Assembly: GCF_013127955.1 (NCBI RefSeq)
Contig: NZ_CP053435.1
Span: 4,154,001-4,218,000, forward strand
DNA length: 64,000 nt
Direction of reading: 5' to 3'
Origin: Spirosoma taeanense
Lineage (GTDB): Bacteria; Bacteroidota; Bacteroidia; Cytophagales; Spirosomataceae
The notes under the pieces are model-generated. The model was not told the DNA's origin. It made no database searches and worked only from the letters and a program-made list of their open reading frames with translations. The number at the start of each line of letters is the position of its first letter. The stretch's first letter is position 1. Position numbers and translations under genes: made by a program. Positions 1-64,000 of the stretch are shown here, piece after piece.

Positions 1-673
1 AATGTTCCTGCGATTGAACTGACATCGGCCCCAGCAGTTCGCCCCCGGATTCGATCAGGTAGATGTCCATCATCTTGAAGTCCAGCTCAGGGTAGTCGCT
101 GGGCAGTACCGTCCGGCGCATTTCGGCCAGCGTTCCGCAGAGTTCAACCCCTGTTGGCCCCCCACCCACGACTACGACATCCATCAGGCCCTCGCGTTCC
201 TCGGCCGTTTCGACGCTCAGCGCGTCCTCGAAGTTCTGCAGCATCCGATTACGTAACGCAATGGCTTCCGAAACCGATTTCATTGGCAGCGCTTTCTCGA
301 TGATATTCTGCTGATTAAAAAAATTCGTGTCGGCTCCGGTAGCGATAACCAGGTAGTCGTATGAAATCGGTCCCAGTTCGGTATCGACCGTTTTCTCAAG
401 CGGCCGCACCCCCGTAACCGTCGTAATGCGAATGTGAACGTTTTTGCAGTTACCAAACACGGCCCGCAGCGGAAACAGGATAGAATTGGCTTCCAGGCCA
501 GCCGTTGCCACCTGATAATACAGCGGCTGAAATTCGTGGTAATTGTGCTTGTTGATCAGCACGACCTGAAATTCCTTCATCCGCGACAGGCGTCGGGCCA
601 GTTTCAGTCCACCAAAGCCCGCGCCGACAATAACCACGCGCTTCCGATCTGTTTGGGGTATGTTTGGGTTCAT
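1..673 (-). CDS. NDH-2 type NADH:quinone oxidoreductase (3' end outside window)
   Basis: Single-polypeptide NADH dehydrogenase that passes electrons from NADH through FAD to quinone without pumping protons; it works at the inner face of the cytoplasmic membrane. Read on the minus strand from ATG at 673, about 224 codons are present and the C-terminal half lies beyond the left edge. Seen: an FAD-binding Rossmann motif VVIVGAGFGGL at about residues 13-23, the family stretch NYHEFQPLYYQVATAGLE at about 44-61, the FAD motif DYLVIATGA near 105, and the second dinucleotide motif VVVVGGGPTGVELCG near 167 for NADH. The family usually has 400-450 residues. The next gene, bshA, is on the same strand but a hairpin separates them. 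Confidence 0.9.
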   Translation of the reverse strand, partial: MNPNIPQTDRKRVVIVGAGFGGLKLARRLSRMKEFQVVLINKHNYHEFQPLYYQVATAGLEANSILFPLRAVFGNCKNVHIRITTVTGVRPLEKTVDTELGPISYDYLVIATGADTNFFNQQNIIEKALPMKSVSEAIALRNRMLQNFEDALSVETAEEREGLMDVVVVGGGPTGVELCGTLAEMRRTVLPSDYPELDFKMMDIYLIESGGELLGPMSVQSQEH

Positions 674-775
674 CGATATCTGATTTGGGGTCCTGTGAGT
701 GTATAGCCTGAGGTTTTCACCGGGTTGACTGATGCATGAACCATCATGCTATGAACTCGTAAACCGCAAACCTTC

Positions 776-797
776 CGTAAGGTTCTATAACCTTACG
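776..797 (-). terminator. Hairpin at the bshA stop codon
   Basis: Perfect 9-bp inverted repeat CGTAAGGTT / AACCTTACG with a 4-base CTAT loop. It covers the bshA stop codon (793-795) and lies between bshA and the NDH-2 gene. There is no clear T run, so it may be a weak terminator or a 3'-end stabiliser. Confidence 0.5.
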
Positions 798-1932
798 ATA
801 CTAACGGCCGCGATTCCTGCAATACCCGCTCATAATACGCTTCGTAGCGGGGCAGAATCCGGGACAGTTCAAACTCTCTGGCACGGGAGAGGGCGTTTGC
901 CTTAAAGGTTGGCAGGTTCGCATCCTCCAGCACATACAGGGCATTTTTGACCATATCCTGCACGTCGCCAACGGGGCTCAGAAAACCCGTAACGCCCTGA
1001 ATGTTCAGTTCGGGCAAACCGCCCGCGTTCGACGAAATGACGGGCACTTCGCAGGCCATCGCTTCGAGCGCGGCCAGACCAAAACTTTCGTTTTCGGACG
1101 GCATCACGAACAGATCCGCCACCGACAGTACCTCTTCTACGGCGTCCAGCTTCCCCAGAAACCGCACCTGATCGTAGATGCCCAGATCGCGCACGAGCCG
1201 CTCGATACGGGCCCGTTCGGGACCGTCGCCCACGAGCAGAAGCTTGGCGGGAATCTGCTGCTGAACGTGATAGAACATCATTACGGCGTCGTCAATGCGT
1301 TTAACGCGCCGGAAATTTGACGTATGCACAATCAGTTTTTCACCGTTCGGACAGATAGCTTTTTTAAAATGCTCTTTCTGCTGGCGTCTGAACCGGTCTA
1401 GGTCCACAAAATTCGGAATGACCTCAATCTCGCGGTGTACGTTAAAATGGGCGTAGGTGTCCTGCCGCAGATTCTCCGACACAGACGTAACGCCATCCGA
1501 CTCGTTGATGCTGAACGTAACGACGGGTTCATAGGAAGCGTCTTTGCCCACCAGCGTAATATCCGTACCGTGAAGCGTCGTGACCACCGGCACCGCCCTG
1601 CCCTGCGAGCGCAGGATCATCTTGGCCATATAAGCCGCCGACGCGTGCGGAATGGCGTAATGAACGTGCAGTAAGTCAACGTTTTCGTTCAGCACCACAT
1701 TGACCATCTCGCTGGTCAGCGCCGACTCGTAGGGCGCGTACTGAAAGAGCGGATACGACGGAATTTTTACTTCGTGGTAATAAACGTTTTCGTTGAAGAA
1801 ATCGAGCCGGGGCGGCTGCTGGTACGTAATGAAGTGTATCTGGTGGCCGTTTTTGGCCAATGCTTTACCGAGTTCGGTGGCAACAACGCCACTGCCCCCG
1901 AAGGTCGGGTAGCACACAATGCCGATTTTCAT
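793..1932 (-). CDS. bshA: N-acetyl-alpha-D-glucosaminyl L-malate synthase BshA
   Basis: GT4-family glycosyltransferase that makes the first intermediate of bacillithiol from UDP-GlcNAc and L-malate in the cytoplasm. At 379 residues it has the usual length. Seen: the N-terminal glycine-rich loop PTFGGSGVVATELG (about 9-22), the conserved HVHYAIPHA (about 94-102), TTLHGTDITLVG (about 117-128), and a C-terminal GT4 nucleotide-sugar site with the E-x7-E pattern in ENESFGLAALEAMACE (about 280-295). This combination is typical of BshA rather than of a generic GT4 enzyme. Bacillithiol synthesis is known in many Bacteroidota. The ATG at 1932 is the natural start. It is divergent from the lipoprotein gene at 2178. 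Confidence 0.93.
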   Translation of the reverse strand: MKIGIVCYPTFGGSGVVATELGKALAKNGHQIHFITYQQPPRLDFFNENVYYHEVKIPSYPLFQYAPYESALTSEMVNVVLNENVDLLHVHYAIPHASAAYMAKMILRSQGRAVPVVTTLHGTDITLVGKDASYEPVVTFSINESDGVTSVSENLRQDTYAHFNVHREIEVIPNFVDLDRFRRQQKEHFKKAICPNGEKLIVHTSNFRRVKRIDDAVMMFYHVQQQIPAKLLLVGDGPERARIERLVRDLGIYDQVRFLGKLDAVEEVLSVADLFVMPSENESFGLAALEAMACEVPVISSNAGGLPELNIQGVTGFLSPVGDVQDMVKNALYVLEDANLPTFKANALSRAREFELSRILPRYEAYYERVLQESRPLVS

Positions 1933-2177
1933 GCGGGATGCCCCTGCGGGCTGGAAACGGTTTGTTGCTCAACAACAAATGAAGGTAAAAAGAATCCCAA
2001 CCAACCAGAATTACTAGCACCCGGAACGAACGGGCAGTCACAACCGGGCCATTCAGGCCCGGAGAGTAGGCCACATCCCCCCGTGCCTTTTCGGCGTTGA
2101 GAGCCCCCGCTAAGGGCCTGTTTTGGCAGCAGGACGTTGCTGCTGTTCCTTGCCCACTCTTTTACGCCCTGCCCTGC

Positions 2178-3437
2178 ATGTCTCTTAATCATTATCGTTG
2201 TTTCCTTTCGGCAATTGTCTGCGCGTTCATCGGCCTGCTGGCTGGCTGCGCAAATCACGAATCGGGTCAGACCGCAGCGTCTGCCACCGGACGGAAGACT
2301 TTCGGCGATGCGCTCTCGTTCCTTTCAAAACATAAGGAGGTAATTGTTCTGACCGCGCCCGACAATGATTCGGCGCAGGTAGTCGTGGTTGGCGCGTATC
2401 AGGGCCGGGTCATGACCAGCACGGCCAACGGGGCAGGCGGCACCAGCTACGGCTGGGTTAACGACAAACTCATTGCCGCCAGTCGTTACGAGCCGCACAT
2501 GAACGCCTTTGGTGGCGAAGACCGGATCTGGCTTTCGCCCGAGGGCGGGCAGTTTTCGATCTATTTTAAACCGGGCGCACCGTTCGATTTTGACCACTGG
2601 CAAACACCGGCCATCATTGATACGGTCAGCTATAAACTGGTCAGCAAGAATAAGTCCGAGGCTCGGTTCAGTCAGACCGCTACGCTCTACAACCATTCCG
2701 GCACCCGCTTCGACATTGGCATTGACCGGCAGGTGCGGGTTTTATCGCAGACGCAGATCAGTCGGTTGCTGGGCGTCAATTCGCTCGAAGGGCTGAAGGT
2801 AGTTGGCTACGAAACCGAAAACACGGTCCGCAATCGGGGTGACGACTGGCAGCGGGACAAAGGCGTGCTGGGCATCTGGATTCTGGGTATGTTTATTCCA
2901 GCACCCCAGACTACCATCATTGCCCCGTTTACAAAACAACGGACGGCTGCGCTGCAATTGACCGACAACTATTTCGGCAAAATACCGTCCGAAAGGCTGC
3001 GCGTGCAGGATTCCGTTGTACTGCTCCGAGCGGATGGGAAATTCCGCAGTAAAATCGGGATTGCACCCGCATCGGCCCGACCGGTGGCGGGCAGTTACGA
3101 TCCTGATAAAGGCATTCTGACGCTGGTACAGTTTGATCTTGACCCGGCGGGCGACTACCTGAAATCGTCCTGGGAAATGCACAAACAACCCTACCGGGGC
3201 GATGCGCTCAACGCTTACAACGACGGCCCGTTAGCCGATGGCAGTCAGATGGGCCCATTCTATGAACTGGAGTCTAACTCGGCGGTACGTCCTTTGAAAC
3301 GGGGTGAAGCCCTCGTTCACCATCACCGTACGTTTCATATCGAGGGCGACAGGAATGCCCTGCATCGTCTGACCAGAACTGTACTGGGCGTTGACCTAAA
3401 CCAGTTGCCGACCTGGCCGGACGCTAACCGGCCATAA
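2178..3437 (+). CDS. Predicted lipoprotein, DUF6786-like
   Basis: A 419-residue protein starting at ATG 2178; upstream in-frame codons lack a signal peptide and are rejected. The N-terminus carries a lipoprotein signal ending in LLAGC (Cys near residue 24), so the mature protein should be membrane-anchored. The rest is a single beta-rich domain with the stretches FGDALSFLSKH, VVVGAYQGRVMTSTA and HMNAFGGEDRIWLSPEGG, and it resembles the DUF6786 family of Bacteroidota, for which I know no function. Some of these folds recall galactose-mutarotase-like domains, but no catalytic residues can be assigned. It is divergent from bshA across 245 bp and no partner gene is evident. Confidence 0.75.
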   Translation: MSLNHYRCFLSAIVCAFIGLLAGCANHESGQTAASATGRKTFGDALSFLSKHKEVIVLTAPDNDSAQVVVVGAYQGRVMTSTANGAGGTSYGWVNDKLIAASRYEPHMNAFGGEDRIWLSPEGGQFSIYFKPGAPFDFDHWQTPAIIDTVSYKLVSKNKSEARFSQTATLYNHSGTRFDIGIDRQVRVLSQTQISRLLGVNSLEGLKVVGYETENTVRNRGDDWQRDKGVLGIWILGMFIPAPQTTIIAPFTKQRTAALQLTDNYFGKIPSERLRVQDSVVLLRADGKFRSKIGIAPASARPVAGSYDPDKGILTLVQFDLDPAGDYLKSSWEMHKQPYRGDALNAYNDGPLADGSQMGPFYELESNSAVRPLKRGEALVHHHRTFHIEGDRNALHRLTRTVLGVDLNQLPTWPDANRP

Positions 3438-3546
3438 AGCTACCGCTGGCATCACCATTAGCTGGTTTGATGTAGGCTTATTACGCGAACGGCTCCAGAC
3501 ACCTACCGACGATTGACGGAAACGCGTATTTTTGCAAAAAAACGCC

Positions 3547-4422
3547 ATGGTCGCGCGGCAGACTATACCCTTTTCAGCATTTGTTATCGGCTTTCTGCGG
3601 CTTATCCGTGTGCAGAACCTGCTGATCGTTGTGCTGACGCAGTTTCTCGCCCGCATCTTCCTGGTTGGTCCCAAAGCCGAATGGCCGCTGATTCTGGTCG
3701 ACCCAACGATCTGGCTGCTGTCGCTCTCAACCGTCTGCATTGCGGCAGCGGGCTACATCATCAACGATTACTTCGACATCAAGATCGACCTCATCAATAA
3801 ACCCCAGCGGGTGGTGATCGGGCGTTACCTGAAGCGCCGGGTAGCAATGGGTACCCACCAGTTGCTGAACGTAATTGGCTGCCTGATTGGCCTGTACCTG
3901 AGCAAATGGGTGTTTGTAGCCGATGTCGTATCGGTTTCGTTACTGTGGTTCTACTCGGCGCAGTTCAAACGGCAACCCGTTATCGGCAACGTCGTTATCT
4001 CCCTGCTAACGGCCCTGTCGCTCATTGTGCTGGCTGTTTATTACCGCCAGAATGCCGATATGCTGCTGATCTACGCCCTGTTTTCGTTTGGCATTTCGCT
4101 GGTTCGCGAAATTATTAAAGACATGCAGGACGTTCGGGGCGACGCCCGCTTCGGCTGCCGGACGCTGCCCATTGTCTGGGGCCTGCGCCGAACAAAATAC
4201 CTGCTTTACGTGCTCATCGCGTTGTTTATCATGAGTATGTTCCTGATCGCCGATGCGCTCGGTAACCCCCGGCTCGGCTGGATTTTCCTGATCCTGCTGA
4301 TTCCAATTACCTGGCTGACCTACCGGCTTGTTTACGCCGATACCCGGCGCGACTTCGGCTACCTCAGTACACTCTGCAAACTCATTATGCTCATGGGGGT
4401 TCTGAGTATGATCTGGGCCTGA
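3547..4422 (+). CDS. UbiA-family prenyltransferase
   Basis: Integral membrane enzyme that transfers a polyprenyl group from its diphosphate to an acceptor. Two Asp-rich motifs that bind Mg-diphosphate are visible: NDYFDIKIDLINKP (about residues 78-91) and KDMQDVRGD (about 193-201). Hydrophobic segments along 291 residues fit the nine-helix UbiA fold. Bacteroidota homologues are often annotated as geranylgeranylglycerol-phosphate geranylgeranyltransferases, but the acceptor cannot be read from sequence; a quinone-pathway enzyme is an alternative. I chose ATG 3547 because the longer frame begins at a TTG. A Bacteroidota -7 box, TATTTTTG (3527-3534), lies just upstream and implies a very short leader. 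Confidence 0.85.
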   Translation: MVARQTIPFSAFVIGFLRLIRVQNLLIVVLTQFLARIFLVGPKAEWPLILVDPTIWLLSLSTVCIAAAGYIINDYFDIKIDLINKPQRVVIGRYLKRRVAMGTHQLLNVIGCLIGLYLSKWVFVADVVSVSLLWFYSAQFKRQPVIGNVVISLLTALSLIVLAVYYRQNADMLLIYALFSFGISLVREIIKDMQDVRGDARFGCRTLPIVWGLRRTKYLLYVLIALFIMSMFLIADALGNPRLGWIFLILLIPITWLTYRLVYADTRRDFGYLSTLCKLIMLMGVLSMIWA

Positions 4423-4496
4423 TTACGGTATAATTCCTGCTGGCTCTTCGGAGTTTTCTGACCTTTGTCTAAGTCGAAAGCGACAAAAAATTAAAA

Positions 4497-4515
4497 TTCG
4501 CAACTTTGTTGCAAA
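4497..4515. promoter_or_regulatory. Palindrome upstream of merC-like gene (candidate metal-regulator operator)
   Basis: A 19-bp interrupted palindrome centred on GCAACTTTGTTGC: five perfect pairs around a TTT centre, then one mismatch and two more pairs. Its core contains CAACTTTG, one base off the Bacteroidota -7 box, so a bound repressor would block promoter use. Fur/Zur-family regulators bind sites of this size and symmetry. The link to a named regulator is inference. Confidence 0.45.
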
Positions 4516-4571
4516 AATGTCGGTTAAGAGAAGGTACGATTGTCGAACAGGTCGTATTTTTGTGCTTACCC

Positions 4572-4952
4572 ATGAAGACAGATTTCCTCTCCCGTAAAGC
4601 TGATTACATCGGTATCACCGGCTCGGTGTTGTGCATTCTTCATTGCCTCATTACACCTGTGTTGCTGATGACAACCGCCTTGTTTCAGGACGAAAAATGG
4701 CGTCTGGGCTATCTGAGCCTGGATTATATCTTCATTGGTATCAACATCGTAGCCGTTTATTTTGCTACGCGTCATCAGGCTTCGCCCGTCATTAAAAAGG
4801 CGCTCTGGGGCTTTCTGAGCCTGTTCACTATTGCGCTTTTGCTGGAAGATTCGGCTCCCCTGTTTGAATACATGGCCTATGCAGCCTCGGCGGGTCTGGT
4901 GCTAACCCACCTCGTCAATATTCGCCAGCACCGGTTAAGCCACGCGCATTAG
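4572..4952 (+). CDS. MerC-domain membrane protein
   Basis: A 126-residue membrane protein with about four hydrophobic segments. The first helix carries GSVLCILHCLITP (about residues 14-26), the Cys-x3-Cys-type pair after a Gly/Ser that marks MerC domains, originally mercury importers. In Bacteroidota such proteins are common away from mer operons and are thought to handle other metals, often zinc; the metal is not shown by the sequence. ATG 4572 is preferred because it puts a short charged N-terminus before helix 1; the longer frame begins at TTG 4506 inside the palindrome. It converges on the MbnH-like gene with only 5 bp between stop codons. Confidence 0.85.
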   Translation: MKTDFLSRKADYIGITGSVLCILHCLITPVLLMTTALFQDEKWRLGYLSLDYIFIGINIVAVYFATRHQASPVIKKALWGFLSLFTIALLLEDSAPLFEYMAYAASAGLVLTHLVNIRQHRLSHAH

Positions 4953-4957
4953 TCCAG

Positions 4958-6049
4958 CTACGGAGCCAGCCGGGGATCCCGGACGTAGTCGAAGTCGGTC
5001 AGGGTGCGCAGGAACGCAATAATCTGTTTCTTTTCGGTATCGGTCAGCGGAATGCCCGGCTTGCCGTTCGTCTGCAGAGCCGGATCGAGTTCGGGTACAT
5101 TCTGCACCCCTCCGTTGGCGTAATGGCTCAACACCTGCTCAAGGGTTCCGTAGCGGCCGTCGTGCATATACGGACTGGTGCGGTCAATATTCCGCAGACT
5201 TGGCACTTTAAACAAGTACTTATCTTCTGTCCGGAGCGTCACCAGCGAGCGGCCTTCGTCCTGATTACTAGCGCGGCTCAGGCCGTTATTCCGGAACTGC
5301 TGATTGGTAAATAGTTCGCCGGAGTGGCAGGTAGCGCATTTCTGCTGAAACAGGTTCATTCCCGCCAGCTCATCGGCCGTCAGGTCGCCCCCCGATTCTT
5401 TCCGGACGTATTTGTCGTAGCGGCTGTTGGCCGACACCATCGTCAGCATAAACTGCGACAGGACTTTCAGCAGTCGTTCTGTTGTAATGGAATCGGTGCC
5501 GTAAGCGGCTTTGAAGAGGGCGGGATAGGTCGGGCTTTTCGCCAGATTTTCTTTCAGCGCGCTCAGCGTATGCCCCATCTCAACCGGGTTCGTAATGGGT
5601 GCAATCGGCACAAGGTCCAGATCCGATACGCCCCCATCCCAGAAAAACTGACGGTAGAACGCCAGATTCTGCAGGCCGATATTGTTCCGCGTCCCGATTT
5701 TATCGTTAATGCCGTGACTGAGCGCGTGATCGGTATGGGCAAAAGCCGACCCCTGAATGTGGCAGAACGCGCAACTGATGGTGCTGTTGACCGACAGCAT
5801 ATCGTCATAAAACAACCGTTTCCCCAACGCGACGCCTTCGACCGTCATCGGGTTTTTCGTAAAATCATAAACCGGGTCCGGGAAGTTGGCGGGCTTTTTC
5901 CAGACGTAAGGGGTGGTTTTGTACGGTACTGGCTGCGGCTCGTCGGGCTTCGTTGGGTCGCCACCGCCCGACTGGCCAGTATGGCAGGACGCCACCGCGC
6001 CGAACAGAGCTGCGCTCAATACCAATCCGATCAGGCCCCAGTGACGCAT
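4958..6049 (-). CDS. Di-heme cytochrome c peroxidase / MauG family, MbnH-like
   Basis: Periplasmic di-heme enzyme of the bacterial cytochrome c peroxidase/MauG family. 363 residues with a lipoprotein signal ending GAVASC (Cys22), so it is probably lipid-anchored. Two heme-binding CxxCH motifs are visible, CAFCH at 93-97 and CATCH at 238-242, and the C-terminal family motif PYMHDGRYGTLEQVL follows. It is 3 bp downstream of the MbnP-like gene on the same strand, which is the known MbnP/MbnH arrangement; in the characterised pair MbnH oxidises a tryptophan of MbnP to kynurenine. I therefore infer an MbnH role rather than peroxide detoxification. A plain CcpA-type peroxidase remains possible, since the axial ligand cannot be settled by eye. 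Confidence 0.85.
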   Translation of the reverse strand: MRHWGLIGLVLSAALFGAVASCHTGQSGGGDPTKPDEPQPVPYKTTPYVWKKPANFPDPVYDFTKNPMTVEGVALGKRLFYDDMLSVNSTISCAFCHIQGSAFAHTDHALSHGINDKIGTRNNIGLQNLAFYRQFFWDGGVSDLDLVPIAPITNPVEMGHTLSALKENLAKSPTYPALFKAAYGTDSITTERLLKVLSQFMLTMVSANSRYDKYVRKESGGDLTADELAGMNLFQQKCATCHSGELFTNQQFRNNGLSRASNQDEGRSLVTLRTEDKYLFKVPSLRNIDRTSPYMHDGRYGTLEQVLSHYANGGVQNVPELDPALQTNGKPGIPLTDTEKKQIIAFLRTLTDFDYVRDPRLAP

Positions 6050-6052
6050 AGG

Positions 6053-6892
6053 TTAGTTAACCGCGGTTGTCACGGCGTTTTTGTAGCGAATCATATGGGC
6101 GTAGTTGTCGGCCACGTCCTTCGATGCAGGCGAAACCATGATCTCCGGACTTTTAGCAATGCTCAGCGGAACCGGCCCATCGAATACGTTCAGCACATCG
6201 GTTTGAAGCGTTACGTCAGGCATTCGACTGGCCGATACCTCTACAACATCACCACCAAACGGCAGCGTTACGGTCTTCAGGTTGTTGATCGTGCGCGTAT
6301 CGCGTCCGCCGAAGAAACCAATATGGTACCGAAACGTGCGCTGGCCGGCGGCATCCGCCGGGGCTGCGGGCGACGTCCCTTCCAGCTTCATAAAGATATA
6401 TCCCGAATTCCATGACCAGTACATGCCGTTCGCGCCGATATGATCGCCCGCCGGATCGAGGACGCCCGTCCGACGGCTTATGTCCATCGTACTGCGCAGG
6501 CTATCTACGCCAATCACGAACGTTACGGCCTTGTAGCTGCCAATGGGTACGTTACGGAGCCGGATCTTCTGCGACGCGGGCTGACTCTCCTGGATCAGGA
6601 AATAGCTGCTGTCCTGCGGAACCACGTATTCGCTGCCGTCGGTACGCGTCAGCCTGATATTGCTGATAAAATAGTTGAACATCGTTGGCGTAAACGACTC
6701 ACCGGATGCGTTGCGGTAGGTTCCGCTGTTGAGCCGGAGGTCTTCGCTGCCCGCTACATTGTCGAACGTCAGGCCGAAGCTGCCGGTCAGGATGGGGTCA
6801 AATGAGGTATCCGGATCGGGCGTATCGCAGGCCACGATGGCCCAGCCCAGAATCAGCGCCGATAAACAGGCGAACGGAAACGTTAACTTCAT
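6053..6892 (-). CDS. MbnP-like copper-binding lipoprotein
   Basis: A 279-residue secreted lipoprotein: signal peptide ending AIVAC with Cys22. It carries the hallmarks of the MbnP family: FNYFISNIRL at about 72-81, and GMYWSWNSGYIFMKLEG at about 156-172, where W159 and W161 sit in the MxWxW segment. In studied MbnP proteins a tryptophan here is converted to kynurenine by MbnH and helps bind copper. Other potential ligands, such as H151, precede the motif. The adjacent di-heme MbnH-like gene completes the pair. No methanobactin precursor or biosynthesis genes are visible, so a copper storage, delivery or sensing role on the outer surface or in the periplasm is inferred. Confidence 0.85.
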   Translation of the reverse strand: MKLTFPFACLSALILGWAIVACDTPDPDTSFDPILTGSFGLTFDNVAGSEDLRLNSGTYRNASGESFTPTMFNYFISNIRLTRTDGSEYVVPQDSSYFLIQESQPASQKIRLRNVPIGSYKAVTFVIGVDSLRSTMDISRRTGVLDPAGDHIGANGMYWSWNSGYIFMKLEGTSPAAPADAAGQRTFRYHIGFFGGRDTRTINNLKTVTLPFGGDVVEVSASRMPDVTLQTDVLNVFDGPVPLSIAKSPEIMVSPASKDVADNYAHMIRYKNAVTTAVN

Positions 6893-6919
6893 AACCAGTT
6901 TTTCTTTTCAGGAATCATT

Positions 6920-7123
6920 CTAGCCTATCCGATTTCGGGCGTACAGCGCAATCAGGATTACGATCGTGCCGCTCACCCCCATCAGGAACAGCCAGACCAG
7001 CGCGTTGGTTGCGCTGAACGGCTGCTGCATAAACTCATTAACGAGGCCCACTACCGTACCGATGAAAATGCCAGTCATGCTGACAAAAATAAATTGAACA
7101 ATGGGCGGCAGTCGACGAAGCAT
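6920..7123 (-). CDS. Small membrane protein, unknown
   Basis: A 67-residue protein with two hydrophobic segments, about residues 7-28 and 41-62, and a positively charged C-terminus (YARNRIG). The spacing to its neighbours (27 bp to the MbnP-like start, 75 bp from the Asp-box protein stop) and the shared strand suggest it is co-transcribed with the metal gene run. I recognise no family. It could be a helper of the membrane complex or merely a passenger; the evidence for its being a gene is its clean hydrophobic pattern and its position. Confidence 0.55.
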   Translation of the reverse strand: MLRRLPPIVQFIFVSMTGIFIGTVVGLVNEFMQQPFSATNALVWLFLMGVSGTIVILIALYARNRIG

Positions 7124-7198
7124 AGCAGGTATACGGATAACGAACCCGCAGCGATTCTATTTTCAGCCTTAGCCATTCCAGACCATAAGTTAATCTGC

Positions 7199-8431
7199 TT
7201 ACTGAATTTCGCTCAGTTGTACCGTAATGACCGCCTTCTGCTCACCGGTTACCTGCTCATAGGCGATCAGCAATCCGTGTCTGGTGAACAGCACTGCCGG
7301 GTAGGTGGCATTGACGGTTTCGGGCGTCAGGTATTTTATGGGGCCGGATTTCAGCCCAACGAATGACTGCATCCCAATGCGGTGTTTAAACGTTCCCATC
7401 TGGTTGGAACCGTCGGTTGAGATCGCTTCGTCCCATACCCAGACCAGTTTCTCACCAGCGGCTGCGACCTGCGGATGCCGGGCACGGGCCGACAGATGAT
7501 CAGCGACCAACTGCTTTGTTCCCAGACGGGCCAGCCGCAGACCAACGGCTTCTTCCTTACCCGAAAACCACGTAACCAGCACGTCGCTGCCCACCTGCGC
7601 TACCGACGGCCCCGCGTGCGGACAGGCGTTAACCTGCCAGTTATCGGCGTAAACTGCCTTCGGCTGGGTGAACGTCCGGCCCCCATCCGACGAGACCACG
7701 TGGCTAATGTCGCGGGCCGCAATTTCACCGGGTTTTGCCGGGAGCATATCCCGATACGTCAGGTGAATACGCTGCTGAGCATCCACAAACACGTTCGTCC
7801 GGCAGCACTGGCAGGCGTTCTCGTCCACAATCAGCTCGTCCGTAAAGCCGCCCCCCGGCTTCGTCTGCATGAATTTTACGGGACGCCCTTCTTTACCCGG
7901 CATTTTTTCATCGAGCCAGACAATACCGATTTCACCGTTCGGCAGCCGGGTAATGTCGGCAAACGAATGACTCGTGCCGGGGGCAGTGTTCTGATGAACG
8001 GGCCGGGGCTCGGTCCAGGTTCGGCCACCATTGGTAGAAAGAACGTAAAGCAGATCTCCGGCAAAACGTGAGTCGGGCGTTGGGCGCGGCACCTCGAACA
8101 CCGCCAGCAGCGTACCGTCTTTCTTAGTCGCGATCTTGGGCATCCCTTCGGCATGAACCGAAAAACTGACAGGCGTTTTTACGCGGATTTTCGGGCCAAA
8201 AGCGGGACCTGTGCCAGAACCACTGTTACTGTTCATCACTGCGAAGCAGAAACTGGCGTGTTTATCGTCCTGTTTCTCGACCCAGCTCAGCAGCGGATTT
8301 CCGGCAGCATCGGTCGTTAGGCGGGGCGTTGCGCCCACAAAATTCGCGTCCGATACGGTCGTTTGCCGAACGGAACTGGGCTCCAGCAGACCTGTCAGAC
8401 CGGCGAGCAGGAAGGTGATGAGGCTTTTCAT
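7199..8431 (-). CDS. Sialidase-fold (Asp-box) secreted protein with CxCC motif
   Basis: A 410-residue protein with a signal peptide (KSLITFLLAGLTGLL). Two Asp-box repeats, STNGGRTW and SSDGGRTF, indicate a six-bladed beta-propeller of the BNR/sialidase type. The motif ENACQCCRTNVF (about residues 205-216) and the later NACPHAG supply thiols that fit metal or disulfide chemistry, whereas the arginine triad of true sialidases is not evident. I chose ATG 8431 because it begins directly at the signal peptide and leaves a 4-bp gap to the TonB receptor stop; the longer frame overlaps that gene. Such CxCC propellers are often called exo-alpha-sialidase automatically; here the context argues for a metal-related role (inference). 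Confidence 0.75.
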   Translation of the reverse strand: MKSLITFLLAGLTGLLEPSSVRQTTVSDANFVGATPRLTTDAAGNPLLSWVEKQDDKHASFCFAVMNSNSGSGTGPAFGPKIRVKTPVSFSVHAEGMPKIATKKDGTLLAVFEVPRPTPDSRFAGDLLYVLSTNGGRTWTEPRPVHQNTAPGTSHSFADITRLPNGEIGIVWLDEKMPGKEGRPVKFMQTKPGGGFTDELIVDENACQCCRTNVFVDAQQRIHLTYRDMLPAKPGEIAARDISHVVSSDGGRTFTQPKAVYADNWQVNACPHAGPSVAQVGSDVLVTWFSGKEEAVGLRLARLGTKQLVADHLSARARHPQVAAAGEKLVWVWDEAISTDGSNQMGTFKHRIGMQSFVGLKSGPIKYLTPETVNATYPAVLFTRHGLLIAYEQVTGEQKAVITVQLSEIQ

Positions 8432-8435
8432 AGAT

Positions 8436-10808
8436 TTACTTTCCGGAGAAGTTATATTGGATACCACTCACGACTAATCTTGGGGCGGCTGGCGTAAACG
8501 TCGTGCGATCGAGAGGATTATTGCCCCGGGTTGCCTGATAGGCATACAGCTCGTTCGTCAGATTCAGGACGTTGCTGAACAGCTCAATCCCGTTTTTGAA
8601 CGAGTAACCCGCCCGTAGATTCAACACGCTGATCCCGCGCGCGCCAAAGGCGCCCCGATCGGCATACTCCACGGTATTGATCTGGTTTTGAAAATATGGA
8701 CTCAGCCGCTGCCACTCCAGCGACAGGCGCAGACCCCTGGCAAACTGCTGAGGCTTATAGGTCACTTCAGTATTGGCAATCCAGCGTGGCGCTTGCGGCA
8801 TATCGTAGCCGTTTACGTTTTTCAGCACATCTGACTCTTTCGTACTCAGCGAAAAATCAATGAAGCGGTGCGTGGCGTTGGTGCCGCCAAACCTGAGAAA
8901 CCACGCGGCCGAGGGCTTGTAGGTCAGGCTGTATTCAACGCCCCGGTGCAGGGTCTGCCCCGCCGAGCGATAGTCCGTGGAATTGTCGGGCTGGCGGATA
9001 CTGAGTAGTTCATTCCGGCCATTCATTTGATAAACGGCCCAGTCGAGATACACCTTCCGGTTCAGCAGCGACGCCCAGCCACCCAGCTCGAAATTGTCGA
9101 ACTGCGCTGGCTGCAGCGCATAATAGAAGGGTGACTCACCCGGTAGAGCCGCCGGATTTTTACGGAAGATGGCCGTCAGGCCGGGGGGTGAAAAGCCCTG
9201 GCTGAAGTTGGCATACACGCCCCGATCGTGGCCCAGATCATACGTCAGACCCACTTTAGGCGTCAGGCGGCTGTAGGCTTTGCTGCCGCTGCTGTTGTCC
9301 AGAAAATTCTGGTAGTCAAACGCCATCCGGTCGTAGCGCAGACCCAGCGACGCCCGCAGTCGGGGCAGCGGCTCGAAATCGAGCTGCGTATACGTGCCGA
9401 GGTTGTGAATAGACGCATTGTACTGAGCAAGCAATAAATCGGGCCGTTCCTGCACGATTGTATATTTCTCAACGGACTTACGGTCGGGCCGGAGTTGAGC
9501 CGCCAGGTCAATCTGATAGGCGCTATAGGTGTTGGGCGAGTTGTCGTACGTAAAGCCCGTCAGCCAGCGCGCATTCAGGGGCCCGAACCGCTGGCTATGC
9601 TGCGCCACCACGCCCACGCTATGAAAGCTGTTGTCGTTGATCTCGCCCGTGGCCGTTTCAGCGCCTGACTTCCAGCGAATGCCGTAGTTGGGATTCTGGC
9701 CGATGGTGTTATTCCGGTAAAAGGCCGTTACGAACGTCTGCGCTTGGCCATTCCAGTCGTGTTCAAGCGTCAGCCGCGCCCGCGTCGATTCGACTTTTCG
9801 GTACGTAAAATTGGTGGTGCTGCTGTACACCCGGCTGTAATAGGCCACACTGTCTACGCTGCCGCCCGTCTGCGAGTCGTAGGTGTTCTGCGAAACCGTT
9901 CCGATCAGTCGGGTGCGGGCGGTGAACAGGTATTCGGCACGCGCATTGAGCGACAGTTTATCGTAATCACTGAACGCCTGCCAGCCGTTACGCTGCTTAG
10001 CCACGAACCCACCGATATACACGCCAAATTTGGACGTAATGAACCCACCTCCGCCAAACTGCACCCGTTTATAACCATAATTGTCAGCCTGCACACCGAT
10101 ACGCGCTGTGGGCACGGCCGTTGGGCGCTGGGTGATAAAATTGATTGCACCGCCCACGGCCTCGGGGCCGTAGAGGCTGGAAGCCGGTCCTTTCACGACT
10201 TCCACCGAGCTAACAGCAAAGATGTTTAGTTCAATCAGCGCATTATGGTTAAAGACGCCCATCGGTCGAATCGGCAGACCATCTTCCAGGTATAAAAAAT
10301 AGGCGTTGGTGCCGAACGGCTGGCGAATACCCATGCCATGCTGCTCGTTATTGTAATTGGCCATGTACACCCCCGGCGTCTTGTTGATAATCTCGTAGAC
10401 ATTCGTCGGTTTGGTGTCGTTGATGAGCGTTGGCGACAGGCGCGAAATGGCTACGGGAGCTTCGGTACGGAGTTGGGCCTCGCGGCTCGCCGTCACAACG
10501 ATGGTTTGCAGATTCTGCTCAGCGGGCGTCAGGGCAATGCGGAGTGGTTCAGCCGTTACGTCCACCCGTTTATCGGAGTAGCCAACACTGGTGACGATAA
10601 GCTGACGGGCACTGGTCGTTATCGAAAAAGCGCCTTTGTCATCGGTGATCGCACCGGTATTTGTCTCCGGTACACGCAGGGTGGCACCAATAATGGGTTC
10701 TTTGGTCTGGGCGTCGAATATCTGCCCTGTGAGGCTGCTCTGTGCTGATGCACACAGGACAGCCATAAGCCATAGCCCGCAGGCTATGAAAAATGTATAG
10801 AATCTCAT
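8436..10808 (-). CDS. TonB-dependent outer-membrane receptor
   Basis: A 790-residue receptor that imports a ligand across the outer membrane with energy from TonB. Order of parts: signal peptide ending CASAQ (about 1-22); a carboxypeptidase-like regulatory domain with SLTGQIFDAQTKEPIIGATL and VTSVGYSDKRV (to about 100); a plug domain with PTNVYEIINKTPGVYM and VEVVKGPASSLYGPEAVGG (to about 225); and a 22-stranded barrel ending in a C-terminal aromatic-type strand (GIQYNFSGK). It belongs to the FecA/CirA-like metal-chelate receptors rather than SusC, and no SusD partner is adjacent. It sits between the small Cys protein and the propeller gene in the MbnP/MbnH run, so copper or a copper chelate is the likely ligand. 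Confidence 0.9.
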   Translation of the reverse strand: MRFYTFFIACGLWLMAVLCASAQSSLTGQIFDAQTKEPIIGATLRVPETNTGAITDDKGAFSITTSARQLIVTSVGYSDKRVDVTAEPLRIALTPAEQNLQTIVVTASREAQLRTEAPVAISRLSPTLINDTKPTNVYEIINKTPGVYMANYNNEQHGMGIRQPFGTNAYFLYLEDGLPIRPMGVFNHNALIELNIFAVSSVEVVKGPASSLYGPEAVGGAINFITQRPTAVPTARIGVQADNYGYKRVQFGGGGFITSKFGVYIGGFVAKQRNGWQAFSDYDKLSLNARAEYLFTARTRLIGTVSQNTYDSQTGGSVDSVAYYSRVYSSTTNFTYRKVESTRARLTLEHDWNGQAQTFVTAFYRNNTIGQNPNYGIRWKSGAETATGEINDNSFHSVGVVAQHSQRFGPLNARWLTGFTYDNSPNTYSAYQIDLAAQLRPDRKSVEKYTIVQERPDLLLAQYNASIHNLGTYTQLDFEPLPRLRASLGLRYDRMAFDYQNFLDNSSGSKAYSRLTPKVGLTYDLGHDRGVYANFSQGFSPPGLTAIFRKNPAALPGESPFYYALQPAQFDNFELGGWASLLNRKVYLDWAVYQMNGRNELLSIRQPDNSTDYRSAGQTLHRGVEYSLTYKPSAAWFLRFGGTNATHRFIDFSLSTKESDVLKNVNGYDMPQAPRWIANTEVTYKPQQFARGLRLSLEWQRLSPYFQNQINTVEYADRGAFGARGISVLNLRAGYSFKNGIELFSNVLNLTNELYAYQATRGNNPLDRTTFTPAAPRLVVSGIQYNFSGK

Positions 10809-10811
10809 GAA

Positions 10812-10956
10812 GTTTTAGTCGAATGAATGAACGAAATGCAGCGCCCATGCCCGACCTGAGCAGGTCAGGACGAAAGCGCTGATGGCTGCCGCACTGGCAG
10901 TCTGTGCAAACACAGAAAACCAGACCAGCCAGAATCCAGATGTATTCGACTAAAAC
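10812..10956 (-). promoter_or_regulatory. Leader with 13-bp inverted repeat before the TonB receptor
   Basis: A perfect 13-bp inverted repeat (GTTTTAGTCGAAT, arms at 10812-10824 and 10944-10956) brackets the 141-nt space between the small Cys protein and the TonB receptor. On the transcript the 5' arm contains the upstream stop codon (UAG) and the 3' arm ends 3 nt before the receptor AUG. The enclosed part holds further pairings such as GACCTG-AG-CAGGTC (10853-10866). A role in coupling translation of the two genes is inferred. Confidence 0.5.
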
Positions 10957-11327
10957 CGGGGAGGATGAAACAGGCACGCCAGCGGAGCCAGGTAAGCAGA
11001 CGCGGAGTAGCGCGGAAACGTAACGTTCCGCAGGGCAGTCCAGACGGGATTGAATGTAAACGGCAGGTCTGCCTGGCAAAACAACTGAAGTACCGGCAGG
11101 TTCTGTACCCGTTCGGTGGTTTCTTTGTCCTGCCTGTCCTGTTGCGCTTTCAACTGTTTAGCGAGGTAGCATTGCCCGTCGCAGTGCAGTTCGGGCTTGT
11201 CGCGGTTTTCGCACAGGACACGGGCTATGTAATCCCGGTTGACCTGGTAATAGGCAATAGTTCCCCACGGGCTGACAATCGGCAGCAGCGTTGCAAACAG
11301 CAGTAGGACAACAATTGCGTTACGCAT
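10950..11327 (-). CDS. Small secreted Cys-containing protein, unknown
   Basis: A 125-residue protein starting at ATG 11327; the frame can be extended two codons to a TTG but has no better start. It opens with a hydrophobic signal or anchor (about residues 4-20), then has a soluble part with LCENRDKPELHCDGQCYL (Cys39, Cys49, Cys53), a charged Lys/Gln-rich helix, and a C-terminus with two more cysteines and LFHPPRF. Proteins of this type precede TonB receptors in metal loci of Bacteroidota, but I cannot assign a family. It is the first gene of the metal run, with a -7 box 18 nt upstream. The Cys/His content suggests metal binding or sensing in the periplasm (inference). Confidence 0.65.
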   Translation of the reverse strand: MRNAIVVLLLFATLLPIVSPWGTIAYYQVNRDYIARVLCENRDKPELHCDGQCYLAKQLKAQQDRQDKETTERVQNLPVLQLFCQADLPFTFNPVWTALRNVTFPRYSASAYLAPLACLFHPPRF

Positions 11328-11344
11328 AAACAAACTTTACCCGG

Positions 11345-11352
11345 CAAAGGTA
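11345..11352 (-). promoter_or_regulatory. Bacteroidota -7 box for the metal gene run
   Basis: TACCTTTG on the minus strand, an exact match to TAnnTTTG, 17 nt before the ATG at 11327. No convincing -33 TTG at the right spacing is visible. It lies in the 68-bp gap shared with the divergent CDF gene. Confidence 0.45.
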
Positions 11353-11395
11353 TAGCCTAAACAAATTGGTTAGCCCCGTAATTTTGTCAAAAACG

Positions 11396-12346
11396 ATGTC
11401 GCATCACCACGATCATACGCATAGCCACGGCCATCATCATCACGGGCCTGCTGTTCTGACTAATGTCAACCGGGCACTCATTATCGGTGCGGTACTCAAC
11501 ACGATCTATGTGGTGGTTGAGTTTGGTCTAGGCTTTTATTATAATTCGCTGGCTCTGATTGCCGATGCGGGCCATAACCTCAGCGACGTAGCAAGCCTGC
11601 TGCTTTCGCTGCTGGCTTTCCGGCTCGCCCGGGTTCGTAATACAACCAATTACACCTATGGTTACCGTAAAAGCACGGTTCTGGCCTCGCTGACTAACGC
11701 CGTCATTCTGCTGGTTACCATTGGCGCTATTCTATGGGAAAGTATTCAGCGGTTCCGCCACCCGGAGCCGGTTCCGGGCGGACCCGTAGCGTGGGTGGCC
11801 GGACTGGGGCTGGTTGTTAATACGGTGTCGGCCCTGCTCTTTTTCCGCGACAAAGACCACGATCTGAACATTCGGGGGGCGTACCTGCACCTGATGGCCG
11901 ATGCGCTGGTTTCGCTGGGGGTCGTCGTGGCGGGTATCGTGATTACGTACACTAACTGGACCTGGCTCGACCCAGCCATTGGGCTGGTTGTTGCCGGGGT
12001 GATTCTAGGCTCAACCTGGCGACTGCTGTCCGACAGTGTCCGGCTGTCGCTCGACGGCGTTCCGGCGGGCATTGATCTGGAAGCCGTACTCACCGACCTG
12101 CGGACCGTAAAAGGCGTTCGGGATGTGCATCACGTTCACGTCTGGGCGATGAGCACGACCGAAAATGCCCTGACGGCCCACCTCGTGCTGGCCCCCGACC
12201 TCAGCGACGCACAGATCAGCGATCTAAAACACGACGCCCGGCACCGGCTCGAACACCACACCATCCGCCACGCGACCCTCGAAACAGAGGTCGTTGCCGA
12301 AACGGATTGTCCGGCGAAAGAATGTATCAATTTTTTCGGAACCTGA
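11396..12346 (+). CDS. Cation diffusion facilitator (Zn/Co/Cd efflux)
   Basis: Inner-membrane H+-coupled exporter of divalent metals, 316 residues, ZitB/CzcD type. Seen: a His-rich N-terminus (MSHHHDHTHSHGHHHHGP), six hydrophobic segments, the transport-site motif LIADAGHNLSD (HxxxD) in helix II with a second HLMADALVSLG (HxxxD) in helix V, and a cytoplasmic C-terminal domain with VHHVHVWAMS and a terminal CPAKEC pair. ATG 11396 is preferred because it starts directly at the His-rich stretch; the upstream frame begins at a GTG. It diverges from the MbnP/MbnH-TonB run across 68 bp, so a shared metal regulator is plausible. The family mostly moves zinc, cobalt or cadmium, not copper. Confidence 0.92.
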   Translation: MSHHHDHTHSHGHHHHGPAVLTNVNRALIIGAVLNTIYVVVEFGLGFYYNSLALIADAGHNLSDVASLLLSLLAFRLARVRNTTNYTYGYRKSTVLASLTNAVILLVTIGAILWESIQRFRHPEPVPGGPVAWVAGLGLVVNTVSALLFFRDKDHDLNIRGAYLHLMADALVSLGVVVAGIVITYTNWTWLDPAIGLVVAGVILGSTWRLLSDSVRLSLDGVPAGIDLEAVLTDLRTVKGVRDVHHVHVWAMSTTENALTAHLVLAPDLSDAQISDLKHDARHRLEHHTIRHATLETEVVAETDCPAKECINFFGT

Positions 12347-12377
12347 CTATATGCCGTAACCGGGTTTCATTTATACA

Positions 12378-12698
12378 TTACAGCCGATCGAAGGCATAAT
12401 CCCGCTCGACTTTGCAGATGCGGGTTTTGTAAGCTTCATACCAGTGCTGGCGTCCTCGTTGCTGGGCAATCTGGTGTTCGGCCTGCTGCTTCCAGGCCCG
12501 AATCGCGTCGAGACTTTCCCAGTAAGACACGGTTATACCCAGCTCATCGCGCGCCGACTCGACTCCCAGAAAACCCGGCTGGTCGCGGGCCAGTTCGATC
12601 ATGCGTGCGGCCGTATCGCCGTAACCGTCGGCTAAGTCGGTTCGCACAGATGTAAAAATAACCGCGTAATAAGGCGGCTCGGGCGTTTTAGCAATCAT
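12378..12698 (-). CDS. Antibiotic biosynthesis monooxygenase (ABM) domain protein
   Basis: A 106-residue single-domain protein of the dimeric alpha-beta barrel ABM family, which includes small cofactor-free oxygenases and heme-degrading enzymes. Seen: YYAVIFTSVR as strand 1, ARDQPGFLGVESARDELGI as the typical PGFLG turn, and VSYWESLDAIRAWKQQAEHQ, the family signature SYWESLDAIxxWKxxxEH. The C-terminal RQHWYEAYKTRICKVERDY also fits. The substrate is unknown, and no heme ligand can be assigned by eye. It is convergent with the CDF gene. Confidence 0.85.
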   Translation of the reverse strand: MIAKTPEPPYYAVIFTSVRTDLADGYGDTAARMIELARDQPGFLGVESARDELGITVSYWESLDAIRAWKQQAEHQIAQQRGRQHWYEAYKTRICKVERDYAFDRL

Positions 12699-12763
12699 TG
12701 TCAGGTTCCAAGCGTTCGGGCAGAAAGATACGCATTCTCTCCGCCCGAACGTTTTCGAACAAA

Positions 12764-13561
12764 TTACCCCATCAGCAGCGACTCGGCGCCGTCAATCCAG
12801 ATGGGCGTGCCGGTAATGTGGCTGGAGCGGTCCGAAGCCAGAAACAGCACCAGATCAGCCACCTGTTGGCTGCTACCCGGTTTTCCGTCAGTTAAGGGAA
12901 TTTTGCCCTCCGGAAATTCTACGGGCTCTTTCTCCTGCTCAATGTCACGCTTTTCGGTACTTTCTTCGATTCTCGTATCGATAGCCCCCGGGCACACTAC
13001 GTTGACACGGATGCGGTGTTTCGCTAATTCCAGAGCAGCCATTTTGGTGAAGGCCACCTGCGCGGCTTTGGTTGACGAATAGGCAATCGCGCCCGTATTG
13101 CTGAAAATCCGGGTGCCGTTGACGGATGCCGTAATGATAATCGAACCACCCTGCCGCTTAAGCATCGGAACCGCATACTTCACCGTCAGGAACGTACCGG
13201 TCAGGTTGATGTTGATGGTTTTGTTCCATTCTTCCGGCTCCAGTTCGTCGATGGGCGCCCACACGCCGTTAATCCCGGCATTGGCAAAGACGACATCCAG
13301 CCGACCGTATTGCTGCTCGACTTCGGCATATACCTTCTGCATATCCTCGGGGCTGGAAATATCGGCCGGAATGGCGATTCCCTTGCCCCCGGCTTTTTTA
13401 ATTTCCTCGACGGTCTGATTGATTTCGTCTTCCGTTCGGCTGATGGCGATTACATTGGCCCCTTCCTGAGCCAGCAGTATAGCCGCGGCTTTCCCAATTC
13501 CCGATCCGGCGCCTGTAACCAGCGCCACTTTGCCATCCATTTCCCTGCGTTGAGTCTGCAT
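12764..13561 (-). CDS. Short-chain dehydrogenase/reductase (SDR)
   Basis: A 265-residue classical SDR, an NAD(P)-dependent oxidoreductase. Seen: the cofactor motif TGAGSGIGKAAA (about residues 16-27), NAGI near 92, the active-site Ser near 146 and YSSTKAAQVAF (YxxxK, about 161-171), and a C-terminal FLASDRSSHITGTPIWIDGAESLL typical of FabG-like enzymes. An unusual charged insert (ESTEKRDIEQEKEPVEFPEG) lies after the GAIDT loop, in the substrate-lid region. ATG 13561 is used; one codon upstream is a TTG. The substrate is unknown. It is a single gene, divergent from the GH43 gene. Confidence 0.88.
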   Translation of the reverse strand: MQTQRREMDGKVALVTGAGSGIGKAAAILLAQEGANVIAISRTEDEINQTVEEIKKAGGKGIAIPADISSPEDMQKVYAEVEQQYGRLDVVFANAGINGVWAPIDELEPEEWNKTININLTGTFLTVKYAVPMLKRQGGSIIITASVNGTRIFSNTGAIAYSSTKAAQVAFTKMAALELAKHRIRVNVVCPGAIDTRIEESTEKRDIEQEKEPVEFPEGKIPLTDGKPGSSQQVADLVLFLASDRSSHITGTPIWIDGAESLLMG

Positions 13562-13682
13562 CAATTCTAAAAGTTAATGATGAATAGAATGACCAACTTC
13601 CTTCGCCGAATTTTGTTAAAAGCTGGTCAGTCGGGTAACTGTAAAATCGGAATTATCTTTAGCCGTCAAACGACCTATTCCT

Positions 13683-15470
13683 ATGCGCCCAGCCTTGTTT
13701 TTGATCTTACTCTTTGCGCTTTCGGCCCCGTTCTGCATGGCCCAGCAGCGCACTTACTGCAACCCGATGGACATCAGCTACCGGTATAACTTCGAGCAGC
13801 TGAACGAGCAGATTTCCTACCGCTCCGGCGCCGATCCGGTGATTATCAACCACAAGAGCGAGTACTACCTGTTCGTAACGATTCAGGGCGGCTGGTGGCA
13901 TTCGAAAGACCTCGTCAACTGGAAATATATCGTGCCCGATAAGTGGCCTATGGAGGATATGTGCGCCCCGGCGGCCCTGTCGGTGCGCGATACGCTGTAT
14001 CTGTTTCAGAGCACCTTCGAGCAGCGGCCCATCTTCATTTCCACCGAACCCGAAAAAGGCAAACTCAAGTTTTATAATCGCTGGCTGCCGCGCCTGCCCA
14101 AAGACATCGGCCCCTGGGACCCGGCCCTGTTTCATGACCCCGATACCGACAAATGGTTCATGTACTGGGGTTCGTCGAACGTCTATCCCATCTTCGGGGC
14201 CGAACTGGATAAAAGCCGGAACCTGACGTATGCGGGCAACAACCCGGCTCAGGCCTACAAGGCGATGTTCTGGCTCGATCCTTACAAGCACGGCTGGGAA
14301 CGCTTCGGTCCGAACCACTCCGACCCGTTCAAACCTTTTACGGAAGGCGCCTGGATGACCAAGCATAACGGAAAATACTACCTGCAATACGGCGCGCCCG
14401 GCACCGAATACAACGTGTATGGCAATGGCACCTATGTCGGAAAGGACCCGCTGGGGCCGTTTGAATACGCGCCCTACAACCCGGTCGCCTACAAACCCGG
14501 CGGTTTCGCGACGGGCTGCGGTCACGGCAATACGTTCCAGGACAACTTTGGTAATTACTGGAATACGGGCACGACCTGGATCGGCTACAACTGGGGCATG
14601 GAACGTCGGATTGTAATGAACCCCGCGGGCTTCGATAAAGACGACCAGATGTTTGCTAACACCCGCTTCGGCGATTTTCCGCACTATCTGCCCACCAGGA
14701 AATGGAACCCGGCCTCCGGGATGAACAGCGATGAACTGTTTACGGGCTGGATGCTCCTCTCCTACCGCAAACCCGCCGTTGCCTCGTCGACGCTCGACAC
14801 ACTGACGGCCGATAAGGTAACCGACGAGAACCCACGCACCTTCTGGGTAGCCAGACAGAATAAACCCGGCGAAACGCTGACGCTGGACCTCGGCGCTGAA
14901 CGCGACGTAAAGGCTGTGCAGGTTGACTACATCGACTATAAACAAACAATCTACGACTCCGACTCGACGGTCTATACGCAGTTTAAAATCCTGACCTCGA
15001 CCGATAATAAAACGTGGACGGTCGTGGCCGACCTGACCAAAGAGCCCAAACGCGACCGGGCCTGCGCCTATGTAGAGCTGAGCAAACCGACCCGCGCCCG
15101 TTACGTTCGCTACGAGCACGTTTATGTAGCCGGGCCGACGCTGGCGATCAACGCCTTCCGGGTGTTCGGCAACGGGATGGGCAAAGCACCCGCCACCCCC
15201 GCGATACTGACCGCCAAACGCCAGAAGGATCAGCGTAACGCCGATCTGAGCTGGTCGAAAGTGTCCGGCGCCGTGGGCTACAACATCCGCTGGGGCATCG
15301 CTCCGGACAAACTCTACCAGACCTATCAATTCTGGAACGACGAGCCCAGTACGTTCGAGCTACGGGCGCTGAACGTGGGCGTGCCGTATTACTTCGCCAT
15401 CGAAGCGTTCGATGAGAACGGCGTATCGATTCTGAGCAAGGTAGTAGGCGACGGATCGGTTAAACAGTAA
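13683..15470 (+). CDS. GH43-family secreted glycosidase with F5/8C and FN3-like domains
   Basis: A 595-residue exported enzyme acting on plant-type glycans (arabinan, xylan or related). Order: signal peptide ending CMAQ (about 1-20); a five-bladed GH43-like propeller to about 370, with the catalytic-base region RSGADPVIIN near 45, WDPALFHDPDTDKWFMYWGSS near 145 and the later AWMTKHNGKYYLQYGAPGTE; a F5/8-type-C (discoidin) domain at about 375-495 (SSTLDTLTADKVTDENPRTF, ARYVRYEHVYV); and a fibronectin-III-like C-terminus (ADLSWSKVSGAVGYNIRWG). The exact glycan cannot be told. The GNAT gene follows after 12 bp and may be co-transcribed. Confidence 0.87.
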   Translation: MRPALFLILLFALSAPFCMAQQRTYCNPMDISYRYNFEQLNEQISYRSGADPVIINHKSEYYLFVTIQGGWWHSKDLVNWKYIVPDKWPMEDMCAPAALSVRDTLYLFQSTFEQRPIFISTEPEKGKLKFYNRWLPRLPKDIGPWDPALFHDPDTDKWFMYWGSSNVYPIFGAELDKSRNLTYAGNNPAQAYKAMFWLDPYKHGWERFGPNHSDPFKPFTEGAWMTKHNGKYYLQYGAPGTEYNVYGNGTYVGKDPLGPFEYAPYNPVAYKPGGFATGCGHGNTFQDNFGNYWNTGTTWIGYNWGMERRIVMNPAGFDKDDQMFANTRFGDFPHYLPTRKWNPASGMNSDELFTGWMLLSYRKPAVASSTLDTLTADKVTDENPRTFWVARQNKPGETLTLDLGAERDVKAVQVDYIDYKQTIYDSDSTVYTQFKILTSTDNKTWTVVADLTKEPKRDRACAYVELSKPTRARYVRYEHVYVAGPTLAINAFRVFGNGMGKAPATPAILTAKRQKDQRNADLSWSKVSGAVGYNIRWGIAPDKLYQTYQFWNDEPSTFELRALNVGVPYYFAIEAFDENGVSILSKVVGDGSVKQ

Positions 15471-15482
15471 TCTGAACTAGCG

Positions 15483-15974
15483 ATGACTTTTACGTTCCGC
15501 AATGACCAGACGGAGCAGTTCCTGGCGATTCTGCGCGAGGTTGGCCAGTGGCTCGTCGATAATGACCGGACGATGTGGGAACTGGATACGCTGACCGCCG
15601 ACAATCTGGTGGACGAGTACACGCGTGACAACTGTTACGTCCTGTATGCCAATGGCGAACCGGCAGCGACCTTCATTCTCCAGTGGGCCGACCCGCTGTA
15701 TTATCCGGATGTTCCGGCGAACACGGCCGGACTGATTCATAAGGTAGCCATCCGACGCCGGTTCAGCGGCCAGAACCTGTTTCAGCCTATGCTGGATTTC
15801 TGCCAGCAGCGCTGTCTGGAACGCGGCATCCACGAAATTCAGCTCGAAACCGACGCCACGCGGCCGGCGCTGCTCCGTTTCTATGAGCGCTATGGTTTTC
15901 AGCCCACCTACCAGAAATCAATTGAAGAGTTTGGCACAACCTACGACTGCCAGTTTTACGTTCTCCGGTTCTGA
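15483..15974 (+). CDS. GNAT-family N-acetyltransferase
   Basis: A 163-residue acetyl-CoA-dependent acetyltransferase. Seen: strand beta4 and the acetyl-CoA loop in GLIHKVAIRRRFSGQNLFQP (a divergent R/Q-x-x-G-x-G/A pattern, RRRFSGQ), then CQQRCLERGIHEIQLETDA and ALLRFYERYGFQPT, the classic C-terminal half of the fold. The substrate is unknown. It follows the GH43 gene by 12 bp, so it may share its transcript. Confidence 0.85.
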   Translation: MTFTFRNDQTEQFLAILREVGQWLVDNDRTMWELDTLTADNLVDEYTRDNCYVLYANGEPAATFILQWADPLYYPDVPANTAGLIHKVAIRRRFSGQNLFQPMLDFCQQRCLERGIHEIQLETDATRPALLRFYERYGFQPTYQKSIEEFGTTYDCQFYVLRF

Positions 15975-16037
15975 GCGAACTGGGTAGCTTTTAGCCGAAT
16001 AAAGTGAGACTTTTGCAGCCCTGTAATCACTTCATCC

Positions 16038-17279
16038 ATGCCGCAACCCAAAACCGGCCGAGACAACCGGCTGGCGCTTATCTACACTATCATCCTGATC
16101 GACGTTATTGTGGGTTCGGCGGTGGGGCCAATCCTGCCGGAGTTCGTTAAAGGGCTGCAGCGGCCGCAGGTATGGCTGGCAGCCGGTACGGCGCTGTTCC
16201 TGGGGATTCAGCTTTTTTCGGCTCCGCTCCTTGGCAAGTTATCCGACGGGTATGGTCGCCGACCGATTTTCATTGTCTCGGCTGTGGGTACGTTCCTCGC
16301 CGATCTGCTACTGTTGCCGGTGCGGGTTGGGTTTTACTTCGCTAACCGCCTGAGCGACGGCACGACCAATGGAATGTATGCGACGGTCCGCTCGGCTATT
16401 ACGGACATTTCGCCGAAAGAAAAGCTGTTCAAAAACCTGGGCATCGAAGGCGCCATTATCTCACTGGGATTTGTCATCGGACCGGCGGCTTCGGGTCTGC
16501 TGCTTACTGCCTTCGACGTGGTGCAGGGCGAGCAGGCGCGGTTTGTGGCCGGAATGGCGGTTTGCCTGTCGGGACTGAACATGCTGCTGAGCTGGACGAT
16601 TGGTGAAACTCACCCCAACCCACCAGGCGTCGAACCGGCCGAACTGCGCCGGGAACTCGCCAACTCGCTCAACGTTCACACCCTCTGGTCGCGCCTGACG
16701 GTCAAAGACAGGCAGCACTCAGGTCTGAAACGTCTGGTGCTGATGCAGCTCGCGCTGACCCTCGGCACGGGTTATTACAATTACTTTGTTCCCTTCGTGA
16801 GCCTGGGGCGGCTACAGATGGATGCCAGATCCATTTCGTACCTGTTCATGTACTTCGGGGGCTTGAGCATTGTGATCAATTACGTCTTCTATACCTACCT
16901 CGCCGACCGGATTAACCAGCGCAAAGCTATTGTTTGGTTCGCCATCTTAGGGGCTCCGGTCCTCGCAGGTTATGGCCTGACCGGCACGTCGCGGGTTTGG
17001 TTTTACGTCCTGACGACCATCGACTGTTTGACGCTTTCACTGATTCAGGGATTGATTGAGGGGCTGATGGCCCAGCGAACTACTGACGACGACCGGGGCG
17101 AAGTTTTCGGGATTAATCAGGCCCTGCAGGGACTGGCCAGTTTTACCACGACGCTTGTATTCGGAGCGTTATCACTGGTTGATCTGCGGCTTCCGTTTGG
17201 GTGGTTCGCGTGCTGCTTGGCGATGGTCGCCTGGCTGGCGACGCGTCCGGAAAAGATTCCAAAACCCCAGACCGTCTGA
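16038..17279 (+). CDS. MFS transporter, TetA/DHA1-like
   Basis: A 413-residue inner-membrane transporter with about 12 hydrophobic segments. The MFS motif A, GKLSDGYGRRPI, lies after helix 2 (about residues 69-80), and a second, degenerate copy YLADRINQRKAI is in the C-terminal half. The helix 5 region GFVIGPAASGLLL matches motif C of drug:H+ antiporters. The family pumps drugs or small metabolites out in exchange for protons; the substrate is not predictable. Helix 1 starts with an acidic LIDVIVGSAVGPILPEF. It stands alone; another MFS gene of similar type lies at 56371. Confidence 0.85.
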   Translation: MPQPKTGRDNRLALIYTIILIDVIVGSAVGPILPEFVKGLQRPQVWLAAGTALFLGIQLFSAPLLGKLSDGYGRRPIFIVSAVGTFLADLLLLPVRVGFYFANRLSDGTTNGMYATVRSAITDISPKEKLFKNLGIEGAIISLGFVIGPAASGLLLTAFDVVQGEQARFVAGMAVCLSGLNMLLSWTIGETHPNPPGVEPAELRRELANSLNVHTLWSRLTVKDRQHSGLKRLVLMQLALTLGTGYYNYFVPFVSLGRLQMDARSISYLFMYFGGLSIVINYVFYTYLADRINQRKAIVWFAILGAPVLAGYGLTGTSRVWFYVLTTIDCLTLSLIQGLIEGLMAQRTTDDDRGEVFGINQALQGLASFTTTLVFGALSLVDLRLPFGWFACCLAMVAWLATRPEKIPKPQTV

Positions 17280-17361
17280 GTAGTCTGACGGGTTTGGAAT
17301 GGAGTAACTTTCGCGGGATTTTGTCTTTTAGTTTCTCCAACCGAGATCGTCCGAAGACGCT

Positions 17362-17895
17362 ATGCGCGCTGCCTCCCTGCTTGTCTGTTTAGGCCTGTTA
17401 GTTCTGTCTGAATGTCAGCCGCGTGAGCAACCCGAACCAGTCCAGTACAACGTACCGGCCGAAGTTGAGCCCTATATCCTGTCGTTTCGGAACGAAGCCG
17501 CCAAACGGAGCTACCCGGTTTCGACCGCCAATCTGATTGTCTCGTTTGGAGCGCTGCCGCATACCGACGAATGTGGTCAATGCCAGCTACAAAGCGGCAA
17601 AACACCCCGTATTACGCTGAGTACCGCTGCCTCCTGCTGGCAGCAGCTCAGCGCGAACGAGCGCGAATGTCTGGTTTTCCACGAGCTGGGTCATTGTCTG
17701 CTGAGCCGCATCCACAAAACAGACCGGTTTCCGGATGGTACGTATGTCAGCCTGATGAATCCCGATAATACCGGCGTGTATGCTACCTGCCGCTATCCCA
17801 TCAACGAGAACGACTGCGACAAGCGCCCCCGACGTACCTATTACGTCGATGAATTGTTCAACCCCGCTACGCCGAAGCCGGCTTGGGCCAGGTAG
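17362..17895 (+). CDS. Predicted zincin-type lipoprotein metalloprotease
   Basis: A 177-residue exported protein; the signal ends near LVLSEC, which would make it a lipoprotein with Cys19. It contains HELGH (residues 107-111), the zinc site of zincins, then a third His at 118 (HExxHx6H), one residue further than in metzincins. About 13 residues on, SLMNP resembles the metzincin Met-turn. Several cysteines (CGQC, C...C) suggest disulfides. The family is not one I can name; Bacteroidota carry similar short putative metalloproteases. No propeptide is visible. It is convergent, 4 bp apart, with the large MG/plug gene. Confidence 0.65.
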   Translation: MRAASLLVCLGLLVLSECQPREQPEPVQYNVPAEVEPYILSFRNEAAKRSYPVSTANLIVSFGALPHTDECGQCQLQSGKTPRITLSTAASCWQQLSANERECLVFHELGHCLLSRIHKTDRFPDGTYVSLMNPDNTGVYATCRYPINENDCDKRPRRTYYVDELFNPATPKPAWAR

Positions 17896-17899
17896 AGCT

Positions 17900-20800
17900 T
17901 CACTGCACCCGGACCAGCGAAACTTTCGTGACGGGACGCCCTTCGATGGTTACGCCCTGCAGGGTTATGCGTAGAATCCGCACTACGTCCGATAATGGGA
18001 ATAGCAGTTGGGTCTTCCCGTTGGCGTCCGTCTGAATGAGTGGTTTCCAGTACAGAACATCCCGGCGATCAACCCGCGCCAGTACGTCCGGATTCATATC
18101 GCCGGGTTGATCATAGCGTGGTACGTAAAACTCCCGCTGTACCGATGGATAGCCAATGAGTTGAAGCGGGATCGACCCGGCTTTGGGTTTCCTGTCGGAC
18201 TGAGCAGTGCGCCAGCTTTTCGTGTAAAAGGCAATCACGCCGTTGGCACCCCGAACGCCGTAGATACCGGCCGAACCAGCGTTTTTCAACAACTCCGCCC
18301 GTTCAATATCGGCCGGATTGAACGTCAGCAGAGCCGTTCCGGGTTCACCCTGGACCGGTATGCCATCCATTAAAAACAGCGGCTCCGTGCTGCCCATAAC
18401 GCTGCTGACACCCCGAACCAGCACCCGGTAGCCGGACTCACCCTGTAAGACGTTCACGCCCGCCAGCCGCCCCCGAATCATTTCGTACAGGTTAGCGTAC
18501 TGGCCGGTTGTTCCATCAAACATGATGGTTGCGTCGGCTGTATTATGCAAGCTTCTCCGCTGAATATCATCGGGACGCTCTTCGCGCTTGCGCGCCCGAA
18601 CAACTACCTCTTTCAGGAGCTTCGCCGTTTTGTCTCGGTACCCATCGGGATCGGCTTCCTGCCGGATGCGGGCGGCTTCCAGCTGCGCCTGTAGAGCCCC
18701 CCAGTTCACGGCTGTATCGGCCCCGACTTTCGGCCACGTAAGGCCAGCGCGTTCGAGCACGATTCGGGCGCTGCCGGTCGGCAGATTTTTAAAGTCACGG
18801 TCTGTCAACTGGGCGATCAGCGACAGTGTGTCGGCAATGGCCAGCCCCGCCAGCCGGAAACGTCCGTGCTCATTAGCGCCGGCCGAGCGCACAAACGACT
18901 GACCAGCCGCGGTGGAAGCCAGCATAATCTGCACACCGGGCATGGGTTGATTTTTACTGTCCAGTATCCGGCCAATGACCGACACGCCCCCCAGCAAATC
19001 GGTACTCGGCGTACCGCTCACCCGGCGCCAGCCCTGCGTCAGGAGCAGATCATCCAGCGCCCGGCGCGTCTCTGGCGTTGTATTTTCCAGATAGAAATTC
19101 GGCTGTTCAACCCGCCCGCGCAGCTCACCGGTCAGCAGCAGATGCGTCTGGATAGTAGCTCCTGCGGGATCGTCGGGAATCTGTCCCGCATCGGTGATTG
19201 AGGCCGACAACGTTGCCACAGCCGGCAGACCATCGTCGGTCAGCGTCAGGTTGACGGTCACCAACTCGCGGGGCTGGTAACGCGCTTTGTTAATGGACAG
19301 TAAAATCTGCACGGGAGGCAGCCGTTCGGGAATGAACACCAGCCGTTCGGCCTGCGGACGCGCGGCAGCATCGTACAGCGTTACCTGAACCAGACCCACC
19401 GGCAGCGATGCCACGGGCAGACTCACCTGCGCTACCCCGTTTTGTAACAGAAGTTTTAACCGTTCGACTAACTGCCCCCGGTGCTGAAACAGAATATAAG
19501 CCGAATCCGGCTGCGGGCGGACCGCTTCGGCAACGCGGAGGATCAACCGGCTGGTGTCGCTCACCATGTCGGCCGAAAGCGTCAGGCCGTTGGGCACAAC
19601 GGCGGGCAACGGCACCAACTGCTGCTGACCGGTCTGGTTAATTTCGGCGTAATAGTTCCGGCCGGTCTGGGGCGTCAGGACAAGGCTGCCCATGCCGAGC
19701 GGATTCGTGGTAAATCGCCCCGCTTCGGTGCCTATATCGTCCACCAACCGACCCGATACCGGTTTTCCCCGGCCATCCGGCCCAATCACCTTAACGCCTA
19801 GCCGCGACGACAGACCAGCTACCCAGCGTCCGCCTTCGGGCAGGACCTGCACATCCAGAGGCTGCCGGGCGGTATCAGTCGCGGCTACCGTCGAATTGTG
19901 CACCAGATTATACACCGCCACCGATCGCTCAAAGGCAGGCCGGTGCTGCCCCTCGTCCTCATCGGTATACGCCCGAAGCCGATACTGACCCGAACTCAGC
20001 GAATCGGACAAACGGAAGTTGCCAACGGCGCGACCGTTTATTACGTGCAGCCACTGATGTTGCACCAGCTTACCCGATGGTGCCAGCAGATCGACCTGTA
20101 TGGCGGTTTCGCCCACGGGCAGGCGCTGGGTGGGTGCATCGAGCAGATACGCACTCAGCCACATCCGGTCGCCAGTGGCGTAGAATGGCTTATCAATATG
20201 CACGAACAGCGTCGGTGCGAGCGTACGGAATCGTTCGGTAAAGGCGGTTGCGATACGGCCCAGCCGCGCATCGGGCAGCAACAGCTTGCCCTGCAGAGTC
20301 CGGGGCGCATTGGCGGCCAGATCAGTACCGGGCCGCAGACCGCCAGTTTCCGTGGGCTTCCAGTCGGCGGGCAACAGCGTCGATAGCCGGTCATCGGCGA
20401 GTGATCCTTTGACTTCCATGCCATTGGGCGACGTAATCCAACCTTCGGTCGTAACCTGCATGGCTCGATTGGGCAGCATGATCTGGGAATACGCATAGCG
20501 GGCGTCGCGGTAGGGCGAAAAACCCGACGACGCGCCAGTGAAGAAGACAACCAGCGGCATTATCGACACGAGCTGCCGCTCGAAGGAAAGTTTACCGGGC
20601 CGAATCAGCGCGCTGTCGATTGGCAGCAGGTGTTTGTGTTGTTTGATCGCATCATATAGCGTCGCCGGGGTTCCAATGGTTGTAATCGGCTTGGATACGT
20701 CTTCCCGATACACCAGAAAGCCTTCCTGCTCATACGTACCCGCGATCAGACTGGCCATCAGGTGACGTATCGACCCCCGATAGGCGCGCATCCGGTTGCG

Positions 20801-21463
20801 GACAAACCGACTGGCCTGCCGCTCATCGGTAGCGGGTAGTTCTTCGAAACGGGTCGAACCGGCGTAGTACACGCCCTGCAGCGACCCCTTAAAATAAAGC
20901 AGGTCGTAGTAAAGCCGGTAGCCTAAGGCCTGGTTTTCAATCACAAGCGGTTCGGCCGCGCTCGCAAGCAGATGACCATCCTCTTCGGTAAAGCTGAGCG
21001 CGTGACTGTTCGTGATCAGGCACTGACCGCCAAACGGCTCACCAAATAATTGCTGCCGGAACCGCCGAAGCTGCCGCTGCCAGACGCGATCTTTGCTTTT
21101 GGCCTTCACCGTTACGCCCGCCAGCGCCCGATTATCCGGCTTGAGCCGAAAGCTGATGCTTCGGGGTTGTGGACTGTCAATCCGGAGTATCTGGCGGGCC
21201 GCCTGGTAACCCAGAAACGAAGCCACGACTTCTACTGTGCCGAGCGGCACCTTCGCGAGCGTAAACTGCCCGTTTGCATCGGTGACGGCGCCGTAGGTTG
21301 TATTGTTCAGGTAAACATTGGCGAAGGGCAGTGGTTTGCCGGTGGCCGCGTCCAGCACCTGCCCCGTAAGCGTAACCGTTGGCGTCTGGCCACAGGCGAA
21401 TTGGACAAGTCCTATACTCATCCAACTTAGGAATAAGCAAATGAGCAAAGGTTGGCAGCGCAT
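17900..21463 (-). CDS. Large exported protein: carboxypeptidase-like, MG2-like and TonB-plug domains
   Basis: An 1187-residue protein starting at ATG 21463, which begins directly at the signal peptide (LLICLFLSWMSIGLVQFACGQ); the longer frame adds 54 unrelated residues. Order: carboxypeptidase-like regulatory domain (TLTGQVLDAATGKPLPFANV and on, about 30-120); a middle part with an alpha-2-macroglobulin MG2-like domain (FVHIDKPFYATGDRMWLSAY near 450) and further beta-sandwich repeats; a second regulatory-like domain (VIGRILDSKNQPMPGVQIML near 870); and a TonB-plug-like domain near the C-terminus (YEMIRGRLAGVNV, FLMDGIPV, IYGVRGANGVIAFYT). There is no transmembrane barrel, so it is not a receptor. 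Function unknown; similar proteins are widespread in Cytophagales. Confidence 0.8.
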   Translation of the reverse strand: MRCQPLLICLFLSWMSIGLVQFACGQTPTVTLTGQVLDAATGKPLPFANVYLNNTTYGAVTDANGQFTLAKVPLGTVEVVASFLGYQAARQILRIDSPQPRSISFRLKPDNRALAGVTVKAKSKDRVWQRQLRRFRQQLFGEPFGGQCLITNSHALSFTEEDGHLLASAAEPLVIENQALGYRLYYDLLYFKGSLQGVYYAGSTRFEELPATDERQASRFVRNRMRAYRGSIRHLMASLIAGTYEQEGFLVYREDVSKPITTIGTPATLYDAIKQHKHLLPIDSALIRPGKLSFERQLVSIMPLVVFFTGASSGFSPYRDARYAYSQIMLPNRAMQVTTEGWITSPNGMEVKGSLADDRLSTLLPADWKPTETGGLRPGTDLAANAPRTLQGKLLLPDARLGRIATAFTERFRTLAPTLFVHIDKPFYATGDRMWLSAYLLDAPTQRLPVGETAIQVDLLAPSGKLVQHQWLHVINGRAVGNFRLSDSLSSGQYRLRAYTDEDEGQHRPAFERSVAVYNLVHNSTVAATDTARQPLDVQVLPEGGRWVAGLSSRLGVKVIGPDGRGKPVSGRLVDDIGTEAGRFTTNPLGMGSLVLTPQTGRNYYAEINQTGQQQLVPLPAVVPNGLTLSADMVSDTSRLILRVAEAVRPQPDSAYILFQHRGQLVERLKLLLQNGVAQVSLPVASLPVGLVQVTLYDAAARPQAERLVFIPERLPPVQILLSINKARYQPRELVTVNLTLTDDGLPAVATLSASITDAGQIPDDPAGATIQTHLLLTGELRGRVEQPNFYLENTTPETRRALDDLLLTQGWRRVSGTPSTDLLGGVSVIGRILDSKNQPMPGVQIMLASTAAGQSFVRSAGANEHGRFRLAGLAIADTLSLIAQLTDRDFKNLPTGSARIVLERAGLTWPKVGADTAVNWGALQAQLEAARIRQEADPDGYRDKTAKLLKEVVVRARKREERPDDIQRRSLHNTADATIMFDGTTGQYANLYEMIRGRLAGVNVLQGESGYRVLVRGVSSVMGSTEPLFLMDGIPVQGEPGTALLTFNPADIERAELLKNAGSAGIYGVRGANGVIAFYTKSWRTAQSDRKPKAGSIPLQLIGYPSVQREFYVPRYDQPGDMNPDVLARVDRRDVLYWKPLIQTDANGKTQLLFPLSDVVRILRITLQGVTIEGRPVTKVSLVRVQ

Positions 21464-21671
21464 ACCGAATAACGGGCTAATTACCTGATTCCTAAAGGTG
21501 GCCAAAGTACTGATTTTACCTATTCTACAACCAGACAATGCGCTTTTGGTAGCGGCTTTTCGAGCATGGATTCGCTCCCAGTTGCCTAACAAAAAGTCTC
21601 CGCTCCTGGGCGGAAGCGGGAACACCTTAACGAATTCAGATTATATACTGAAGCAATTAATAGCCGGCGTT
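21464..21671. other. Intergenic stretch upstream of the MG/plug gene
   Basis: AT-richer DNA between the large exported protein and the SusD-like remnant. No credible gene, RNA or strong hairpin seen. It should hold the promoter for the gene at 21463. Confidence 0.4.
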
Positions 21672-21800
21672 TTACTGAAGGCCCCACAACTGCACTTCGT
21701 TGATTGGAATCGGCAGAACCGGGATCGGATCCCCTGAATTGGTTGTGATGCTCCGGCTTTGCGCAGCGACCCGAATCTGGTTCAGGATGTCGCAAGTCAT
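21672..21800 (-). pseudogene. Possible C-terminal remnant of a SusD/RagB protein
   Basis: A minus-strand frame of 42 codons reads MTCDILNQIRVAAQSR, then GDPIPVLPIPINEVQLWGLQ and stop. The segment LPIPINEV resembles the LPIP-x-x-E-I/V motif that closes SusD/RagB outer-membrane lipoproteins, and the frame stays open upstream of the ATG. No SusC partner or N-terminal part is present. I read it as a decayed fragment; chance resemblance is possible because the match is short. Confidence 0.35.
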
Positions 21801-21851
21801 TGCTTTCAGGCCAAATAGTCTAAACGTAATAGAGGGATTTCGGCGAACGGA

Positions 21852-22145
21852 CTACAGGACTTCGAGCTGCTCAGCAGAGAATGCCACCGCCCGATCAGCG
21901 AATAAAGCTTTGGTTGCCGCCCAGGTTGTGCGGAACAGATCGCTTTGGCGGTAGGTTTCGAGGGCGTCGGCCGAATCCCACAAACTATAGGTCATGCGCA
22001 CCGATGGCTGGTCGGGATCGCGCAGCAGTTCGAGATGCCGGTTGCCGGGAAAAGCCCGAATGTGCTGCTTGGAGCTATCAAAAATAGCGTGGAATTCGGC
22101 AAGCTTTTCTTCCCGAAAGGTCATGCGGACAATGCGAACAAGCAT
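21852..22145 (-). CDS. ABM-domain protein, putative quinol monooxygenase-like
   Basis: A 97-residue single-domain protein of the antibiotic biosynthesis monooxygenase family (dimeric ferredoxin-like fold). Seen: LVRIVRMTFREEKLAEFHAI (strand 1 and helix 1), HIRAFPGNRHLELLRDPDQP and TYSLWDSADALETYRQSDLF (the S-x-W-x-S-x-x-A-L signature). YgiN-like members oxidise quinols without a cofactor. It is a different subfamily from the ABM protein at 12378. The substrate is unknown. Confidence 0.8.
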   Translation of the reverse strand: MLVRIVRMTFREEKLAEFHAIFDSSKQHIRAFPGNRHLELLRDPDQPSVRMTYSLWDSADALETYRQSDLFRTTWAATKALFADRAVAFSAEQLEVL

Positions 22146-22254
22146 ACGTTTGAACTAAGTTTGCGGCTCGTAGTTAGAAATGGGTATGCCTGACAGAAGC
22201 ACGCCTGGTTGTTCAAACTACGGGTTATAAACCACAAACTACAAACCTTACACC

Positions 22255-23226
22255 ATGAATTACCGCACATTTGGCCGTACAGGCTGGAAAATCTCTGAAA
22301 TTGGCTATGGCATGTGGGGCCTTGCCGGCTGGACTGGCTCCGACAAGGAGGAAGTTCTTCGGGCGCTGCAGCGCTCTGTTGAACTGGGCTGCAACTTTTT
22401 CGATACAGCCTGGGCCTATGGCGACGGCGTCAGCGAAGAGATTCTGGGCCAGCTGTTAAAACAGAATCCCGATAAAAAACTTTATGCCGCTACAAAGATT
22501 CCGCCGAAGAATCGCAAATGGCCGTCCAAACCCGACTTTTCCATTGACGATGTATTCCCGGCCGACTATATTGTTGAATACACCGAAAAAAGCCTGAAGA
22601 ACCTAGGCGTCGAAACCATCGACCTCCAGCAGTTTCACGTCTGGGAAGATGGCTGGGCCGAACGTGAGGAATGGCAGCGGGCCATTGAGCAACTTACCGA
22701 GCAGGGTAAAGTGACGGCCTGGGGTGTTTCGGTCAACCGCTGGGAACCAACCAACTGCCTGAACACCCTGCGCACGGGTAAGATCGATGCCGTGCAGGTC
22801 ATTTATAATATCTTCGACCAGAATCCCGAAGACGAACTGTTCCCCCTCTGCCGCGAACAGAATATTGGCGTAATTGCCCGCGTTCCTTTCGACGAAGGCA
22901 CCCTGACCGGTACGTTCACGAAAGAAACGACTTTCCCCGACAATGACTGGCGCTCAACCTACTTCGTACCCGAAAACCTGAACAGTAGCGTAGAGCACGC
23001 TAATGCTCTGAAACCCCTTGTTCCGCAGGGGATGACAATGCCTGAAATGGCGCTGCGGTTCATCCTGAGCAATCCCGATGTGCATACCACCATACCCGGC
23101 ATGCGCCAGATCCGGAACGTAGAAGCGAACACCGCCGTTAGCGACGGGCGCGGTCTTCTGCCCGAACTGTTGCAGGAGCTGAAAGGCCACCGCTGGGATC
23201 GGACACCAACCGAGTGGTCGCAGTAG
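22255..23226 (+). CDS. Aldo/keto reductase
   Basis: A 323-residue NADPH-dependent aldo/keto reductase with the (beta/alpha)8 fold. The catalytic tetrad is visible: Asp and Tyr in FFDTAWAYGDG (about residues 50-60), Lys in AATKIPP (about 82) and His in QQFHVWEDG (about 125). The C-terminal NADP part has RFILSNPDVHTTIPGMRQIRNVEAN. It resembles YajO/Tas-type enzymes. The physiological substrate is unknown. Its terminator hairpin lies right after the stop, inside the tail of the convergent sterol desaturase gene. Confidence 0.92.
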   Translation: MNYRTFGRTGWKISEIGYGMWGLAGWTGSDKEEVLRALQRSVELGCNFFDTAWAYGDGVSEEILGQLLKQNPDKKLYAATKIPPKNRKWPSKPDFSIDDVFPADYIVEYTEKSLKNLGVETIDLQQFHVWEDGWAEREEWQRAIEQLTEQGKVTAWGVSVNRWEPTNCLNTLRTGKIDAVQVIYNIFDQNPEDELFPLCREQNIGVIARVPFDEGTLTGTFTKETTFPDNDWRSTYFVPENLNSSVEHANALKPLVPQGMTMPEMALRFILSNPDVHTTIPGMRQIRNVEANTAVSDGRGLLPELLQELKGHRWDRTPTEWSQ

Positions 23227-24004
23227 CCAACGCAGCAACCCGACTGGTGTCCGGTCGGGTTGCTTTTGCGTATGCATCGTCATAGTCCGGGCGCAGCGTC
23301 CCCATCATTCGGTCCCAAAAGGTAAAGTACAGCCCATAGTTCCCATCAAAGTGTTTGTGGTGCTGATTGTGGTTCACCGACGTGCTGATCCAGCGTCCAA
23401 GCTTGGTATTTTGAAAATTAGCGGGTAAGATCTCATAGCCCAGATGTATATATACGTCGTGCAGGACTGAAAACGTAAAAAAGAGCATCACCGCCGACCA
23501 GTGTACCGGCAGCGAAAACGTAATCAGCAGAAGAATCGCAGATTCGAAAAGGGCTTCCAGCGGATGAAACGCATAGGCAGCCCAGGGCGATGGGTTTGTT
23601 GAGCGATGATGCACCAGATGCAGGAATCGGAATACCCGGGGGTGATGAATGAACCGGTGCATCCAGTAAAAGTAGGTATCATGCAGCACCAGCATATAGA
23701 CTAGGGTAAACAGGTAGTAGCCCAGGCTGTACTCGTGGCGATCCAGATACACCCGGTTCACCGGCACCAGCACCGTCAGCGATAAAACGGCAACGGTAGC
23801 CATAATAACGATCGACTGAGCCGAATACAGGATCTCGCGTTTATAATCCCCGGCCCTGGGGTCTTTCGACTGAATCTTACGTCCCTTAAACCGCCCCTTC
23901 CAGAGCCAATAGAATAGTCCATAAGCTACGCCCGTAGCCAGCGCATATTTAAGCCCAACTGCAAAAATCGCCGATAACCACTGCTGGATCGTTATTGTCC
24001 CCAT
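23138..24004 (-). CDS. Sterol desaturase / fatty acid hydroxylase family protein
   Basis: A 288-residue membrane di-iron enzyme. The histidine clusters of the family are visible: HDTYFYWMHRFIHH (about residues 103-116), HLVHHRSTNPSPW (about 125-137) and NHNQHHKHFDGNYG (about 218-231), set among four or more hydrophobic segments. The family hydroxylates or desaturates lipids; the substrate is unknown. The last 40 or so residues (after FWDRMMGTLRPDYDD) are low-complexity, Ala/Thr/Arg-rich, and overlap the convergent aldo/keto reductase gene by 89 bp including its terminator, so the tail is probably a read-through of a lost stop codon. Confidence 0.85.
   Translation of the reverse strand: MGTITIQQWLSAIFAVGLKYALATGVAYGLFYWLWKGRFKGRKIQSKDPRAGDYKREILYSAQSIVIMATVAVLSLTVLVPVNRVYLDRHEYSLGYYLFTLVYMLVLHDTYFYWMHRFIHHPRVFRFLHLVHHRSTNPSPWAAYAFHPLEALFESAILLLITFSLPVHWSAVMLFFTFSVLHDVYIHLGYEILPANFQNTKLGRWISTSVNHNQHHKHFDGNYGLYFTFWDRMMGTLRPDYDDAYAKATRPDTSRVAALATATTRLVSDPSGGLSAPATVRAEDRARR
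23235..23267 (+). terminator. Intrinsic terminator of the aldo/keto reductase
   Basis: Perfect 10-bp stem GCAACCCGAC / GTCGGGTTGC with a 9-base loop, followed by TTTT. It starts 8 bp after the reductase stop codon and lies inside the last codons of the convergent gene on the other strand. Confidence 0.8.
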
Positions 24005-24144
24005 GCCTTCCTTAAGTTAGCCGTATTATTTCAACTATCCGTGAATGTAAAACAGGGAATTGGTTCTAGCTCAGACTATGCGGTTTTTCTTTGCTTACCC
24101 TGTAGCATACGGTTATGAAATTGACTAAGTGGACTTTATAAATG

Positions 24145-24217
24145 ATGATGAATGATAAATGAAGAATGATGTTATTCTCTATGAGAGACGAATCACTCCT
24201 CGTTTATCATTCATCAT
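24145..24217. repeat. Inverted repeat of the TGAATGAT family
   Basis: A perfect 15-bp inverted repeat, ATGATGAATGATAAA (24145-24159) and its complement (24203-24217), around a 43-bp centre. It fills the gap downstream of the SDR gene and may act as its terminator. Related words occur at 36521-36625 and 54586-54709. Confidence 0.6.
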
Positions 24218-24223
24218 TAACGC

Positions 24224-24931
24224 TTAGTACTCCTGCTCCAGCGGGTGAACCATGAACTCATCGATGACGACGTGTGCGGGGCGGCTGACAATGAACAGCA
24301 TCGACTCGGCCATATCTTCTTCTTTGAGCCAGTTCTTCGATGTTTCGTGACCGTGGCCCTTGTCGTGGAAATGCGAATCCACCAGGCCCGAATACACCCC
24401 CGTTACTTTAATCCCAAACGGGCGCACTTCTTTACGTAAGGCCCCCATGAACGCTTCCTGGGCATATTTGCTGGCCGTATAAAGTGACCCTCCCGCAAAC
24501 GTCCGCTTGGCGACGTCTGAGGCTACGACCACAATATGCCCCGATCCCTGCGCTTTCAGGTTGGGCAGAGCGGCTTTCGTCAGCACAAACGTTCCTTTTA
24601 CGTTCGTTGCCATGAGGGCATCCCATTCCTCAACGGTGATTTCATCCACGTTCTTGAAAACGCCATAGCCCGCGTTGTTGATCACCACGTCGATCCGGCC
24701 AAAGCGATCAAGAGCCGTGTTCACCACCGCCTGCATATCGGTTTCGCTGGCTACGTCACCGGCCACCGCCACAATTTTGCCGTCTCCTTCGTTTTCTAAT
24801 TGGTTCAGGTCGTCGGCGTTGCGGGCAGTGGCCACCACGTTCGCGCCGTTCCGGGCCAGCAACAGGGCGGTAGCGCGGCCAATTCCCCGCGACGCACCAG
24901 AAATAATGATTGTTTTGTTTTCTAAAGACAT
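24224..24931 (-). CDS. Short-chain dehydrogenase/reductase (SDR)
   Basis: A 235-residue classical SDR. Seen: SGASRGIGRATALLL (cofactor loop, about residues 10-24), NNAGYG near 85, VASDVAKRTF for the active-site Ser near 136, and YTASKYAQEAF (YxxxK, about 149-159). Enzymes with this make-up reduce beta-keto or hydroxy compounds with NADPH; the substrate is unknown. Independent of the SDR at 12764, with which it shares only family motifs. Confidence 0.88.
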   Translation of the reverse strand: MSLENKTIIISGASRGIGRATALLLARNGANVVATARNADDLNQLENEGDGKIVAVAGDVASETDMQAVVNTALDRFGRIDVVINNAGYGVFKNVDEITVEEWDALMATNVKGTFVLTKAALPNLKAQGSGHIVVVASDVAKRTFAGGSLYTASKYAQEAFMGALRKEVRPFGIKVTGVYSGLVDSHFHDKGHGHETSKNWLKEEDMAESMLFIVSRPAHVVIDEFMVHPLEQEY

Positions 24932-25024
24932 TGTCTGAAAATTTACCCGCTTCGGCGGCCTTGCGCAAAGATCGCAAAGAAATTTAAGCGCCCCCTATTT
25001 AACCCATTAATGCCTTGACTCAAC

Positions 25025-25972
25025 ATGACTACGCCTGATTCGTTAGCCGATAAACTCAACCAACTGGAGCGCAAATTTGCCGCCATGGGTCAGGATATGG
25101 CCTCTTACCTTGAAGGTCTGCTTCAGGCCGATTACCTGACCTATTGGGATTACGTCCATCTGGAAACGCTGCTGTCGTTACAGACGCCCAAAACGGCCTA
25201 CCCCGACGAACTGGTGTTTATTACGTACCACCAGATTACGGAGTTATACTTCAAGCTGATTCTGCACGAGATTAACCAGATCGCCAACGCCCAGCCGTTA
25301 ACGGCCGACTTTTTCGAAGCCCGAATGCAGCGCGTGAACCGGTATTTCGGTCTGCTGGAGCAATCGTTTGGCGTAATGATTACGGGTATGGAGCGCGAGC
25401 AGTTTCTGAAGTTTCGCATGGCCCTGCTGCCGTCGAGCGGCTTTCAGTCGGTGCAGTTTCGGGAGATTGAAATCCTTTCAACCGACTTTAGCAACCTGGT
25501 AGTTTCGGAGGAGCCAATCACCCACGATACGCCGATTACCGATCTGTATGAGTCGATCTACTGGAAGCGGGGCGCTACCGAACTGGCCACCCAGCAAAAA
25601 ACGCTGACGCTTCGCCAGTTTGATAAACAATACAGTTCGCGGCTGATCCGGCTGGCCGAGGAGTATCAATCTAAAAACCTGTACCAGCGCTTTAAGGAAC
25701 TGGAAAATGCCGGAACCGCAACCGACGGGTTGGTTACGTCCCTACGCGAATACGACTGGAGCGTGAATGTCCGCTGGAAGCTGGTGCACCTGCGCTCGGC
25801 GGTGCAATACCTGCATAAAGAACCGGAAGATATTAAAGCAACGGGTGGCACCAACTGGCAGACGTATCTTCCCCCTGTTCAGCAGCAGCGCGTATTCTTC
25901 CCCAGCCTATGGTCAACCGCCGAGTTGCAGAACTGGGGCCAGTCAAGCCGACTACCGAGTAACCAAAATTAA
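25025..25972 (+). CDS. Tryptophan 2,3-dioxygenase family protein
   Basis: A 315-residue heme dioxygenase of the TDO family, the first step of tryptophan breakdown to N-formylkynurenine in the cytoplasm. Seen: SYLEGLLQADYLTYWDYVHLETLLSLQ split over about residues 21-47, and FITYHQITELYFKLILHE near 68-85, with the family active-site His in YHQ. Later RFKELENAGTA and WKLVHLRSAVQYL fit the heme-side helices. Bacteroidota members are often annotated kynA-like. No other kynurenine-pathway gene is adjacent. Start ATG 25025 follows a short AT-rich gap. Confidence 0.85.
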   Translation: MTTPDSLADKLNQLERKFAAMGQDMASYLEGLLQADYLTYWDYVHLETLLSLQTPKTAYPDELVFITYHQITELYFKLILHEINQIANAQPLTADFFEARMQRVNRYFGLLEQSFGVMITGMEREQFLKFRMALLPSSGFQSVQFREIEILSTDFSNLVVSEEPITHDTPITDLYESIYWKRGATELATQQKTLTLRQFDKQYSSRLIRLAEEYQSKNLYQRFKELENAGTATDGLVTSLREYDWSVNVRWKLVHLRSAVQYLHKEPEDIKATGGTNWQTYLPPVQQQRVFFPSLWSTAELQNWGQSSRLPSNQN

Positions 25973-25983
25973 TATAGTTAAAA

Positions 25984-26029
25984 TTTACTCAATATAATTC
26001 TTAATTTTACTCAATACGCTGAGTAAAAT
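25984..26029. promoter_or_regulatory. Repeated operator-like sites before the DUF4143 ATPase
   Basis: TTTACTCAATA occurs at 25984-25994 and again at 26006-26016, exactly 22 bp apart (two helical turns). The second copy belongs to a perfect 10-bp inverted repeat, ATTTTACTCA (26004-26013) and TGAGTAAAAT (26020-26029), which ends at the ATG. This fits cooperative binding of a repressor, or a hairpin that hides the start codon. Confidence 0.5.
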
Positions 26030-27217
26030 ATGTTCGAACGAAAAGAGCTTTCTCAATTAAGGAACCGCATAGCTGAGCCACGGCGTTTCATACAGGTTAT
26101 TATGGGTCCGCGTCAGATTGGCAAGACTACCTTGGTCAGACAATTAGCAAAATTGCTAACCATGCCTGTTCATTACGTCTCGGCTGATGGCATCGGGGCA
26201 GCCAACAGCGTCTGGGTAGAGCAGCAATGGGAAACAGCCCGGTTTCTGTTACGAAATACAGGTGGTTCTGAAGGAGTCCTGATTATTGATGAGATACAAA
26301 AAATTGATGACTGGGCAGAAGTAGTTAAAGCACAGTGGGATAAAGATACCTTCGATGAACGGCCCCTGAAGCTGATTCTGTTAGGATCGGCGCGGCTACT
26401 TCTTCAACGAGGGTTGAGCGAATCGCTGGCTGGTCGCTTTGAAACCATTCAACTGACCCACTGGACGTTACATGAAATGGAAACGGCTTTTGGCCTGACA
26501 CCGGATCAATACGTCTGGTTTGGTGGCTACCCTGGTGCAGCTTCGTTAATCAACGACGAATCCCGCTGGCGAGAATATGTTCTGAACGCTCTTATCGAAA
26601 CGACGCTTTCAAAAGATATCCTGATGCTAACCCGCGTTGATAAACCAGCTCTGCTTCGGCAGTTGTTTGAGTTGGGGTGTAGCTACTCCGGACAGATTTT
26701 ATCGTACACAAAACTGCTCGGTCAATTACAGGATGCAGGAAACACAACAACGCTTACTCATTACACGCAGCTCCTCGACTCGGCCGGACTGCTCAGCGGT
26801 CTTGACAAATATACGATTGACAAAGCCCGACAACGCGGGTCTATTCCCAAATGGCAGGTACAAAATTCTGCTTTATTCTCAAGCTTCGCGCCGGTGACAT
26901 TTGAGCAGGTTCGGTCAACACCAGCCGAATGGGGCCGCTGGGTAGAAACTGCCGTAGGTGCACATTTATGCAGAGCAGCCCGTCTGGGCGAAGTTGATTT
27001 ATTTTATTGGCGAGACGGTAATGACGAAGTTGATTTTGTCATTCGACGCGGGCGTCAGATCGCTGGGTTTGAAATCAAAAGTGGCCGTTCACAAAAGGCT
27101 CCGGGCATGGCGGCTTTCCAGCGTAAAACCAATGCCGATAAAGTTCTGCTTGTCGGCAACAGTGGCATTCCCTGGGAAGAGTTTCTGCGAACCGACGTAA
27201 AGCTACTCTTTGACTAA
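26030..27217 (+). CDS. AAA-type ATPase with C-terminal DUF4143
   Basis: A 395-residue protein. N-terminal P-loop ATPase: Walker A MGPRQIGKTTLVRQ (about residues 25-38), Walker B GVLIIDEIQKIDDW (about 83-96), sensor region LILLGSARLLLQRGLSESLAGR (split, about 118-139). C-terminal DUF4143 domain with a PD-(D/E)xK-like core: DLFYWRDGNDEVDFVIRRG and AGFEIKSGRSQK (about 330-358). Such proteins are common as single accessory genes in bacteria and archaea; their role is unsettled, with toxin-antitoxin or nuclease activity suggested. Base composition is more AT-rich than the flanking genes. It carries operator-like repeats directly upstream. Confidence 0.88.
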   Translation: MFERKELSQLRNRIAEPRRFIQVIMGPRQIGKTTLVRQLAKLLTMPVHYVSADGIGAANSVWVEQQWETARFLLRNTGGSEGVLIIDEIQKIDDWAEVVKAQWDKDTFDERPLKLILLGSARLLLQRGLSESLAGRFETIQLTHWTLHEMETAFGLTPDQYVWFGGYPGAASLINDESRWREYVLNALIETTLSKDILMLTRVDKPALLRQLFELGCSYSGQILSYTKLLGQLQDAGNTTTLTHYTQLLDSAGLLSGLDKYTIDKARQRGSIPKWQVQNSALFSSFAPVTFEQVRSTPAEWGRWVETAVGAHLCRAARLGEVDLFYWRDGNDEVDFVIRRGRQIAGFEIKSGRSQKAPGMAAFQRKTNADKVLLVGNSGIPWEEFLRTDVKLLFD

Positions 27218-27230
27218 CTAGCCAAATCCT

Positions 27231-27755
27231 TTACTCTTTACGGCTCTTAAAATGACGGATCATTTCGCCATAGCCCATGCCTAAGGCTAACCCCGTTACG
27301 GCCTGGGTGATACGTTTGGTTTTGGTTTCAACCGTTTTGGCGTCTTCAATCCAGTTACTGAAATAATTCTGGTGCCCTTTGCTGAGCTGATTGAAAAAGG
27401 TCAGCGCCTTCGGGTCGTCTTCCAGACACGCCATCAGATCGGCCGATAGGGGCATGGGCGCATCATCCAGTTCGAGCGTAACCTGTACGGTAGCGCCCTT
27501 TTCTTTACGTATGCCCCGGCGCATGACGGCGTTGACGCCCATGATGAACGCGCTATCTGCACTGCCCGCCTGCCCCATCGGGATCAAAGCAACCCGCTCA
27601 AGGACGTACTCATCCAGCTTTCCTTTTACACGGAACGAAGTTTTCTGGCCGGGCCTGAGGGCTTCGGTTACGGTAATCGGAATCTCAATATACGTCCAGC
27701 GGGTTTTCTCGCCGTTGGCGTCGAAGCGTTTGAGCAGGGCGGTAAAGGTAGGCAT
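27231..27755 (-). CDS. DUF1905 / YdeI-like protein
   Basis: A 174-residue protein with an N-terminal DUF1905 domain (WTYIEIPITVTEALRPGQ, then SFRVKGKLDEYVLERVALIP) and a C-terminal YdeI/OmpD-associated-type helical part (LEDDPKALTFFNQLSKGHQNYFSNWIEDAKT split over about 119-150, then KRITQAVTGLALGMG). The YdeI family has been linked to peptide/bacteriocin resistance, but no mechanism is known. It lies 15 bp after the WYL regulator on the same strand, so the two probably form an operon. Confidence 0.82.
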   Translation of the reverse strand: MPTFTALLKRFDANGEKTRWTYIEIPITVTEALRPGQKTSFRVKGKLDEYVLERVALIPMGQAGSADSAFIMGVNAVMRRGIRKEKGATVQVTLELDDAPMPLSADLMACLEDDPKALTFFNQLSKGHQNYFSNWIEDAKTVETKTKRITQAVTGLALGMGYGEMIRHFKSRKE

Positions 27756-27770
27756 CGTGTGTTTGGATGA

Positions 27771-28796
27771 TTAATACCGCGCCAGCGTAGCCCGCAGCGA
27801 TTCGGTCAGTTCCTGCACCAGACTTTGTGGCTGCAGCACCTTCAGGTGATCGCCATAACTCCGCAGATGCATCAGCAGATCGCGGTTGGGAGCGAGCCGC
27901 AGCCGCACAATACATTCGGTGTCGGTATCGCTGATGACCTCCTGCGTCTGATGAATCGGCTTTGCTTTTACGTACCGACCGAACAGGGGCGAAAACGACA
28001 GCACAATTTCTTCGACGGGCCCGCTGCTGTCGGTGATGCCGTAGATGTGCTCGAACAACTCGCTGACGTTGGTCAGAATAGCGGACGGCACGTCGCAGGG
28101 ATCGTCCAGCATTTCCAGCTCACTCATGCGGTCGAGCGCGAAGGTTTTTTCGCGACCGCTGGCCGCGTCGTAGCCGATTACGTACCAGCTATCCCAGACT
28201 TCACGTAATAAAATCGGGTGCAGAATCCGCAGTTTTGGCCGTTCCTCGTCGGGCGTGGGGTTCTCGTGTTTACTGTATCGGAAAGCCACCTGCCGGTTCT
28301 GGTTGACGGCCCGAATCAGCACCGGTACGTACTGCCGGTTACCACCCAGAATTTTCTCCTCGACATACACAACCCGGCGCGTAGTACCCGTGGCGACACC
28401 AGCATCTCGCTTCACCTCACGGATGATGTCCAGGCTCTGCCGCACCCGCTGCAGGGCGTTGTCCAGTTCATTCGCGACCGAAGCGCCCTGCGTTGCCGCC
28501 AGCACCTCGCTGGCCTGCTCCATAGCCTCCATATCGTCGGGGGTGAGCATCAGCTTCAGGAGCCTGAACTGCGGGTTGGTGTAGTAGTAGCCGTTACGTC
28601 GCTTGCAGTAGGCAATGGGCGCGTCGTGGTCTTCGCGCAGTCGTTGAATGTCTTTTTCCAGCGACGAAATGGACCGAATGCCGCATTTGTCCTGGCAAAG
28701 TTCAAACAGACGCTGCTTGGAATACTGACGCGGATACCGGCTGATGATCTCATCGATCAGGCGGTAGCGCTGGAAGGCCGAACGGGTAATAGGCAT
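27771..28796 (-). CDS. WYL-domain transcriptional regulator
   Basis: A 341-residue regulator. The N-terminus (about 1-70) is a winged helix: FQRYRLIDEIISRYPRQYSK, then IRSISSLEKDIQRLREDHDAPI. The middle and C-terminus form a WYL domain, with SWYVIGYDAASGREKTFALDRMS in the region of the W-Y-L core (about 205-227), preceded by a Sm-like fold, and a C-terminal extension (GDHLKVLQPQSLVQELTES). WYL proteins bind single-stranded DNA or small ligands and control defence and stress genes. It heads an operon with the YdeI-like gene. It is divergent from the unknown protein at 28937. Confidence 0.88.
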   Translation of the reverse strand: MPITRSAFQRYRLIDEIISRYPRQYSKQRLFELCQDKCGIRSISSLEKDIQRLREDHDAPIAYCKRRNGYYYTNPQFRLLKLMLTPDDMEAMEQASEVLAATQGASVANELDNALQRVRQSLDIIREVKRDAGVATGTTRRVVYVEEKILGGNRQYVPVLIRAVNQNRQVAFRYSKHENPTPDEERPKLRILHPILLREVWDSWYVIGYDAASGREKTFALDRMSELEMLDDPCDVPSAILTNVSELFEHIYGITDSSGPVEEIVLSFSPLFGRYVKAKPIHQTQEVISDTDTECIVRLRLAPNRDLLMHLRSYGDHLKVLQPQSLVQELTESLRATLARY

Positions 28797-28936
28797 AGGG
28801 CGAAATTGTCAGGACATAACTGGTGATTGATGCCGCTAAGCTACTGACAAAATATTTTTCACAAAAAAGAAGGACGGAAAAAGATTACGTTTTCCCCGGT
28901 AGAACTTTGTTCTGTGAATTTTAAACAACGATACAA

Positions 28937-29368
28937 ATGAACACGCTCTTTCAACCCAAGCCACAGAACGAATTTCGGACCCTGTATCCGGCTGCTCAGC
29001 GGTCCGCCAGACGCGCAACGCTGTCAGCTCAGCAACTCCTGGACATTGAACTAGGGCTGTTTCTGCTCTCGCAGCTTTTGCCCACGGCCCCACCCGATGC
29101 CTTGCCGAATCTGCTGACCGACACTAACACGTCCTTCCTCGACCGCCCAACCTGGACACCCAAACAACTTCGTCTGCTGAACCGGGGACGGGCTATGCTG
29201 AGCCATATTCAGCAGAACAGTGTATGGAACGCCATGCTGGATGCCTACGTAACGGTTCCCGAGCGGCTCCAGGCGTATGACATCAGCAGCGACCGCAGTC
29301 GATTCAGCGAAAAAACCGTTGGTTTTTTCCGGAATCGGATTCTTACGCTTCGCCAGACCGTCGCCTAA
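28937..29368 (+). CDS. Unknown protein, paralogue of the one at 30046
   Basis: A 143-residue cytoplasmic protein with no signal peptide and no family I recognise. Its central part, LLDIELGLFLLSQLLP then PPDALPNLL, DRPTWTPKQLRLLNRGRAML and VWNAMLDAYVTV, aligns without gaps to the protein at 30046 with roughly 45 percent identity over about 85 residues by eye. It is predicted mainly helical. The upstream region has the small palindrome AGAACTTTGTTCT (28901-28913) that overlaps a near -7 box. Function unknown. Confidence 0.65.
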   Translation: MNTLFQPKPQNEFRTLYPAAQRSARRATLSAQQLLDIELGLFLLSQLLPTAPPDALPNLLTDTNTSFLDRPTWTPKQLRLLNRGRAMLSHIQQNSVWNAMLDAYVTVPERLQAYDISSDRSRFSEKTVGFFRNRILTLRQTVA

Positions 29369-29668
29369 ACCACTGACAGGCATCTGTATAGACCACTACT
29401 ACCGGCTAACACTGAACATATCGACTGAACTGATTCTGGTTACTCGTCGGGAAACCCCCGTTTTATGCGATGCGCACGAACGATACTGATCTATTCCCTA
29501 TCCAGTACGGTCGGGATGGCGGCACGCACCGTTCGACGGCTTGTCCGATGGCGTAACACCCTACAACAGTTCGTGCGCAACAGGCACAGACCGACCTGAA
29601 TCAGTCTCATCAATAAAAAACCCGGTGCCCGCCGTTGCCGAATTTGGTACAGGATTCAACAGATAACA
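29369..29668. other. 300-bp intergenic stretch
   Basis: Between two unknown genes. No open frame of note, no strong hairpin with T run, and no RNA family seen. It should hold the promoter of the gene at 29669. Confidence 0.4.
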
Positions 29669-29920
29669 ATGATGAATACATCTCTGAAGCCGCTTACGTC
29701 ATCCGCTGTTCTGCGGGCGGCCACCACGTTAATTTTAGCCGAAGGCGGCACAAGCAGCTTAATCGTGAAGCAATTTCTGCTTAATCAGGGCTATCAGGCT
29801 TATGAAGCGGAGGTAGCCAGGTGTTTGTTTCTGCTGGCTTTACAGGAAGGCTGGACCATTCAGGATAACGGTCTGTTTCGGGTGTATTACTTCCCTACCC
29901 CCGGCACGTCGCCCCAATAG
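29669..29920 (+). CDS. Small unknown protein, possible winged helix
   Basis: An 83-residue protein; the ATG at 29672 is an equally good start. The pattern TTLILAEGGTSSLIVKQFLL, then YEAEVARCLFLLALQEGWTI and NGLFRVYYF is consistent with a short helix-turn-helix plus beta-hairpin domain, but I recognise no family. It lies between the two paralogous unknown genes and is followed by a hairpin. Function unknown; a DNA-binding role is only a guess. Confidence 0.5.
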   Translation: MMNTSLKPLTSSAVLRAATTLILAEGGTSSLIVKQFLLNQGYQAYEAEVARCLFLLALQEGWTIQDNGLFRVYYFPTPGTSPQ

Positions 29921-29922
29921 GC

Positions 29923-29942
29923 CGTCGCCTGAACAGGCGACG
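29923..29942 (+). terminator. Hairpin after the small unknown protein
   Basis: Perfect 8-bp stem CGTCGCCT / AGGCGACG with loop GAAC, 2 bp after the stop codon. It is followed by an A run, not a T run, so it is a weak terminator at best on this strand. Confidence 0.4.
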
Positions 29943-29960
29943 AAAAAAAGTTTTACGCCT

Positions 29961-29989
29961 AAAGAACAACGTAAAAAATTTACGTTCTC
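29961..29989. promoter_or_regulatory. Palindrome upstream of the second paralogue
   Basis: Perfect palindrome ACGTAAA-AAA-TTTACGT (29969-29985), flanked by AGAAC and GTTCT, the same flanks that form AGAACTTTGTTCT upstream of the first paralogue. It lies about 60 bp before the ATG at 30046. A shared operator is inferred. Confidence 0.4.
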
Positions 29990-30045
29990 AGGGTATCATC
30001 TTTGACATGAACAACGGCCCTGACGAACACTAAATAACAAGACTA

Positions 30046-30507
30046 ATGAACACTGCATTAACGTCCGCCTATCCCACCGTACGCCCGGCCCTGTCCAGCC
30101 TTCTGCGCTGGCAGGAGCCGCTGGCGACCCGGCTGCGTCACCGTCATACGCTGCCCGGCATGGTGGCGAACCGACTCCTCAATGTAGAGCTGGGCTTGTA
30201 CCTGCTGGCGGAGTTGCTGCCCCTGTGCCCGCCCCTCTCCCTCCCCGACCTGCTCAACGGTCTGGGTGCCGCCTACAAACAGCGACCAATCTGGTCGCCC
30301 CGTCAGCACCGGGCGCTAAGCCAGGCCCGAATCCTGCTGGCTCCTTACCGCGACCGCACCGTCTGGTACAAGGCGCTGGACAAATACGCCACGCTGTCGC
30401 CGGAAGTACGGGCGTTTTCAATCAGCGTGCGGGGCGGCTGGAACCCTCAGGTTAGCGGCTACGTCCTCCGCGAACGGATGCAGTTGTTTCAGGGCGCGCT
30501 GGCGTAA
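30046..30507 (+). CDS. Unknown protein, paralogue of the one at 28937
   Basis: A 153-residue cytoplasmic protein of unknown family. The core LLNVELGLYLLAELLP, PPLSLPDLL, QRPIWSPRQHRALSQARILL and VWYKALDKYATL matches the 28937 protein. Compared with it, the N-terminus is longer and Arg-rich (TRLRHRHTLPG). The conserved I/VELGLxLLxxLLP and W-x-P-x-Q patterns may mark a new family. A VOC gene follows after 25 bp and may be co-transcribed. Confidence 0.65.
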   Translation: MNTALTSAYPTVRPALSSLLRWQEPLATRLRHRHTLPGMVANRLLNVELGLYLLAELLPLCPPLSLPDLLNGLGAAYKQRPIWSPRQHRALSQARILLAPYRDRTVWYKALDKYATLSPEVRAFSISVRGGWNPQVSGYVLRERMQLFQGALA

Positions 30508-30532
30508 CGATCAGCCAATAATCTCTATTATC

Positions 30533-30883
30533 ATGAAGTTTCTCTCGATCGAGCCATTTGTGCCCTCTGGCAATGATTTTGAAGGGTCAAAGCAGTTGTT
30601 TCAGGCGTTAGGCTTCCACTCAAATTGGGACGCTGGCGATTACGTTGGCTTTGAGCGGGACGGTTGCAAGTTCATTCTGCAGAAGTATGACAATGTCGCG
30701 TTTGCCGAAAACCTGATGCTCAGTGTACGGATCAGCAATGCCGACGAATTCTGGCGGGACGTAACGGATAAACAACTTTCTCAAATATTCGGTATCCGGA
30801 TCAGCAAACCGATCGATCAGCCCTATGGCCGGGAAGTGAACCTTATCGATCTGGCCGGCGTATGCTGGCATTTTGTGGAATAA
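30533..30883 (+). CDS. VOC-family (glyoxalase/bleomycin-resistance) protein
   Basis: A 116-residue single-domain protein of the vicinal-oxygen-chelate fold: FEGSKQLFQALGFHSNWDAG in the first beta-alpha-beta half, and EVNLIDLAGVCWHFVE as the usual last strand (D-x-x-G-x-x-W/H pattern). The metal ligands of true glyoxalases are not all evident, so it may be a binding protein. Substrate unknown. Confidence 0.75.
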   Translation: MKFLSIEPFVPSGNDFEGSKQLFQALGFHSNWDAGDYVGFERDGCKFILQKYDNVAFAENLMLSVRISNADEFWRDVTDKQLSQIFGIRISKPIDQPYGREVNLIDLAGVCWHFVE

Positions 30884-30957
30884 GGCTATCGTGCCTCCAC
30901 GCGTAGCTAGTGAACAGAATGCCCTGCGGGTGCTCGTTAAGCAGGTTTACAATGTTC

Positions 30958-30994
30958 GTAACACATTTGCTACCTTTGTAAAAATACGTGTTAC
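30958..30994. promoter_or_regulatory. Promoter and flanking inverted repeat of the DUF433/DUF5615 pair
   Basis: TACCTTTG at 30971-30978 is a perfect Bacteroidota -7 box. It is bracketed by a 7-bp inverted repeat, GTAACAC (30958-30964) and GTGTTAC (30988-30994), the second copy ending at the ATG, with centres 30 bp apart. GTTC flanks both copies. This suits autoregulation by the antitoxin, which is inferred. Confidence 0.5.
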
Positions 30995-31243
30995 ATGAAC
31001 TGGCAGGAGTATATAGTTGCAGATGAAGAGGTCTTGTCGGGAAAGCCAACCATTAAAGGAACGAGACTATCCGTTGAATTCCTGTTGGAACGGCTGGCCG
31101 ACGGCTGGACTGAACAGGATCTGCTGGATAACTATCCGCGTTTAACCAGGGAAGCGCTACAGGCCATGTTTGCTTTTGTTCATGCTAACGTAAAAGATAA
31201 TCTGTTGCTGTTTCCTCCTCACAATTTGCGTCGGGCTTCATGA
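30995..31243 (+). CDS. DUF433 antitoxin
   Basis: An 82-residue DUF433 protein, with the family pattern VLSGKPTIKGTRLSVEFLLERLADGWTE (split, about residues 9-36) and LLDNYPRLTREALQAMFAF, a helix-turn-helix-like fold. DUF433 genes usually precede a DUF5615 PIN-like toxin, as here, where start and stop codons overlap as ATGA. It should neutralise the toxin and bind its own promoter. Confidence 0.88.
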   Translation: MNWQEYIVADEEVLSGKPTIKGTRLSVEFLLERLADGWTEQDLLDNYPRLTREALQAMFAFVHANVKDNLLLFPPHNLRRAS

Positions 31244-31596
31244 AATTTCTGGCCGACGAAAACTTCCCGATTACTTCCTTTCGCATTCTACAAACGGCAG
31301 GCTATGACATCAAACACGTCGCGTTCGATATGCCAAGTATCGCCGACGTAGATATTGCTGAGCTTGCGATTGCCGAACAACGAATCATTCTCACCTTCGA
31401 TGGCGATTACGGCACCCTAATATTCAAATTCGGCTACCGCCCACCCGGTGTCATCTACTTTCGTCTGGTCAATATAACCGCCGACGAACCCGCTTACATC
31501 CTGATTAACATACTGAAAGAGGGATACTTGATCGACAACATGCATACGGTTGTTGAGAACGACAAGATTCGTCAGCGTCGGATATCTCAGGGATAG
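31240..31596 (+). CDS. DUF5615 PIN-like toxin
   Basis: A 118-residue PIN-like protein with the acidic residues expected for a metal-dependent RNase: FLADENFP (Asp5/Glu6) at the start and TFDGDYGTL (about residues 51-59) in the middle, plus IADVDIAELA between them. It is translationally coupled to the DUF433 gene by a 4-bp overlap. It looks intact. The RNA target is unknown. Confidence 0.87.
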   Translation: MKFLADENFPITSFRILQTAGYDIKHVAFDMPSIADVDIAELAIAEQRIILTFDGDYGTLIFKFGYRPPGVIYFRLVNITADEPAYILINILKEGYLIDNMHTVVENDKIRQRRISQG

Positions 31597-31681
31597 TGAG
31601 GCTTTTGGTAATGCTCTAAATGTAAAAGCATCTTAACTTAAGGCCAGCTTACAGAATCAGTGTATCATTTACCCGCCTTTT

Positions 31682-33304
31682 ATGAACAGACGGAGCTTCA
31701 TCAAGCATAGTTCAGTCGTTTCCGTATCAGCCACTTCATTGGCCGCAGCCTCCTGCTCTTCTCCCAAAGAAGCCGAAGCAACCGACAATTCCAGACCATT
31801 TGACGACCAGTTCGAACTAAACGAATTTACTGTTTCCGACCTGCAACAAAAGATGCAGTCGGGCGAGTACACGTCCGAAGCCCTTACCAAACTCTACCTC
31901 GACCGTATCGAGGCCATCGACAAAAAAGGCCCCGGCCTGAACGCCGTGATTGAAGTCAACCCCGACGCGGTGACGATTGCCAAAGCGATGGATCAGGAGC
32001 GCAAGGACGGTAAGGTGCGCGGCTCCATGCATGGCATTCCGGTACTCATAAAAGATAATATCGACACCGGCGACCAGATGATGACCACCGCGGGTTCGCT
32101 GGCCCTGGAAGGCCATAAAGCCGCCAAGGACGCATTTATTGTCGCTCAACTACGGAGGGCCGGAGCCGTCATATTGGGCAAAACAAACCTGAGTGAATGG
32201 GCCAACTTCCGATCAACCCGCTCCACCAGTGGCTGGAGCAGCCGGGGTGGACAAACGCGCAACCCGTATGTACTGGACCGGAATCCAAGCGGTTCCAGTT
32301 CAGGGTCCGGCTCGGCGGCATCGGCCAACCTGTGCGCCGTGGCGGTCGGTACCGAAACCGATGGCTCCATCATAGCCCCCGCATCGCATTGTGGTCTGGT
32401 TGGTCTTAAGCCAACCGTCGGGCTGGTCAGCCGGAGCGGCATCATTCCCATCTCGCACACACAGGACACCGCCGGACCAATGACGCGAACCGTAACCGAT
32501 GCCGCCATTTTGTTGGGTGCGCTGGTGGGTGTTGACCCGTCCGATGCCGTTACGCTCGAAAGTCGAGACAAAAGCGTGACCGACTACACCCAATTTCTGA
32601 AAGCAGATGCGTTACAAGGCAAGCGCATCGGGATAGAGAAAGCTTTTTTGAAAGGGCATGAAGGCGTCGTCGGTCTCTACAAAGAAGCCATAGCGGTATT
32701 GAAGAAACAGGGCGCTACGGTCGTCGAGATTGAGCTGATGAAGGGGCTTGGCGAGACGGGCGGAGCCGAGTTTACGGTCTTGCAATATGAGTTTAAAGAC
32801 GGCGTAAACCGCTACCTGTCAACAGCCAACGCGCGGGTTAAGTCCTTATCTGACGTAATTACCTTTAATAAGGAGAACGAAGCCAAAGCCATGCCCTTCT
32901 TTAAACAGGAAACCCTCGAAAGCAGCGAAGCTAAAGGCGATTTGACGAGTAAAGAATACACCGATGCGCTCGCCAAAACGCGAACCTGGGGCAAACGCAT
33001 CGACCAGTTGATGACGGCAAACAAGCTGGACGCCATCGGCGGGACCAGCATTGGCTTTGCGGGTTGCATCGACCTCATCAACGGCGACTACGACACCGGC
33101 TTTTATTTCTGCCCACCAGCCGCTATGGCCGGTTACCCCCACTTAACCATCCCGATGGGTAACGTGCACGGCCTTCCAGTAGGCTTGTCCCTTATCGCCG
33201 GTGCGTATCAGGAAGAGCAGTTATTTGCCATAGGCTACGCCTACGAGCAAGCATCGAGGAAACGAACGCGGCCTAGATTTGTGAAATCGTTGATTCCGGG
33301 GTGA
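31682..33304 (+). CDS. Amidase-signature enzyme, exported
   Basis: A 540-residue amidase of the GatA/fatty-acid/peptide amidase family. The catalytic Ser-cisSer-Lys triad is visible: Lys in GIPVLIKDNIDT (about 118-129), and the two serines in NPSGSSSGSGSAA (about 201-213) and GTETDGSIIAPAS (about 222-234). The N-terminus NRRSFIKHSSVVSV carries a Tat-like RR signal and a Cys in AAASC that could be a lipobox, so it is exported. It resembles bacterial peptide amidases rather than GatA. A second copy's 3' end survives at 34011. Confidence 0.9.
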   Translation: MNRRSFIKHSSVVSVSATSLAAASCSSPKEAEATDNSRPFDDQFELNEFTVSDLQQKMQSGEYTSEALTKLYLDRIEAIDKKGPGLNAVIEVNPDAVTIAKAMDQERKDGKVRGSMHGIPVLIKDNIDTGDQMMTTAGSLALEGHKAAKDAFIVAQLRRAGAVILGKTNLSEWANFRSTRSTSGWSSRGGQTRNPYVLDRNPSGSSSGSGSAASANLCAVAVGTETDGSIIAPASHCGLVGLKPTVGLVSRSGIIPISHTQDTAGPMTRTVTDAAILLGALVGVDPSDAVTLESRDKSVTDYTQFLKADALQGKRIGIEKAFLKGHEGVVGLYKEAIAVLKKQGATVVEIELMKGLGETGGAEFTVLQYEFKDGVNRYLSTANARVKSLSDVITFNKENEAKAMPFFKQETLESSEAKGDLTSKEYTDALAKTRTWGKRIDQLMTANKLDAIGGTSIGFAGCIDLINGDYDTGFYFCPPAAMAGYPHLTIPMGNVHGLPVGLSLIAGAYQEEQLFAIGYAYEQASRKRTRPRFVKSLIPG

Positions 33305-33320
33305 TTAGCACAGTTAAGTT

Positions 33321-33721
33321 TTACCAGATGATCGTTACCCGGTCTGTGTAATAACCGAAGTGTTCATCAGCGCTAATTAGAGGAATTTGTTCTGCTAATG
33401 CCGTTGCCAGCAACAACCGATCGAACGGGTCACGACGGACCGTGGGTCACGATGGTCTGCTTGCAACGGAATATCATTGTATCGGGCAATGTGTCGGGTT
33501 GAAAGCGGCAACAATTCAAAGCCGTCGCGTTTTAGCTGCTCAACCAATTCGTCTGTCGTAATGGGCAAATCAGGTAGTTTATTGACCTTCTGCTTAATCG
33601 CAATTTCCAATAAACTGACGACGCTAACGTAAATAGTGCCATCCTGGAGAGCATGCCGAGCCGAAGTTGAAAGCTTCGCTGGGCTGACCAGCGACCAAAC
33701 AAAAACCTGTGTGTCGATCAA
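33321..33721 (-). pseudogene. VapC-like PIN toxin, frameshifted
   Basis: A PIN-domain toxin broken late in the frame. The intact part reads IDTQVFVWSL with the first active-site Asp, then SVVSLLEIAIKQKVNKL, and ends at HRDP. There 8-bp direct repeats GGGTCACG (33427-33434 and 33444-33451) bound a 17-bp insertion. Removing 17 bp restores FDRLL, then ISADEHFGYYTDRV and a stop at 33321, giving 127 residues, the normal VapC length. The start is also damaged: the ATG overlapping the antitoxin stop (TAATG, 33729-33731) is one base out of frame in a GGG run, so only a TTG at 33721 is in frame. Probably inactive. Confidence 0.75.
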
Positions 33722-33730
33722 ATAATCCCA

Positions 33731-33949
33731 TTACATGTAATCCGCGAGATCATCGAGTGGCTCGTTAAAGTCATCGGGTAAACTATACTTACCGTTCCAG
33801 CTACCCAGCCGTACTCCTTTACCAGTCGCTTTTGGTCGTTTATCATTTTCCAGAAAAGTGACAATCACAGGTACATCATGATCAATAGGTGGGACTTCGT
33901 CTAAGATGATCGTCCCGTTTCGATAGGTTCCCGAAAGCGTTGTCAGCAT
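33731..33949 (-). CDS. VapB-like antitoxin
   Basis: A 72-residue antitoxin-like protein starting at ATG 33949; upstream in-frame codons run into an amidase remnant and are rejected. The N-terminal LSGTYRNGTIILDEVPPID, then VPVIVTFLEND, is the AbrB/DUF2281-like strand pattern of VapB partners, and the acidic tail DDFNEPLDDLADYM should wrap the toxin. It appears intact although its toxin partner is frameshifted. Confidence 0.7.
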   Translation of the reverse strand: MLTTLSGTYRNGTIILDEVPPIDHDVPVIVTFLENDKRPKATGKGVRLGSWNGKYSLPDDFNEPLDDLADYM

Positions 33950-34010
33950 TGTATTGTCCGTTTCTTTCTCAAATTTACTAAAAGCTAACTGACTTGCATG
34001 CAAAGTACTA

Positions 34011-34148
34011 GTGGGCCTGTTGACTGGCTTCTCCCTCATCGCTGGTGCCTATCAGGAAGGGCCGTTACTCGCTATGGGCTACGCCTACGAGCAAGCATCG
34101 AAGAAGCAGGTTCAGCCGAGATTTTTGAAATCGCTGATTTCAGGGTGA
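34011..34148 (+). pseudogene. 3' remnant of a second amidase gene
   Basis: About 45 codons in frame with a TGA at 34146: GFSLIAGAYQEGPLLAMGY and AYEQASKKQVQPRFLKSLIS. They match the last 45 residues of the amidase at 31682 with only scattered changes. No upstream part remains. The antitoxin's promoter region touches it, so the toxin-antitoxin pair lies between the whole amidase and this relic. Confidence 0.85.
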
Positions 34149-34220
34149 TAAATGATAGATAGTTTTAAAAGCGGCTTTTACGGTTATGGGGTTTTACATT
34201 AAGTTGCTTATATTAAGCGG

Positions 34221-35153
34221 ATGGAGTATTATTTAGGCGTGACCGATTGGCGTTGGTATAATTATTTGAGCAGCCGTACCCCAGAAGATGTTAATTTTTG
34301 GCAACCTGGAGGTAAGATTGCATTCCGAGCGCTTAAACCAGGTGGTGCATTTCTGTTTAAACTAAAGCATCCCTATAATGCTATTGGAGGGGTCGGTTTT
34401 TTTACCGCTCAAAGCCAACTTCCACTTTCATTAGCTTGGGATGCCTTCCAGTTACATAATGGATTTGACTCAATAGACCAGTTTCGAGCCGTAATTCAGA
34501 CATACCGTAAAACCTCCGAGCGAAATCCAACCATTGGTTGTATTGCCTTAACCAATCCTATATTTTTCCGTAGGGAAGACTGGATACCCGTGCCTGAGAA
34601 TTGGGCTAATAGTATTGTACAAGGTAAAAAATATAGCACGAGTACCAGCGTAGGAGCAAGTTTGTGGAAACGAGTTGAGACAAGGCTTGCTAGCTATCTC
34701 ATAACAACTCCTACAAAGCAAGAGTCATTTTTAGTAGAGGATGAGGGACCACATTATGGGAACTCTGTGTTAAGAAAAGTACGAATTGGACAGGGCGCTT
34801 TCCGACTTTCGGTTATCGATGCTTACCAAAAACGATGCGCAATTACCGGTGAGAAAACATTACCTGTGCTGGAAGCCGCTCATATTAAGCCATTTTCAGA
34901 ATCGGGCCCAAACCAAATAGCTAACGGTATGTTACTACGTTCGGACATGCACAAATTATTCGATGACGGCTATATAACAGTTACGCCTGATTACAGGGTT
35001 GAGGTAAGTAAACGAATTAAAGAAGAGTTTAGTAATGGTCGTGAGTATTACCAATATCATGGTAAACAGCTAGTCATTTTGCCTGAGCTAGACTTTAATA
35101 AGCCTTCAACAATTTTCCTTGATTATCATAACAGCACAATCTTCCGTTCATAG
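34221..35153 (+). CDS. HNH endonuclease with N-terminal PUA/EVE-like domain
   Basis: A 310-residue protein, AT-richer than its surroundings. The N-terminus, YLGVTDWRWYNYL, GGKIAFRALKPGGAFLFKL and GGVGFFTAQSQLPLSLAWDAF, resembles the EVE/ASCH class of PUA-like domains that read modified bases. The C-terminus is an HNH nuclease: RCAITGEKTLPVLEAAHIKP (about residues 212-231, with the AAHIKP His), NGMLLRSDMHKLFDDG. EVE-HNH fusions are known Type IV restriction enzymes that cut DNA with modified cytosines. No methyltransferase is adjacent. A Type IV role is inferred; the N-terminal fold is assigned by pattern only. Confidence 0.75.
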   Translation: MEYYLGVTDWRWYNYLSSRTPEDVNFWQPGGKIAFRALKPGGAFLFKLKHPYNAIGGVGFFTAQSQLPLSLAWDAFQLHNGFDSIDQFRAVIQTYRKTSERNPTIGCIALTNPIFFRREDWIPVPENWANSIVQGKKYSTSTSVGASLWKRVETRLASYLITTPTKQESFLVEDEGPHYGNSVLRKVRIGQGAFRLSVIDAYQKRCAITGEKTLPVLEAAHIKPFSESGPNQIANGMLLRSDMHKLFDDGYITVTPDYRVEVSKRIKEEFSNGREYYQYHGKQLVILPELDFNKPSTIFLDYHNSTIFRS

Positions 35154-35193
35154 CGCAGCCGTTATACATATTTAAGATAATAAGTTAAGTTCG

Positions 35194-35346
35194 TCAACGG
35201 TATCGCGCTATACACAAAGTGCACCAACCTTTATTAATCCACCAGCTAGTTGTTTTGCTCCGCTTTAGCAGATCAAACAGGTCGCGCTCCTCATCCGTCA
35301 GGCAGCGAGGCACCAACCAAGCCTTGATTTGTATACGCTGGCTCAT
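35194..35346 (-). CDS. Short unknown frame
   Basis: A 50-codon frame from ATG 35346: MSQRIQIKAWLVPRCLTDEE, RDLFDLLKRSKTTSWWINKG and WCTLCIARYR. It has a plausible helix and charged composition, unlike random frames nearby, and may be a truncated gene. I recognise no family. Confidence 0.3.
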   Translation of the reverse strand: MSQRIQIKAWLVPRCLTDEERDLFDLLKRSKTTSWWINKGWCTLCIARYR

Positions 35347-35426
35347 TAGCTATAGAATATAAATAAGCCAACATGCCTGCTTGTTGCAGAGATTAGGGAA
35401 AATAGTCCAAAACAGTACTTTTTGGT

Positions 35427-35762
35427 ATGCAAGACCCGATTAATCCGGCTATTGAATCTATCGTTCGTGAATTCAAAGCGGCTCTGCAACATCTCTACGG
35501 CGAGCGGTTACGGGAGGTAATTCTCTTTGGCTCATATGCCCGTGGGGACTATGATGAGGAGTCCGACATCGATTTGCTGGTAGTGCTTAATGATAAAGAG
35601 GTCAACGCGATCAATGAAGTATTCAAGCTAAGCGACCTTACGTTACAGTTTGTTTTACAATATGGCAAAGCCGTCTCAGTACTGCCCGTAGCGAGTCAAA
35701 AGTATCGAAGCTCGTTGATGCCTGTGTACCAGAATGCTCGTCGCGAAGGGCTACATATATGA
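35427..35762 (+). CDS. MNT-type nucleotidyltransferase antitoxin
   Basis: A 111-residue minimal nucleotidyltransferase with the active-site motif LFGSYARGDYDEESDIDLLVVL (GS-x10-D-x-D, split, about residues 33-54). Such proteins pair with HEPN toxins; in MntA-HepT systems MntA inactivates the RNase by adding AMP. The stop codon overlaps a following ATG as ATGA, the usual coupling, but the HEPN gene is truncated. It looks intact. Confidence 0.85.
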   Translation: MQDPINPAIESIVREFKAALQHLYGERLREVILFGSYARGDYDEESDIDLLVVLNDKEVNAINEVFKLSDLTLQFVLQYGKAVSVLPVASQKYRSSLMPVYQNARREGLHI

Positions 35763-35833
35763 AAGAACTTGTGCAGAAATACTTTGACCATATTGAGTCG
35801 GTCAGAAGCATAAATTATATCTGCAAGACTTAA
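35759..35833 (+). pseudogene. Truncated HEPN partner
   Basis: A 24-codon frame (MKELVQKYFDHIESVRSINY then ICKT and stop) that overlaps the nucleotidyltransferase stop by 4 bp. The position and the amphipathic start fit the first helix of a HEPN toxin. The RxxxxH active site and the rest are missing. Confidence 0.55.
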
Positions 35834-35860
35834 TTTATTTTACGTTCAGCGTTTCAAAAA

Positions 35861-36451
35861 CTATTGAGCGAACATATCAGCCACGGCAAATTGCAACTCG
35901 GGCACAACGGGAGCGGCCGAAATTATATCCTGGCCTTTGTAGGCTTTTGATTCGTCGGGTGAGGTGTAGGCAAAGATTTTCTGCCGTTTGGGAGCGATAT
36001 ACCAGACCAGTTGGGTGCCACCGTCGAAGTAATCCTGTAGCTTATCCAGCACGTCCTCGTACGATTCGGAATCAGATAGAATTTCAATCGCAAATAACGT
36101 GTTTACCCGCTCACCCCGACGAATTGCCTGATGCTGATTAGCAGTGACATACAGTAAGTCAGGCACGCGCTTCCTGGCACCGTCCACGTATGAATCGCCT
36201 TCAGGCATCAATGTATGCCCTGATTGAAAGAGCTGCGTTTTGATGAATTGTCTTCTTAAAAAATCGGCGATGTAAAATTCATCTTGTTTCATGGCGGGTT
36301 TAGGAATGATGCGGCCCCGCACAAATTCATAACTCCCTTCGTGCGGGTGCTGACGCTCCCACTGCTCAAACTCATCAACTGTCTGCAGGTGGGTAGGCAT
36401 AGCGGAGTTAGCTGGCGTTGCGATCATAACGGGTACTTTGACTTTTGTCAT
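35861..36451 (-). CDS. Uma2-family nuclease-like protein
   Basis: A 196-residue protein of the Uma2 (DUF820) family with the restriction-endonuclease-like fold. Seen: YEFVRGRIIPKPAMK, the acidic part VPDLLYVTANQH and FAIEILSDSESYEDVLDKLQ (E-I-x-S near residue 121), and TQLVWYIAPKRQKIFAYT near the end, in the usual order (GxI-PD-E-x-S-W-x-ID). Uma2 genes are abundant in Cyanobacteria and Bacteroidota and their role is unknown. ATG 36451 is assumed; a start at 36397 is possible. Confidence 0.85.
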   Translation of the reverse strand: MTKVKVPVMIATPANSAMPTHLQTVDEFEQWERQHPHEGSYEFVRGRIIPKPAMKQDEFYIADFLRRQFIKTQLFQSGHTLMPEGDSYVDGARKRVPDLLYVTANQHQAIRRGERVNTLFAIEILSDSESYEDVLDKLQDYFDGGTQLVWYIAPKRQKIFAYTSPDESKAYKGQDIISAAPVVPELQFAVADMFAQ

Positions 36452-36459
36452 TAACGAAT

Positions 36460-38328
36460 CTACGCAAAATAATACAACACCCCTACGCTGACGGATGTTA
36501 GCAGACCAGCCCAGAGAAGGTCATTATTGAATGATGAATGATGAACGGTAAGCGATGAACGTACTGTAGCTTCGCCCTTTCGCTCCGGTTCGGCGTCCCG
36601 ATTCACCCTTTCACTCTTTAGGAAAAGTCCGAACGTAGCTAAAGCCGCCCAGATGGCGACGCTTTGGGGGGAGAAGCCTCCCAGAAAAACCAGCCCGATA
36701 AATACGGCCTGCACCAGCAGGAATAAGCCAACGACCCGGGCTAATTGCCCCGCATTAATGTCGACGCGCAACCGCTCGAAGCCTTCGGGCCGGAGGTTCG
36801 GGAAGACGGTTCGGCTAAGCGAGATGAGCGTCGTCAGGGTTAGCAGAAACGTCAGAAACACGCGGTGCATGAAGTTGAGCTTCTCGCCAAATACGGACGC
36901 TACGTCTGGGTTTGTACCGAGGAAACTGTTGTAGATGAACTCGGTCAGCAGACCGTAGAACGGAGCCGCAGCCATGGCGACGACAGCCGCCCGCGCCGAT
37001 GCGCCCCGCCAGAGGACGCCTACAAAAAAAGCGACCATGATGCCCGGCGTAAAGTAGGACAGCTGCGCCGAGACTTTCAGCATGAAGTTGTTGGTGCGGT
37101 CGGGTGTATACGTCCATAGCGCGAGGCCGATACTGGCCACGACCATCACCAGAATCATCAGCCGGCCGAAGCGCACGATCTGTTTGTCAGTAGCCTTCGG
37201 GTTGACGTATTTTTGGTACACATCGACTGTCAGCAAGGTCGTAGCTGCGTTCATCATCGAATCGACCGACGAGAACGTAGCGGCCGTGAGTCCCGCCAGA
37301 ATCATCCCGACCAAGCCCGTTCCGTGCGGAATCACAGTTTCGACCAGTTTCAGAAACGCATTGTCGGAGTTGAAGTCCATGCCCCCGCCAACGGTAGCCG
37401 CTAAGCGACTCTGGAAGAGGTAGTACGCAGCGACACCGGCCGAGATGCTGAAAAACGGAATGGTCAATTTCAGAAAGCCGCTGGCAATAATGCCTTTACG
37501 AGCGTCGCTGTCGGAGTTAGCGGCCAGGACGCGCTGCACCAGAAACTGGTTGGTTGAGAAGTTAAAGCAGTGTTGCAGCAGCAGACCCGTAAAGACACCC
37601 GTCCACGGCAGGTTCGGATGATTGCTGGGCAGGTAGAGGTGCATTTTCTGCAACTCGCGGGGTTGAGCCGCGTCGAGGTGCAGGAGTCCCGTAAAGCCGC
37701 CGATTTCGGGCTGACTCAAGGTAAAATAGGCAACGGCCGTACCGGCCGCGAGCATCATAATGGTCTGGATGGTATCGGTCACGACGATGGACTCCATGCC
37801 GCCCCAGATCGTATAGGAGCAGGTAATCAGGCCAATCAGCAGCAGGCCGGTCGCATAGGACATATCAAAACCGGTTCCCCCAAACAGCCATTGGAGGGTG
37901 ATGCTGCCGACGTAAAACGCGCCAACCAGCTGCACCAGAATGATCAGGATCAGCAGAATGGTATAGAGCAGCCGCGCTTTGTCGTTGTAGCGAACTTCGA
38001 GGTACTGCGACAGCGTGAACACGTCCAGTCGACGGTAGGATGTCAGGAACACAAAGCACAGCAGCAGAATGGCCGGAAACACAATCTCGTAATGCGCCTG
38101 CACGAACCCAATCGAATAGCCGATGCCCAGCATCCCGATCAGGTGAAACGAACTGACGTTCGTCCCAAACACCGATCCGGCCACGGCCCACCAGCGAATG
38201 TTCCGGCCCGCCAGAAAGTAGTCTTCAGCGGTCTTTTTCCGTAGGGCAATAATAATCCCGGCCGATGGCATAATCGCCAGCATCAACACAAGAACAACAA
38301 TATCGATGGTTTGAAGTTGGCTTAACAT
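36460..38328 (-). CDS. Sodium:solute symporter (SSS family)
   Basis: A 622-residue inner-membrane Na+-coupled transporter with about 14 hydrophobic segments. Seen: SSFHLIGMLGIGYSIGF (helix 2), GGMESIVVTDTIQTIMMLA (the conserved WGG-x-x-x-V-x-x-D loop, about residues 177-195), and AGLTAATFSSVDSMMNAATT (the SSS signature with S-S-x-D-S). The substrate may be a sugar or organic acid. Before the last helix is an odd hydrophilic stretch, ERKGEATVRSSLTVHHSSFN, coded by a TGAATGAT-type repeat; it is in frame. The gene is followed by Uma2 and preceded by the YrdB, LLM and FAH genes. Confidence 0.88.
   Translation of the reverse strand: MLSQLQTIDIVVLVLMLAIMPSAGIIIALRKKTAEDYFLAGRNIRWWAVAGSVFGTNVSSFHLIGMLGIGYSIGFVQAHYEIVFPAILLLCFVFLTSYRRLDVFTLSQYLEVRYNDKARLLYTILLILIILVQLVGAFYVGSITLQWLFGGTGFDMSYATGLLLIGLITCSYTIWGGMESIVVTDTIQTIMMLAAGTAVAYFTLSQPEIGGFTGLLHLDAAQPRELQKMHLYLPSNHPNLPWTGVFTGLLLQHCFNFSTNQFLVQRVLAANSDSDARKGIIASGFLKLTIPFFSISAGVAAYYLFQSRLAATVGGGMDFNSDNAFLKLVETVIPHGTGLVGMILAGLTAATFSSVDSMMNAATTLLTVDVYQKYVNPKATDKQIVRFGRLMILVMVVASIGLALWTYTPDRTNNFMLKVSAQLSYFTPGIMVAFFVGVLWRGASARAAVVAMAAAPFYGLLTEFIYNSFLGTNPDVASVFGEKLNFMHRVFLTFLLTLTTLISLSRTVFPNLRPEGFERLRVDINAGQLARVVGLFLLVQAVFIGLVFLGGFSPQSVAIWAALATFGLFLKSERVNRDAEPERKGEATVRSSLTVHHSSFNNDLLWAGLLTSVSVGVLYYFA
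36521..36625. repeat. TGAATGAT/GTGAAAGG repeat inside the symporter gene
   Basis: GAATGATGAATGATGAA (36529-36545) and, further on, the complement of CTAAAGAGTGAAAGGGTGAA (36603-36622) lie inside the 3' part of the symporter frame, giving an unusual hydrophilic loop. Both words recur in the intergenic element at 54586-54709 or at 24145-24217. Confidence 0.55.
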
Positions 38329-38347
38329 GAATAGAGAGTGAAATAGG

Positions 38348-38686
38348 CTACTGCTTAAGCCACAAAGCGATGACTTCGCTTAGTAGTACAAACGCCATAA
38401 ATATACCGGCCGGCGTTTGATGGCCCGCTTTAAACCATAGGAAAGCGGTAGTGCTAAACATTGCCAGTTTGAATACAGTCAGGTAGGGAAACGGAAGGCG
38501 ATGATCTGACTTTGGCGCAGCAAAATATCCCCATAAGACGATAGCGATGAGCGGTAGTCCAATAGCCAGCGCATATTTCCAACCTATGCTCCTACCGGTC
38601 TGATAGCCGAAAGCACCCAGCATGTAGAGCATGCACAGCTCCAGCGAAAAGGCCAGCACCTGATTAATCAGCTTTATGATTGTCAT
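38348..38686 (-). CDS. YrdB/DUF2568 membrane protein
   Basis: A 112-residue membrane protein with four hydrophobic segments, matching the DUF2568 (YrdB) family: ALELxxx-type start FSLELCMLYMLGAFGYQTG, then WGYFAAPKSDHRLPFP (the conserved W-x-x-F-x-A-P-K) and LWFKAGHQTPAGIFM. Function unknown. The gene lies 8 bp after the LLM gene and 19 bp before the symporter, so it is probably co-transcribed. Confidence 0.82.
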   Translation of the reverse strand: MTIIKLINQVLAFSLELCMLYMLGAFGYQTGRSIGWKYALAIGLPLIAIVLWGYFAAPKSDHRLPFPYLTVFKLAMFSTTAFLWFKAGHQTPAGIFMAFVLLSEVIALWLKQ

Positions 38687-38694
38687 AACAGGGT

Positions 38695-39864
38695 TTAGTA
38701 GGCTAACTGACTATACGTCAACGGGGTTGCGGGTGTTTCGGTTGGTCTACGGCTCTGCACATCGCCCAGGCGGACATTAGGCAGATGCGGTAAAACCAGT
38801 TTACCGAAGTATTCACATTCTTCGATGAGTGGATAGCCCGAGAAAATGAACGCCCGGATACCCATGTCCATATAGCGGTTGAGTTGTGCGATAATCTGCT
38901 CCGGCGTGCCAACCAGCGCACCGCCCGCCCCCGACCGCGCCCGGCCGATACCAGTCCAGAGAATGGGCTCGACAAAGCCGTCTTCGTCGGCTTCTTTACG
39001 CATCTCGTCCTGTCGCAGAACGCCCAGCGATTTACCGTCCTGGGTGCGTTGCTTAAGCGCTTCGGCCTGCTGCGCGTCGAATTTGCTCATCAGCAGCCGG
39101 GTATACGCCCGCGCTTCGGCTTCGGTTTCGCGCACCACTACGTGAATACGAAGCCCAAAGTCGATGGTCCGGCCATGGCGGTCCGCCCGCGCCGATACAT
39201 CCTGCATGGTGGCATAAAGGCTTTCCTCTTTCTCAGGCCACATCAGAAATACGTCGCAGTGCCGGGCGCAGACCTCACGCGCGCCATCGGCAATACCGCC
39301 GAAATAGAGCAGCGGACCACCATTTTGCTGATAGGATTTTACGGGTTCAGCAGGCATATTTAGCTGACCGTAAACCGGTCCATCGTGTACGATACGGTCA
39401 CCAGTCCAGCCCTGCCGGAGAATCTCAATGGTTTCGGTGCAACGCTGGTAGCGCGTAGGTCCATCCTCTTTGTAGCCGGGCAAATCAGAATTAATGATGT
39501 TAATAGTCAAACGACCTTCGAGCAGGTGATCGAGCGTACTGATGGCCCGCGCCAGCATGGGCGGATGAAACTCGCCCGTCCGGATTGCCACCAGTAAACT
39601 GATGTCGTGAGTCAACTGCGCCACGGCCGAGGCAAAGGCAATCGGCTCCTGCCCTACCACGTATGACGTTGGCAGGAGGATATTCTTGAATCCCTGCCGC
39701 TCGGCGGTCAGTAGAATGTCGCGGCAGTGTTCAAAACTACTCCGCCGGGTCGGGTCAAGCTGGCCCAGAAACTCGGTATCGCCCCCGCACAGATCGCAGA
39801 ACCAGGCGATTTCGGCCACACGGTCGCTGGTGCGGACGGGAACAGATGTAATGGTTTGAAGCAT
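38695..39864 (-). CDS. LLM-class flavin-dependent monooxygenase (SsuD-like)
   Basis: A 389-residue luciferase-like FMNH2-dependent oxygenase. Seen: AQLTHDISLLVAIRTGEFHP (strand IV region), GRLTINIINSDLPGYKEDG (the G-x-N-I/V-V-x-x loop; here INSDL), RYQRCTETIEILRQGW (the R-Y-x-R-x-x-E motif) and GTPEQIIAQLNRYMDMGIRAFIFSGYP (split, near 330). This make-up is close to alkanesulfonate monooxygenase. The electron donor flavin reductase is not in the window, and the true substrate is unknown. It is preceded by the FAH gene 80 bp away on the same strand. Confidence 0.87.
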   Translation of the reverse strand: MLQTITSVPVRTSDRVAEIAWFCDLCGGDTEFLGQLDPTRRSSFEHCRDILLTAERQGFKNILLPTSYVVGQEPIAFASAVAQLTHDISLLVAIRTGEFHPPMLARAISTLDHLLEGRLTINIINSDLPGYKEDGPTRYQRCTETIEILRQGWTGDRIVHDGPVYGQLNMPAEPVKSYQQNGGPLLYFGGIADGAREVCARHCDVFLMWPEKEESLYATMQDVSARADRHGRTIDFGLRIHVVVRETEAEARAYTRLLMSKFDAQQAEALKQRTQDGKSLGVLRQDEMRKEADEDGFVEPILWTGIGRARSGAGGALVGTPEQIIAQLNRYMDMGIRAFIFSGYPLIEECEYFGKLVLPHLPNVRLGDVQSRRPTETPATPLTYSQLAY

Positions 39865-39944
39865 CGGTTTACGTAAAAAGAAGAAAGCACCTTCGCGATA
39901 AGATGCTTCCCGGTGTTAGAATTTAAAATACGGCCGAACCGAAC

Positions 39945-40781
39945 TCAACTGACTGTGTTCGTCAACGTGCCAATGCCGCCGATAGTAATGCTGATTTCAT
40001 CGCCCGATTGCAGCGTAAAGCTATCGGGCGGAACAATGCCCGTGCCGGTCATCAGGTAACAGCCATAGGGGAATGAGCACTCCCGAAACAGGAACGATAC
40101 CAATTCGGTATGTTGCCGCTTCATCTGATCAATGCCGATGCTACTCGTAAATACAGTCTGCTCATCCCGTCTTATCTCCAGCTCAATCTGGGTATCGGGG
40201 TCTATCGGCGTTTCGGGTACATACAGACAGGGGCCCAGGGCCGCGCTGCCGTCGTAGGTTTTAGCCTGGGGCAGATACAGCGGATTCTCGCCTTCGATAC
40301 TCCGCGAACTCATATCATTGCCGCAGGTGTAGCCGACAATCCTGCCCGACGACGTAATGAAGAGCGTGAGTTCTGGCTCGGGTACGTCCCAGGTAGAGTC
40401 CTGCCGAATGCGAACGCCACCGCCCGGCCCGACAACGCGCTCGGGCGTCGATTTGAAGAAAAGCTCCGGACGTTCGGCGTCGTAAACCCGGTCGTAGAAA
40501 TTATCGCCACCCGACTTTTTCGACTCCTCCATGCGGGCATTTCGGCTGCGGAGATACGTAACCCCGGACGCCCACACCTCCTGCCGACCGATAGGGGCCA
40601 GCAAGCCGGTTTCGGTCCAGGATCGATATTCGCCTGAGGCTTCCGACGAGGCTACCATCTGCTGCAGCCGGGCAAACAGATTATCCTGATTAACGAGTTG
40701 GTCCCATTCTCTGGTTTCGGCGCGGTAGAATCCGTCCTCATGCTCGATCACAATGCCGGACTGGGTTTTATAAAGTTTCAT
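39945..40781 (-). CDS. Fumarylacetoacetate hydrolase family protein
   Basis: A 278-residue FAH-family enzyme that cleaves or decarboxylates a 2-keto acid with a divalent metal. Seen: [20 protein letters not shown] (the G-x-N/T-Y motif), [15 protein letters not shown] and [12 protein letters not shown] (the metal-binding E-x-E), [21 protein letters not shown] (D/N-S-S-R). It is closest to 2-hydroxyhepta-diene-dioate isomerase-like or lyase-like members. ATG 40781 is preferred; the longer frame begins at TTG 40805, eight codons upstream. Possibly part of the catabolic run with LLM, YrdB and the symporter. Divergent from recO. Confidence 0.85.
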
Positions 40782-40875
40782 GTGTAGATCGGGTTTATCG
40801 GCCAATAATAACGGAATTAGGCGACTTTTACCCCTAAAAAAATGTTATCTTAGTCGATTCACTACGTCCCCATCC

Positions 40876-41568
40876 ATGCTGCAAAAAACCCGGGGCATCG
40901 CGCTCAGCTATATCCGTTACCGCGAAACATCGATCATTGCCCGCGTTTATACCGAAGAATTTGGCCTGCAGAACTACATTATCAATAGCGTTCGCACGGC
41001 CAAAAGCAAAAACAACCGCATCGCGCTGTTTCAGCCGCTGACGCTGCTCGATATGGTGGTGTATTACAAAGACGACCGCGATCTGAGCCGACTGTCGGAG
41101 GTCAAAACAAGCCACCCCTTTCAGAGCCTGCCGTTCGACGTTGCCAAGTCGACGATGGCGATGTTCGTCATGGAGTTACTCAACAAGGTGCTGAAAGAAG
41201 AAGCTGGCAACCCGATTTTGTTCCGGTTTCTGGTCGATTCGGTGCTGTTTCTGGAGGAAGCAAGAACGAATTATGAAAACTTTCACCTCGCGTTTCTGCT
41301 GAAGCTGTCGTTCTTCCTAGGCTTTGGTCCGGAGTCGGCCCGCGAATTTGAGAGTCAGCTTCGTGAGAACGCCTATCCCTTCCTGCCCGACAATGAAATG
41401 GAGACGGCCCTGAACACCCTGTTACGTCAGCCCATCGGCACGCCTATCAAGCTGGCCCGCGCGGCCCGTAACGAGCTGCTCGACGCGCTGGTAGCCTACT
41501 ACCAGATTCACATCGACACCATCGGCGAAGTAAAATCGCTGCCTGTTCTGCGCGAAGTATTGGGATAG
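40876..41568 (+). CDS. recO: DNA repair protein RecO
   Basis: A 230-residue RecO protein, which loads RecA with RecF/RecR and anneals single strands. Seen: the N-terminal OB-fold start KTRGIALSYIRYRETSIIARVYTEEFGL (split, about residues 4-31) and the helical C-terminus with LLNKVLKEEAGNPILFRFLV. The N-terminal sequence is typical of Bacteroidota RecO. ATG 40876 is used; the longer frame begins further upstream at TTG 40780, overlapping the FAH start. The hairpin right after the stop ends transcription of both recO and the first subtilase. Confidence 0.9.
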   Translation: MLQKTRGIALSYIRYRETSIIARVYTEEFGLQNYIINSVRTAKSKNNRIALFQPLTLLDMVVYYKDDRDLSRLSEVKTSHPFQSLPFDVAKSTMAMFVMELLNKVLKEEAGNPILFRFLVDSVLFLEEARTNYENFHLAFLLKLSFFLGFGPESAREFESQLRENAYPFLPDNEMETALNTLLRQPIGTPIKLARAARNELLDALVAYYQIHIDTIGEVKSLPVLREVLG

Positions 41569-41578
41569 AATATATACA

Positions 41579-41613
41579 CAACAGCCTCTCCGTGTCCGGC
41601 GGAGAGGCTGTTG
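41579..41613. terminator. Bidirectional terminator between recO and the first subtilase
   Basis: Perfect 14-bp stem CAACAGCCTCTCCG / CGGAGAGGCTGTTG with a 7-base loop. It lies 10 bp after the recO stop and 19 bp past the subtilase stop. A near-identical hairpin follows the second subtilase. Confidence 0.85.
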
Positions 41614-41631
41614 CATACTGAGGTGATCAGA

Positions 41632-42849
41632 CTATAACTGCCCGTTCGACCACTTCAGAGCCGCAATCTTATCCGGGTTACCATCCGGATCATTATGCAC
41701 CGTACCACTGGTATAAATCTTGCCACCATTGACCAGCATGATACCCGCTACGTGTGGTGCCGCCATCGACGTACCACTTAGGTAGCCATAATAACCACCT
41801 GGGAAGGTTGACAACACATCTACACCGGGTGCAGCAAAATCAATCGGCGGGTTACCCCAGTTTGAGAACCAGGCAAAGTTATCATTGATGTCCATAGCTG
41901 AGATCGTTACGATATTGGGCCCATTAGCCCGTGCCGGCGAGAAGTAATTCGCATTAGAGTAAGAATTCCCGGCAGCCAGCGAGAAACGAATTCCTTTTTT
42001 GGACACTCTTACAACGGCATTATCCACTGGTTGATAGGCTCCTCCACCTAAACTCATATTAGCTACATCACCCGCTTTGCCTTTCGTGCCGACATAATCA
42101 ATACCAGCAATTACGTCTGACCAGTAACCAGAGCCATAGTAATCCAGGACCTTCACGGCCACGACTTTGGCTCCAGCCGCGACGCCTACCACGCCAAAGT
42201 CGTTGTTCCTGGCCGCTACTGTGCCCGCTACGTGCGTGCCATGATAGTGATCATCATCGCCCGAGGATGTATACCACACAAACCCCCGGCTGTTAGCCAC
42301 GTCCACATTCAGGTCTGGATGATCATAGTCAACGCCAGTGTCGATGATCCAGGCCCGGCGGGTTGGCGTAATGTAGTTAACAAACCCACCAATACGGGTG
42401 ATACCCCAGGGTATGGTCTGCGTGGACTGGGCACTTACGTTCTTGGTCGTCGGGCTCAGAGTAACTACACCATCTGACGTAACAGCTTCAACCGAAGGCA
42501 GCGCCCGCAGAAAGGTGGCTTCCTCTTCGGTTAACGGGAGGGCAAATCCACGCAGAGCATACGTGTAGATGCGCTCGGCCCGCTGAGCAATCCCAGCATT
42601 TATACGCTGGGAGATAAAGCTGCGCATGGCTGCCAGCCGACCTTCATAGTTATCATTGTCGTCCGGAAAGAGCCGGTCCAGATCCGCGCTTTCCTTAAAG
42701 GTGACGATGAAGCGGTTGCTGGCAGCCCGGGCTGAGGAGGCTGAGCGGGGCGAGGGCTCCTGTTTAACCAGATCATTGGGCTGGCAGGCGGCTGCCAGCA
42801 GAAGCGGCAGCGCAAGGGCGACGAACGCGGATTTTGTAGATTGGAACAT
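41632..42849 (-). CDS. Secreted S8 serine peptidase (subtilase), copy 1
   Basis: A 405-residue lipoprotein-type subtilase: signal ending LLAAAC (Cys22), an I9-like propeptide with RFIVTFKESADLDRLFPDDN and IYTYALRGFALPLTEEEATF (about 45-120), then the peptidase. Catalytic triad: Asp in AWIIDTGVDYDHPDLN (about 168-183), His in YHGTHVAGTVAA (about 200-211), Ser in LSGTSMAAPHVAG (about 359-371). It degrades protein outside the cell or on the surface. It is a tandem duplicate of the next gene; both have the same C-terminus (HNDPDGNPDKIAALKWSNGQL). Confidence 0.92.
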   Translation of the reverse strand: MFQSTKSAFVALALPLLLAAACQPNDLVKQEPSPRSASSARAASNRFIVTFKESADLDRLFPDDNDNYEGRLAAMRSFISQRINAGIAQRAERIYTYALRGFALPLTEEEATFLRALPSVEAVTSDGVVTLSPTTKNVSAQSTQTIPWGITRIGGFVNYITPTRRAWIIDTGVDYDHPDLNVDVANSRGFVWYTSSGDDDHYHGTHVAGTVAARNNDFGVVGVAAGAKVVAVKVLDYYGSGYWSDVIAGIDYVGTKGKAGDVANMSLGGGAYQPVDNAVVRVSKKGIRFSLAAGNSYSNANYFSPARANGPNIVTISAMDINDNFAWFSNWGNPPIDFAAPGVDVLSTFPGGYYGYLSGTSMAAPHVAGIMLVNGGKIYTSGTVHNDPDGNPDKIAALKWSNGQL

Positions 42850-43032
42850 GATGAGGAGGATTGGTTAGAATTGACACTGACTTTTGTACCTACACCGCCT
42901 GATGTCAGGCGCTAAACGGTACGTCAAAAGTGCATTTCCTCCTCATGCCGCGTTTATCTTGGTCAACGAACAAGACTATTTGGAGGTTAAGCAGCAATAT
43001 TTAAGGAACAAATTAGCCATCGGTAGATAAAC

Positions 43033-43069
43033 ATAACAGCCTCTCCGCCAAGCACGGAGAGGCTGTTAT
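43033..43069 (-). terminator. Terminator of the second subtilase
   Basis: Perfect 15-bp stem ATAACAGCCTCTCCG / CGGAGAGGCTGTTAT with loop CCAAGCA, 18 bp after the stop of the second subtilase. The stem is shared with the hairpin at 41579-41613. Confidence 0.85.
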
Positions 43070-43086
43070 ATACAGAGTCAACCAGG

Positions 43087-44298
43087 TTACAATTGCCCGC
43101 TCGACCATTTCAGGGCCGCAATCTTGTCCGGGTTGCCATCCGGATCGCCATGCACCGTACCGCTGGTATAAATCTTGCCGCCGTTGACCAGCATGATCCC
43201 CGCTGCATGCGGAGCCGCCATCGATGTGCCGCTCAGATAGCCGTAAGTGCCATTAGGCAATGTGGATAACACATTTACGCCCGGTGCAGCAAAGTCAACG
43301 GGCGGATTACCCCAGTTTGAGGAACTAGCCAATACATCATTTATGTTCATAGACGAAATTGTCACGATGTTGGGTCCGTTGGCCCGTGCCGGCGAGAAGT
43401 AATTCGCGTTAGCGGCTGAATTTCCCGCAGCCAGCGAAAACCGAACGCCACACATCTGAGACACCCGTTTAACTGCATCGTCCAAGGGCTGATAGGCTGG
43501 TCCACCTAAACTCATGTTAGCGACATCGCCTTCTTTGCCTTTGACACCCACGTAATCAACACCAGCAATGACCTCAGAATACGAGCCGGAGCCGCTGTAA
43601 TCTAACACCTTTACGGCTACCACCTTTGCCCCTGCCGCTACACCGACTACGCCAAAGTCGTTGTTCTTGGCCGCCACCGTACCGGCTACGTGTGTGCCGT
43701 GATAGTGATCATCATCGCCCGAGGATGGATACCAGACAAACCCCCGGCTGTTGGCCACATCCACATTTAGGTCCGGATGGTCAAAGTCAATGCCCGTATC
43801 AATGATCCAGGCCCGGCGCGTGGGGGTTATGTAGTTCTTAAAACCGCCAATGCGGGTAATGCCCCAGGGTATGGTCTGGGTGGCCTGTACACTCACATTC
43901 TGCGTCATCGGCCCAAGTGCAACGGTTATGTCGGGGGTTACCGATTCAACCAACGGCAGCGCTCGTAGGTAAGTGGCTTCCTGCTCACTCAATGACAGCG
44001 CAAAGCCACGCAGGGCGTAGGTATAGATGCGCTCAGCTCGCTGAGCAATGCCACTGCTAATCCGCTGGGCGATGAAGCCGCGCATCTTAGCCAGTCGTCC
44101 GTCATAGTCATCGTTGTCATTAGGAAAGAGTTGATCCAGGTCTGCGCTTTCCTTAAAGGTGACGATGAAGCGGTTGCTGGCAGCCCGGGCTGAGGAGGCT
44201 GAGCGGGGCGAGGGCTCCTGTTTAACCAGGTCATTGGGCTGGCAGGCGGCTGCCAGCAGAAGCGGCAGCATAAGAGCAATTTTTGTAGGCTGGAACAT
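43087..44298 (-). CDS. Secreted S8 serine peptidase (subtilase), copy 2
   Basis: A 403-residue paralogue of the preceding gene, mostly identical through the propeptide and catalytic domain, with the triad in AWIIDTGIDFDHPDLN, YHGTHVAGTVAA and LSGTSMAAPHAAG. Differences include SQMCGVRFSLAAGNSAANAN, which adds a Cys, and a PLVESVTPDITVALGP region. It has its own lipoprotein signal (LLAAAC) and terminator, and the upstream region also shows duplicated pieces (GCGTCAAAAGTGC, GAACAAGA), so the unit was copied with its promoter. Confidence 0.92.
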   Translation of the reverse strand: MFQPTKIALMLPLLLAAACQPNDLVKQEPSPRSASSARAASNRFIVTFKESADLDQLFPNDNDDYDGRLAKMRGFIAQRISSGIAQRAERIYTYALRGFALSLSEQEATYLRALPLVESVTPDITVALGPMTQNVSVQATQTIPWGITRIGGFKNYITPTRRAWIIDTGIDFDHPDLNVDVANSRGFVWYPSSGDDDHYHGTHVAGTVAAKNNDFGVVGVAAGAKVVAVKVLDYSGSGSYSEVIAGVDYVGVKGKEGDVANMSLGGPAYQPLDDAVKRVSQMCGVRFSLAAGNSAANANYFSPARANGPNIVTISSMNINDVLASSSNWGNPPVDFAAPGVNVLSTLPNGTYGYLSGTSMAAPHAAGIMLVNGGKIYTSGTVHGDPDGNPDKIAALKWSSGQL

Positions 44299-44717
44299 GA
44301 TGTAGATTGGTTAAATGTGACACTTGACTGGTTTACGTATATTGTCTGACGTTACACATCAGGCTTAGCGTCAAAAGTGCCTCATTTTACCTCACTCCGT
44401 CCGACTTTGTCAATGAACAAGAATATTTTAAGGTTAAATAGAAATAAATAGGGACGTAATTAGCTAACGGTAGATTAACCAACCCATAAAGACTTTACCT
44501 TTGAGGTGCTCAATAGAAGTCTTTAATCAAGAATGAGCTAGTCTATAGTAATTCTAATCGCAAAAAATAGATACAAATCGTTTATAGAAATAGCAATAAA
44601 TGATTAGATCATCAGTTACTCCCGTATAACTGCCTACGGTGAACGCAGTGCCTGATTAACACTGCGCTATTGTCTTTTGCTCTGCCCGAGTTCCAATCCA
44701 CCCATATTCTCCTCCCC
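44299..44717. other. Intergenic stretch between the subtilase and the LytTR gene
   Basis: Holds the divergent promoters of the second subtilase and the LytTR regulator. An exact -7 box TACCTTTG lies at 44496-44503 on the plus strand, far from the ATG. AT-rich. No gene or strong hairpin seen. Confidence 0.4.
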
Positions 44718-45470
44718 ATGAACTATCAACAAATTTGTCTACTGATTATCGACGATGATGAGCAAGCTGCTTTGGACTTAAAGTTAGCGGTCGATAGCCC
44801 ACGGCACATAGTGATCGGTATAGCCACGACAATGGCAAAGGCTCTGGCTATTTTTGAGCATCAGCGCGTAGACATAGTGCTCGTAAGCAGTTCGTCGAAC
44901 AGCCATAACGGCGTTCGTATAGCGCGGCAATTAGACGCCCTCCGGGCAATACCCGTTCTAATTCTGACTGATCAGCCTGTAACTGGACCGATAGATTCTG
45001 ACCTCACGGCTACTTATCTCGTCAAATCCGTTTCTGCTGAGACAGTACGTGCAGCCATTGATAAAGCATTAACTCAGTTCAATCAGCGATTATCGGTCTG
45101 GATACAGCACCCATCAGCTACGAATCCCGAATCTTCCCGAGAAACCATTCTACAGGCAAACGACCAGCTTTTCATTAAGCAGAACTACCAGTTCATCCGT
45201 TTACCCCTGGCCGAATTAATCTACCTGGAAGCTGACGCCAGTTATACGACCTTAGTGACAACCACCCGGAAGTATGTGCTACGCCTAACCCTGCATGCCT
45301 TGTTAAAGCGGCTCTCCTGGCCTTCGCTTGTGCGCGTACACCGCTCCTATGCCGTCAACGTAAACCGGATTGATTTTTTCAGTAGTGATGAGGTTAATCT
45401 GTGCGGGCAGAGTATCCCCCTGGGCCGCTCGTACAAAGACGAGTTTTTACAACAATTCATGGTTCGCTGA
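44718..45470 (+). CDS. LytTR-family regulator with a degenerate receiver domain
   Basis: A 250-residue regulator. The receiver domain (about 1-120) keeps the acidic pocket (LLIIDDDEQAA), the conserved Thr (LILTDQ) and Lys (TYLVKSVS), but the phosphoacceptor position reads VDIVLVSSSSNSHNG, Ser in place of Asp. The C-terminal LytTR DNA-binding domain is complete: QNYQFIRLPLAELIYLEADA, TTLVTTTRKYVLRLTLHALL and LVRVHRSYAVNVNRIDFF, followed by IPLGRSYKDEF. It is therefore likely to be controlled by something other than phosphorylation. No histidine kinase is adjacent. ATG 44718 is preferred; the longer frame begins at TTG 44670. Confidence 0.88.
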   Translation: MNYQQICLLIIDDDEQAALDLKLAVDSPRHIVIGIATTMAKALAIFEHQRVDIVLVSSSSNSHNGVRIARQLDALRAIPVLILTDQPVTGPIDSDLTATYLVKSVSAETVRAAIDKALTQFNQRLSVWIQHPSATNPESSRETILQANDQLFIKQNYQFIRLPLAELIYLEADASYTTLVTTTRKYVLRLTLHALLKRLSWPSLVRVHRSYAVNVNRIDFFSSDEVNLCGQSIPLGRSYKDEFLQQFMVR

Positions 45471-45506
45471 AAACGAAGCAACGATTCCATAAAACTCTAA
45501 AATCGA

Positions 45507-45546
45507 TCCGCGGGTAGCAACATTCTCTGACGTTACTACTCGCGGA
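45507..45546. terminator. Bidirectional hairpin between the LytTR gene and lptB
   Basis: A 15-bp stem with two mismatches (G-U pairs possible in RNA), TCCGCGGGTAGCAAC / GTTACTACTCGCGGA, with a 10-base loop. It lies between the two convergent genes. Confidence 0.65.
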
Positions 45547-45562
45547 CATCGGTCTATACGCT

Positions 45563-46294
45563 TTATACTTTTCGCTTAAGTTCGAAATGCTGACCTAAAT
45601 ACAGCCGTCGAACCTGTTCGTCGTTAGCGAGTTCTTCGGCCGAGCCCTGCTTCAGAATCTTGCCTTCAAACAGCAGATAGGCCCGGTCGGTGATGGACAG
45701 CGTTTCGTTGACGTTATGATCGGTAATAAGGATACCGATGTTGCGGTGTTTGAGCTTGGCCACAATGCTCTGGATATCTTCTACGGCAATCGGGTCGACG
45801 CCCGCGAAAGGTTCATCCAGCAGAATAAATTTCGGGTCTACCGCCAGCGCGCGGGCAATTTCAGTGCGTCGGCGTTCTCCCCCCGACAAGACCTTGCCTT
45901 TGCTCTTACGGACGTGGGTCAGGCTAAACTCGTCGAGCAGTTCTTCTACTTTTTCTTTCTGCTGTTTTTTGGGCAGGTCCGTCATTTCGAGCACGGCCAG
46001 CACGTTTTCCTCGACCGACAGATCACGGAATACCGAGGCTTCCTGCGCCAGATAGCCCAGGCCGAGCCGCGCCCGTTTATACATCGGCAGATCCGTTACG
46101 TCGATGTCGTCGATAAACACCTTACCGCTGTTGGGTTTTACCAGACCAACGGCCATATAGAACGAAGTCGTTTTGCCAGCCCCGTTCGGCCCAAGCAAGC
46201 CCACAATTTCGCCCTGGGACACCTGGTAGGAAACGTTGTTATTGACCAGCCGCGCCCCGTATTTCTTGATTAAGTTTTCGGTTCTTAAGATCAT
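45563..46294 (-). CDS. lptB: LPS export ABC transporter ATPase LptB
   Basis: A 243-residue ATPase of the LptB2FG complex, which extracts lipopolysaccharide from the inner membrane. Seen: Walker [13 protein letters not shown] (about 35-46), signature [15 protein letters not shown] (about 138-152), Walker [16 protein letters not shown] (about 158-172) and the switch His in [11 protein letters not shown]. The short length and C-terminus ([10 protein letters not shown]) fit LptB. The lptF/G genes are not in the window. recJ follows upstream on the same strand with about 70 bp between, so they may be co-transcribed. Confidence 0.93.
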
Positions 46295-46362
46295 AAATAG
46301 CTCAGTTACTCAGCCGGTTAGTTAGCACCGCTATTCGGCTAACCCGCTCACGAACTGAAAAG

Positions 46363-48105
46363 CTAACTGCATTTTATATCCTTCAACATCAATTGCAGCG
46401 AAACGTTTCCGTTGAAGAAATTCTGTTCGACCTGATAGCAGATTGAAAACGGCTCGCGGGGGCGTAACTGTTTGGCCATATGGGCAAAACCAAAGCCAAC
46501 CGCCTGGAGTGTGTGCCCAGACCGGCCCTGCTGCACATAGATTTTCAGGTGCTTTTCTTTCATAATAATTGGCTCACCCACCAGATAGACATCCTCCGTC
46601 ATGAACGTCGGTTGCATGTTGTGCGGTCCAAAGGGCCCCATCTGCTTCAGAATCCGCACCAGCTTGTCATTGATCTCGCTGAAGTCCATCGGCATATCAA
46701 TGTCTACCAACGGCGTCAGGTGTTCTTCTTTGATCCGGCGCGAAACCACCTCTTCGAATTTTTGGCGAAAGGCGTCGATATTATCCACCGCCATCGTCAT
46801 GCCAGCCGCAAAGGTGTGCCCGCCAAACTGTTCGAGCAGGTCGGCGCACTCTTCAATGGCTTCGTACACGTCAAACCCCGGCACCGACCGCGCCGAGCCA
46901 GCGGCTTTGTCGTGCGACTGCGTCAGGATGATGGTTGGCCGGTGAAAATGTTCAATGCAGCGCGACGCAACGATTCCAATTACGCCCTTATGCCAGTTGG
47001 CGTCGTAGAGAACGGTCGATTTCGCGTTCAGCAGTGTCTCGCTATTCCGGATCATCTCCAGTGCCTGCTCGGTAATGCTGCTGTCAAAGTTTCGGCGGTC
47101 GTTATTGTGTTTATTGATCGCCATTGCAAACTCGTCGGCTTCTTCTTCCAGTTCCGCCAGCAGCAGTTGTACGGCTGCCTTCGCGTGCTGAATCCGGCCG
47201 GCCGCATTAATCCGTGGTCCCAGTCCGAACACGACGTTCGTAATATCGAGCTCGCTTCTGAAGCCGGCTATTTTAATTAACGCTTTCAGGCCGGTGCGGG
47301 GTTGGCTGTTAAGATATTTTAACCCGTAATAGGCCAGAACGCGGTTCTCGCCCGTCACCGGTACAATGTCCGACGCGATGCTGACCACCACCAGATCCAG
47401 ATACGGGTACAGCTGCTCCAGCGGAATTTCCTTACGCAGGCAAAAGGCCTGAAGGAGTTTAAAGCCTACGCCACAGCCGCTCAGCTCCTTATACGAATAA
47501 GCGCAGTCCTCGCGTTTGGGGTCCAGAACAGCCGCAGCTTCGGGCAGTTCAGCACCGGGGCGGTGGTGATCGCAGATGATGAAATCGACACCCAGCGCTT
47601 TCGCTTCGGCTACGCGTTCAATGGATTTGATGCCGCAGTCGAGGGCAATGATCAGCGTAAACCCGTTTGCCGCTGCCCACTCAATCCCCTGACGCGAAAT
47701 ACCGTAACCCTCCGAATAGCGATCTGGGATATAATAATCTATCTTAGCGTGATAGTTCTTTAGAAAGCCGTAAACCAGTGCCACCGAGGTTGTACCGTCT
47801 ACGTCATAGTCGCCGTAGATGAGTATCTTCTCCTCGCGCCCGGGCAGCATAGCCTTTTCCAGACGTTTAATGGCCCGGTCCATGTCCTTCATGCCGAAGG
47901 GGTTGTGCAGATGACCGATTTCGGGCCGGAAGAACTGGCGAGCCTCTTCAAACGAAGTAATGCCGCGCTGAACGAGCAGACTCGCCAGAAACGGACTCAC
48001 GTTGAGCGACTGCGTCAGCGACGCAATAGCCGCCCGCTGCTGCGTCGAATCCGGGAAGGGTTTGGAAATCCATCGTTTAGGGGGAGGGGTGGACTGGGCT
48101 ATCAT
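46363..48105 (-). CDS. recJ: Single-stranded-DNA-specific exonuclease RecJ
   Basis: A 580-residue DHH-family exonuclease of recombination and repair. Seen: the motif I region LIYGDYDVDGTTSVALVY (about 93-110), motif III DFIICDHHRPGAELP (about 178-192), INAAGRIQHAKAAVQLLL (about 303-320) and the DHHA1 motif SARSVPGFDVYEAIE with FGGHTFAAGM (about 405-440). The OB fold at the C-terminus follows. Length is normal. Start ATG 48105. Confidence 0.95.
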   Translation of the reverse strand: MIAQSTPPPKRWISKPFPDSTQQRAAIASLTQSLNVSPFLASLLVQRGITSFEEARQFFRPEIGHLHNPFGMKDMDRAIKRLEKAMLPGREEKILIYGDYDVDGTTSVALVYGFLKNYHAKIDYYIPDRYSEGYGISRQGIEWAAANGFTLIIALDCGIKSIERVAEAKALGVDFIICDHHRPGAELPEAAAVLDPKREDCAYSYKELSGCGVGFKLLQAFCLRKEIPLEQLYPYLDLVVVSIASDIVPVTGENRVLAYYGLKYLNSQPRTGLKALIKIAGFRSELDITNVVFGLGPRINAAGRIQHAKAAVQLLLAELEEEADEFAMAINKHNNDRRNFDSSITEQALEMIRNSETLLNAKSTVLYDANWHKGVIGIVASRCIEHFHRPTIILTQSHDKAAGSARSVPGFDVYEAIEECADLLEQFGGHTFAAGMTMAVDNIDAFRQKFEEVVSRRIKEEHLTPLVDIDMPMDFSEINDKLVRILKQMGPFGPHNMQPTFMTEDVYLVGEPIIMKEKHLKIYVQQGRSGHTLQAVGFGFAHMAKQLRPREPFSICYQVEQNFFNGNVSLQLMLKDIKCS

Positions 48106-48145
48106 AATTGCAAGATAAATCCGTTTTTAGAAAAACATTGCGCTT

Positions 48146-48580
48146 ATGCTCATTTTGCTTTCGGCTCTTAGCCTGTTTCTGTCCAGCCACACCCCTTCGA
48201 AGCTATCCGCCAAAACCAGTTTGACAATTGATGTTCAGAATGTTCGGTCACGCCAGGGGTCGGTTTACGTTGCCCTGTTCCGGCCGGGCAAAGATTTTCC
48301 GCAGGGCAGGCCCATTGAAGGCAAAAAACTAAGCATTGGCGGTAAAAGCGTTCAAACAACCTTTACGGTTGAGCCAGGCAGCTACGCGGTGGCCGTCTAT
48401 CATGACGAAAACGGCAACGGCAAAATGGATAAACGTGTGTTCGGGATTCCCAAAGAGCCCTACGGATTCAGCAATAACTTCCGCCCAACGATGTCGGCCC
48501 CTAAATTCAGCGACTGCCAGTTCAGCGTTGGCGATGCGGGAAAAGCCATCAGCATTAAACTGTCGGCCTGGAACGAATAA
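48146..48580 (+). CDS. DUF2141 protein
   Basis: A 144-residue exported protein (signal about residues 1-20) of the DUF2141 family: LTIDVQNVRSRQGSVYVALF, the middle VEPGSYAVAVYHDENGNGKM (D-x-N-x-N-G-x-x-D) and FGIPKEPYGFSNNF. The D-x-N-x-N-G-K-x-D loop looks like a calcium site. Function unknown. Divergent from recJ. Confidence 0.85.
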   Translation: MLILLSALSLFLSSHTPSKLSAKTSLTIDVQNVRSRQGSVYVALFRPGKDFPQGRPIEGKKLSIGGKSVQTTFTVEPGSYAVAVYHDENGNGKMDKRVFGIPKEPYGFSNNFRPTMSAPKFSDCQFSVGDAGKAISIKLSAWNE

Positions 48581-48597
48581 ACTTAATTGATTAAGTT
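48580..48597 (+). terminator. Small hairpin after the DUF2141 gene
   Basis: Perfect 8-bp stem AACTTAAT / ATTAAGTT with a two-base TG centre. It begins at the DUF2141 stop. There is no T run. Confidence 0.35.
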
Positions 48598-48654
48598 CAG
48601 ATAATTCCCCGAATTCTGCCCGGGGCGGTGCTTTTACGGTCCATAAATTCTTCT

Positions 48655-48662
48655 TACCTTTG
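48655..48662 (+). promoter_or_regulatory. Bacteroidota -7 box of guaB
   Basis: TACCTTTG, exact TAnnTTTG, 31 nt before the guaB ATG. TTTTA at 48632-48636 is at a suitable distance for a weak -33 element. Confidence 0.5.
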
Positions 48663-48693
48663 TCCGGCAAATAACACCACCTGTTTATTTGCC

Positions 48694-50166
48694 ATGAGCT
48701 TAGATACCAGTAAGTTTCTTTACGAGGCTCTCACCTACGACGACGTCCTGCTTCTGCCCGCTTATTCGGAGGTTCTCCCGCGCGACACAAAGACCGTCAC
48801 CCAGCTTACCCGCAACATCCAACTGAACATTCCGCTGATCTCGGCGGCTATGGACACCGTTACGGAATCGGCGCTGGCTATTGCTATGGCGCAGGAAGGC
48901 GGCATCGGCATTATTCATAAAAACATGAGCGTAGAGGCTCAGGCCGACCAGGTTCGGAAAGTCAAACGCTCGGAAAGCGGGATGATTATCGACCCCATTA
49001 CGTTGCTTGAAACGGCTTCCCTCGCGGATGCGCTCAAGATTATGCGGGAGTTCAAAATTGGCGGCATTCCGGTTGTGGACGAAAGCGGTAAGCTGGTTGG
49101 CATTCTGACCAACCGGGATTTGCGCTTTCAGAGCGACCTGAGCAAGCCGGTGACGGATATCATGACCCGCGAAAAGCTCATTACGGCCCGCGTTGGTCTG
49201 ACGCTCGAAGAGGCCGAGAGCATTCTTCAACAATACCGGATCGAGAAACTACCCATCGTCGACGACGAGTACCGTCTGGTCGGTCTGATTACGTATAAAG
49301 ACATTCTGAAGAAAAAGAGTCACCCCAACGCCTGCAAAGACGAACTGGGCCGATTACGTGTGGGCGCAGCCGTGGGTGTAACGCCCGACCTGACCCGACG
49401 CATTGAAGCGCTGGTGAAAGCCGGCGTTGACGTTATCAGTGTCGATACGGCGCATGGCCATTCCAAGGGCGTTCTGGATGCGGTGAAAGGCATCAAACAG
49501 CAGTTTCCCAAACTCCAGGTCATTGCCGGAAACGTTGCCACGGGCGAAGGAGCGAAAGCGCTCGCCGATGCCGGTGCCGATGCCGTGAAGGTCGGCGTTG
49601 GACCGGGGAGTATCTGTACCACCCGCATCATTGCCGGTATCGGCATGCCCCAGCTTACGGCGGTGTATGAAGCGTCCAAAGCCCTGCAGGGAACGGATGT
49701 TCCGGTCATTGCCGACGGTGGTATCCGCTTCTCGGGCGATATTACCAAAGCTCTGGCGGGTGGTGCCAGTACGGTCATGATTGGCTCGCTGCTGGCGGGC
49801 ACCGAAGAGGCTCCCGGCGAAGTGGTGCTGTATGAAGGCCGCCGGTTCAAGACCTACCGGGGTATGGGCTCGGTGGAAGCGATGGAGGACGGTTCAAAAG
49901 ACCGCTACTTCCAGGATGCCGAAGACGATATCAAGAAACTCGTGCCGGAAGGGATTGTCGGGCGCGTACCATTCAAAGGCCGGGTTTCGGAGATTGTATA
50001 CCAGATGGTGGGCGGGCTGAAAGCCGGTATGGGGTATTGCGGAGCTGTCGACATTCCGGCCCTGCAGCAGGCTAAATTTGTCAAGATCACAACGGCTGGT
50101 TCGCGCGAGAGCCACCCACACGATATTCAGATTCAGAAAGAAGCACCGAACTACTCGTCCCGTTAG
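48694..50166 (+). CDS. guaB: IMP dehydrogenase GuaB
   Basis: A 490-residue enzyme converting IMP to XMP with NAD, the committed step of GMP synthesis. Order: N-terminal TIM-barrel part ([17 protein letters not shown], about 12-28), two CBS domains (about 95-210; [39 protein letters not shown]), then the catalytic half with [20 protein letters not shown] (catalytic Cys) and [20 protein letters not shown]. Also [18 protein letters not shown], the flap. ATG 48694 gives the normal length; the longer frame is a non-ATG extension. Confidence 0.97.
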
Positions 50167-50216
50167 AATCGGGTCCCATGAGCGCGGGTAGATACCCGGC
50201 GGTATAAGATAATAAA

Positions 50217-50278
50217 GAGCCTGTTTCTGCGGGCTGGCTACCGACTCTATCTGGTAGTCAATCCGCAGAAACAGGCTC
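50217..50278. terminator. Bidirectional terminator after guaB
   Basis: Perfect 16-bp stem GAGCCTGTTTCTGCGG / CCGCAGAAACAGGCTC around a 30-base loop that holds the smaller pair CTACC / GGTAG. It lies between guaB and the convergent Cys-rich gene. Confidence 0.8.
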
Positions 50279-50294
50279 AATGTTTTGGATAAAG

Positions 50295-50732
50295 CTATGC
50301 GCCCGGTGCGTAAGCAGGCGAGTCGATGTACACCAGTCGCTCCTGCTCGGTCTGGCTGGAGTCGGTAATAATGAACGGGCACAGCGTACAGGCCTTCGGG
50401 CCGTTCTGCTTATGCCAGCGGCACTGCGACCGAATGGCACAGGCCGGTAACGTAACCGGCTCGGCCAGGTGCTGGTTAAACGACATCACCAGATCAATCA
50501 CCCCGCACCGCCCATCGTGCCACTGATTGCAGCCCGATTTAACGCAGCGGTTGGCAAACCGGAACTGTTGCTCGGGCGCGTCGATTTCGGCGATGGCTTC
50601 GGCCAGTTCCGCGGTGAGCGGCTCCGGCTCGGTGAGCATCTTTACGGACTGATCGGGGGCAACAACGCCCAGCAGCAACGCGCCCTCTTCGGCGCGTGCG
50701 CTGGGACAAAGGGTGGTGCTGGGCGTTAACAT
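50295..50732 (-). CDS. Cys-rich protein, partner of the Gly-rich protein
   Basis: A 145-residue cytoplasmic protein with a conserved-looking Cys pattern: LCPSARAEE at the start, then FANRCVKSGCNQWHDGRCGV (C-x4-C-x7-C), PACAIRSQCRWHKQNGPKAC and TLCPFIITDS. The eight or so cysteines suggest an Fe-S or zinc site. The pattern resembles proteins from other phyla annotated loosely as nitrogen fixation protein; I do not trust that label. It lies 5 bp after the Gly-rich gene, so the two form an operon. Confidence 0.6.
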   Translation of the reverse strand: MLTPSTTLCPSARAEEGALLLGVVAPDQSVKMLTEPEPLTAELAEAIAEIDAPEQQFRFANRCVKSGCNQWHDGRCGVIDLVMSFNQHLAEPVTLPACAIRSQCRWHKQNGPKACTLCPFIITDSSQTEQERLVYIDSPAYAPGA

Positions 50733-50737
50733 AGCGC

Positions 50738-51082
50738 TTAAAAACCCTGAATACCCTTTTGCAGATGTCTTTGCTGTGCGTCGATCTCGGCCGGATTGAT
50801 TCTAAAATCCTTACCCAGGGCTTTGATCCAGTAGCCTTTCCAGCGGATCGACGGAATTACGGCATAAGGGCCGCCCCCACCGGGAAATGGGCCACCTCCA
50901 CCACCGCCACCTGCCGGGCCATCATCGCCATCGGGATCATCGGGGTTTGGGTAGCCGGCTAATGCCGACGATACGACCGACTGAATTTGAGCGGCAATCT
51001 TGTTTTCGAGCCGGGCAGGGAGTTTCATGCCGCTCAGCAGCACGTGAAATTCGCTGCCTTTACTGTCTTTGGACGGTTCCAT
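50738..51082 (-). CDS. Small protein with Gly-rich linker, unknown
   Basis: A 114-residue protein: a helical N-terminus (LLSGMKLPARLENKIAAQIQ, then SVVSSALAGY), an acidic and Gly-rich linker with PNPDDPDGDDG and a long Gly run (about 46-71), and a basic C-terminus (IRWKGYWIKALGKDFRINPA). No signal peptide. It is paired with the Cys-rich protein. A leader-linker-tail layout could fit a modified peptide precursor, but no maturase-type enzyme is nearby, so this is only a thought. Confidence 0.55.
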   Translation of the reverse strand: MEPSKDSKGSEFHVLLSGMKLPARLENKIAAQIQSVVSSALAGYPNPDDPDGDDGPAGGGGGGGPFPGGGGPYAVIPSIRWKGYWIKALGKDFRINPAEIDAQQRHLQKGIQGF

Positions 51083-51275
51083 ATCTGAGAAGTTGTGGTT
51101 TAGTTAAAACTTCCCAAATATCTGTCAGCTTCCAGCCAGATTTTAGCGAAGAAGTACGAGATCAGCATGGCGTATAAACGCTGATTTTCAGCCAGGTACC
51201 TGTACGCCAACCCACGGGGCAGAGCCGTATAAATACGTATCGTATCTTTCATCAGTTGGCGTCTTAATCTGGCTA

Positions 51276-52028
51276 TCATCCGATGGTCTTGGCCAGATTT
51301 ATGTAATGCACAGTGCTGTTGGTGCCGTGCGACGTCAGGTTAATTTCCCGTACGGCGATCCCGTAGTTGTCGATGACCACGCTGGGCGGATCGTGTTTCA
51401 TCTGCAGGTATGTCGAAGGGGTTATCAGAGCCAGCAGGTTGCTCCGCTGCACGGTCTTCTCGACGTGGTAATGCCCACACACGACCACTATATGGCAGGT
51501 CAAGTCCTTTACCAGATCATAGAATTCATCACTCTGCCGGAACGGATCGTGCTGATCCATGTACATTACGTCGGCGCGCATAGGCGGGTGATGCATAAAC
51601 ACCAGAAGGTTGTTGTGGCGCAGAGCCGCTACGTACTCCCGCAACCAGGTCCACTGCTCGGGCGACATTTCGCCTTTGGCGGTGTCCAGAAACAGGACCG
51701 GGCGCCCTTCGAGGGGCAGCGCATAATACAGCTCCGTACCGCGCAGATCATGCGTTCGGTTGAACACCTCAGCCATCATCACCGAATCGTCGTGATTGCC
51801 CGCAATGACGTAATACGGAAACGGCAGTTTATCCAACTGCTCTTTCACCCATTTGTAAGTGGCGCGGTCGCCGGTCTGTTTGCAGATGTCTCCGCCAATG
51901 ACCAGGCCATTCGGCTTTATCTCGGGCAGGAACGCCAGCGCGTCAAGGAAATTCCGCCGGACGTCGACACCCTGAGGCTTTTCGCCATGGGCGCCGATGT
52001 GCGGGTCTGTAATGAAGGCAATACGCAT
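51276..52028 (-). CDS. Calcineurin-like metallophosphoesterase
   Basis: A 250-residue two-metal phosphoesterase. All blocks are visible: DPHIGAHG (about 7-14), GGDICKQTGD (about 45-54), AGNHDDS (about 77-83), FMHHPPM (about 143-149) and VVCGHYHVEK (about 183-192). It resembles the 3',5'-cyclic-nucleotide phosphodiesterase (CpdA) and Icc-like branch. The physiological substrate is unknown. It is preceded by mazG on the same strand with 79 bp between them. Confidence 0.87.
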   Translation of the reverse strand: MRIAFITDPHIGAHGEKPQGVDVRRNFLDALAFLPEIKPNGLVIGGDICKQTGDRATYKWVKEQLDKLPFPYYVIAGNHDDSVMMAEVFNRTHDLRGTELYYALPLEGRPVLFLDTAKGEMSPEQWTWLREYVAALRHNNLLVFMHHPPMRADVMYMDQHDPFRQSDEFYDLVKDLTCHIVVVCGHYHVEKTVQRSNLLALITPSTYLQMKHDPPSVVIDNYGIAVREINLTSHGTNSTVHYINLAKTIG

Positions 52029-52107
52029 CCGACCTGATGATTACGTTGAATGACTGATGGTTTGACTGTGATAAGCAATGCACTCAATGAATCAACTCAA
52101 TCCCGGT

Positions 52108-52926
52108 TCAGACGGTTTTGGCTTCGTTCCAGTACACGTCCATTTCGGCCAGGGTCATCTCGCTTAAGGCCTTGCCATTGGCTCTGGCCCGCTCCTCTAA
52201 ATACTGAAAGCGTTTGATAAACTTCTTGTTTGTCCGTTCGAGGGCGGTTTCCGGATTAATATCGATGAACCGGGCGTAATTGACGAGGGAAAACAGCAGA
52301 TCACCAAATTCGCCTTCGGCCCGCTGCCGGTCAACGACCTCATCGGTATCGGCGTTGAACTCAGCCTTGAACTCCTGCATTTCTTCTTCTACTTTCTCCC
52401 AGACCTGCTGTTTTTCTTCCCAGTCGAAGCCCGCACCCCGCGCTTTTTCCTGAATCCGCATGGCCTTCACGAGCGCCGGCAGTGACCCCGGCACGCCACC
52501 CAGCACCGACCGGTTGCCTTCTTTCAGCTTAAGCTGCTCCCAGTTAGCTTTCACCTGCTCTTCGGTTTCGGCTACCGTATCGCCATAGATGTGCGGATGG
52601 CGACTGATAAGTTTTTCGCAGATGCCGTTCAGCACGTCAGCCATATCGAACTGGCCGGTTTCGGAGGCTATTTTAGCGTAGAAAATCAGGTGCAATTGAA
52701 TATCGCCCAGCTCTTTGCGGATCTCGGGCAGATCATTTTCCAGAATGGCGTCGGAGAGTTCGTAGGTTTCTTCGATGGTCAGGTGACGCAGGCTTTCCAG
52801 CGTTTGTTTACGGTCCCAGGGGCATTGCGCCCGCAGTTCGTCCATAATGGTCAGCAGCCGGTCAAACGCCATCAGTTGCTCCTGACGGCGGGGCGGTAAA
52901 TCTTGAAATTGCTTCGATTGGCTCAT
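52108..52926 (-). CDS. mazG: Nucleoside triphosphate pyrophosphohydrolase MazG
   Basis: A 272-residue tandem MazG enzyme that hydrolyses NTPs to NMP and pyrophosphate. The first MazG domain has AQCPWDRKQTLESLRHLTIEETYEL (split, about 34-58) and EIRKELGDIQLHLIFYAKIA; the second has EEMQEFKAEFNADT and EFGDLLFSLVNYARF. The E-x-x-E-x12-28-E-x-x-D signature is present in both. Length is normal. Confidence 0.93.
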   Translation of the reverse strand: MSQSKQFQDLPPRRQEQLMAFDRLLTIMDELRAQCPWDRKQTLESLRHLTIEETYELSDAILENDLPEIRKELGDIQLHLIFYAKIASETGQFDMADVLNGICEKLISRHPHIYGDTVAETEEQVKANWEQLKLKEGNRSVLGGVPGSLPALVKAMRIQEKARGAGFDWEEKQQVWEKVEEEMQEFKAEFNADTDEVVDRQRAEGEFGDLLFSLVNYARFIDINPETALERTNKKFIKRFQYLEERARANGKALSEMTLAEMDVYWNEAKTV

Positions 52927-53022
52927 AAACCAATAAGGTTTCCAGCGCCCGATTGGTTTGCAGGAAGCAAAATCTTATATAGATTTCCTACGGTGATGAG
53001 CCTATTTGCCTGTAGTAGACGG

Positions 53023-54579
53023 TTAAATTTTAGTCATTCGTTTCACCAGCCGGCCGGTATCGGTCTGCAGACTATACAGATAATGACCGGGTGCAAAGCC
53101 AGAACCACGAAGCGGCACGATATAATTTCCGGCTTCAAACTGTCCTTCGCGCAGCACAGTCAGCTCACGCCCCTGCATATCAAATACCGTCAGGCGGACG
53201 GCCTGGGCCTGTTGAAGCGTAAACTGAATTTCGGTTGTGTCGGCGAAGGGGTTGGGCGTGTTTTGCCCCAGCGCGAAGAGACCTTCTGTAACGACCAGGG
53301 CGGGGGTCTGCCGGAAAATAGGCAACGTCTCAAAATCGCGGCCTAAAATTTCCTGCGTCGTGGCAGCATCAGCGCCGAGGTGGTCGCGCAACACGCTGGC
53401 GTACACCTGTCGGAAGTCGTTTTTAAACTTCACATCGCCATTACCGTCGAGGTCATTCAGAACGGGCGCCGTGCCGACTACCCCACCCCGTACCGGTTTA
53501 CCAATAACGAACAATGGGGCCGCCGAACCATGATCCGTACCGGTGGTGCCGTTCTGGCTAACGCGCCGACCGAACTCCGAGAACGTCATCACCGTAACTC
53601 GGTCGGCGAGGTTTTGCCGGCTGAGGTCTTTCTGAAACGCCAGCACGGCGTCGGCCACGGTTTTAAGCAACGTAGCGTGCTGACCATTGACCGGATTACC
53701 CGCCGTAACCTGATTGGCGTGGGTATCGAAGCCCGAAATCGTCGTCAGATAGACCGGTGTTGTCAGTCCGCCCGCAATCAGCTCGGCCACGATAGCCAGT
53801 TGCTTGCCCAGGTTCGTGTTCGGATAGGTTACTGCGTTCTTACCGACGTCGGCTTTCTTCTTGATAATGTCGGAATACTGAATCGACTGGGCGGCTATTT
53901 GCCGCAGAAAGCGCAGTTCTTCGCCCGCCACCGTATTCGGAATAGGATCGGTATCAGCACTGCTGCCTTTCACCAGTTGATAAAACGCATCGGGGTTATC
54001 AAACACCGTTCCCAGCGAACCAAGCTGGCTCTGAAACAGCAGCGACTCTACCGAGCCAAGCTGCACGGCCATGGGCTGATCGGGTAAGGAAACGGGATAT
54101 GCCGGATTTAGCCGGGTCAGGTACCGCCCGGCCCAGCCTTCATTCAGCATCTGCTCTGAATCTGAGCCAGACAGCCAGATATCGGTCGAGCGGAAATGCG
54201 ACCGGTTCGGCGACTGGTAACCGACATTCTCGACAATAGTTAGCTGATTGTTGCCATACAGCTCCTGAAACGCGCTCAAGGCCGGATGCAGCCCAAGCTG
54301 GGCGGTCAATTTCAGGACTTTCTCTTTCGGGATAGCAATGGCCGGACGCTTCTGGTAATAAATGTCGTTCTCAAAGGGCACCACCGTGTTCAGACCATCA
54401 TTCCCCCCCTGCATCTGAACCAGAACCAGAATAGTACCCCGCCCGGCCGTCTGCTCCCAACCGGGGACGTCGGCCAGAAACGGACTATGGGCGTAAGCCC
54501 GTACCGGAACGCCCTGCAAACCAAAGGTTACGCCCCCCGTCAGCAATCCCAGTTGTCGAAGAAAGTCTTTTCGGTTCAT
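53023..54579 (-). CDS. DUF1501 protein with type IX secretion C-terminal domain
   Basis: A 518-residue exported protein: RK-type Tat-like signal (NRKDFLRQLGLLTGG), the DUF1501 (sulfatase-like) core with VLVQMQGGNDGLNTVVPFEN, SDSEQMLNEGWAGRYLTRL and VTVMTFSEFGRRVSQNGTTG, and a C-terminal 80-residue T9SS type-A sorting domain (TPNPFADTTEIQFTLQQAQA and PGHYLYSLQTDTGRLVKRM). It should be exported through type IX and held at or released from the surface. It is paired with the DUF1800 gene upstream, as these two families usually are. Confidence 0.9.
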   Translation of the reverse strand: MNRKDFLRQLGLLTGGVTFGLQGVPVRAYAHSPFLADVPGWEQTAGRGTILVLVQMQGGNDGLNTVVPFENDIYYQKRPAIAIPKEKVLKLTAQLGLHPALSAFQELYGNNQLTIVENVGYQSPNRSHFRSTDIWLSGSDSEQMLNEGWAGRYLTRLNPAYPVSLPDQPMAVQLGSVESLLFQSQLGSLGTVFDNPDAFYQLVKGSSADTDPIPNTVAGEELRFLRQIAAQSIQYSDIIKKKADVGKNAVTYPNTNLGKQLAIVAELIAGGLTTPVYLTTISGFDTHANQVTAGNPVNGQHATLLKTVADAVLAFQKDLSRQNLADRVTVMTFSEFGRRVSQNGTTGTDHGSAAPLFVIGKPVRGGVVGTAPVLNDLDGNGDVKFKNDFRQVYASVLRDHLGADAATTQEILGRDFETLPIFRQTPALVVTEGLFALGQNTPNPFADTTEIQFTLQQAQAVRLTVFDMQGRELTVLREGQFEAGNYIVPLRGSGFAPGHYLYSLQTDTGRLVKRMTKI

Positions 54580-54585
54580 TGGTTA

Positions 54586-54709
54586 AAGAGTGAAAGAGCG
54601 AATGAGTGAAAGAATGATTAGGTGGGAGCGGAAGACTGGAGAGTGAGTAGGTAAATGAGCGGTTCTATAGCTATAATCAGTCTCCAGTCAATCACTCATT
54701 CACTCATTC
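54586..54709. repeat. Inverted-repeat element between DUF1800 and DUF1501 genes
   Basis: Outer arms GAATGAGTGA-type 20-mers at 54600-54619 and 54690-54709 match at 18 of 20 positions; inner arms GACTGGAGA (54634-54642) and TCTCCAGTC (54681-54689) are perfect. It fills the gap between the two genes and overlaps the DUF1800 stop codon. It also carries TAAAGAGTGAAAGAG, as in the symporter gene. Confidence 0.6.
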
Positions 54710-56084
54710 AGGTTAGCTGGTACTCTGGCTGGCGCATCACGGCTTTCAGGAATTTCTGGATGCGAATGTCGGCCATGGGCGTGTTGGTAGACCAGTTGGC
54801 CGCAATGGTCCCGTCCAGCAGCGTCTCGAGCAGGAACTTTCGTTTAGTATCGCTCAGCGGAAACCGCAGCAGAAGACCCGTTACATCGTTAACAAACTGG
54901 ATAGCATTCTCCGAACTCGCATAACTGCGGGCATAGTCGAGCGCATTCAGCGAACCCGCCAACATTTGCCCATTGCTTTTACGGCCATTGACGAGCGAGT
55001 CGGTAAAGCCGCCCCGCGCCGGATAGGTATTTGAACTGATCCACTCGCGCTGACCCGACCAGCCCGCTACGTTCGGCGGATTGAACAGTTGTTGCTGCAG
55101 CAACCGGCCCGTATCGGCCAGATAAGCCCAGTCGGGTTTAGCCAGAGCAAGCTGTTTGACGGCTCCTATCAGTAGCTCGGTCGGCGACTTGATTTTCCCG
55201 CCCCGGTAATCGGTTCGGAAGAACTCGTCCGACGTCAGCAAAAATTGCAGCAACGGTTTGATCTGGTAATTAGCCTCCCGCAAAACGGCCGCCATCTGCC
55301 TTACGAACGGCTCGTTGGGCTGGTAGTGCACAAACTCGCGGTATAGCTTACGACTAATAAATTCGGCGGTCGCATCTTTCGTCAGGATAATATCGATAAT
55401 GTCCGTATAGCCAAAGTTGCCGGTCTTACCCAGAAAGGTTTTGTTCGTACTGGCAAACGCTTTTTTGTTGAATACGGCCTTCAGACCCTCCAGGCGCCAG
55501 CCGGTCAGGGCCAGGGCCGCCTGTTTAACGTCGGTTTCGGTGTAGTTGCCCAGCCCGAGCGTAAAAAGCTCCATCAGTTCGCGGGCGTAATTCTCGTTCG
55601 GTGCGTTTTTGTTGTTCTGCCGACCGTCGAGATAAATCAGCATGGCCGGGTCTATAGTCACCTCTTTGGTCATCTGTCCGAAATCACCAAAAGCGTACCG
55701 GCGAAACAGGGCGTTCTGCTGGTACATATACTGCGGATAGCTGATTTTATCGCGCTGGGACGTAAAGTGATTGTGCCAGAAAAGCACCATCTTCTCGCGC
55801 ATACTGGTGACTTCGGTTAACATTCGACTAAGCCACCAGTTGGTCAGTTCCCGGTAGCGCGTATTGTTTACCGCATTGTCGCCTGTAACCGGAGCCTCGG
55901 TCACCCAGGGTCCAGGCGGGTCCGGTTGCCCGCTTCCGTCCGGCGGCAAATCGGCGAGCAGTTCCTGTTGAACAAAAGCCTGTGCCGATGGATAAGAAAG
56001 CGCCCGGGTCAGGTCGGCTCGGCTATAACCGAACAAACAGCGGGCGAGCAGGTGGCGGGCCGAATCAACGTTCCAGGCAGACAT
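54708..56084 (-). CDS. DUF1800 protein
   Basis: A 458-residue DUF1800 family protein. Seen: ARHLLARCLFGYSRADLTRA at the start, WWLSRMLTEVTSMREKMVLF with the conserved WHNHFTSQ (about 108-115), NENYARELMELFTLG and GGFTDSLVNGRKSNG. No clear signal peptide is visible at ATG 56084. It is the upstream partner of the DUF1501 gene, with the repeat element between them. The biochemical role is unknown. Confidence 0.88.
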   Translation of the reverse strand: MSAWNVDSARHLLARCLFGYSRADLTRALSYPSAQAFVQQELLADLPPDGSGQPDPPGPWVTEAPVTGDNAVNNTRYRELTNWWLSRMLTEVTSMREKMVLFWHNHFTSQRDKISYPQYMYQQNALFRRYAFGDFGQMTKEVTIDPAMLIYLDGRQNNKNAPNENYARELMELFTLGLGNYTETDVKQAALALTGWRLEGLKAVFNKKAFASTNKTFLGKTGNFGYTDIIDIILTKDATAEFISRKLYREFVHYQPNEPFVRQMAAVLREANYQIKPLLQFLLTSDEFFRTDYRGGKIKSPTELLIGAVKQLALAKPDWAYLADTGRLLQQQLFNPPNVAGWSGQREWISSNTYPARGGFTDSLVNGRKSNGQMLAGSLNALDYARSYASSENAIQFVNDVTGLLLRFPLSDTKRKFLLETLLDGTIAANWSTNTPMADIRIQKFLKAVMRQPEYQLT

Positions 56085-56370
56085 GGTAGCAACGTGTTTC
56101 GCTTATTGACGGATGATTACGTTTGATCCGGATGAGTTTATCAGTTCTGAATAATCAGTAACCTAGCACATCCATGCTCTCTTTAAGCTAAATAAAGTTC
56201 TCATTACTAGCCAGTTCTTGCCAAAAAAAGATTCGGAGCCAGCAACAGAATCAGCCTGCCGAATACTGTGCATTGCCAGTCAGCCACCTAGGGAGCAACT
56301 GCTGCGATCACCTTTTGCAACCGTTTGCCCACACAGCCGGTTACCGTATGATTCGTACAACAAGCGCTTC

Positions 56371-57630
56371 ATGGCATCATTTGCGTCCACACCCTCTGCT
56401 TCTAACCGGCTTCGGTTAGGAACCATATTTTTTACTGTCTTCCTGGATCTGGTTGGCGTTGGCATTGCCAATCCAATCATTGCTCCGCTTCTGTTACGTC
56501 CCGAATCGAACTTTCTGCCCGATTATTACTCGGACAATCAGCGTACGTTACTCCTGGGCGTTCTGATCGCCGTGTTTTCCATCGCCGGATTCTTTAGCGG
56601 ACCACTGCTGGGTGCTCTGTCGGACCGGCACGGCCGGAAGAAACTCCTATTAGTATCGCTCGTCCTGACGTTCACCGGCTACCTGATTTTCGCGCTGGGA
56701 ATTCACCTCAAAAATGTGCCGCTGCTGTTTCTAAGCCGCACGATTTACGGCATTGGTGGTGGCAACCTGTCGGTCATTCAATCGGCCATCGCCGATATCA
56801 GTGATGATAAATCCCGAACCAAGAATTTCGGGCTGATTGGCGTTGCATTCGGGATCGGGTTCATTATCGGTCCGGCTTTAGGTGGCGAACTGGCCAATCC
56901 CAACACCGTTTCCTGGTTTAATTTTGCCACGCCTTTCCTGGCGGCTGCGCTGCTGTCGCTGGTTAACATCGGGCTAGTCATCTTTACGTTCCGAGAAACG
57001 CTCCAGATCCCCATCAATCGCCCGGTGACGTTGCTGACGGGCGTAAAGAATATTGGGGAGGCTTTCGGCGATACCCGGCTGCGGGTGCTGTTTCTGGGGG
57101 TGTTTTTCTATGCTCTCGGCTTTAATTTTTACACCCAGTTTTTTCAGGTCATCCTGATAAAGGTGTTTGACTACGACCAGACCCATATCGGGCGTTATTT
57201 CGCCTACGTAGGCGTCTGGATTGCCCTGATGCAGGGTACGGTTGTCCGGCGCGTTGCCAATCATTACACCCCCGCCCAGATTCTTCGCTACAGCGTCTTT
57301 GGGCTGGGGTTTGCTCTCTGGCTGTTTCTGCTGCCCAGCGAAAGCTGGCAGTTGTATTTGGTTGTGCCGTTTATGGCGATTTTTCAGGGTCTGACCTCGC
57401 CTAATTCTACGGCGCTGGTTTCCCAGAGCGGCAATCCGCAGGAACAGGGCCGGGTGCTGGGCATAAACCAGTCGGTCTTGTCGGCAGCTTTCGCACTTCC
57501 GCCCATCATTGCGGCTTATATAGATACGATTAACGTGTATTTACCCATTGTGGTGGCCGGTGCGATGGTGCTTATTGGGTGGGGCTTCTATACGCGTTTC
57601 TTCCGGACAACCGTCGCGCCCGCTCCCTAG
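56371..57630 (+). CDS. MFS transporter (tetracycline-efflux-like)
   Basis: A 419-residue 12-helix transporter starting at ATG 56371; the longer frame upstream starts at a non-ATG and adds a tail without a helix pattern. Seen: IFFTVFLDLVGVGIANPIIA in helix 1 (with the D of motif D1), GALSDRHGRKKLLLVSLVL (motif A, about 81-99) and FGIGFIIGPALGGELA in helix 5. The likely role is H+-coupled efflux of a small molecule. It is related to the transporter at 16038 but clearly a separate gene. Confidence 0.88.
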   Translation: MASFASTPSASNRLRLGTIFFTVFLDLVGVGIANPIIAPLLLRPESNFLPDYYSDNQRTLLLGVLIAVFSIAGFFSGPLLGALSDRHGRKKLLLVSLVLTFTGYLIFALGIHLKNVPLLFLSRTIYGIGGGNLSVIQSAIADISDDKSRTKNFGLIGVAFGIGFIIGPALGGELANPNTVSWFNFATPFLAAALLSLVNIGLVIFTFRETLQIPINRPVTLLTGVKNIGEAFGDTRLRVLFLGVFFYALGFNFYTQFFQVILIKVFDYDQTHIGRYFAYVGVWIALMQGTVVRRVANHYTPAQILRYSVFGLGFALWLFLLPSESWQLYLVVPFMAIFQGLTSPNSTALVSQSGNPQEQGRVLGINQSVLSAAFALPPIIAAYIDTINVYLPIVVAGAMVLIGWGFYTRFFRTTVAPAP

Positions 57631-57895
57631 AACCTAAACTATTTTACCCGGATTACTTGACTTACACGCCATTATCGGCCGTTCTTCGCAGAGCAAAGTG
57701 CTTTCTACGCATACAGCTGGCAAACAGCAGGATTGCGTTAGCCGGGCTGACGACAACCGGTTCAGGTCTGGTAGCCGTTCGTGGATTGCTATCCGGTAAC
57801 TGGTGGTCCCTGATTAGCTGGGCTGAAACTACCTCTGGCAGAATCGTCAATAAGCAGAATAACCTCTGACTACGCTTCTACCCCATCGCTTCCAC

Positions 57896-58387
57896 ATGAA
57901 CGCTCACACTCCCCTACTTGCCGCCACTCTGTTGCTGAGCGCCTGTCAGCCCGCCGACGAAAAAGAAATCGGCCTGCGGGAGCTGATTCATCATGACGAT
58001 TTCGTATACTCCGTTCGGCAGGTTACCGTACAAGACAGTATTGGGTCGCTGAAGCCCAAAGGCCGGTTCTGGATCGTTACGTTCCGAGTTGATAACCAGG
58101 CCGTTCGCATAGCACACCCCTGGGGCAATAACACTCCTTATGTTCGGGACCCCGGCGGAAAGGTGTACGAGAACCTGCCCAAAGCCCAGCAACGGCTGAA
58201 TCAGCTTCGACCGTTTGGCTGGCGGAGCAAGTATAAAACGCCAGCCCGGCAGAGTGATTCGACCCGACTGGTGTTCGACCTGCCCAAAACCGTTCGGCAA
58301 CCGTACCTCCAGGTCCGGGGCGAAGTCCTCCTGGGCGATGTGCTGGACCGGCGACAGTTCAAACGGACTAAAGTACGATTGTTTTGA
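57896..58387 (+). CDS. Lipoprotein of DUF4352-like type
   Basis: A 163-residue lipoprotein with a signal ending LLLSAC (Cys17). The body (FVYSVRQVTVQDSIGSLKPK, then GRFWIVTFRVDNQAVRIAHP) is an immunoglobulin-like beta domain similar to DUF4352. Function unknown. A diacylglycerol kinase gene follows after 15 bp. Confidence 0.7.
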   Translation: MNAHTPLLAATLLLSACQPADEKEIGLRELIHHDDFVYSVRQVTVQDSIGSLKPKGRFWIVTFRVDNQAVRIAHPWGNNTPYVRDPGGKVYENLPKAQQRLNQLRPFGWRSKYKTPARQSDSTRLVFDLPKTVRQPYLQVRGEVLLGDVLDRRQFKRTKVRLF

Positions 58388-58402
58388 CCCTACCTTTGCT
58401 GC

Positions 58403-58801
58403 ATGATTAACGTTCAGAAAGTTCTGCGTAGTTTTCGGTTTGCGACGGAAGGCATCATTACCCTGTTTCGCTATGAGAACAATGCCAGGGTTCACCTGCT
58501 GATTGCCCTGCTGGTTATCCTGGCGGGGTTCTGGCTGAATCTGAGCCGCGTAGAATGGACTATTATCCTGACGCAGATCGGGCTGGTCTGGGCAGCCGAA
58601 GCCTTCAATACGGCCATCGAAAAACTCTGCGATTTTGTATCGCCCGGCCTGCATCCGCAGATTAAAGCGATCAAAGATTTGTCGTCCGGGGCGGTGCTGC
58701 TATTGGCTATTACGGCTGTGGTAGTAGGTGTGGTAGTGCTGGGCGGGCGGTTAGTTGATGTAATAATGACATTGCAGGTAACTGCTGAACCAAACTCTTA
58801 A
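58403..58801 (+). CDS. Diacylglycerol/undecaprenol kinase (DgkA family)
   Basis: A 132-residue inner-membrane kinase with three helices. Seen: RSFRFATEGIITLFRYENNA (Lys/Arg-rich start of helix 1), HLLIALLVILAGFWLNLS and WAAEAFNTAIEKLCDFVSPG (E-x-x-N-T-A-I-E, the active-site motif). In Gram-negatives this family phosphorylates diacylglycerol; in others undecaprenol. An exact -7 box TACCTTTG lies at 58391-58398, so the mRNA may be leaderless. Confidence 0.88.
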   Translation: MINVQKVLRSFRFATEGIITLFRYENNARVHLLIALLVILAGFWLNLSRVEWTIILTQIGLVWAAEAFNTAIEKLCDFVSPGLHPQIKAIKDLSSGAVLLLAITAVVVGVVVLGGRLVDVIMTLQVTAEPNS

Positions 58802-58817
58802 ACTGAACGAACCTTTT

Positions 58818-59468
58818 ATGCCTGAATCGCACGAACACCTTCAGACGCTGACCGAAATCCGCAGTCTGATGGAACGCTCCTCCAAATTCCTGTCGCTTAG
58901 CGGCCTGTCGGGTTTGTCGGCCGGTTTGATCGCCCTTGTTGGATCAATCGTGGTTTATACGCAGCTGCAAGCCGACTGGCTTCGGGTGATCAATTATGAT
59001 AGGCTGGCGGTTTATGACGACGCAGTCCGTGACAGCGTCAAGTCGTTTTTAGTGATTGCCGCCCTGATTGTGCTGGTAACAACGCTGCTGGCCGGTACCT
59101 ACTTTACGGTTCGGAAAGCGCGTCGGCAGGGACTGGGCAACGTCTGGAATACCAGTTCGCAGCGGCTGCTGTGGGCGATGATCGTACCGCTGGTAACCGG
59201 AGGGGTGTTTTGCCTCGGTTTACTGTTCTACGACCTGATCTGGTTAACCTTCCCGGCAACGCTCATTTTCTATGGCCTGGCTCTGATCAACGGCAGCAAA
59301 CATACCCTTCGTGACGTTGAATCGCTGGGTTATTGCGAAATCGGGCTGGGGCTGCTGTCGGTATTTCTGCCGGGCTATAATCTGCTGACCTGGGCGATCG
59401 GCTTCGGGGCACTGCACATTGTCTATGGTCTGGCGATGTATTATAAATACGAACGTACTAGCGCATGA
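58818..59468 (+). CDS. Membrane protein, unknown
   Basis: A 216-residue membrane protein with about five hydrophobic segments after an N-terminal helical region (LTEIRSLMERSSKFLSLSGL). No family I can name. The stop overlaps the wHTH gene start by 4 bp (ATGA), so the two are co-translated; this layout is common for a membrane protein with its own transcription factor. Confidence 0.65.
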   Translation: MPESHEHLQTLTEIRSLMERSSKFLSLSGLSGLSAGLIALVGSIVVYTQLQADWLRVINYDRLAVYDDAVRDSVKSFLVIAALIVLVTTLLAGTYFTVRKARRQGLGNVWNTSSQRLLWAMIVPLVTGGVFCLGLLFYDLIWLTFPATLIFYGLALINGSKHTLRDVESLGYCEIGLGLLSVFLPGYNLLTWAIGFGALHIVYGLAMYYKYERTSA

Positions 59469-59761
59469 TTGATCGGCTGTCTCAATTCAATAAAGCTTTT
59501 GAGAGTAAAGCGCGGCTTAGTATCATGTCGGTGCTCATGGTCAACGACACGATGAGCTTTAATGCGCTCAAAGACCTCCTCGGACTCACCGATGGCAACC
59601 TGGCGACGCACCTGCGGGCACTGGAAGAGTCGGGTTACGTGGCTGTGCAGAAGCAGTTTATTGGTCGGAAACCGAATACAACTTATTCCGCCACGAACCA
59701 GGGCCGGCAGGCCTTTACAGAACATCTCAATGCTTTGGAAGAGTTTATCCGGAATCTTTAG
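59465..59761 (+). CDS. Winged-helix transcriptional regulator
   Basis: A 98-residue winged-helix protein: FESKARLSIMSVLMVNDTMS (helix 1-2), FNALKDLLGLTDGNLATHLR (recognition helix TDGNLATHL) and YVAVQKQFIGRKPNTTYSAT (wing), then a short helix. It belongs to the MarR/ArsR-like stand-alone wHTH family often paired with a small membrane protein. Target unknown; probably its own operon. Confidence 0.85.
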   Translation: MIDRLSQFNKAFESKARLSIMSVLMVNDTMSFNALKDLLGLTDGNLATHLRALEESGYVAVQKQFIGRKPNTTYSATNQGRQAFTEHLNALEEFIRNL

Positions 59762-59930
59762 ATAATGCTCATCAGAAACTGGACAGAACCTGCGGAAGTA
59801 TACTTTGTAGCAATAAGATACACCAGCAATACACCGTTTAATCAATATGTGTCTATACCTTTAACGTATGTACTCCAGAGCGGCTAAAAATTGATAGCTT
59901 CGGGACATCAGTCTCCCTTCTTAGCCTCGC

Positions 59931-61289
59931 ATGAAAACCGTTTTGTTCTTAATTAATCCCCTGCCCAGCCATTATAATGGCTTCTTCCGGCTGGCAGATC
60001 TGCTCCGACATCATAACTACCAGGTTGTTTTTACGGGAACGGCTTACCTCCGCGACCATATCGAAACGCAGGGATTCGACTTTGTCGAGCTTGATTACCT
60101 GATCGAATATTACATCGTCAACCGACAGAGTAGCTTAGCGGATTTTAAGAAAACGATTCAAGGCAAGGCCTTCGGGCGACAACGGTATCGCGAATTTCTC
60201 GGGAAAGTCCGGTCGGTTGAACAGGTCCTGGCCGATGTGCAGCCGGATTATGTTCTGGTCGACGAACACCTCAACTACTATTACTACCTCATCCAGCACC
60301 TTGTCCCGAAAGTTTATTTTCTCCACATCAAACCGCCAACGCGCCGTGCGCCCGGTCTGCCGCCCATGACGGACCCGACGCCTATGCAGAACACTCTGCT
60401 CGACCGGTTCTCGGCCTGGATGTCCTGGGAGCGATACCTGATGCGCCGAAGCATCGGGCGCTGGATGCGGGCGGGAGTGTTTCTTGGCAAGAATGATCTG
60501 TATTTTGTCGGGCACTGGGGTCGCAAACATGGCGTTGACAAACGGCAGCTGGAGAAGCGCGACAATGCTCTCTACGATATTGTACGGGGCGTTACGTCCA
60601 TCTACATGACTCCCCAGGCGTTTGAGTACCCCTGGTTCCGGCCGGCTGCCAACGAGCAGTTTTTGTGTCGTCCTTACCAACGTCGGGACGTAAGCGATAA
60701 TGCAAAGTTCTGGCAGCAGATAGAGCCTGCCATGCGCAGCAATGACAAGCTGATTCTGGTGGCTCTGGGTACGCTCAGCGCCGATCAGGCCGATGTAGCC
60801 CTTGGGTTTCTGCGTAAGGTGGTAGCGGCCGTCCGTCCACTGACGGGTATTCAGGTGGTTATCGCCAATAAGCTGTTAGCCAGCGAATTAAACCTGGACC
60901 TTCCGGCCCACGTTCATCTCTTTTCCTTTGTGCCCCAGCCCGAGCTTCTTCCCCATTGCGATTTGATGCTGACGCATGGAGGTATCGGGTCCGTCACGGA
61001 GTGTTTAGCGGCTGGTGTGCCGATGCTGGTTTATCCGCTCAACCTGACCAGTGACCAGGTCGGCAACGTCGGGCGCATTTTATACCACCGGCTGGGTCTG
61101 GCGGGCGACCTGCGTCAGGCTGACGAAGCCGTTATACGCCAGCAGATTCAGACACTGCTCATTAACCGGGTTCTCTACAACGCCCGGGTCCGGGCCATGC
61201 AGGACCGCATCGAAAGCGACACCCCGTCGCAGGAACGCGCCGTACTGAGTCTATTTGGGTTAACGGTAACGGAAACGGTGGCCGTTTAG
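59931..61289 (+). CDS. GT1-family glycosyltransferase (UGT/MGT-like)
   Basis: A 452-residue GT-B enzyme. N-terminal acceptor domain starts LFLINPLPSHYNGFFRLADL. The C-terminal nucleotide-sugar domain shows LVALGTLSADQADVA, FVPQPELLPHCDLMLTHGGI and GSVTECLAAGVPMLVYPLNL (the conserved HGG-x-G-S and P-x-x-x-Q/D region), then DQVGNVGRI. Such enzymes glycosylate carotenoids, macrolides or lipids; the acceptor is unknown. Confidence 0.87.
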   Translation: MKTVLFLINPLPSHYNGFFRLADLLRHHNYQVVFTGTAYLRDHIETQGFDFVELDYLIEYYIVNRQSSLADFKKTIQGKAFGRQRYREFLGKVRSVEQVLADVQPDYVLVDEHLNYYYYLIQHLVPKVYFLHIKPPTRRAPGLPPMTDPTPMQNTLLDRFSAWMSWERYLMRRSIGRWMRAGVFLGKNDLYFVGHWGRKHGVDKRQLEKRDNALYDIVRGVTSIYMTPQAFEYPWFRPAANEQFLCRPYQRRDVSDNAKFWQQIEPAMRSNDKLILVALGTLSADQADVALGFLRKVVAAVRPLTGIQVVIANKLLASELNLDLPAHVHLFSFVPQPELLPHCDLMLTHGGIGSVTECLAAGVPMLVYPLNLTSDQVGNVGRILYHRLGLAGDLRQADEAVIRQQIQTLLINRVLYNARVRAMQDRIESDTPSQERAVLSLFGLTVTETVAV

Positions 61290-61562
61290 AGAAAGGTCTT
61301 CAGACATTGGCCCGTTTCACCCGAGGGTTTGTATACAGGCCGCGTAAACAGGAAGCTCCTCAGTAGGTCTGACTATCAGGCTTAGACGGATAATTTTGCG
61401 CGTGAGATTACCTGGTCTGCATTTGAATCTACAAACTGTTTCTTGGTGGAATTAGCCCCATTTAGGTCGGTTCATAGATATAGAGCTGGTATAAACATGC
61501 GTATACCGTAACTATATACAGCTGTAGTAGTTTGGTTTAACAAACCTGTTGTCCATTGGCCT
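61290..61562. other. Intergenic stretch before the LtrA gene
   Basis: 273 bp with no open frame of note. TAATTTTG at 61391-61398 fits a -7 box but lies about 165 bp from the next start. No hairpin or RNA recognised. Confidence 0.35.
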
Positions 61563-62783
61563 ATGACCGCCCGTCGGAAAAAGCCTTCTGCTACGCCCCA
61601 CTTACGTACGACTGAAAAGATAGGCGACCGACGCACCACCTGGGCCGAGCTGCTCAATGATCTGGTCTTTACGGTCATCATTGCTCAGTTAGCCATGCGT
61701 CTGCTGAACACCTTCGACGGACCAGCACTGGGTAAATTTCTGTTGTTATACGTACCTGTGTGGTGGCTCTGGAATGGCGAAACGCACTATTCCACCCGTT
61801 TTGATAGCGACCGCGACACCATACACCGCCTGCTTGGCAGTCTGCAACTGCTGGGCCTGATTATACTGGCTGCGGCCATTCCGAAAGCGCTGGCCTCCGA
61901 TCAGTCTTCAATTGTGTATGCGCTGACATATTCGGCCGTGCGCCTGCTACTATTGATTGAATATGGCCGAGCCTGGGTATACGTGCCCGAAGCCCGGCCT
62001 TATATCCGGCACATCACCACCGGTTTCTCGATCTCGGTCTTGATCTGGCTCGGTTCCGCATTTGTCCCAACACCATATCGGTATGCCTTGTGGGGACTGG
62101 CCCTGCTGATCGAACTCAGCACTCCACTGACGACGTCGGGTGGTCGGTTGCATAAAGAATTCCCGCCGGATGTCCGGCATCTGCCCGAGCGCTACGGTCT
62201 GTTCACACTCCTGGTGCTGGGCCAGGCCGTTACCAGCACCGCCCAGGGCCTGATCCAGACGGGTTTCGAAACAGATACCGTAGTTGCGACCCTACTGGGC
62301 GGGATTGTTATCATTGGCCTGTGGTGGGCGTATTTCGACCGGCTGGACGACGATGCCGTTCGGCGGGTCAGCGAGGGCGGCAGCGCCCGACTCTATGCTT
62401 TCTGGCTGTATCTGCACCTGCCCCTGACCGTTGCCCTGACGGTGGTGGGCGTCGGACTGACGCTGGCCATCCGGGGCGTGGATGCCCCCGAACTGCCTGC
62501 CTCAACGCAATGGTTGTTTGCCGGGTCGGTGGCGGGTTACTTCCTGGCCGAAGCGGGGATCAGCCTGACAACCCTAAAAGCCGGTCCTTCGCATCCAAGC
62601 TTTGTTCGGGGGGTTATTGTCCGGTTCGGCATGGCGATTCTCCTGATAAGCATTCGCCTGCTGACTTCATTGAACACATTGACCCTCCTGGGCATTGCGG
62701 CCGGGGCCATAGTTGCGCTCATTATCAGCGACCAGTTCAGCCCTGAAGCGCCCGAAAGCGAAGAGCGAATTGTAGGGCAGTAA
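61563..62783 (+). CDS. Low temperature requirement A (LtrA) family protein
   Basis: A 406-residue integral membrane protein with about 11 hydrophobic segments. Seen: TTWAELLNDLVFTVIIAQLA at the start (E-L-x-x-D-L-x-F family start), and WWLWNGETHYSTRFDSDRDT (the W-x-x-x-T-x-Y-x-x-R-F-D-x-D motif). The family role is unknown; it was named from a Listeria cold-growth mutant. Confidence 0.85.
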   Translation: MTARRKKPSATPHLRTTEKIGDRRTTWAELLNDLVFTVIIAQLAMRLLNTFDGPALGKFLLLYVPVWWLWNGETHYSTRFDSDRDTIHRLLGSLQLLGLIILAAAIPKALASDQSSIVYALTYSAVRLLLLIEYGRAWVYVPEARPYIRHITTGFSISVLIWLGSAFVPTPYRYALWGLALLIELSTPLTTSGGRLHKEFPPDVRHLPERYGLFTLLVLGQAVTSTAQGLIQTGFETDTVVATLLGGIVIIGLWWAYFDRLDDDAVRRVSEGGSARLYAFWLYLHLPLTVALTVVGVGLTLAIRGVDAPELPASTQWLFAGSVAGYFLAEAGISLTTLKAGPSHPSFVRGVIVRFGMAILLISIRLLTSLNTLTLLGIAAGAIVALIISDQFSPEAPESEERIVGQ

Positions 62784-62839
62784 ACGGATTCGGACGAAGG
62801 CGTTTGTCCGGCTACGGTACATTTTGTAATTTTCTCTCT

Positions 62840-64000
62840 ATGGAAACGGCTCTTTCGTCTACGCGTGCAATTCCGGTGCATCCGGGCCTGCCTGTTGTGG
62901 GTAATACACTTAGCTACCTGCGCGACCCACTCGCGTTTCTGCGCGGTCTGCAGCAGCAATACGGCTCCGAACGCATGGTCCGCATCAGCGTAGGCGGGCG
63001 GCTAACGACGCTGATGCTCAAACCCGAAGAAACCAAGCAGGTGCTTCAGGAAAACAACCGCAACTACGGCCGTGGCAAGTCGTTCGCCATTCTGCGGGAG
63101 TTTCTGGGCAACGGCCTGCTGACCAGCGATGGCGACTTCTGGCGTCGGCAACGGCGGCTGGCGCAACCGGCTTTCCATCGCCAGAAGCTCATTCTGCTGG
63201 CCGAAACCATGATTTCGGAGGCAGTAGCCTGGGCCGAACGGCTGGAAACCATGGATCGCCAGAAACCCGTCAACATCTCGGCCGCAACAACCGACGTTAC
63301 GTTGCGGATTGTTACAAAAACGCTGTTTGGCAGCGATCTGGGCAGCCGCTCCAGTGATCTGGGCCGCGCATTAAGCCATTTAAACCACGTAGCGAATAAC
63401 GCCGTTATCAATCCTTTTCGATTGCCCAAATGGGTACCAACGCCCGACAATCGGGCTTTCGAAAAAGCCCGGCGGGAAGTCGATCAGTTGATATTCAGCA
63501 TCATTGAAACCCGGCAGCGAACGGGCGAAAGCCACGACGATTTGCTGGATATGCTGCTGCGCGCCACCGACGATGAAACCGGCGAGGGCATGTCGGATGC
63601 GCAGCTCCGCGACGAGATGGTAACGCTGTTTACGGCGGGGCAGGAAACCACCGCTACGTCTATGGCCTGGACGCTCTACCTGCTCGCTCAGCATCCCGAT
63701 GTGCTGGCACGGGTCAAAGCTGAAATTAGTACGACCCTCGGTCCTCGCGATCGTCCCTCTGCCGACGATCTCCGCGCCATGCCGTTCCTATCGCAGGTCA
63801 TTAACGAGTCGCTACGTCTGTACCCACCCGCCTGGGTCATGAGCCGCCTGTCACTGGGGCCCGACCGGTTCGGTGAGTATATGATTGATGCCAATCAGGG
63901 CGTCTTGCTCAGCCCTTACGTCCTGCACCACGATCCGGCTACGTGGCCGAAACCTGATCAGTTTAACCCCGACCGGTTTGCTCCGGAGCTTATGAAGGAT
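62840..64000 (+). CDS. Cytochrome P450 (3' end outside window)
   Basis: About 387 codons from ATG 62840. Seen: PGLPVVGNTLSYLRDPLAFL at the N-terminus, WRRQRRLAQPAFHRQKL in the C-helix (W-R-x-x-R), LFTAGQETTATSMAWTLYL in the I-helix (A-G-x-E-T/T), INESLRLYPPAW in the K-helix (E-x-x-R) and FNPDRF in the meander. The heme-ligand Cys loop lies beyond the right edge. It looks like the soluble, membrane-free eukaryote-like bacterial group. Redox partners and substrate are unknown. Confidence 0.93.
   Translation, partial: METALSSTRAIPVHPGLPVVGNTLSYLRDPLAFLRGLQQQYGSERMVRISVGGRLTTLMLKPEETKQVLQENNRNYGRGKSFAILREFLGNGLLTSDGDFWRRQRRLAQPAFHRQKLILLAETMISEAVAWAERLETMDRQKPVNISAATTDVTLRIVTKTLFGSDLGSRSSDLGRALSHLNHVANNAVINPFRLPKWVPTPDNRAFEKARREVDQLIFSIIETRQRTGESHDDLLDMLLRATDDETGEGMSDAQLRDEMVTLFTAGQETTATSMAWTLYLLAQHPDVLARVKAEISTTLGPRDRPSADDLRAMPFLSQVINESLRLYPPAWVMSRLSLGPDRFGEYMIDANQGVLLSPYVLHHDPATWPKPDQFNPDRFAPELMKD

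Follow-up and report, generated by a model that had tools for sequence, protein, structure and literature searches.

Gene content of the locus

The locus lies within a 64,000-nucleotide stretch of DNA (the window), in which positions 4958 to 11327 hold six ORFs, all on the minus strand (Table 1). This Spirosoma-related set probably serves to pull in copper. A preliminary description had named the same six products, encoded on one strand, and an ORF check found each of them in place, including the GMYWSW segment of the MbnP lipoprotein with W159 and W161, the two CxxCH motifs of the MbnH-like enzyme, whose start lies 3 bp past the MbnP stop, and the CQCC motif of the Asp-box protein. The C-terminal FHPP of the first product (g1), the base-paired leader between g1 and the TonB receptor gene, and the MerC and CDF genes at the edges of the set did not figure in that description.

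Table 1. Features of the six-gene set, its leader and its flanks (window positions).
Feature	Position	Strand	Basis
CDF cation-efflux gene, divergent, 5' edge of set	11396..12346	+	PF01545, E 8.7e-44
Candidate promoter element TACCTTTG	11345..11352	-	by eye; ~18 nt upstream of g1 ATG
g1, operon head: exported Cys protein of 125 aa, proposed leader peptide for copper-sensing arrest	10950..11327	-	family conservation
C39 of g1, third invariant Cys, 10 residues before CxGxC	11211-11213	-	alignment
CDGQC (CxGxC), putative metal-sensing motif of g1	11169..11183	-	CxGxC kept in 114/115 family members
FHPP, putative arrest motif of g1, followed by 2 codons and stop	10959..10970	-	motif counts
Leader stem, 5' arm, includes g1 stop codon	10944..10957	-	RNA fold
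Leader stem, 3' arm, ends two bases before TonB ATG (10808)	10811..10824	-	14-bp pairing with 10944-10957
TonB-dependent receptor	8436..10808	-	Pfam barrel and plug
Asp-box beta-propeller, exported, invariant CxCC and CPH	7199..8431	-	Pfam BNR_2
g4, 67-aa small membrane protein	6920..7123	-	seen only within genus
MbnP-family lipoprotein	6053..6892	-	PF20243, E 1.9e-52
MbnH/MauG-type di-heme enzyme	4958..6049	-	PF03150, E 6e-50
MerC-family membrane protein gene, convergent, 3' edge of set	4572..4952	+	PF03203, E 4.9e-18

Related loci (L numbers) were chosen around mbnP (L032-L111 and L132-L151), around the Asp-box protein (L112-L129), around g1-mbnP pairs (L130-L131) or by similarity to g1 (L002-L031); counts ignore kinship, and some genomes (G numbers) contribute several loci. 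At the threshold used, g4 was recognised only in L135-L139 and its own locus, upstream of mbnP. The CDF gene recurs in L138, upstream of the full set, and in L136, upstream of g4-MbnP; its membership in the copper system is uncertain. The MerC gene adjoins MbnH in L036 and L136-L139, and is a few genes off in L133 and L135. Both flanking genes would fit zinc or other metals equally well. The TACCTTTG element resembles the Bacteroidota -7 promoter element; no -33 element was seen by eye at the usual spacing from it.

MbnP and the di-heme enzyme

The identity of MbnP is secure. It matches PF20243 with 178.3 bits (gathering cut-off 27), and among all 118 MbnP ORFs, of which 104 are 230-300 aa long and 41 of these form the MbnP set (A2), the columns of W159 (118/118), W161 (117/118), Y165 (118/118) and H190 (112/118) are conserved, with a lipobox-like C22 in 98. 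For its predicted fold the only matches below E 0.001 were six 7L6G chains, with TM-scores of 0.51-0.57. Its closest named relatives are from Spirosoma (L164-L167), and nearly all 25 matches are from Bacteroidota.

Judged by its sequence, the di-heme enzyme looks to be of the MbnH/MauG type. A CCP_MauG domain is present, both CxxCH motifs are present in no fewer than 134 of the 135 sequences, and Tyr310, conserved in 129 of 135, aligns with a Tyr of MbnH 6E1C and with a Met of the peroxidase 3O5C. This residue stands at the axial-ligand position, where the role of such a Tyr is known from MauG work. MbnH 6E1C is the best match for the C-terminal 117 residues; for the whole protein, bacterial cytochrome c peroxidases score higher and 6E1C comes ninth. 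Unlike members of the NCBIfam equivalog families, both window proteins score below the cut-offs (MbnP, 37 bits against 140 for TIGR04052; the di-heme enzyme, 222 bits against 362.85 for TIGR04039).

In the studied MbnP/MbnH pair the di-heme enzyme is said to oxidise a Trp of its partner to kynurenine, creating a copper site, and by analogy with that pair the same Trp chemistry may apply to MbnP here. Unlike a methanobactin cluster, the locus has no MbnB-type gene anywhere in its genome: the MbnB_TglH_ChrH family (PF05114) gave 0 matches at E 0.001 genome-wide, in line with the earlier remark that methanobactin genes are lacking. Such a pair is not in itself new, since MbnP/MbnH pairs lying outside methanobactin clusters were already described in 2013 (PMC3621798).

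TonB receptor and Asp-box protein

Among 28 receptors of over 650 aa, taken from 23 chosen loci, the window receptor falls in a subfamily marked by eight invariant residues (M149, H157, M159, H188, H404, H621, H647 and M670). All eight (MHMHHHHM) are kept in 17 of 17 receptors linked to an Asp-box protein and in those of L105 and L070, versus none or one in the nine remaining receptors. The signature is not universal to g1-linked receptors; it is missing from L143, L048, L132 and L134, all operons headed by g1.

As regards a possible sialidase (GH33) identity, the Asp-box protein shows a BNR_2 match and a propeller fold. Its start is more likely the ATG at 8431, which follows the end of the TonB gene by 4 bp, than the GTG at 8467 given in the ORF list. 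It goes with the TonB receptor and not with MbnP/MbnH. A role as a second substrate of MbnH is unlikely, because in L112-L114, L116-L121 and L123 the protein is paired with TonB and has no MbnH beside it. The identity of an SBP56-type copper methanethiol oxidase, a protein with MauG neighbours (PMC5739008), found no Pfam support and was set aside.

The g1 family

The g1 family as counted here consists of 115 distinct ORFs (window included) of at least 90 aa that differ in their last 60 residues. In an alignment of 51 of these (A3; mean column identity 29%) C39, C49, G51, C53, P122 and P123 are invariant, and there is little conservation between CxGxC and the terminal PP; only the Cys/Gly motif and the PP are kept. 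PP falls within the last 15 residues in 114/115 members, compared with 22/493 other small ORFs. It takes the form [HRQK]PP in 105 and F[HRQK]PP in 83 of the 115, the latter being found in 1/493 of the other small ORFs. In the 113 members scored, CxGxC and PP are 61-71 residues apart, and in 104 of these only 1-4 residues follow PP. The export signal of g1 was judged by eye from its hydrophobic N-terminus.

No Pfam or NCBIfam family matched g1 at E 0.01. DUF2946 (PF11162) matched 0/51 family members at E up to 1, within HMMER filters, and hhalign gave the g1 profile a probability of 0.5% against DUF2946, the latter represented by only 5 sequences. Membership of g1 in DUF2946 is thus ruled out by sequence, while the idea that it works like DUF2946 is retained. 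By the rule used for CutF-like proteins, g1 is one of them: it has 125 aa (<150) and an export signal, its FHPP places PP in the last 15 residues, and the TonB start, on the same strand, is 141 nt past its stop (<1,000).

The family is found in 138 of 345 sampled Bacteroidota genomes, being present in 67/88 genomes with mbnP and in 71/257 others. A g1-type gene heads the same-strand run of 79/118 mbnP genes, 49 of them directly upstream. For 39/118 there is no recognised g1 head, which counts against our reading of g1; the figure of 79 is probably a lower bound, since the g1-type ORF of L144 is masked by an antisense ORF. MbnP is the next gene in 55/115 g1 loci, a tally that is only approximate where the loci are short, in L003-L031 (e.g., the gene directly after g1 in L004 is uncounted). 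Two genomes of one other family without a g1 match, G324 and G380, carry directly upstream of mbnP a different small exported ORF that ends in RGPP, with gaps of 133 nt and about 142 nt, respectively. The G380 ORF is a DUF2946 match barely over the cut-off (25.3 vs 23.7 bits) and keeps a single Cys of CXXC.

The sensor cysteines, the unconserved spacer of fixed length, the terminal PP, the head position and the long leader point to g1 being a regulatory leader peptide rather than a working part of a relay, and it is in this that the present analysis goes beyond the preliminary description. That g1 might be a working secreted copper-binding protein, for chaperoning or capture, with a merely structural PP, is in our view improbable: an export signal, three invariant cysteines and a place in copper-type operons would suit such a protein, but the proximity of PP to the stop, the long and often base-paired gap to the next gene, and the replacement by another small RGPP ORF in G324 and G380 would not. 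Because the sequence between Cys and PP is free and its length fixed, and PP lies near the stop, a role in which the ribosome reads the chain would suit g1 more than a folded protein.

The leader RNA

Folding of positions 10790-10970 gave -69.7 kcal/mol (z -5.87), and none of 200 shuffles was equally stable. The stem pairs the g1 stop codon with the region around the TonB start. A near-identical stem is present in L138, and L139 has a different 10-bp stem (p 0.02) if its TonB start is taken to be a TTG that aligns with the start of TonB in the sister loci; a stop-to-start stem thus occurs in all three full-set loci, in L139 only with the TTG start. Comparable arrangements of unrelated sequence are found in L112, L119, L121, L144, L145 and L070.

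The gap between g1 and the next gene has a median of 125 bp (103 gaps) compared with 30 bp for 982 control pairs. An initial pairing test gave z below -2 for 17/70 g1 leaders and 27/200 controls (p 0.01). In a better-defined count, with 400 controls drawn from 608 control pairs, at least 8 pairs between the stop region and the next start region were formed in 43/87 g1 leaders vs 114/400 controls, and in 12/17 g1 leaders with TonB next. Against shuffles, the stem reached p < 0.05 in 6/17 TonB leaders, plus L139 with the TTG start. The overall folding energy of the gaps differs weakly (mean z -2.3 for 61 g1 gaps, -1.8 for 90 controls, p 0.04). As the stem is weak or absent (<8 pairs) in 44/87 g1 leaders, another read-out, e.g. 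Rho termination, may apply elsewhere. A Rho-type C-over-G bubble was looked for in the g1 gaps, and the mean C-G skew (0.11 vs 0.05 in controls) is too slight to support one. Rfam had no match to E 1 in positions 4000-12500 of the window, and no riboswitch was found in the leader.

A proposed copper switch

We think it likely that the locus acts as an operon for copper acquisition, with g1 as the copper-sensing leader peptide that switches it. In effect g1 looks like a built-in copper gauge that would stall the ribosome to turn the other five genes on or off. Built on the observed genes, motifs, fixed spacing, operon-head position, leader stem and receptor residues, the proposal borrows the arrest, the direction of switching and copper as the ligand from CruR and CutF (see below). 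When copper is scarce, a ribosome translating g1 would stall at FHPP with two codons still to go before the stop; sitting over the stop codon, it would hold the 14-bp stem open and free the TonB start region. Available copper would bind CxGxC of the emerging chain and release the stall, upon which the leader would refold and the operon be shut. The receptor, perhaps with the Asp-box protein as an accessory, would import copper along a route lined by Met and His. MbnH would oxidise a Trp in the MxWxW segment of MbnP, and MbnP might hold or hand on copper at the site so made.

The preliminary description had suggested an outer-surface copper capture or relay system. There is good support for copper uptake by a locus that is not part of a methanobactin cluster, given a real MbnP with an MbnH-type enzyme, the invariant Met/His residues of the receptor and a PepSY_TM gene in the related operon L105 (g1-TonB-PepSY_TM-MbnP-MbnH), but a relay role for g1 found no support. 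It is rather unlikely that the leader senses another metal (zinc, mercury, cobalt or nickel) or thiol/redox state, with TonB importing that metal or a metallophore. Such a reading might draw on the flanking CDF and MerC genes, which recur in the genus, and on the statement that CutF-like proteins are not all copper-specific (PMC9973294); it sits poorly with the copper-type partners (MbnP as next gene, PepSY_TM in L105), with a receptor Met/His set softer than expected for zinc, and with the Rfam result. Equally unlikely is a switch of opposite sign, in which copper would promote the stall and turn the operon on for detoxification or surface sequestration. Induction of a TonB importer by excess copper makes little sense and the Bordetella counterpart is reported to be repressed by copper (PMC9426467), even though a stem over the next start, a Cys motif and a terminal PP give the leader an arrangement like that of CutF (PMC9973294).

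Co-occurrence of the genes in relatives, suggested earlier as a check, was confirmed, but in the form of modules. In the regions retrieved, only three genomes, all of one genus (window, L138 and L139), show the full six-gene order, whereas its halves, g1-TonB-AspBox and g1-MbnP-MbnH, recur far more widely. Least probable of all is a chance juxtaposition of two modules without shared function: in G029 and G059, which belong to this genus, the modules lie far from each other, and only 3/8 genus genomes with MbnP have the full order, but L145 and L151, from two other genera, have them joined and the MbnP-MbnH module elsewhere often has its own g1 head. By this last point both halves would share one type of switch.

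More widely, we see an even chance that a class of copper-sensing arrest leaders peculiar to Bacteroidota, with three Cys, CxGxC and F[HRQK]PP, runs the majority of MbnP/MbnH operons in the phylum and, separately, the Met/His TonB copper receptor. We read the g1 type as a Bacteroidota leader in which FxPP replaces RAPP, a variant of the CruR/CutF anatomy. If so, a 61-71-residue spacer might be long enough to span ribosome and translocon, and would allow periplasmic rather than cytoplasmic copper to be read. One small gene family is thereby named as the likely switch, open to a simple in vitro test; orphan MbnP/MbnH pairs would gain a regulatory context, attention is drawn to a subfamily of receptors in which a definite copper route can be proposed, and arrest-peptide research would gain a terminal motif not used before and a spacer of natural length for testing. 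The open-access papers searched hardly treat copper acquisition and copper sensing in Bacteroidota and, supplements aside, yielded no description of a leader of the g1 type in this phylum, although a 2023 list of CutF-like proteins may contain some.

Comparison with known systems

The window pair resembles known MbnP/MbnH pairs (7L6G, 6E1C; PMC3621798) in its MxWxW segment, the axial-position Tyr of the di-heme partner, the adjacency of the two genes and a TonB gene nearby.

With RAPP-type arrest peptides and the RQH family (PMC10987492, PMC12992588) g1 shares a basic or polar residue before the terminal PP and its place in a small exported upstream ORF; its F-[HRQK]-P-P lacks the Ala/Gly of the RAPP type. 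FxPP was not found among the arrest motifs in the passages of PMC10987492 consulted, which counts against arrest by g1, and efficient arrest was not seen there for the majority of the RAPP-like sequences tested. A 2025 survey of RAPP/RGPP peptides reports upstream ORFs of copper-related genes as missing in Bacteroidota, a gap that g1 would fill, and its TonB-related class is said to be present in Gram-negatives at large; upstream of sec genes, Bacteroidota do have other known arrest peptides (NSP-stop, NAP-stop) (PMC10987492, PMC12992588).

In the CruR (bp2923, DUF2946)-CrtA/BfrG-CrpH operon of Bordetella pertussis, as here, a small exported Cys protein with a C-terminal xPP comes first, followed by a long gap (162 bp, 141 bp in the window) and a TonB receptor. 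MbnPH-like genes are reported in some cruR operons (PMC9426467, PMC12914433, PMC13038864), and the PepSY_TM gene of L105 recalls cruR-crtA-crpH. Differences lie in the Cys motif (CxGxC and a third Cys vs CXXC), the terminus (F[HRQK]PP vs RAPP), the spacer (61-71 vs 45 residues) and the DUF2946 match, which g1 lacks. CruR works through Rho, whereas the window leader pairs a stop codon with the next start, and CrtA reportedly has two conserved His and no conserved Cys or Met, compared with eight invariant Met/His in the window receptor.

CutF of Rhodobacter capsulatus (PMC8456105, PMC9973294) shares with g1 a signal peptide, a CXXXC motif, a terminal PP and a position in cis, and with the window leader a stem over the start of the next gene. 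Its motif spacing, counted from published positions, is about 40 residues, and unlike the switch proposed for g1 it activates a multicopper oxidase in the presence of copper. In the passages of the CutF literature consulted (PMC8456105, PMC9973294) no Bacteroidota member had been studied. Bacteroidota make up 19% of the entries in the 2023 list and TonB neighbours are included (PMC9973294), so that some g1 relatives may already be listed there. The anatomy of g1 and its leader is that of CruR and CutF, the copper-sensing leader peptides of Proteobacteria.

Gene content of the locus

All six ORFs named in the preliminary description were found on the minus strand of the window (table), and the first of them in transcription order, g1, is the key to the locus. 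We think it likely that the set is a copper-acquisition operon switched by g1, which would act as a copper-sensing ribosome-arrest leader peptide. This reading builds on observed genes, conservation, spacing, synteny, a leader stem and receptor residues.

Features of the window at and near the six-gene set
Feature	Position	Strand	Remarks
g1, exported Cys protein (125 aa)	11327-10950	-	first in transcription order
Gap from g1 to TonB receptor gene			141 nt
TonB receptor	10808-8436	-	second
Asp-box protein	8431-7199	-	third; ATG start favoured over listed GTG
g4, membrane protein (67 aa)	7123-6920	-	fourth
MbnP	6892-6053	-	fifth
Di-heme enzyme	6049-4958	-	sixth; 3 bp downstream of MbnP
CDF efflux gene	11396-12346		divergent; flanks set
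MerC-family gene	4572-4952		convergent; flanks set
DUF6786 protein	2097-3437		near locus; strong match, 502 bits

MbnP and the di-heme enzyme

MbnP scores 178 bits against PF20243 (cut-off 27), and its closest named relatives are from Spirosoma; nearly all matches are titled Bacteroidota or members of it. In an alignment of 118 sequences W159 and Y165 are present in every one, W161 in 117 and H190 in 112. Below E 0.001 the AlphaFold model (pLDDT 90.6) matches only the six chains of MbnP 7L6G. The window MbnP presumably undergoes Trp oxidation. The di-heme enzyme carries two CxxCH motifs. Over its whole length it is matched better by bacterial cytochrome c peroxidases than by MbnH 6E1C; for its C-terminal part 6E1C is closest, and Tyr310 aligns with a Tyr in 6E1C and with a Met in peroxidase 3O5C. 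Neither protein reaches its NCBIfam equivalog cut-off, so they are termed MbnP/MbnH-type and not certified equivalogs.

mbnP is common, with matches in 88 of the 345 genomes sampled across the phylum and in 78 of 101 from the family. A genome-wide profile search gave no PF05114 (MbnB-type) gene in the window's own genome; MbnP/MbnH pairs free of methanobactin clusters have been published since 2013 (PMC3621798).

Conservation of g1

A search recovered g1 relatives in 89 of 148 genomes of the order. Among 51 diverse members mean column identity is 29%, and only C39, C49, G51, C53, P122 and P123 are invariant. CxGxC occurs in 114 of 115 distinct members, as does PP within the last 15 residues (22 of 493 other small ORFs from the same loci); F[HRQK]PP is found in 83 of 115 members and in 1 of the 493. 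CxGxC and PP stand 61-71 residues apart (mode 68) in the 113 members scored, and in 104 of these 113 just 1-4 residues follow PP. A fixed spacing between metal motif and PP, with free sequence in between, suits a ribosome-arrest sensor; a folded carrier needs none.

One genome of the family (G139, with fetched loci L131 and L146) has eight matches of g1 type and six to mbnP; most of them form adjacent g1-mbnP pairs, an expansion of this module. At three loci the g1 profile fails to match other small Cys-rich ORFs that lie close upstream of mbnP and have a C-terminal PP; their tails read FHPPEVLPV (L086), WTPPKIG (L090) and LIPPN (L081).

Position of g1 and gene order

In the fetched regions, 79 of 118 mbnP genes sit in a same-strand run with a g1-type head, 49 of them directly behind it. 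By a tally that is rough for short loci, the gene after g1 (n=115) encodes MbnP in 55 cases, MbnH in 11, TonB in 11, an unlabelled product in 24 and another g1 in 2, while 8 g1 genes face an opposite ORF and 4 run into an edge. The gap behind g1 is long: its median over 103 gaps is 125 bp, and that of 982 control pairs is 30 bp. g1 was found in 67 of 88 genomes with mbnP and 71 of 257 without (odds ratio 8.4, ignoring relatedness).

Two genomes of one other family, G324 and G380, have no g1 match and carry a different small exported ORF ending RGPP directly upstream of mbnP, which a di-heme gene follows. The ORF of G380 is barely over the cut-off for DUF2946, the CruR family (25.3 vs 23.7 bits), and keeps only one Cys of the CXXC. 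Different leader types seem to substitute for each other upstream of mbnP. DUF2946 matches occur in 9 of 345 phylum genomes at E 0.001, 5 of them over the cut-off, and several end in RAPP or RGPP (L152-L160).

Among the fetched regions the full six-gene order, suggested earlier as a search target across Bacteroidota, recurs outside the window (L138, L139) in the window's genus, where 3 of the 8 genomes with MbnP have it, the window's own included. L145 has g1-TonB-AspBox-MbnP without g4, and L151 the same followed by MbnH. L105, with g1-TonB-PepSY_TM-MbnP-MbnH and a 51-aa ORF after TonB, parallels Bordetella cruR-crtA-crpH, described as a copper importer operon expressed when copper is limited (PMC12914433, PMC13038864).

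A second di-heme gene lies between g1 and mbnP (g1-MbnH-MbnP-MbnH) at L096, L097, L100, L101, L104, L106-L108, L140 and L141. In many operons MbnH is followed by a gene for a protein of about 300-325 aa whose mature N-terminus resembles CDxCGC (e.g., L102:7487-8383); judged by eye the product is apparently an outer-membrane barrel, and the L102 copy matches no Pfam family. DJ-1/PfpI-type proteins (L132 and L143 by Pfam, L134 by eye) stand beside TonB and MbnP at three g1-headed loci, that of L132 also having a YHS domain. Paralogous CxCC/CPH Asp-box proteins occur remote from g1 and mbnP (L124-L129), preceded in L126 and L128 by an 809-aa protein whose N-terminus looks like that of a TonB-type receptor.

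Leader RNA

The stop codon of g1 in the window forms part of a 14-bp stem, the opposite arm of which ends two bases short of the TonB ATG (leader fold -69.7 kcal/mol, z -5.87). If a ribosome were to stall at FHPP with the geometry of the CruR toeprint, in which the first Pro of PP is reported in the P site (PMC12992588), it would sit over the stop codon and keep the stem open. We infer such an arrest at g1, with copper as the signal and repression by copper.

The stem is nearly unchanged at the sister locus L138; L139 forms a different 10-bp stem, provided that TonB starts at the TTG aligned with its sisters' start. Minimum-energy folds of L112, L119, L121, L144, L145 and L070 show a similar arrangement in unrelated sequences. 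Against shuffled start regions, pairing reaches p < 0.05 in 6 of 17 TonB leaders. A count over every leader 50-260 nt long gave 8 or more pairs linking the region of the g1 stop to that of the following start in 43 of 87 leaders; among controls the figure was 114 of 400 (p 2e-4). Of the leaders with TonB as the next gene, 12 of 17 have this many pairs. Stop-to-start pairing is therefore a real effect, but not universal.

Comparison with known leader peptides

CruR is described as having CXXC and RAPP 45 residues apart and a 162-bp gap before a TonB copper importer (PMC9426467), and a later study demonstrated its arrest in vitro (PMC12992588). CutF is reported to combine CXXXC and a terminal PPP with a stem that covers the start of the next gene (PMC8456105, PMC9973294). 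By the published rules g1 is CutF-like, and it does not match DUF2946. In the available text of the 2023 CutF-like survey (PMC9973294), Bacteroidota proteins are listed and none is studied. A 2025 survey of RAPP/RGPP reports upstream ORFs before copper-related genes as missing from Bacteroidota and a TonB-related class throughout Gram-negatives; a family with F[HRQK]PP would be invisible to it. The proposed F[HRQK]PP leader family would thus be a variation on a known type of leader peptide.
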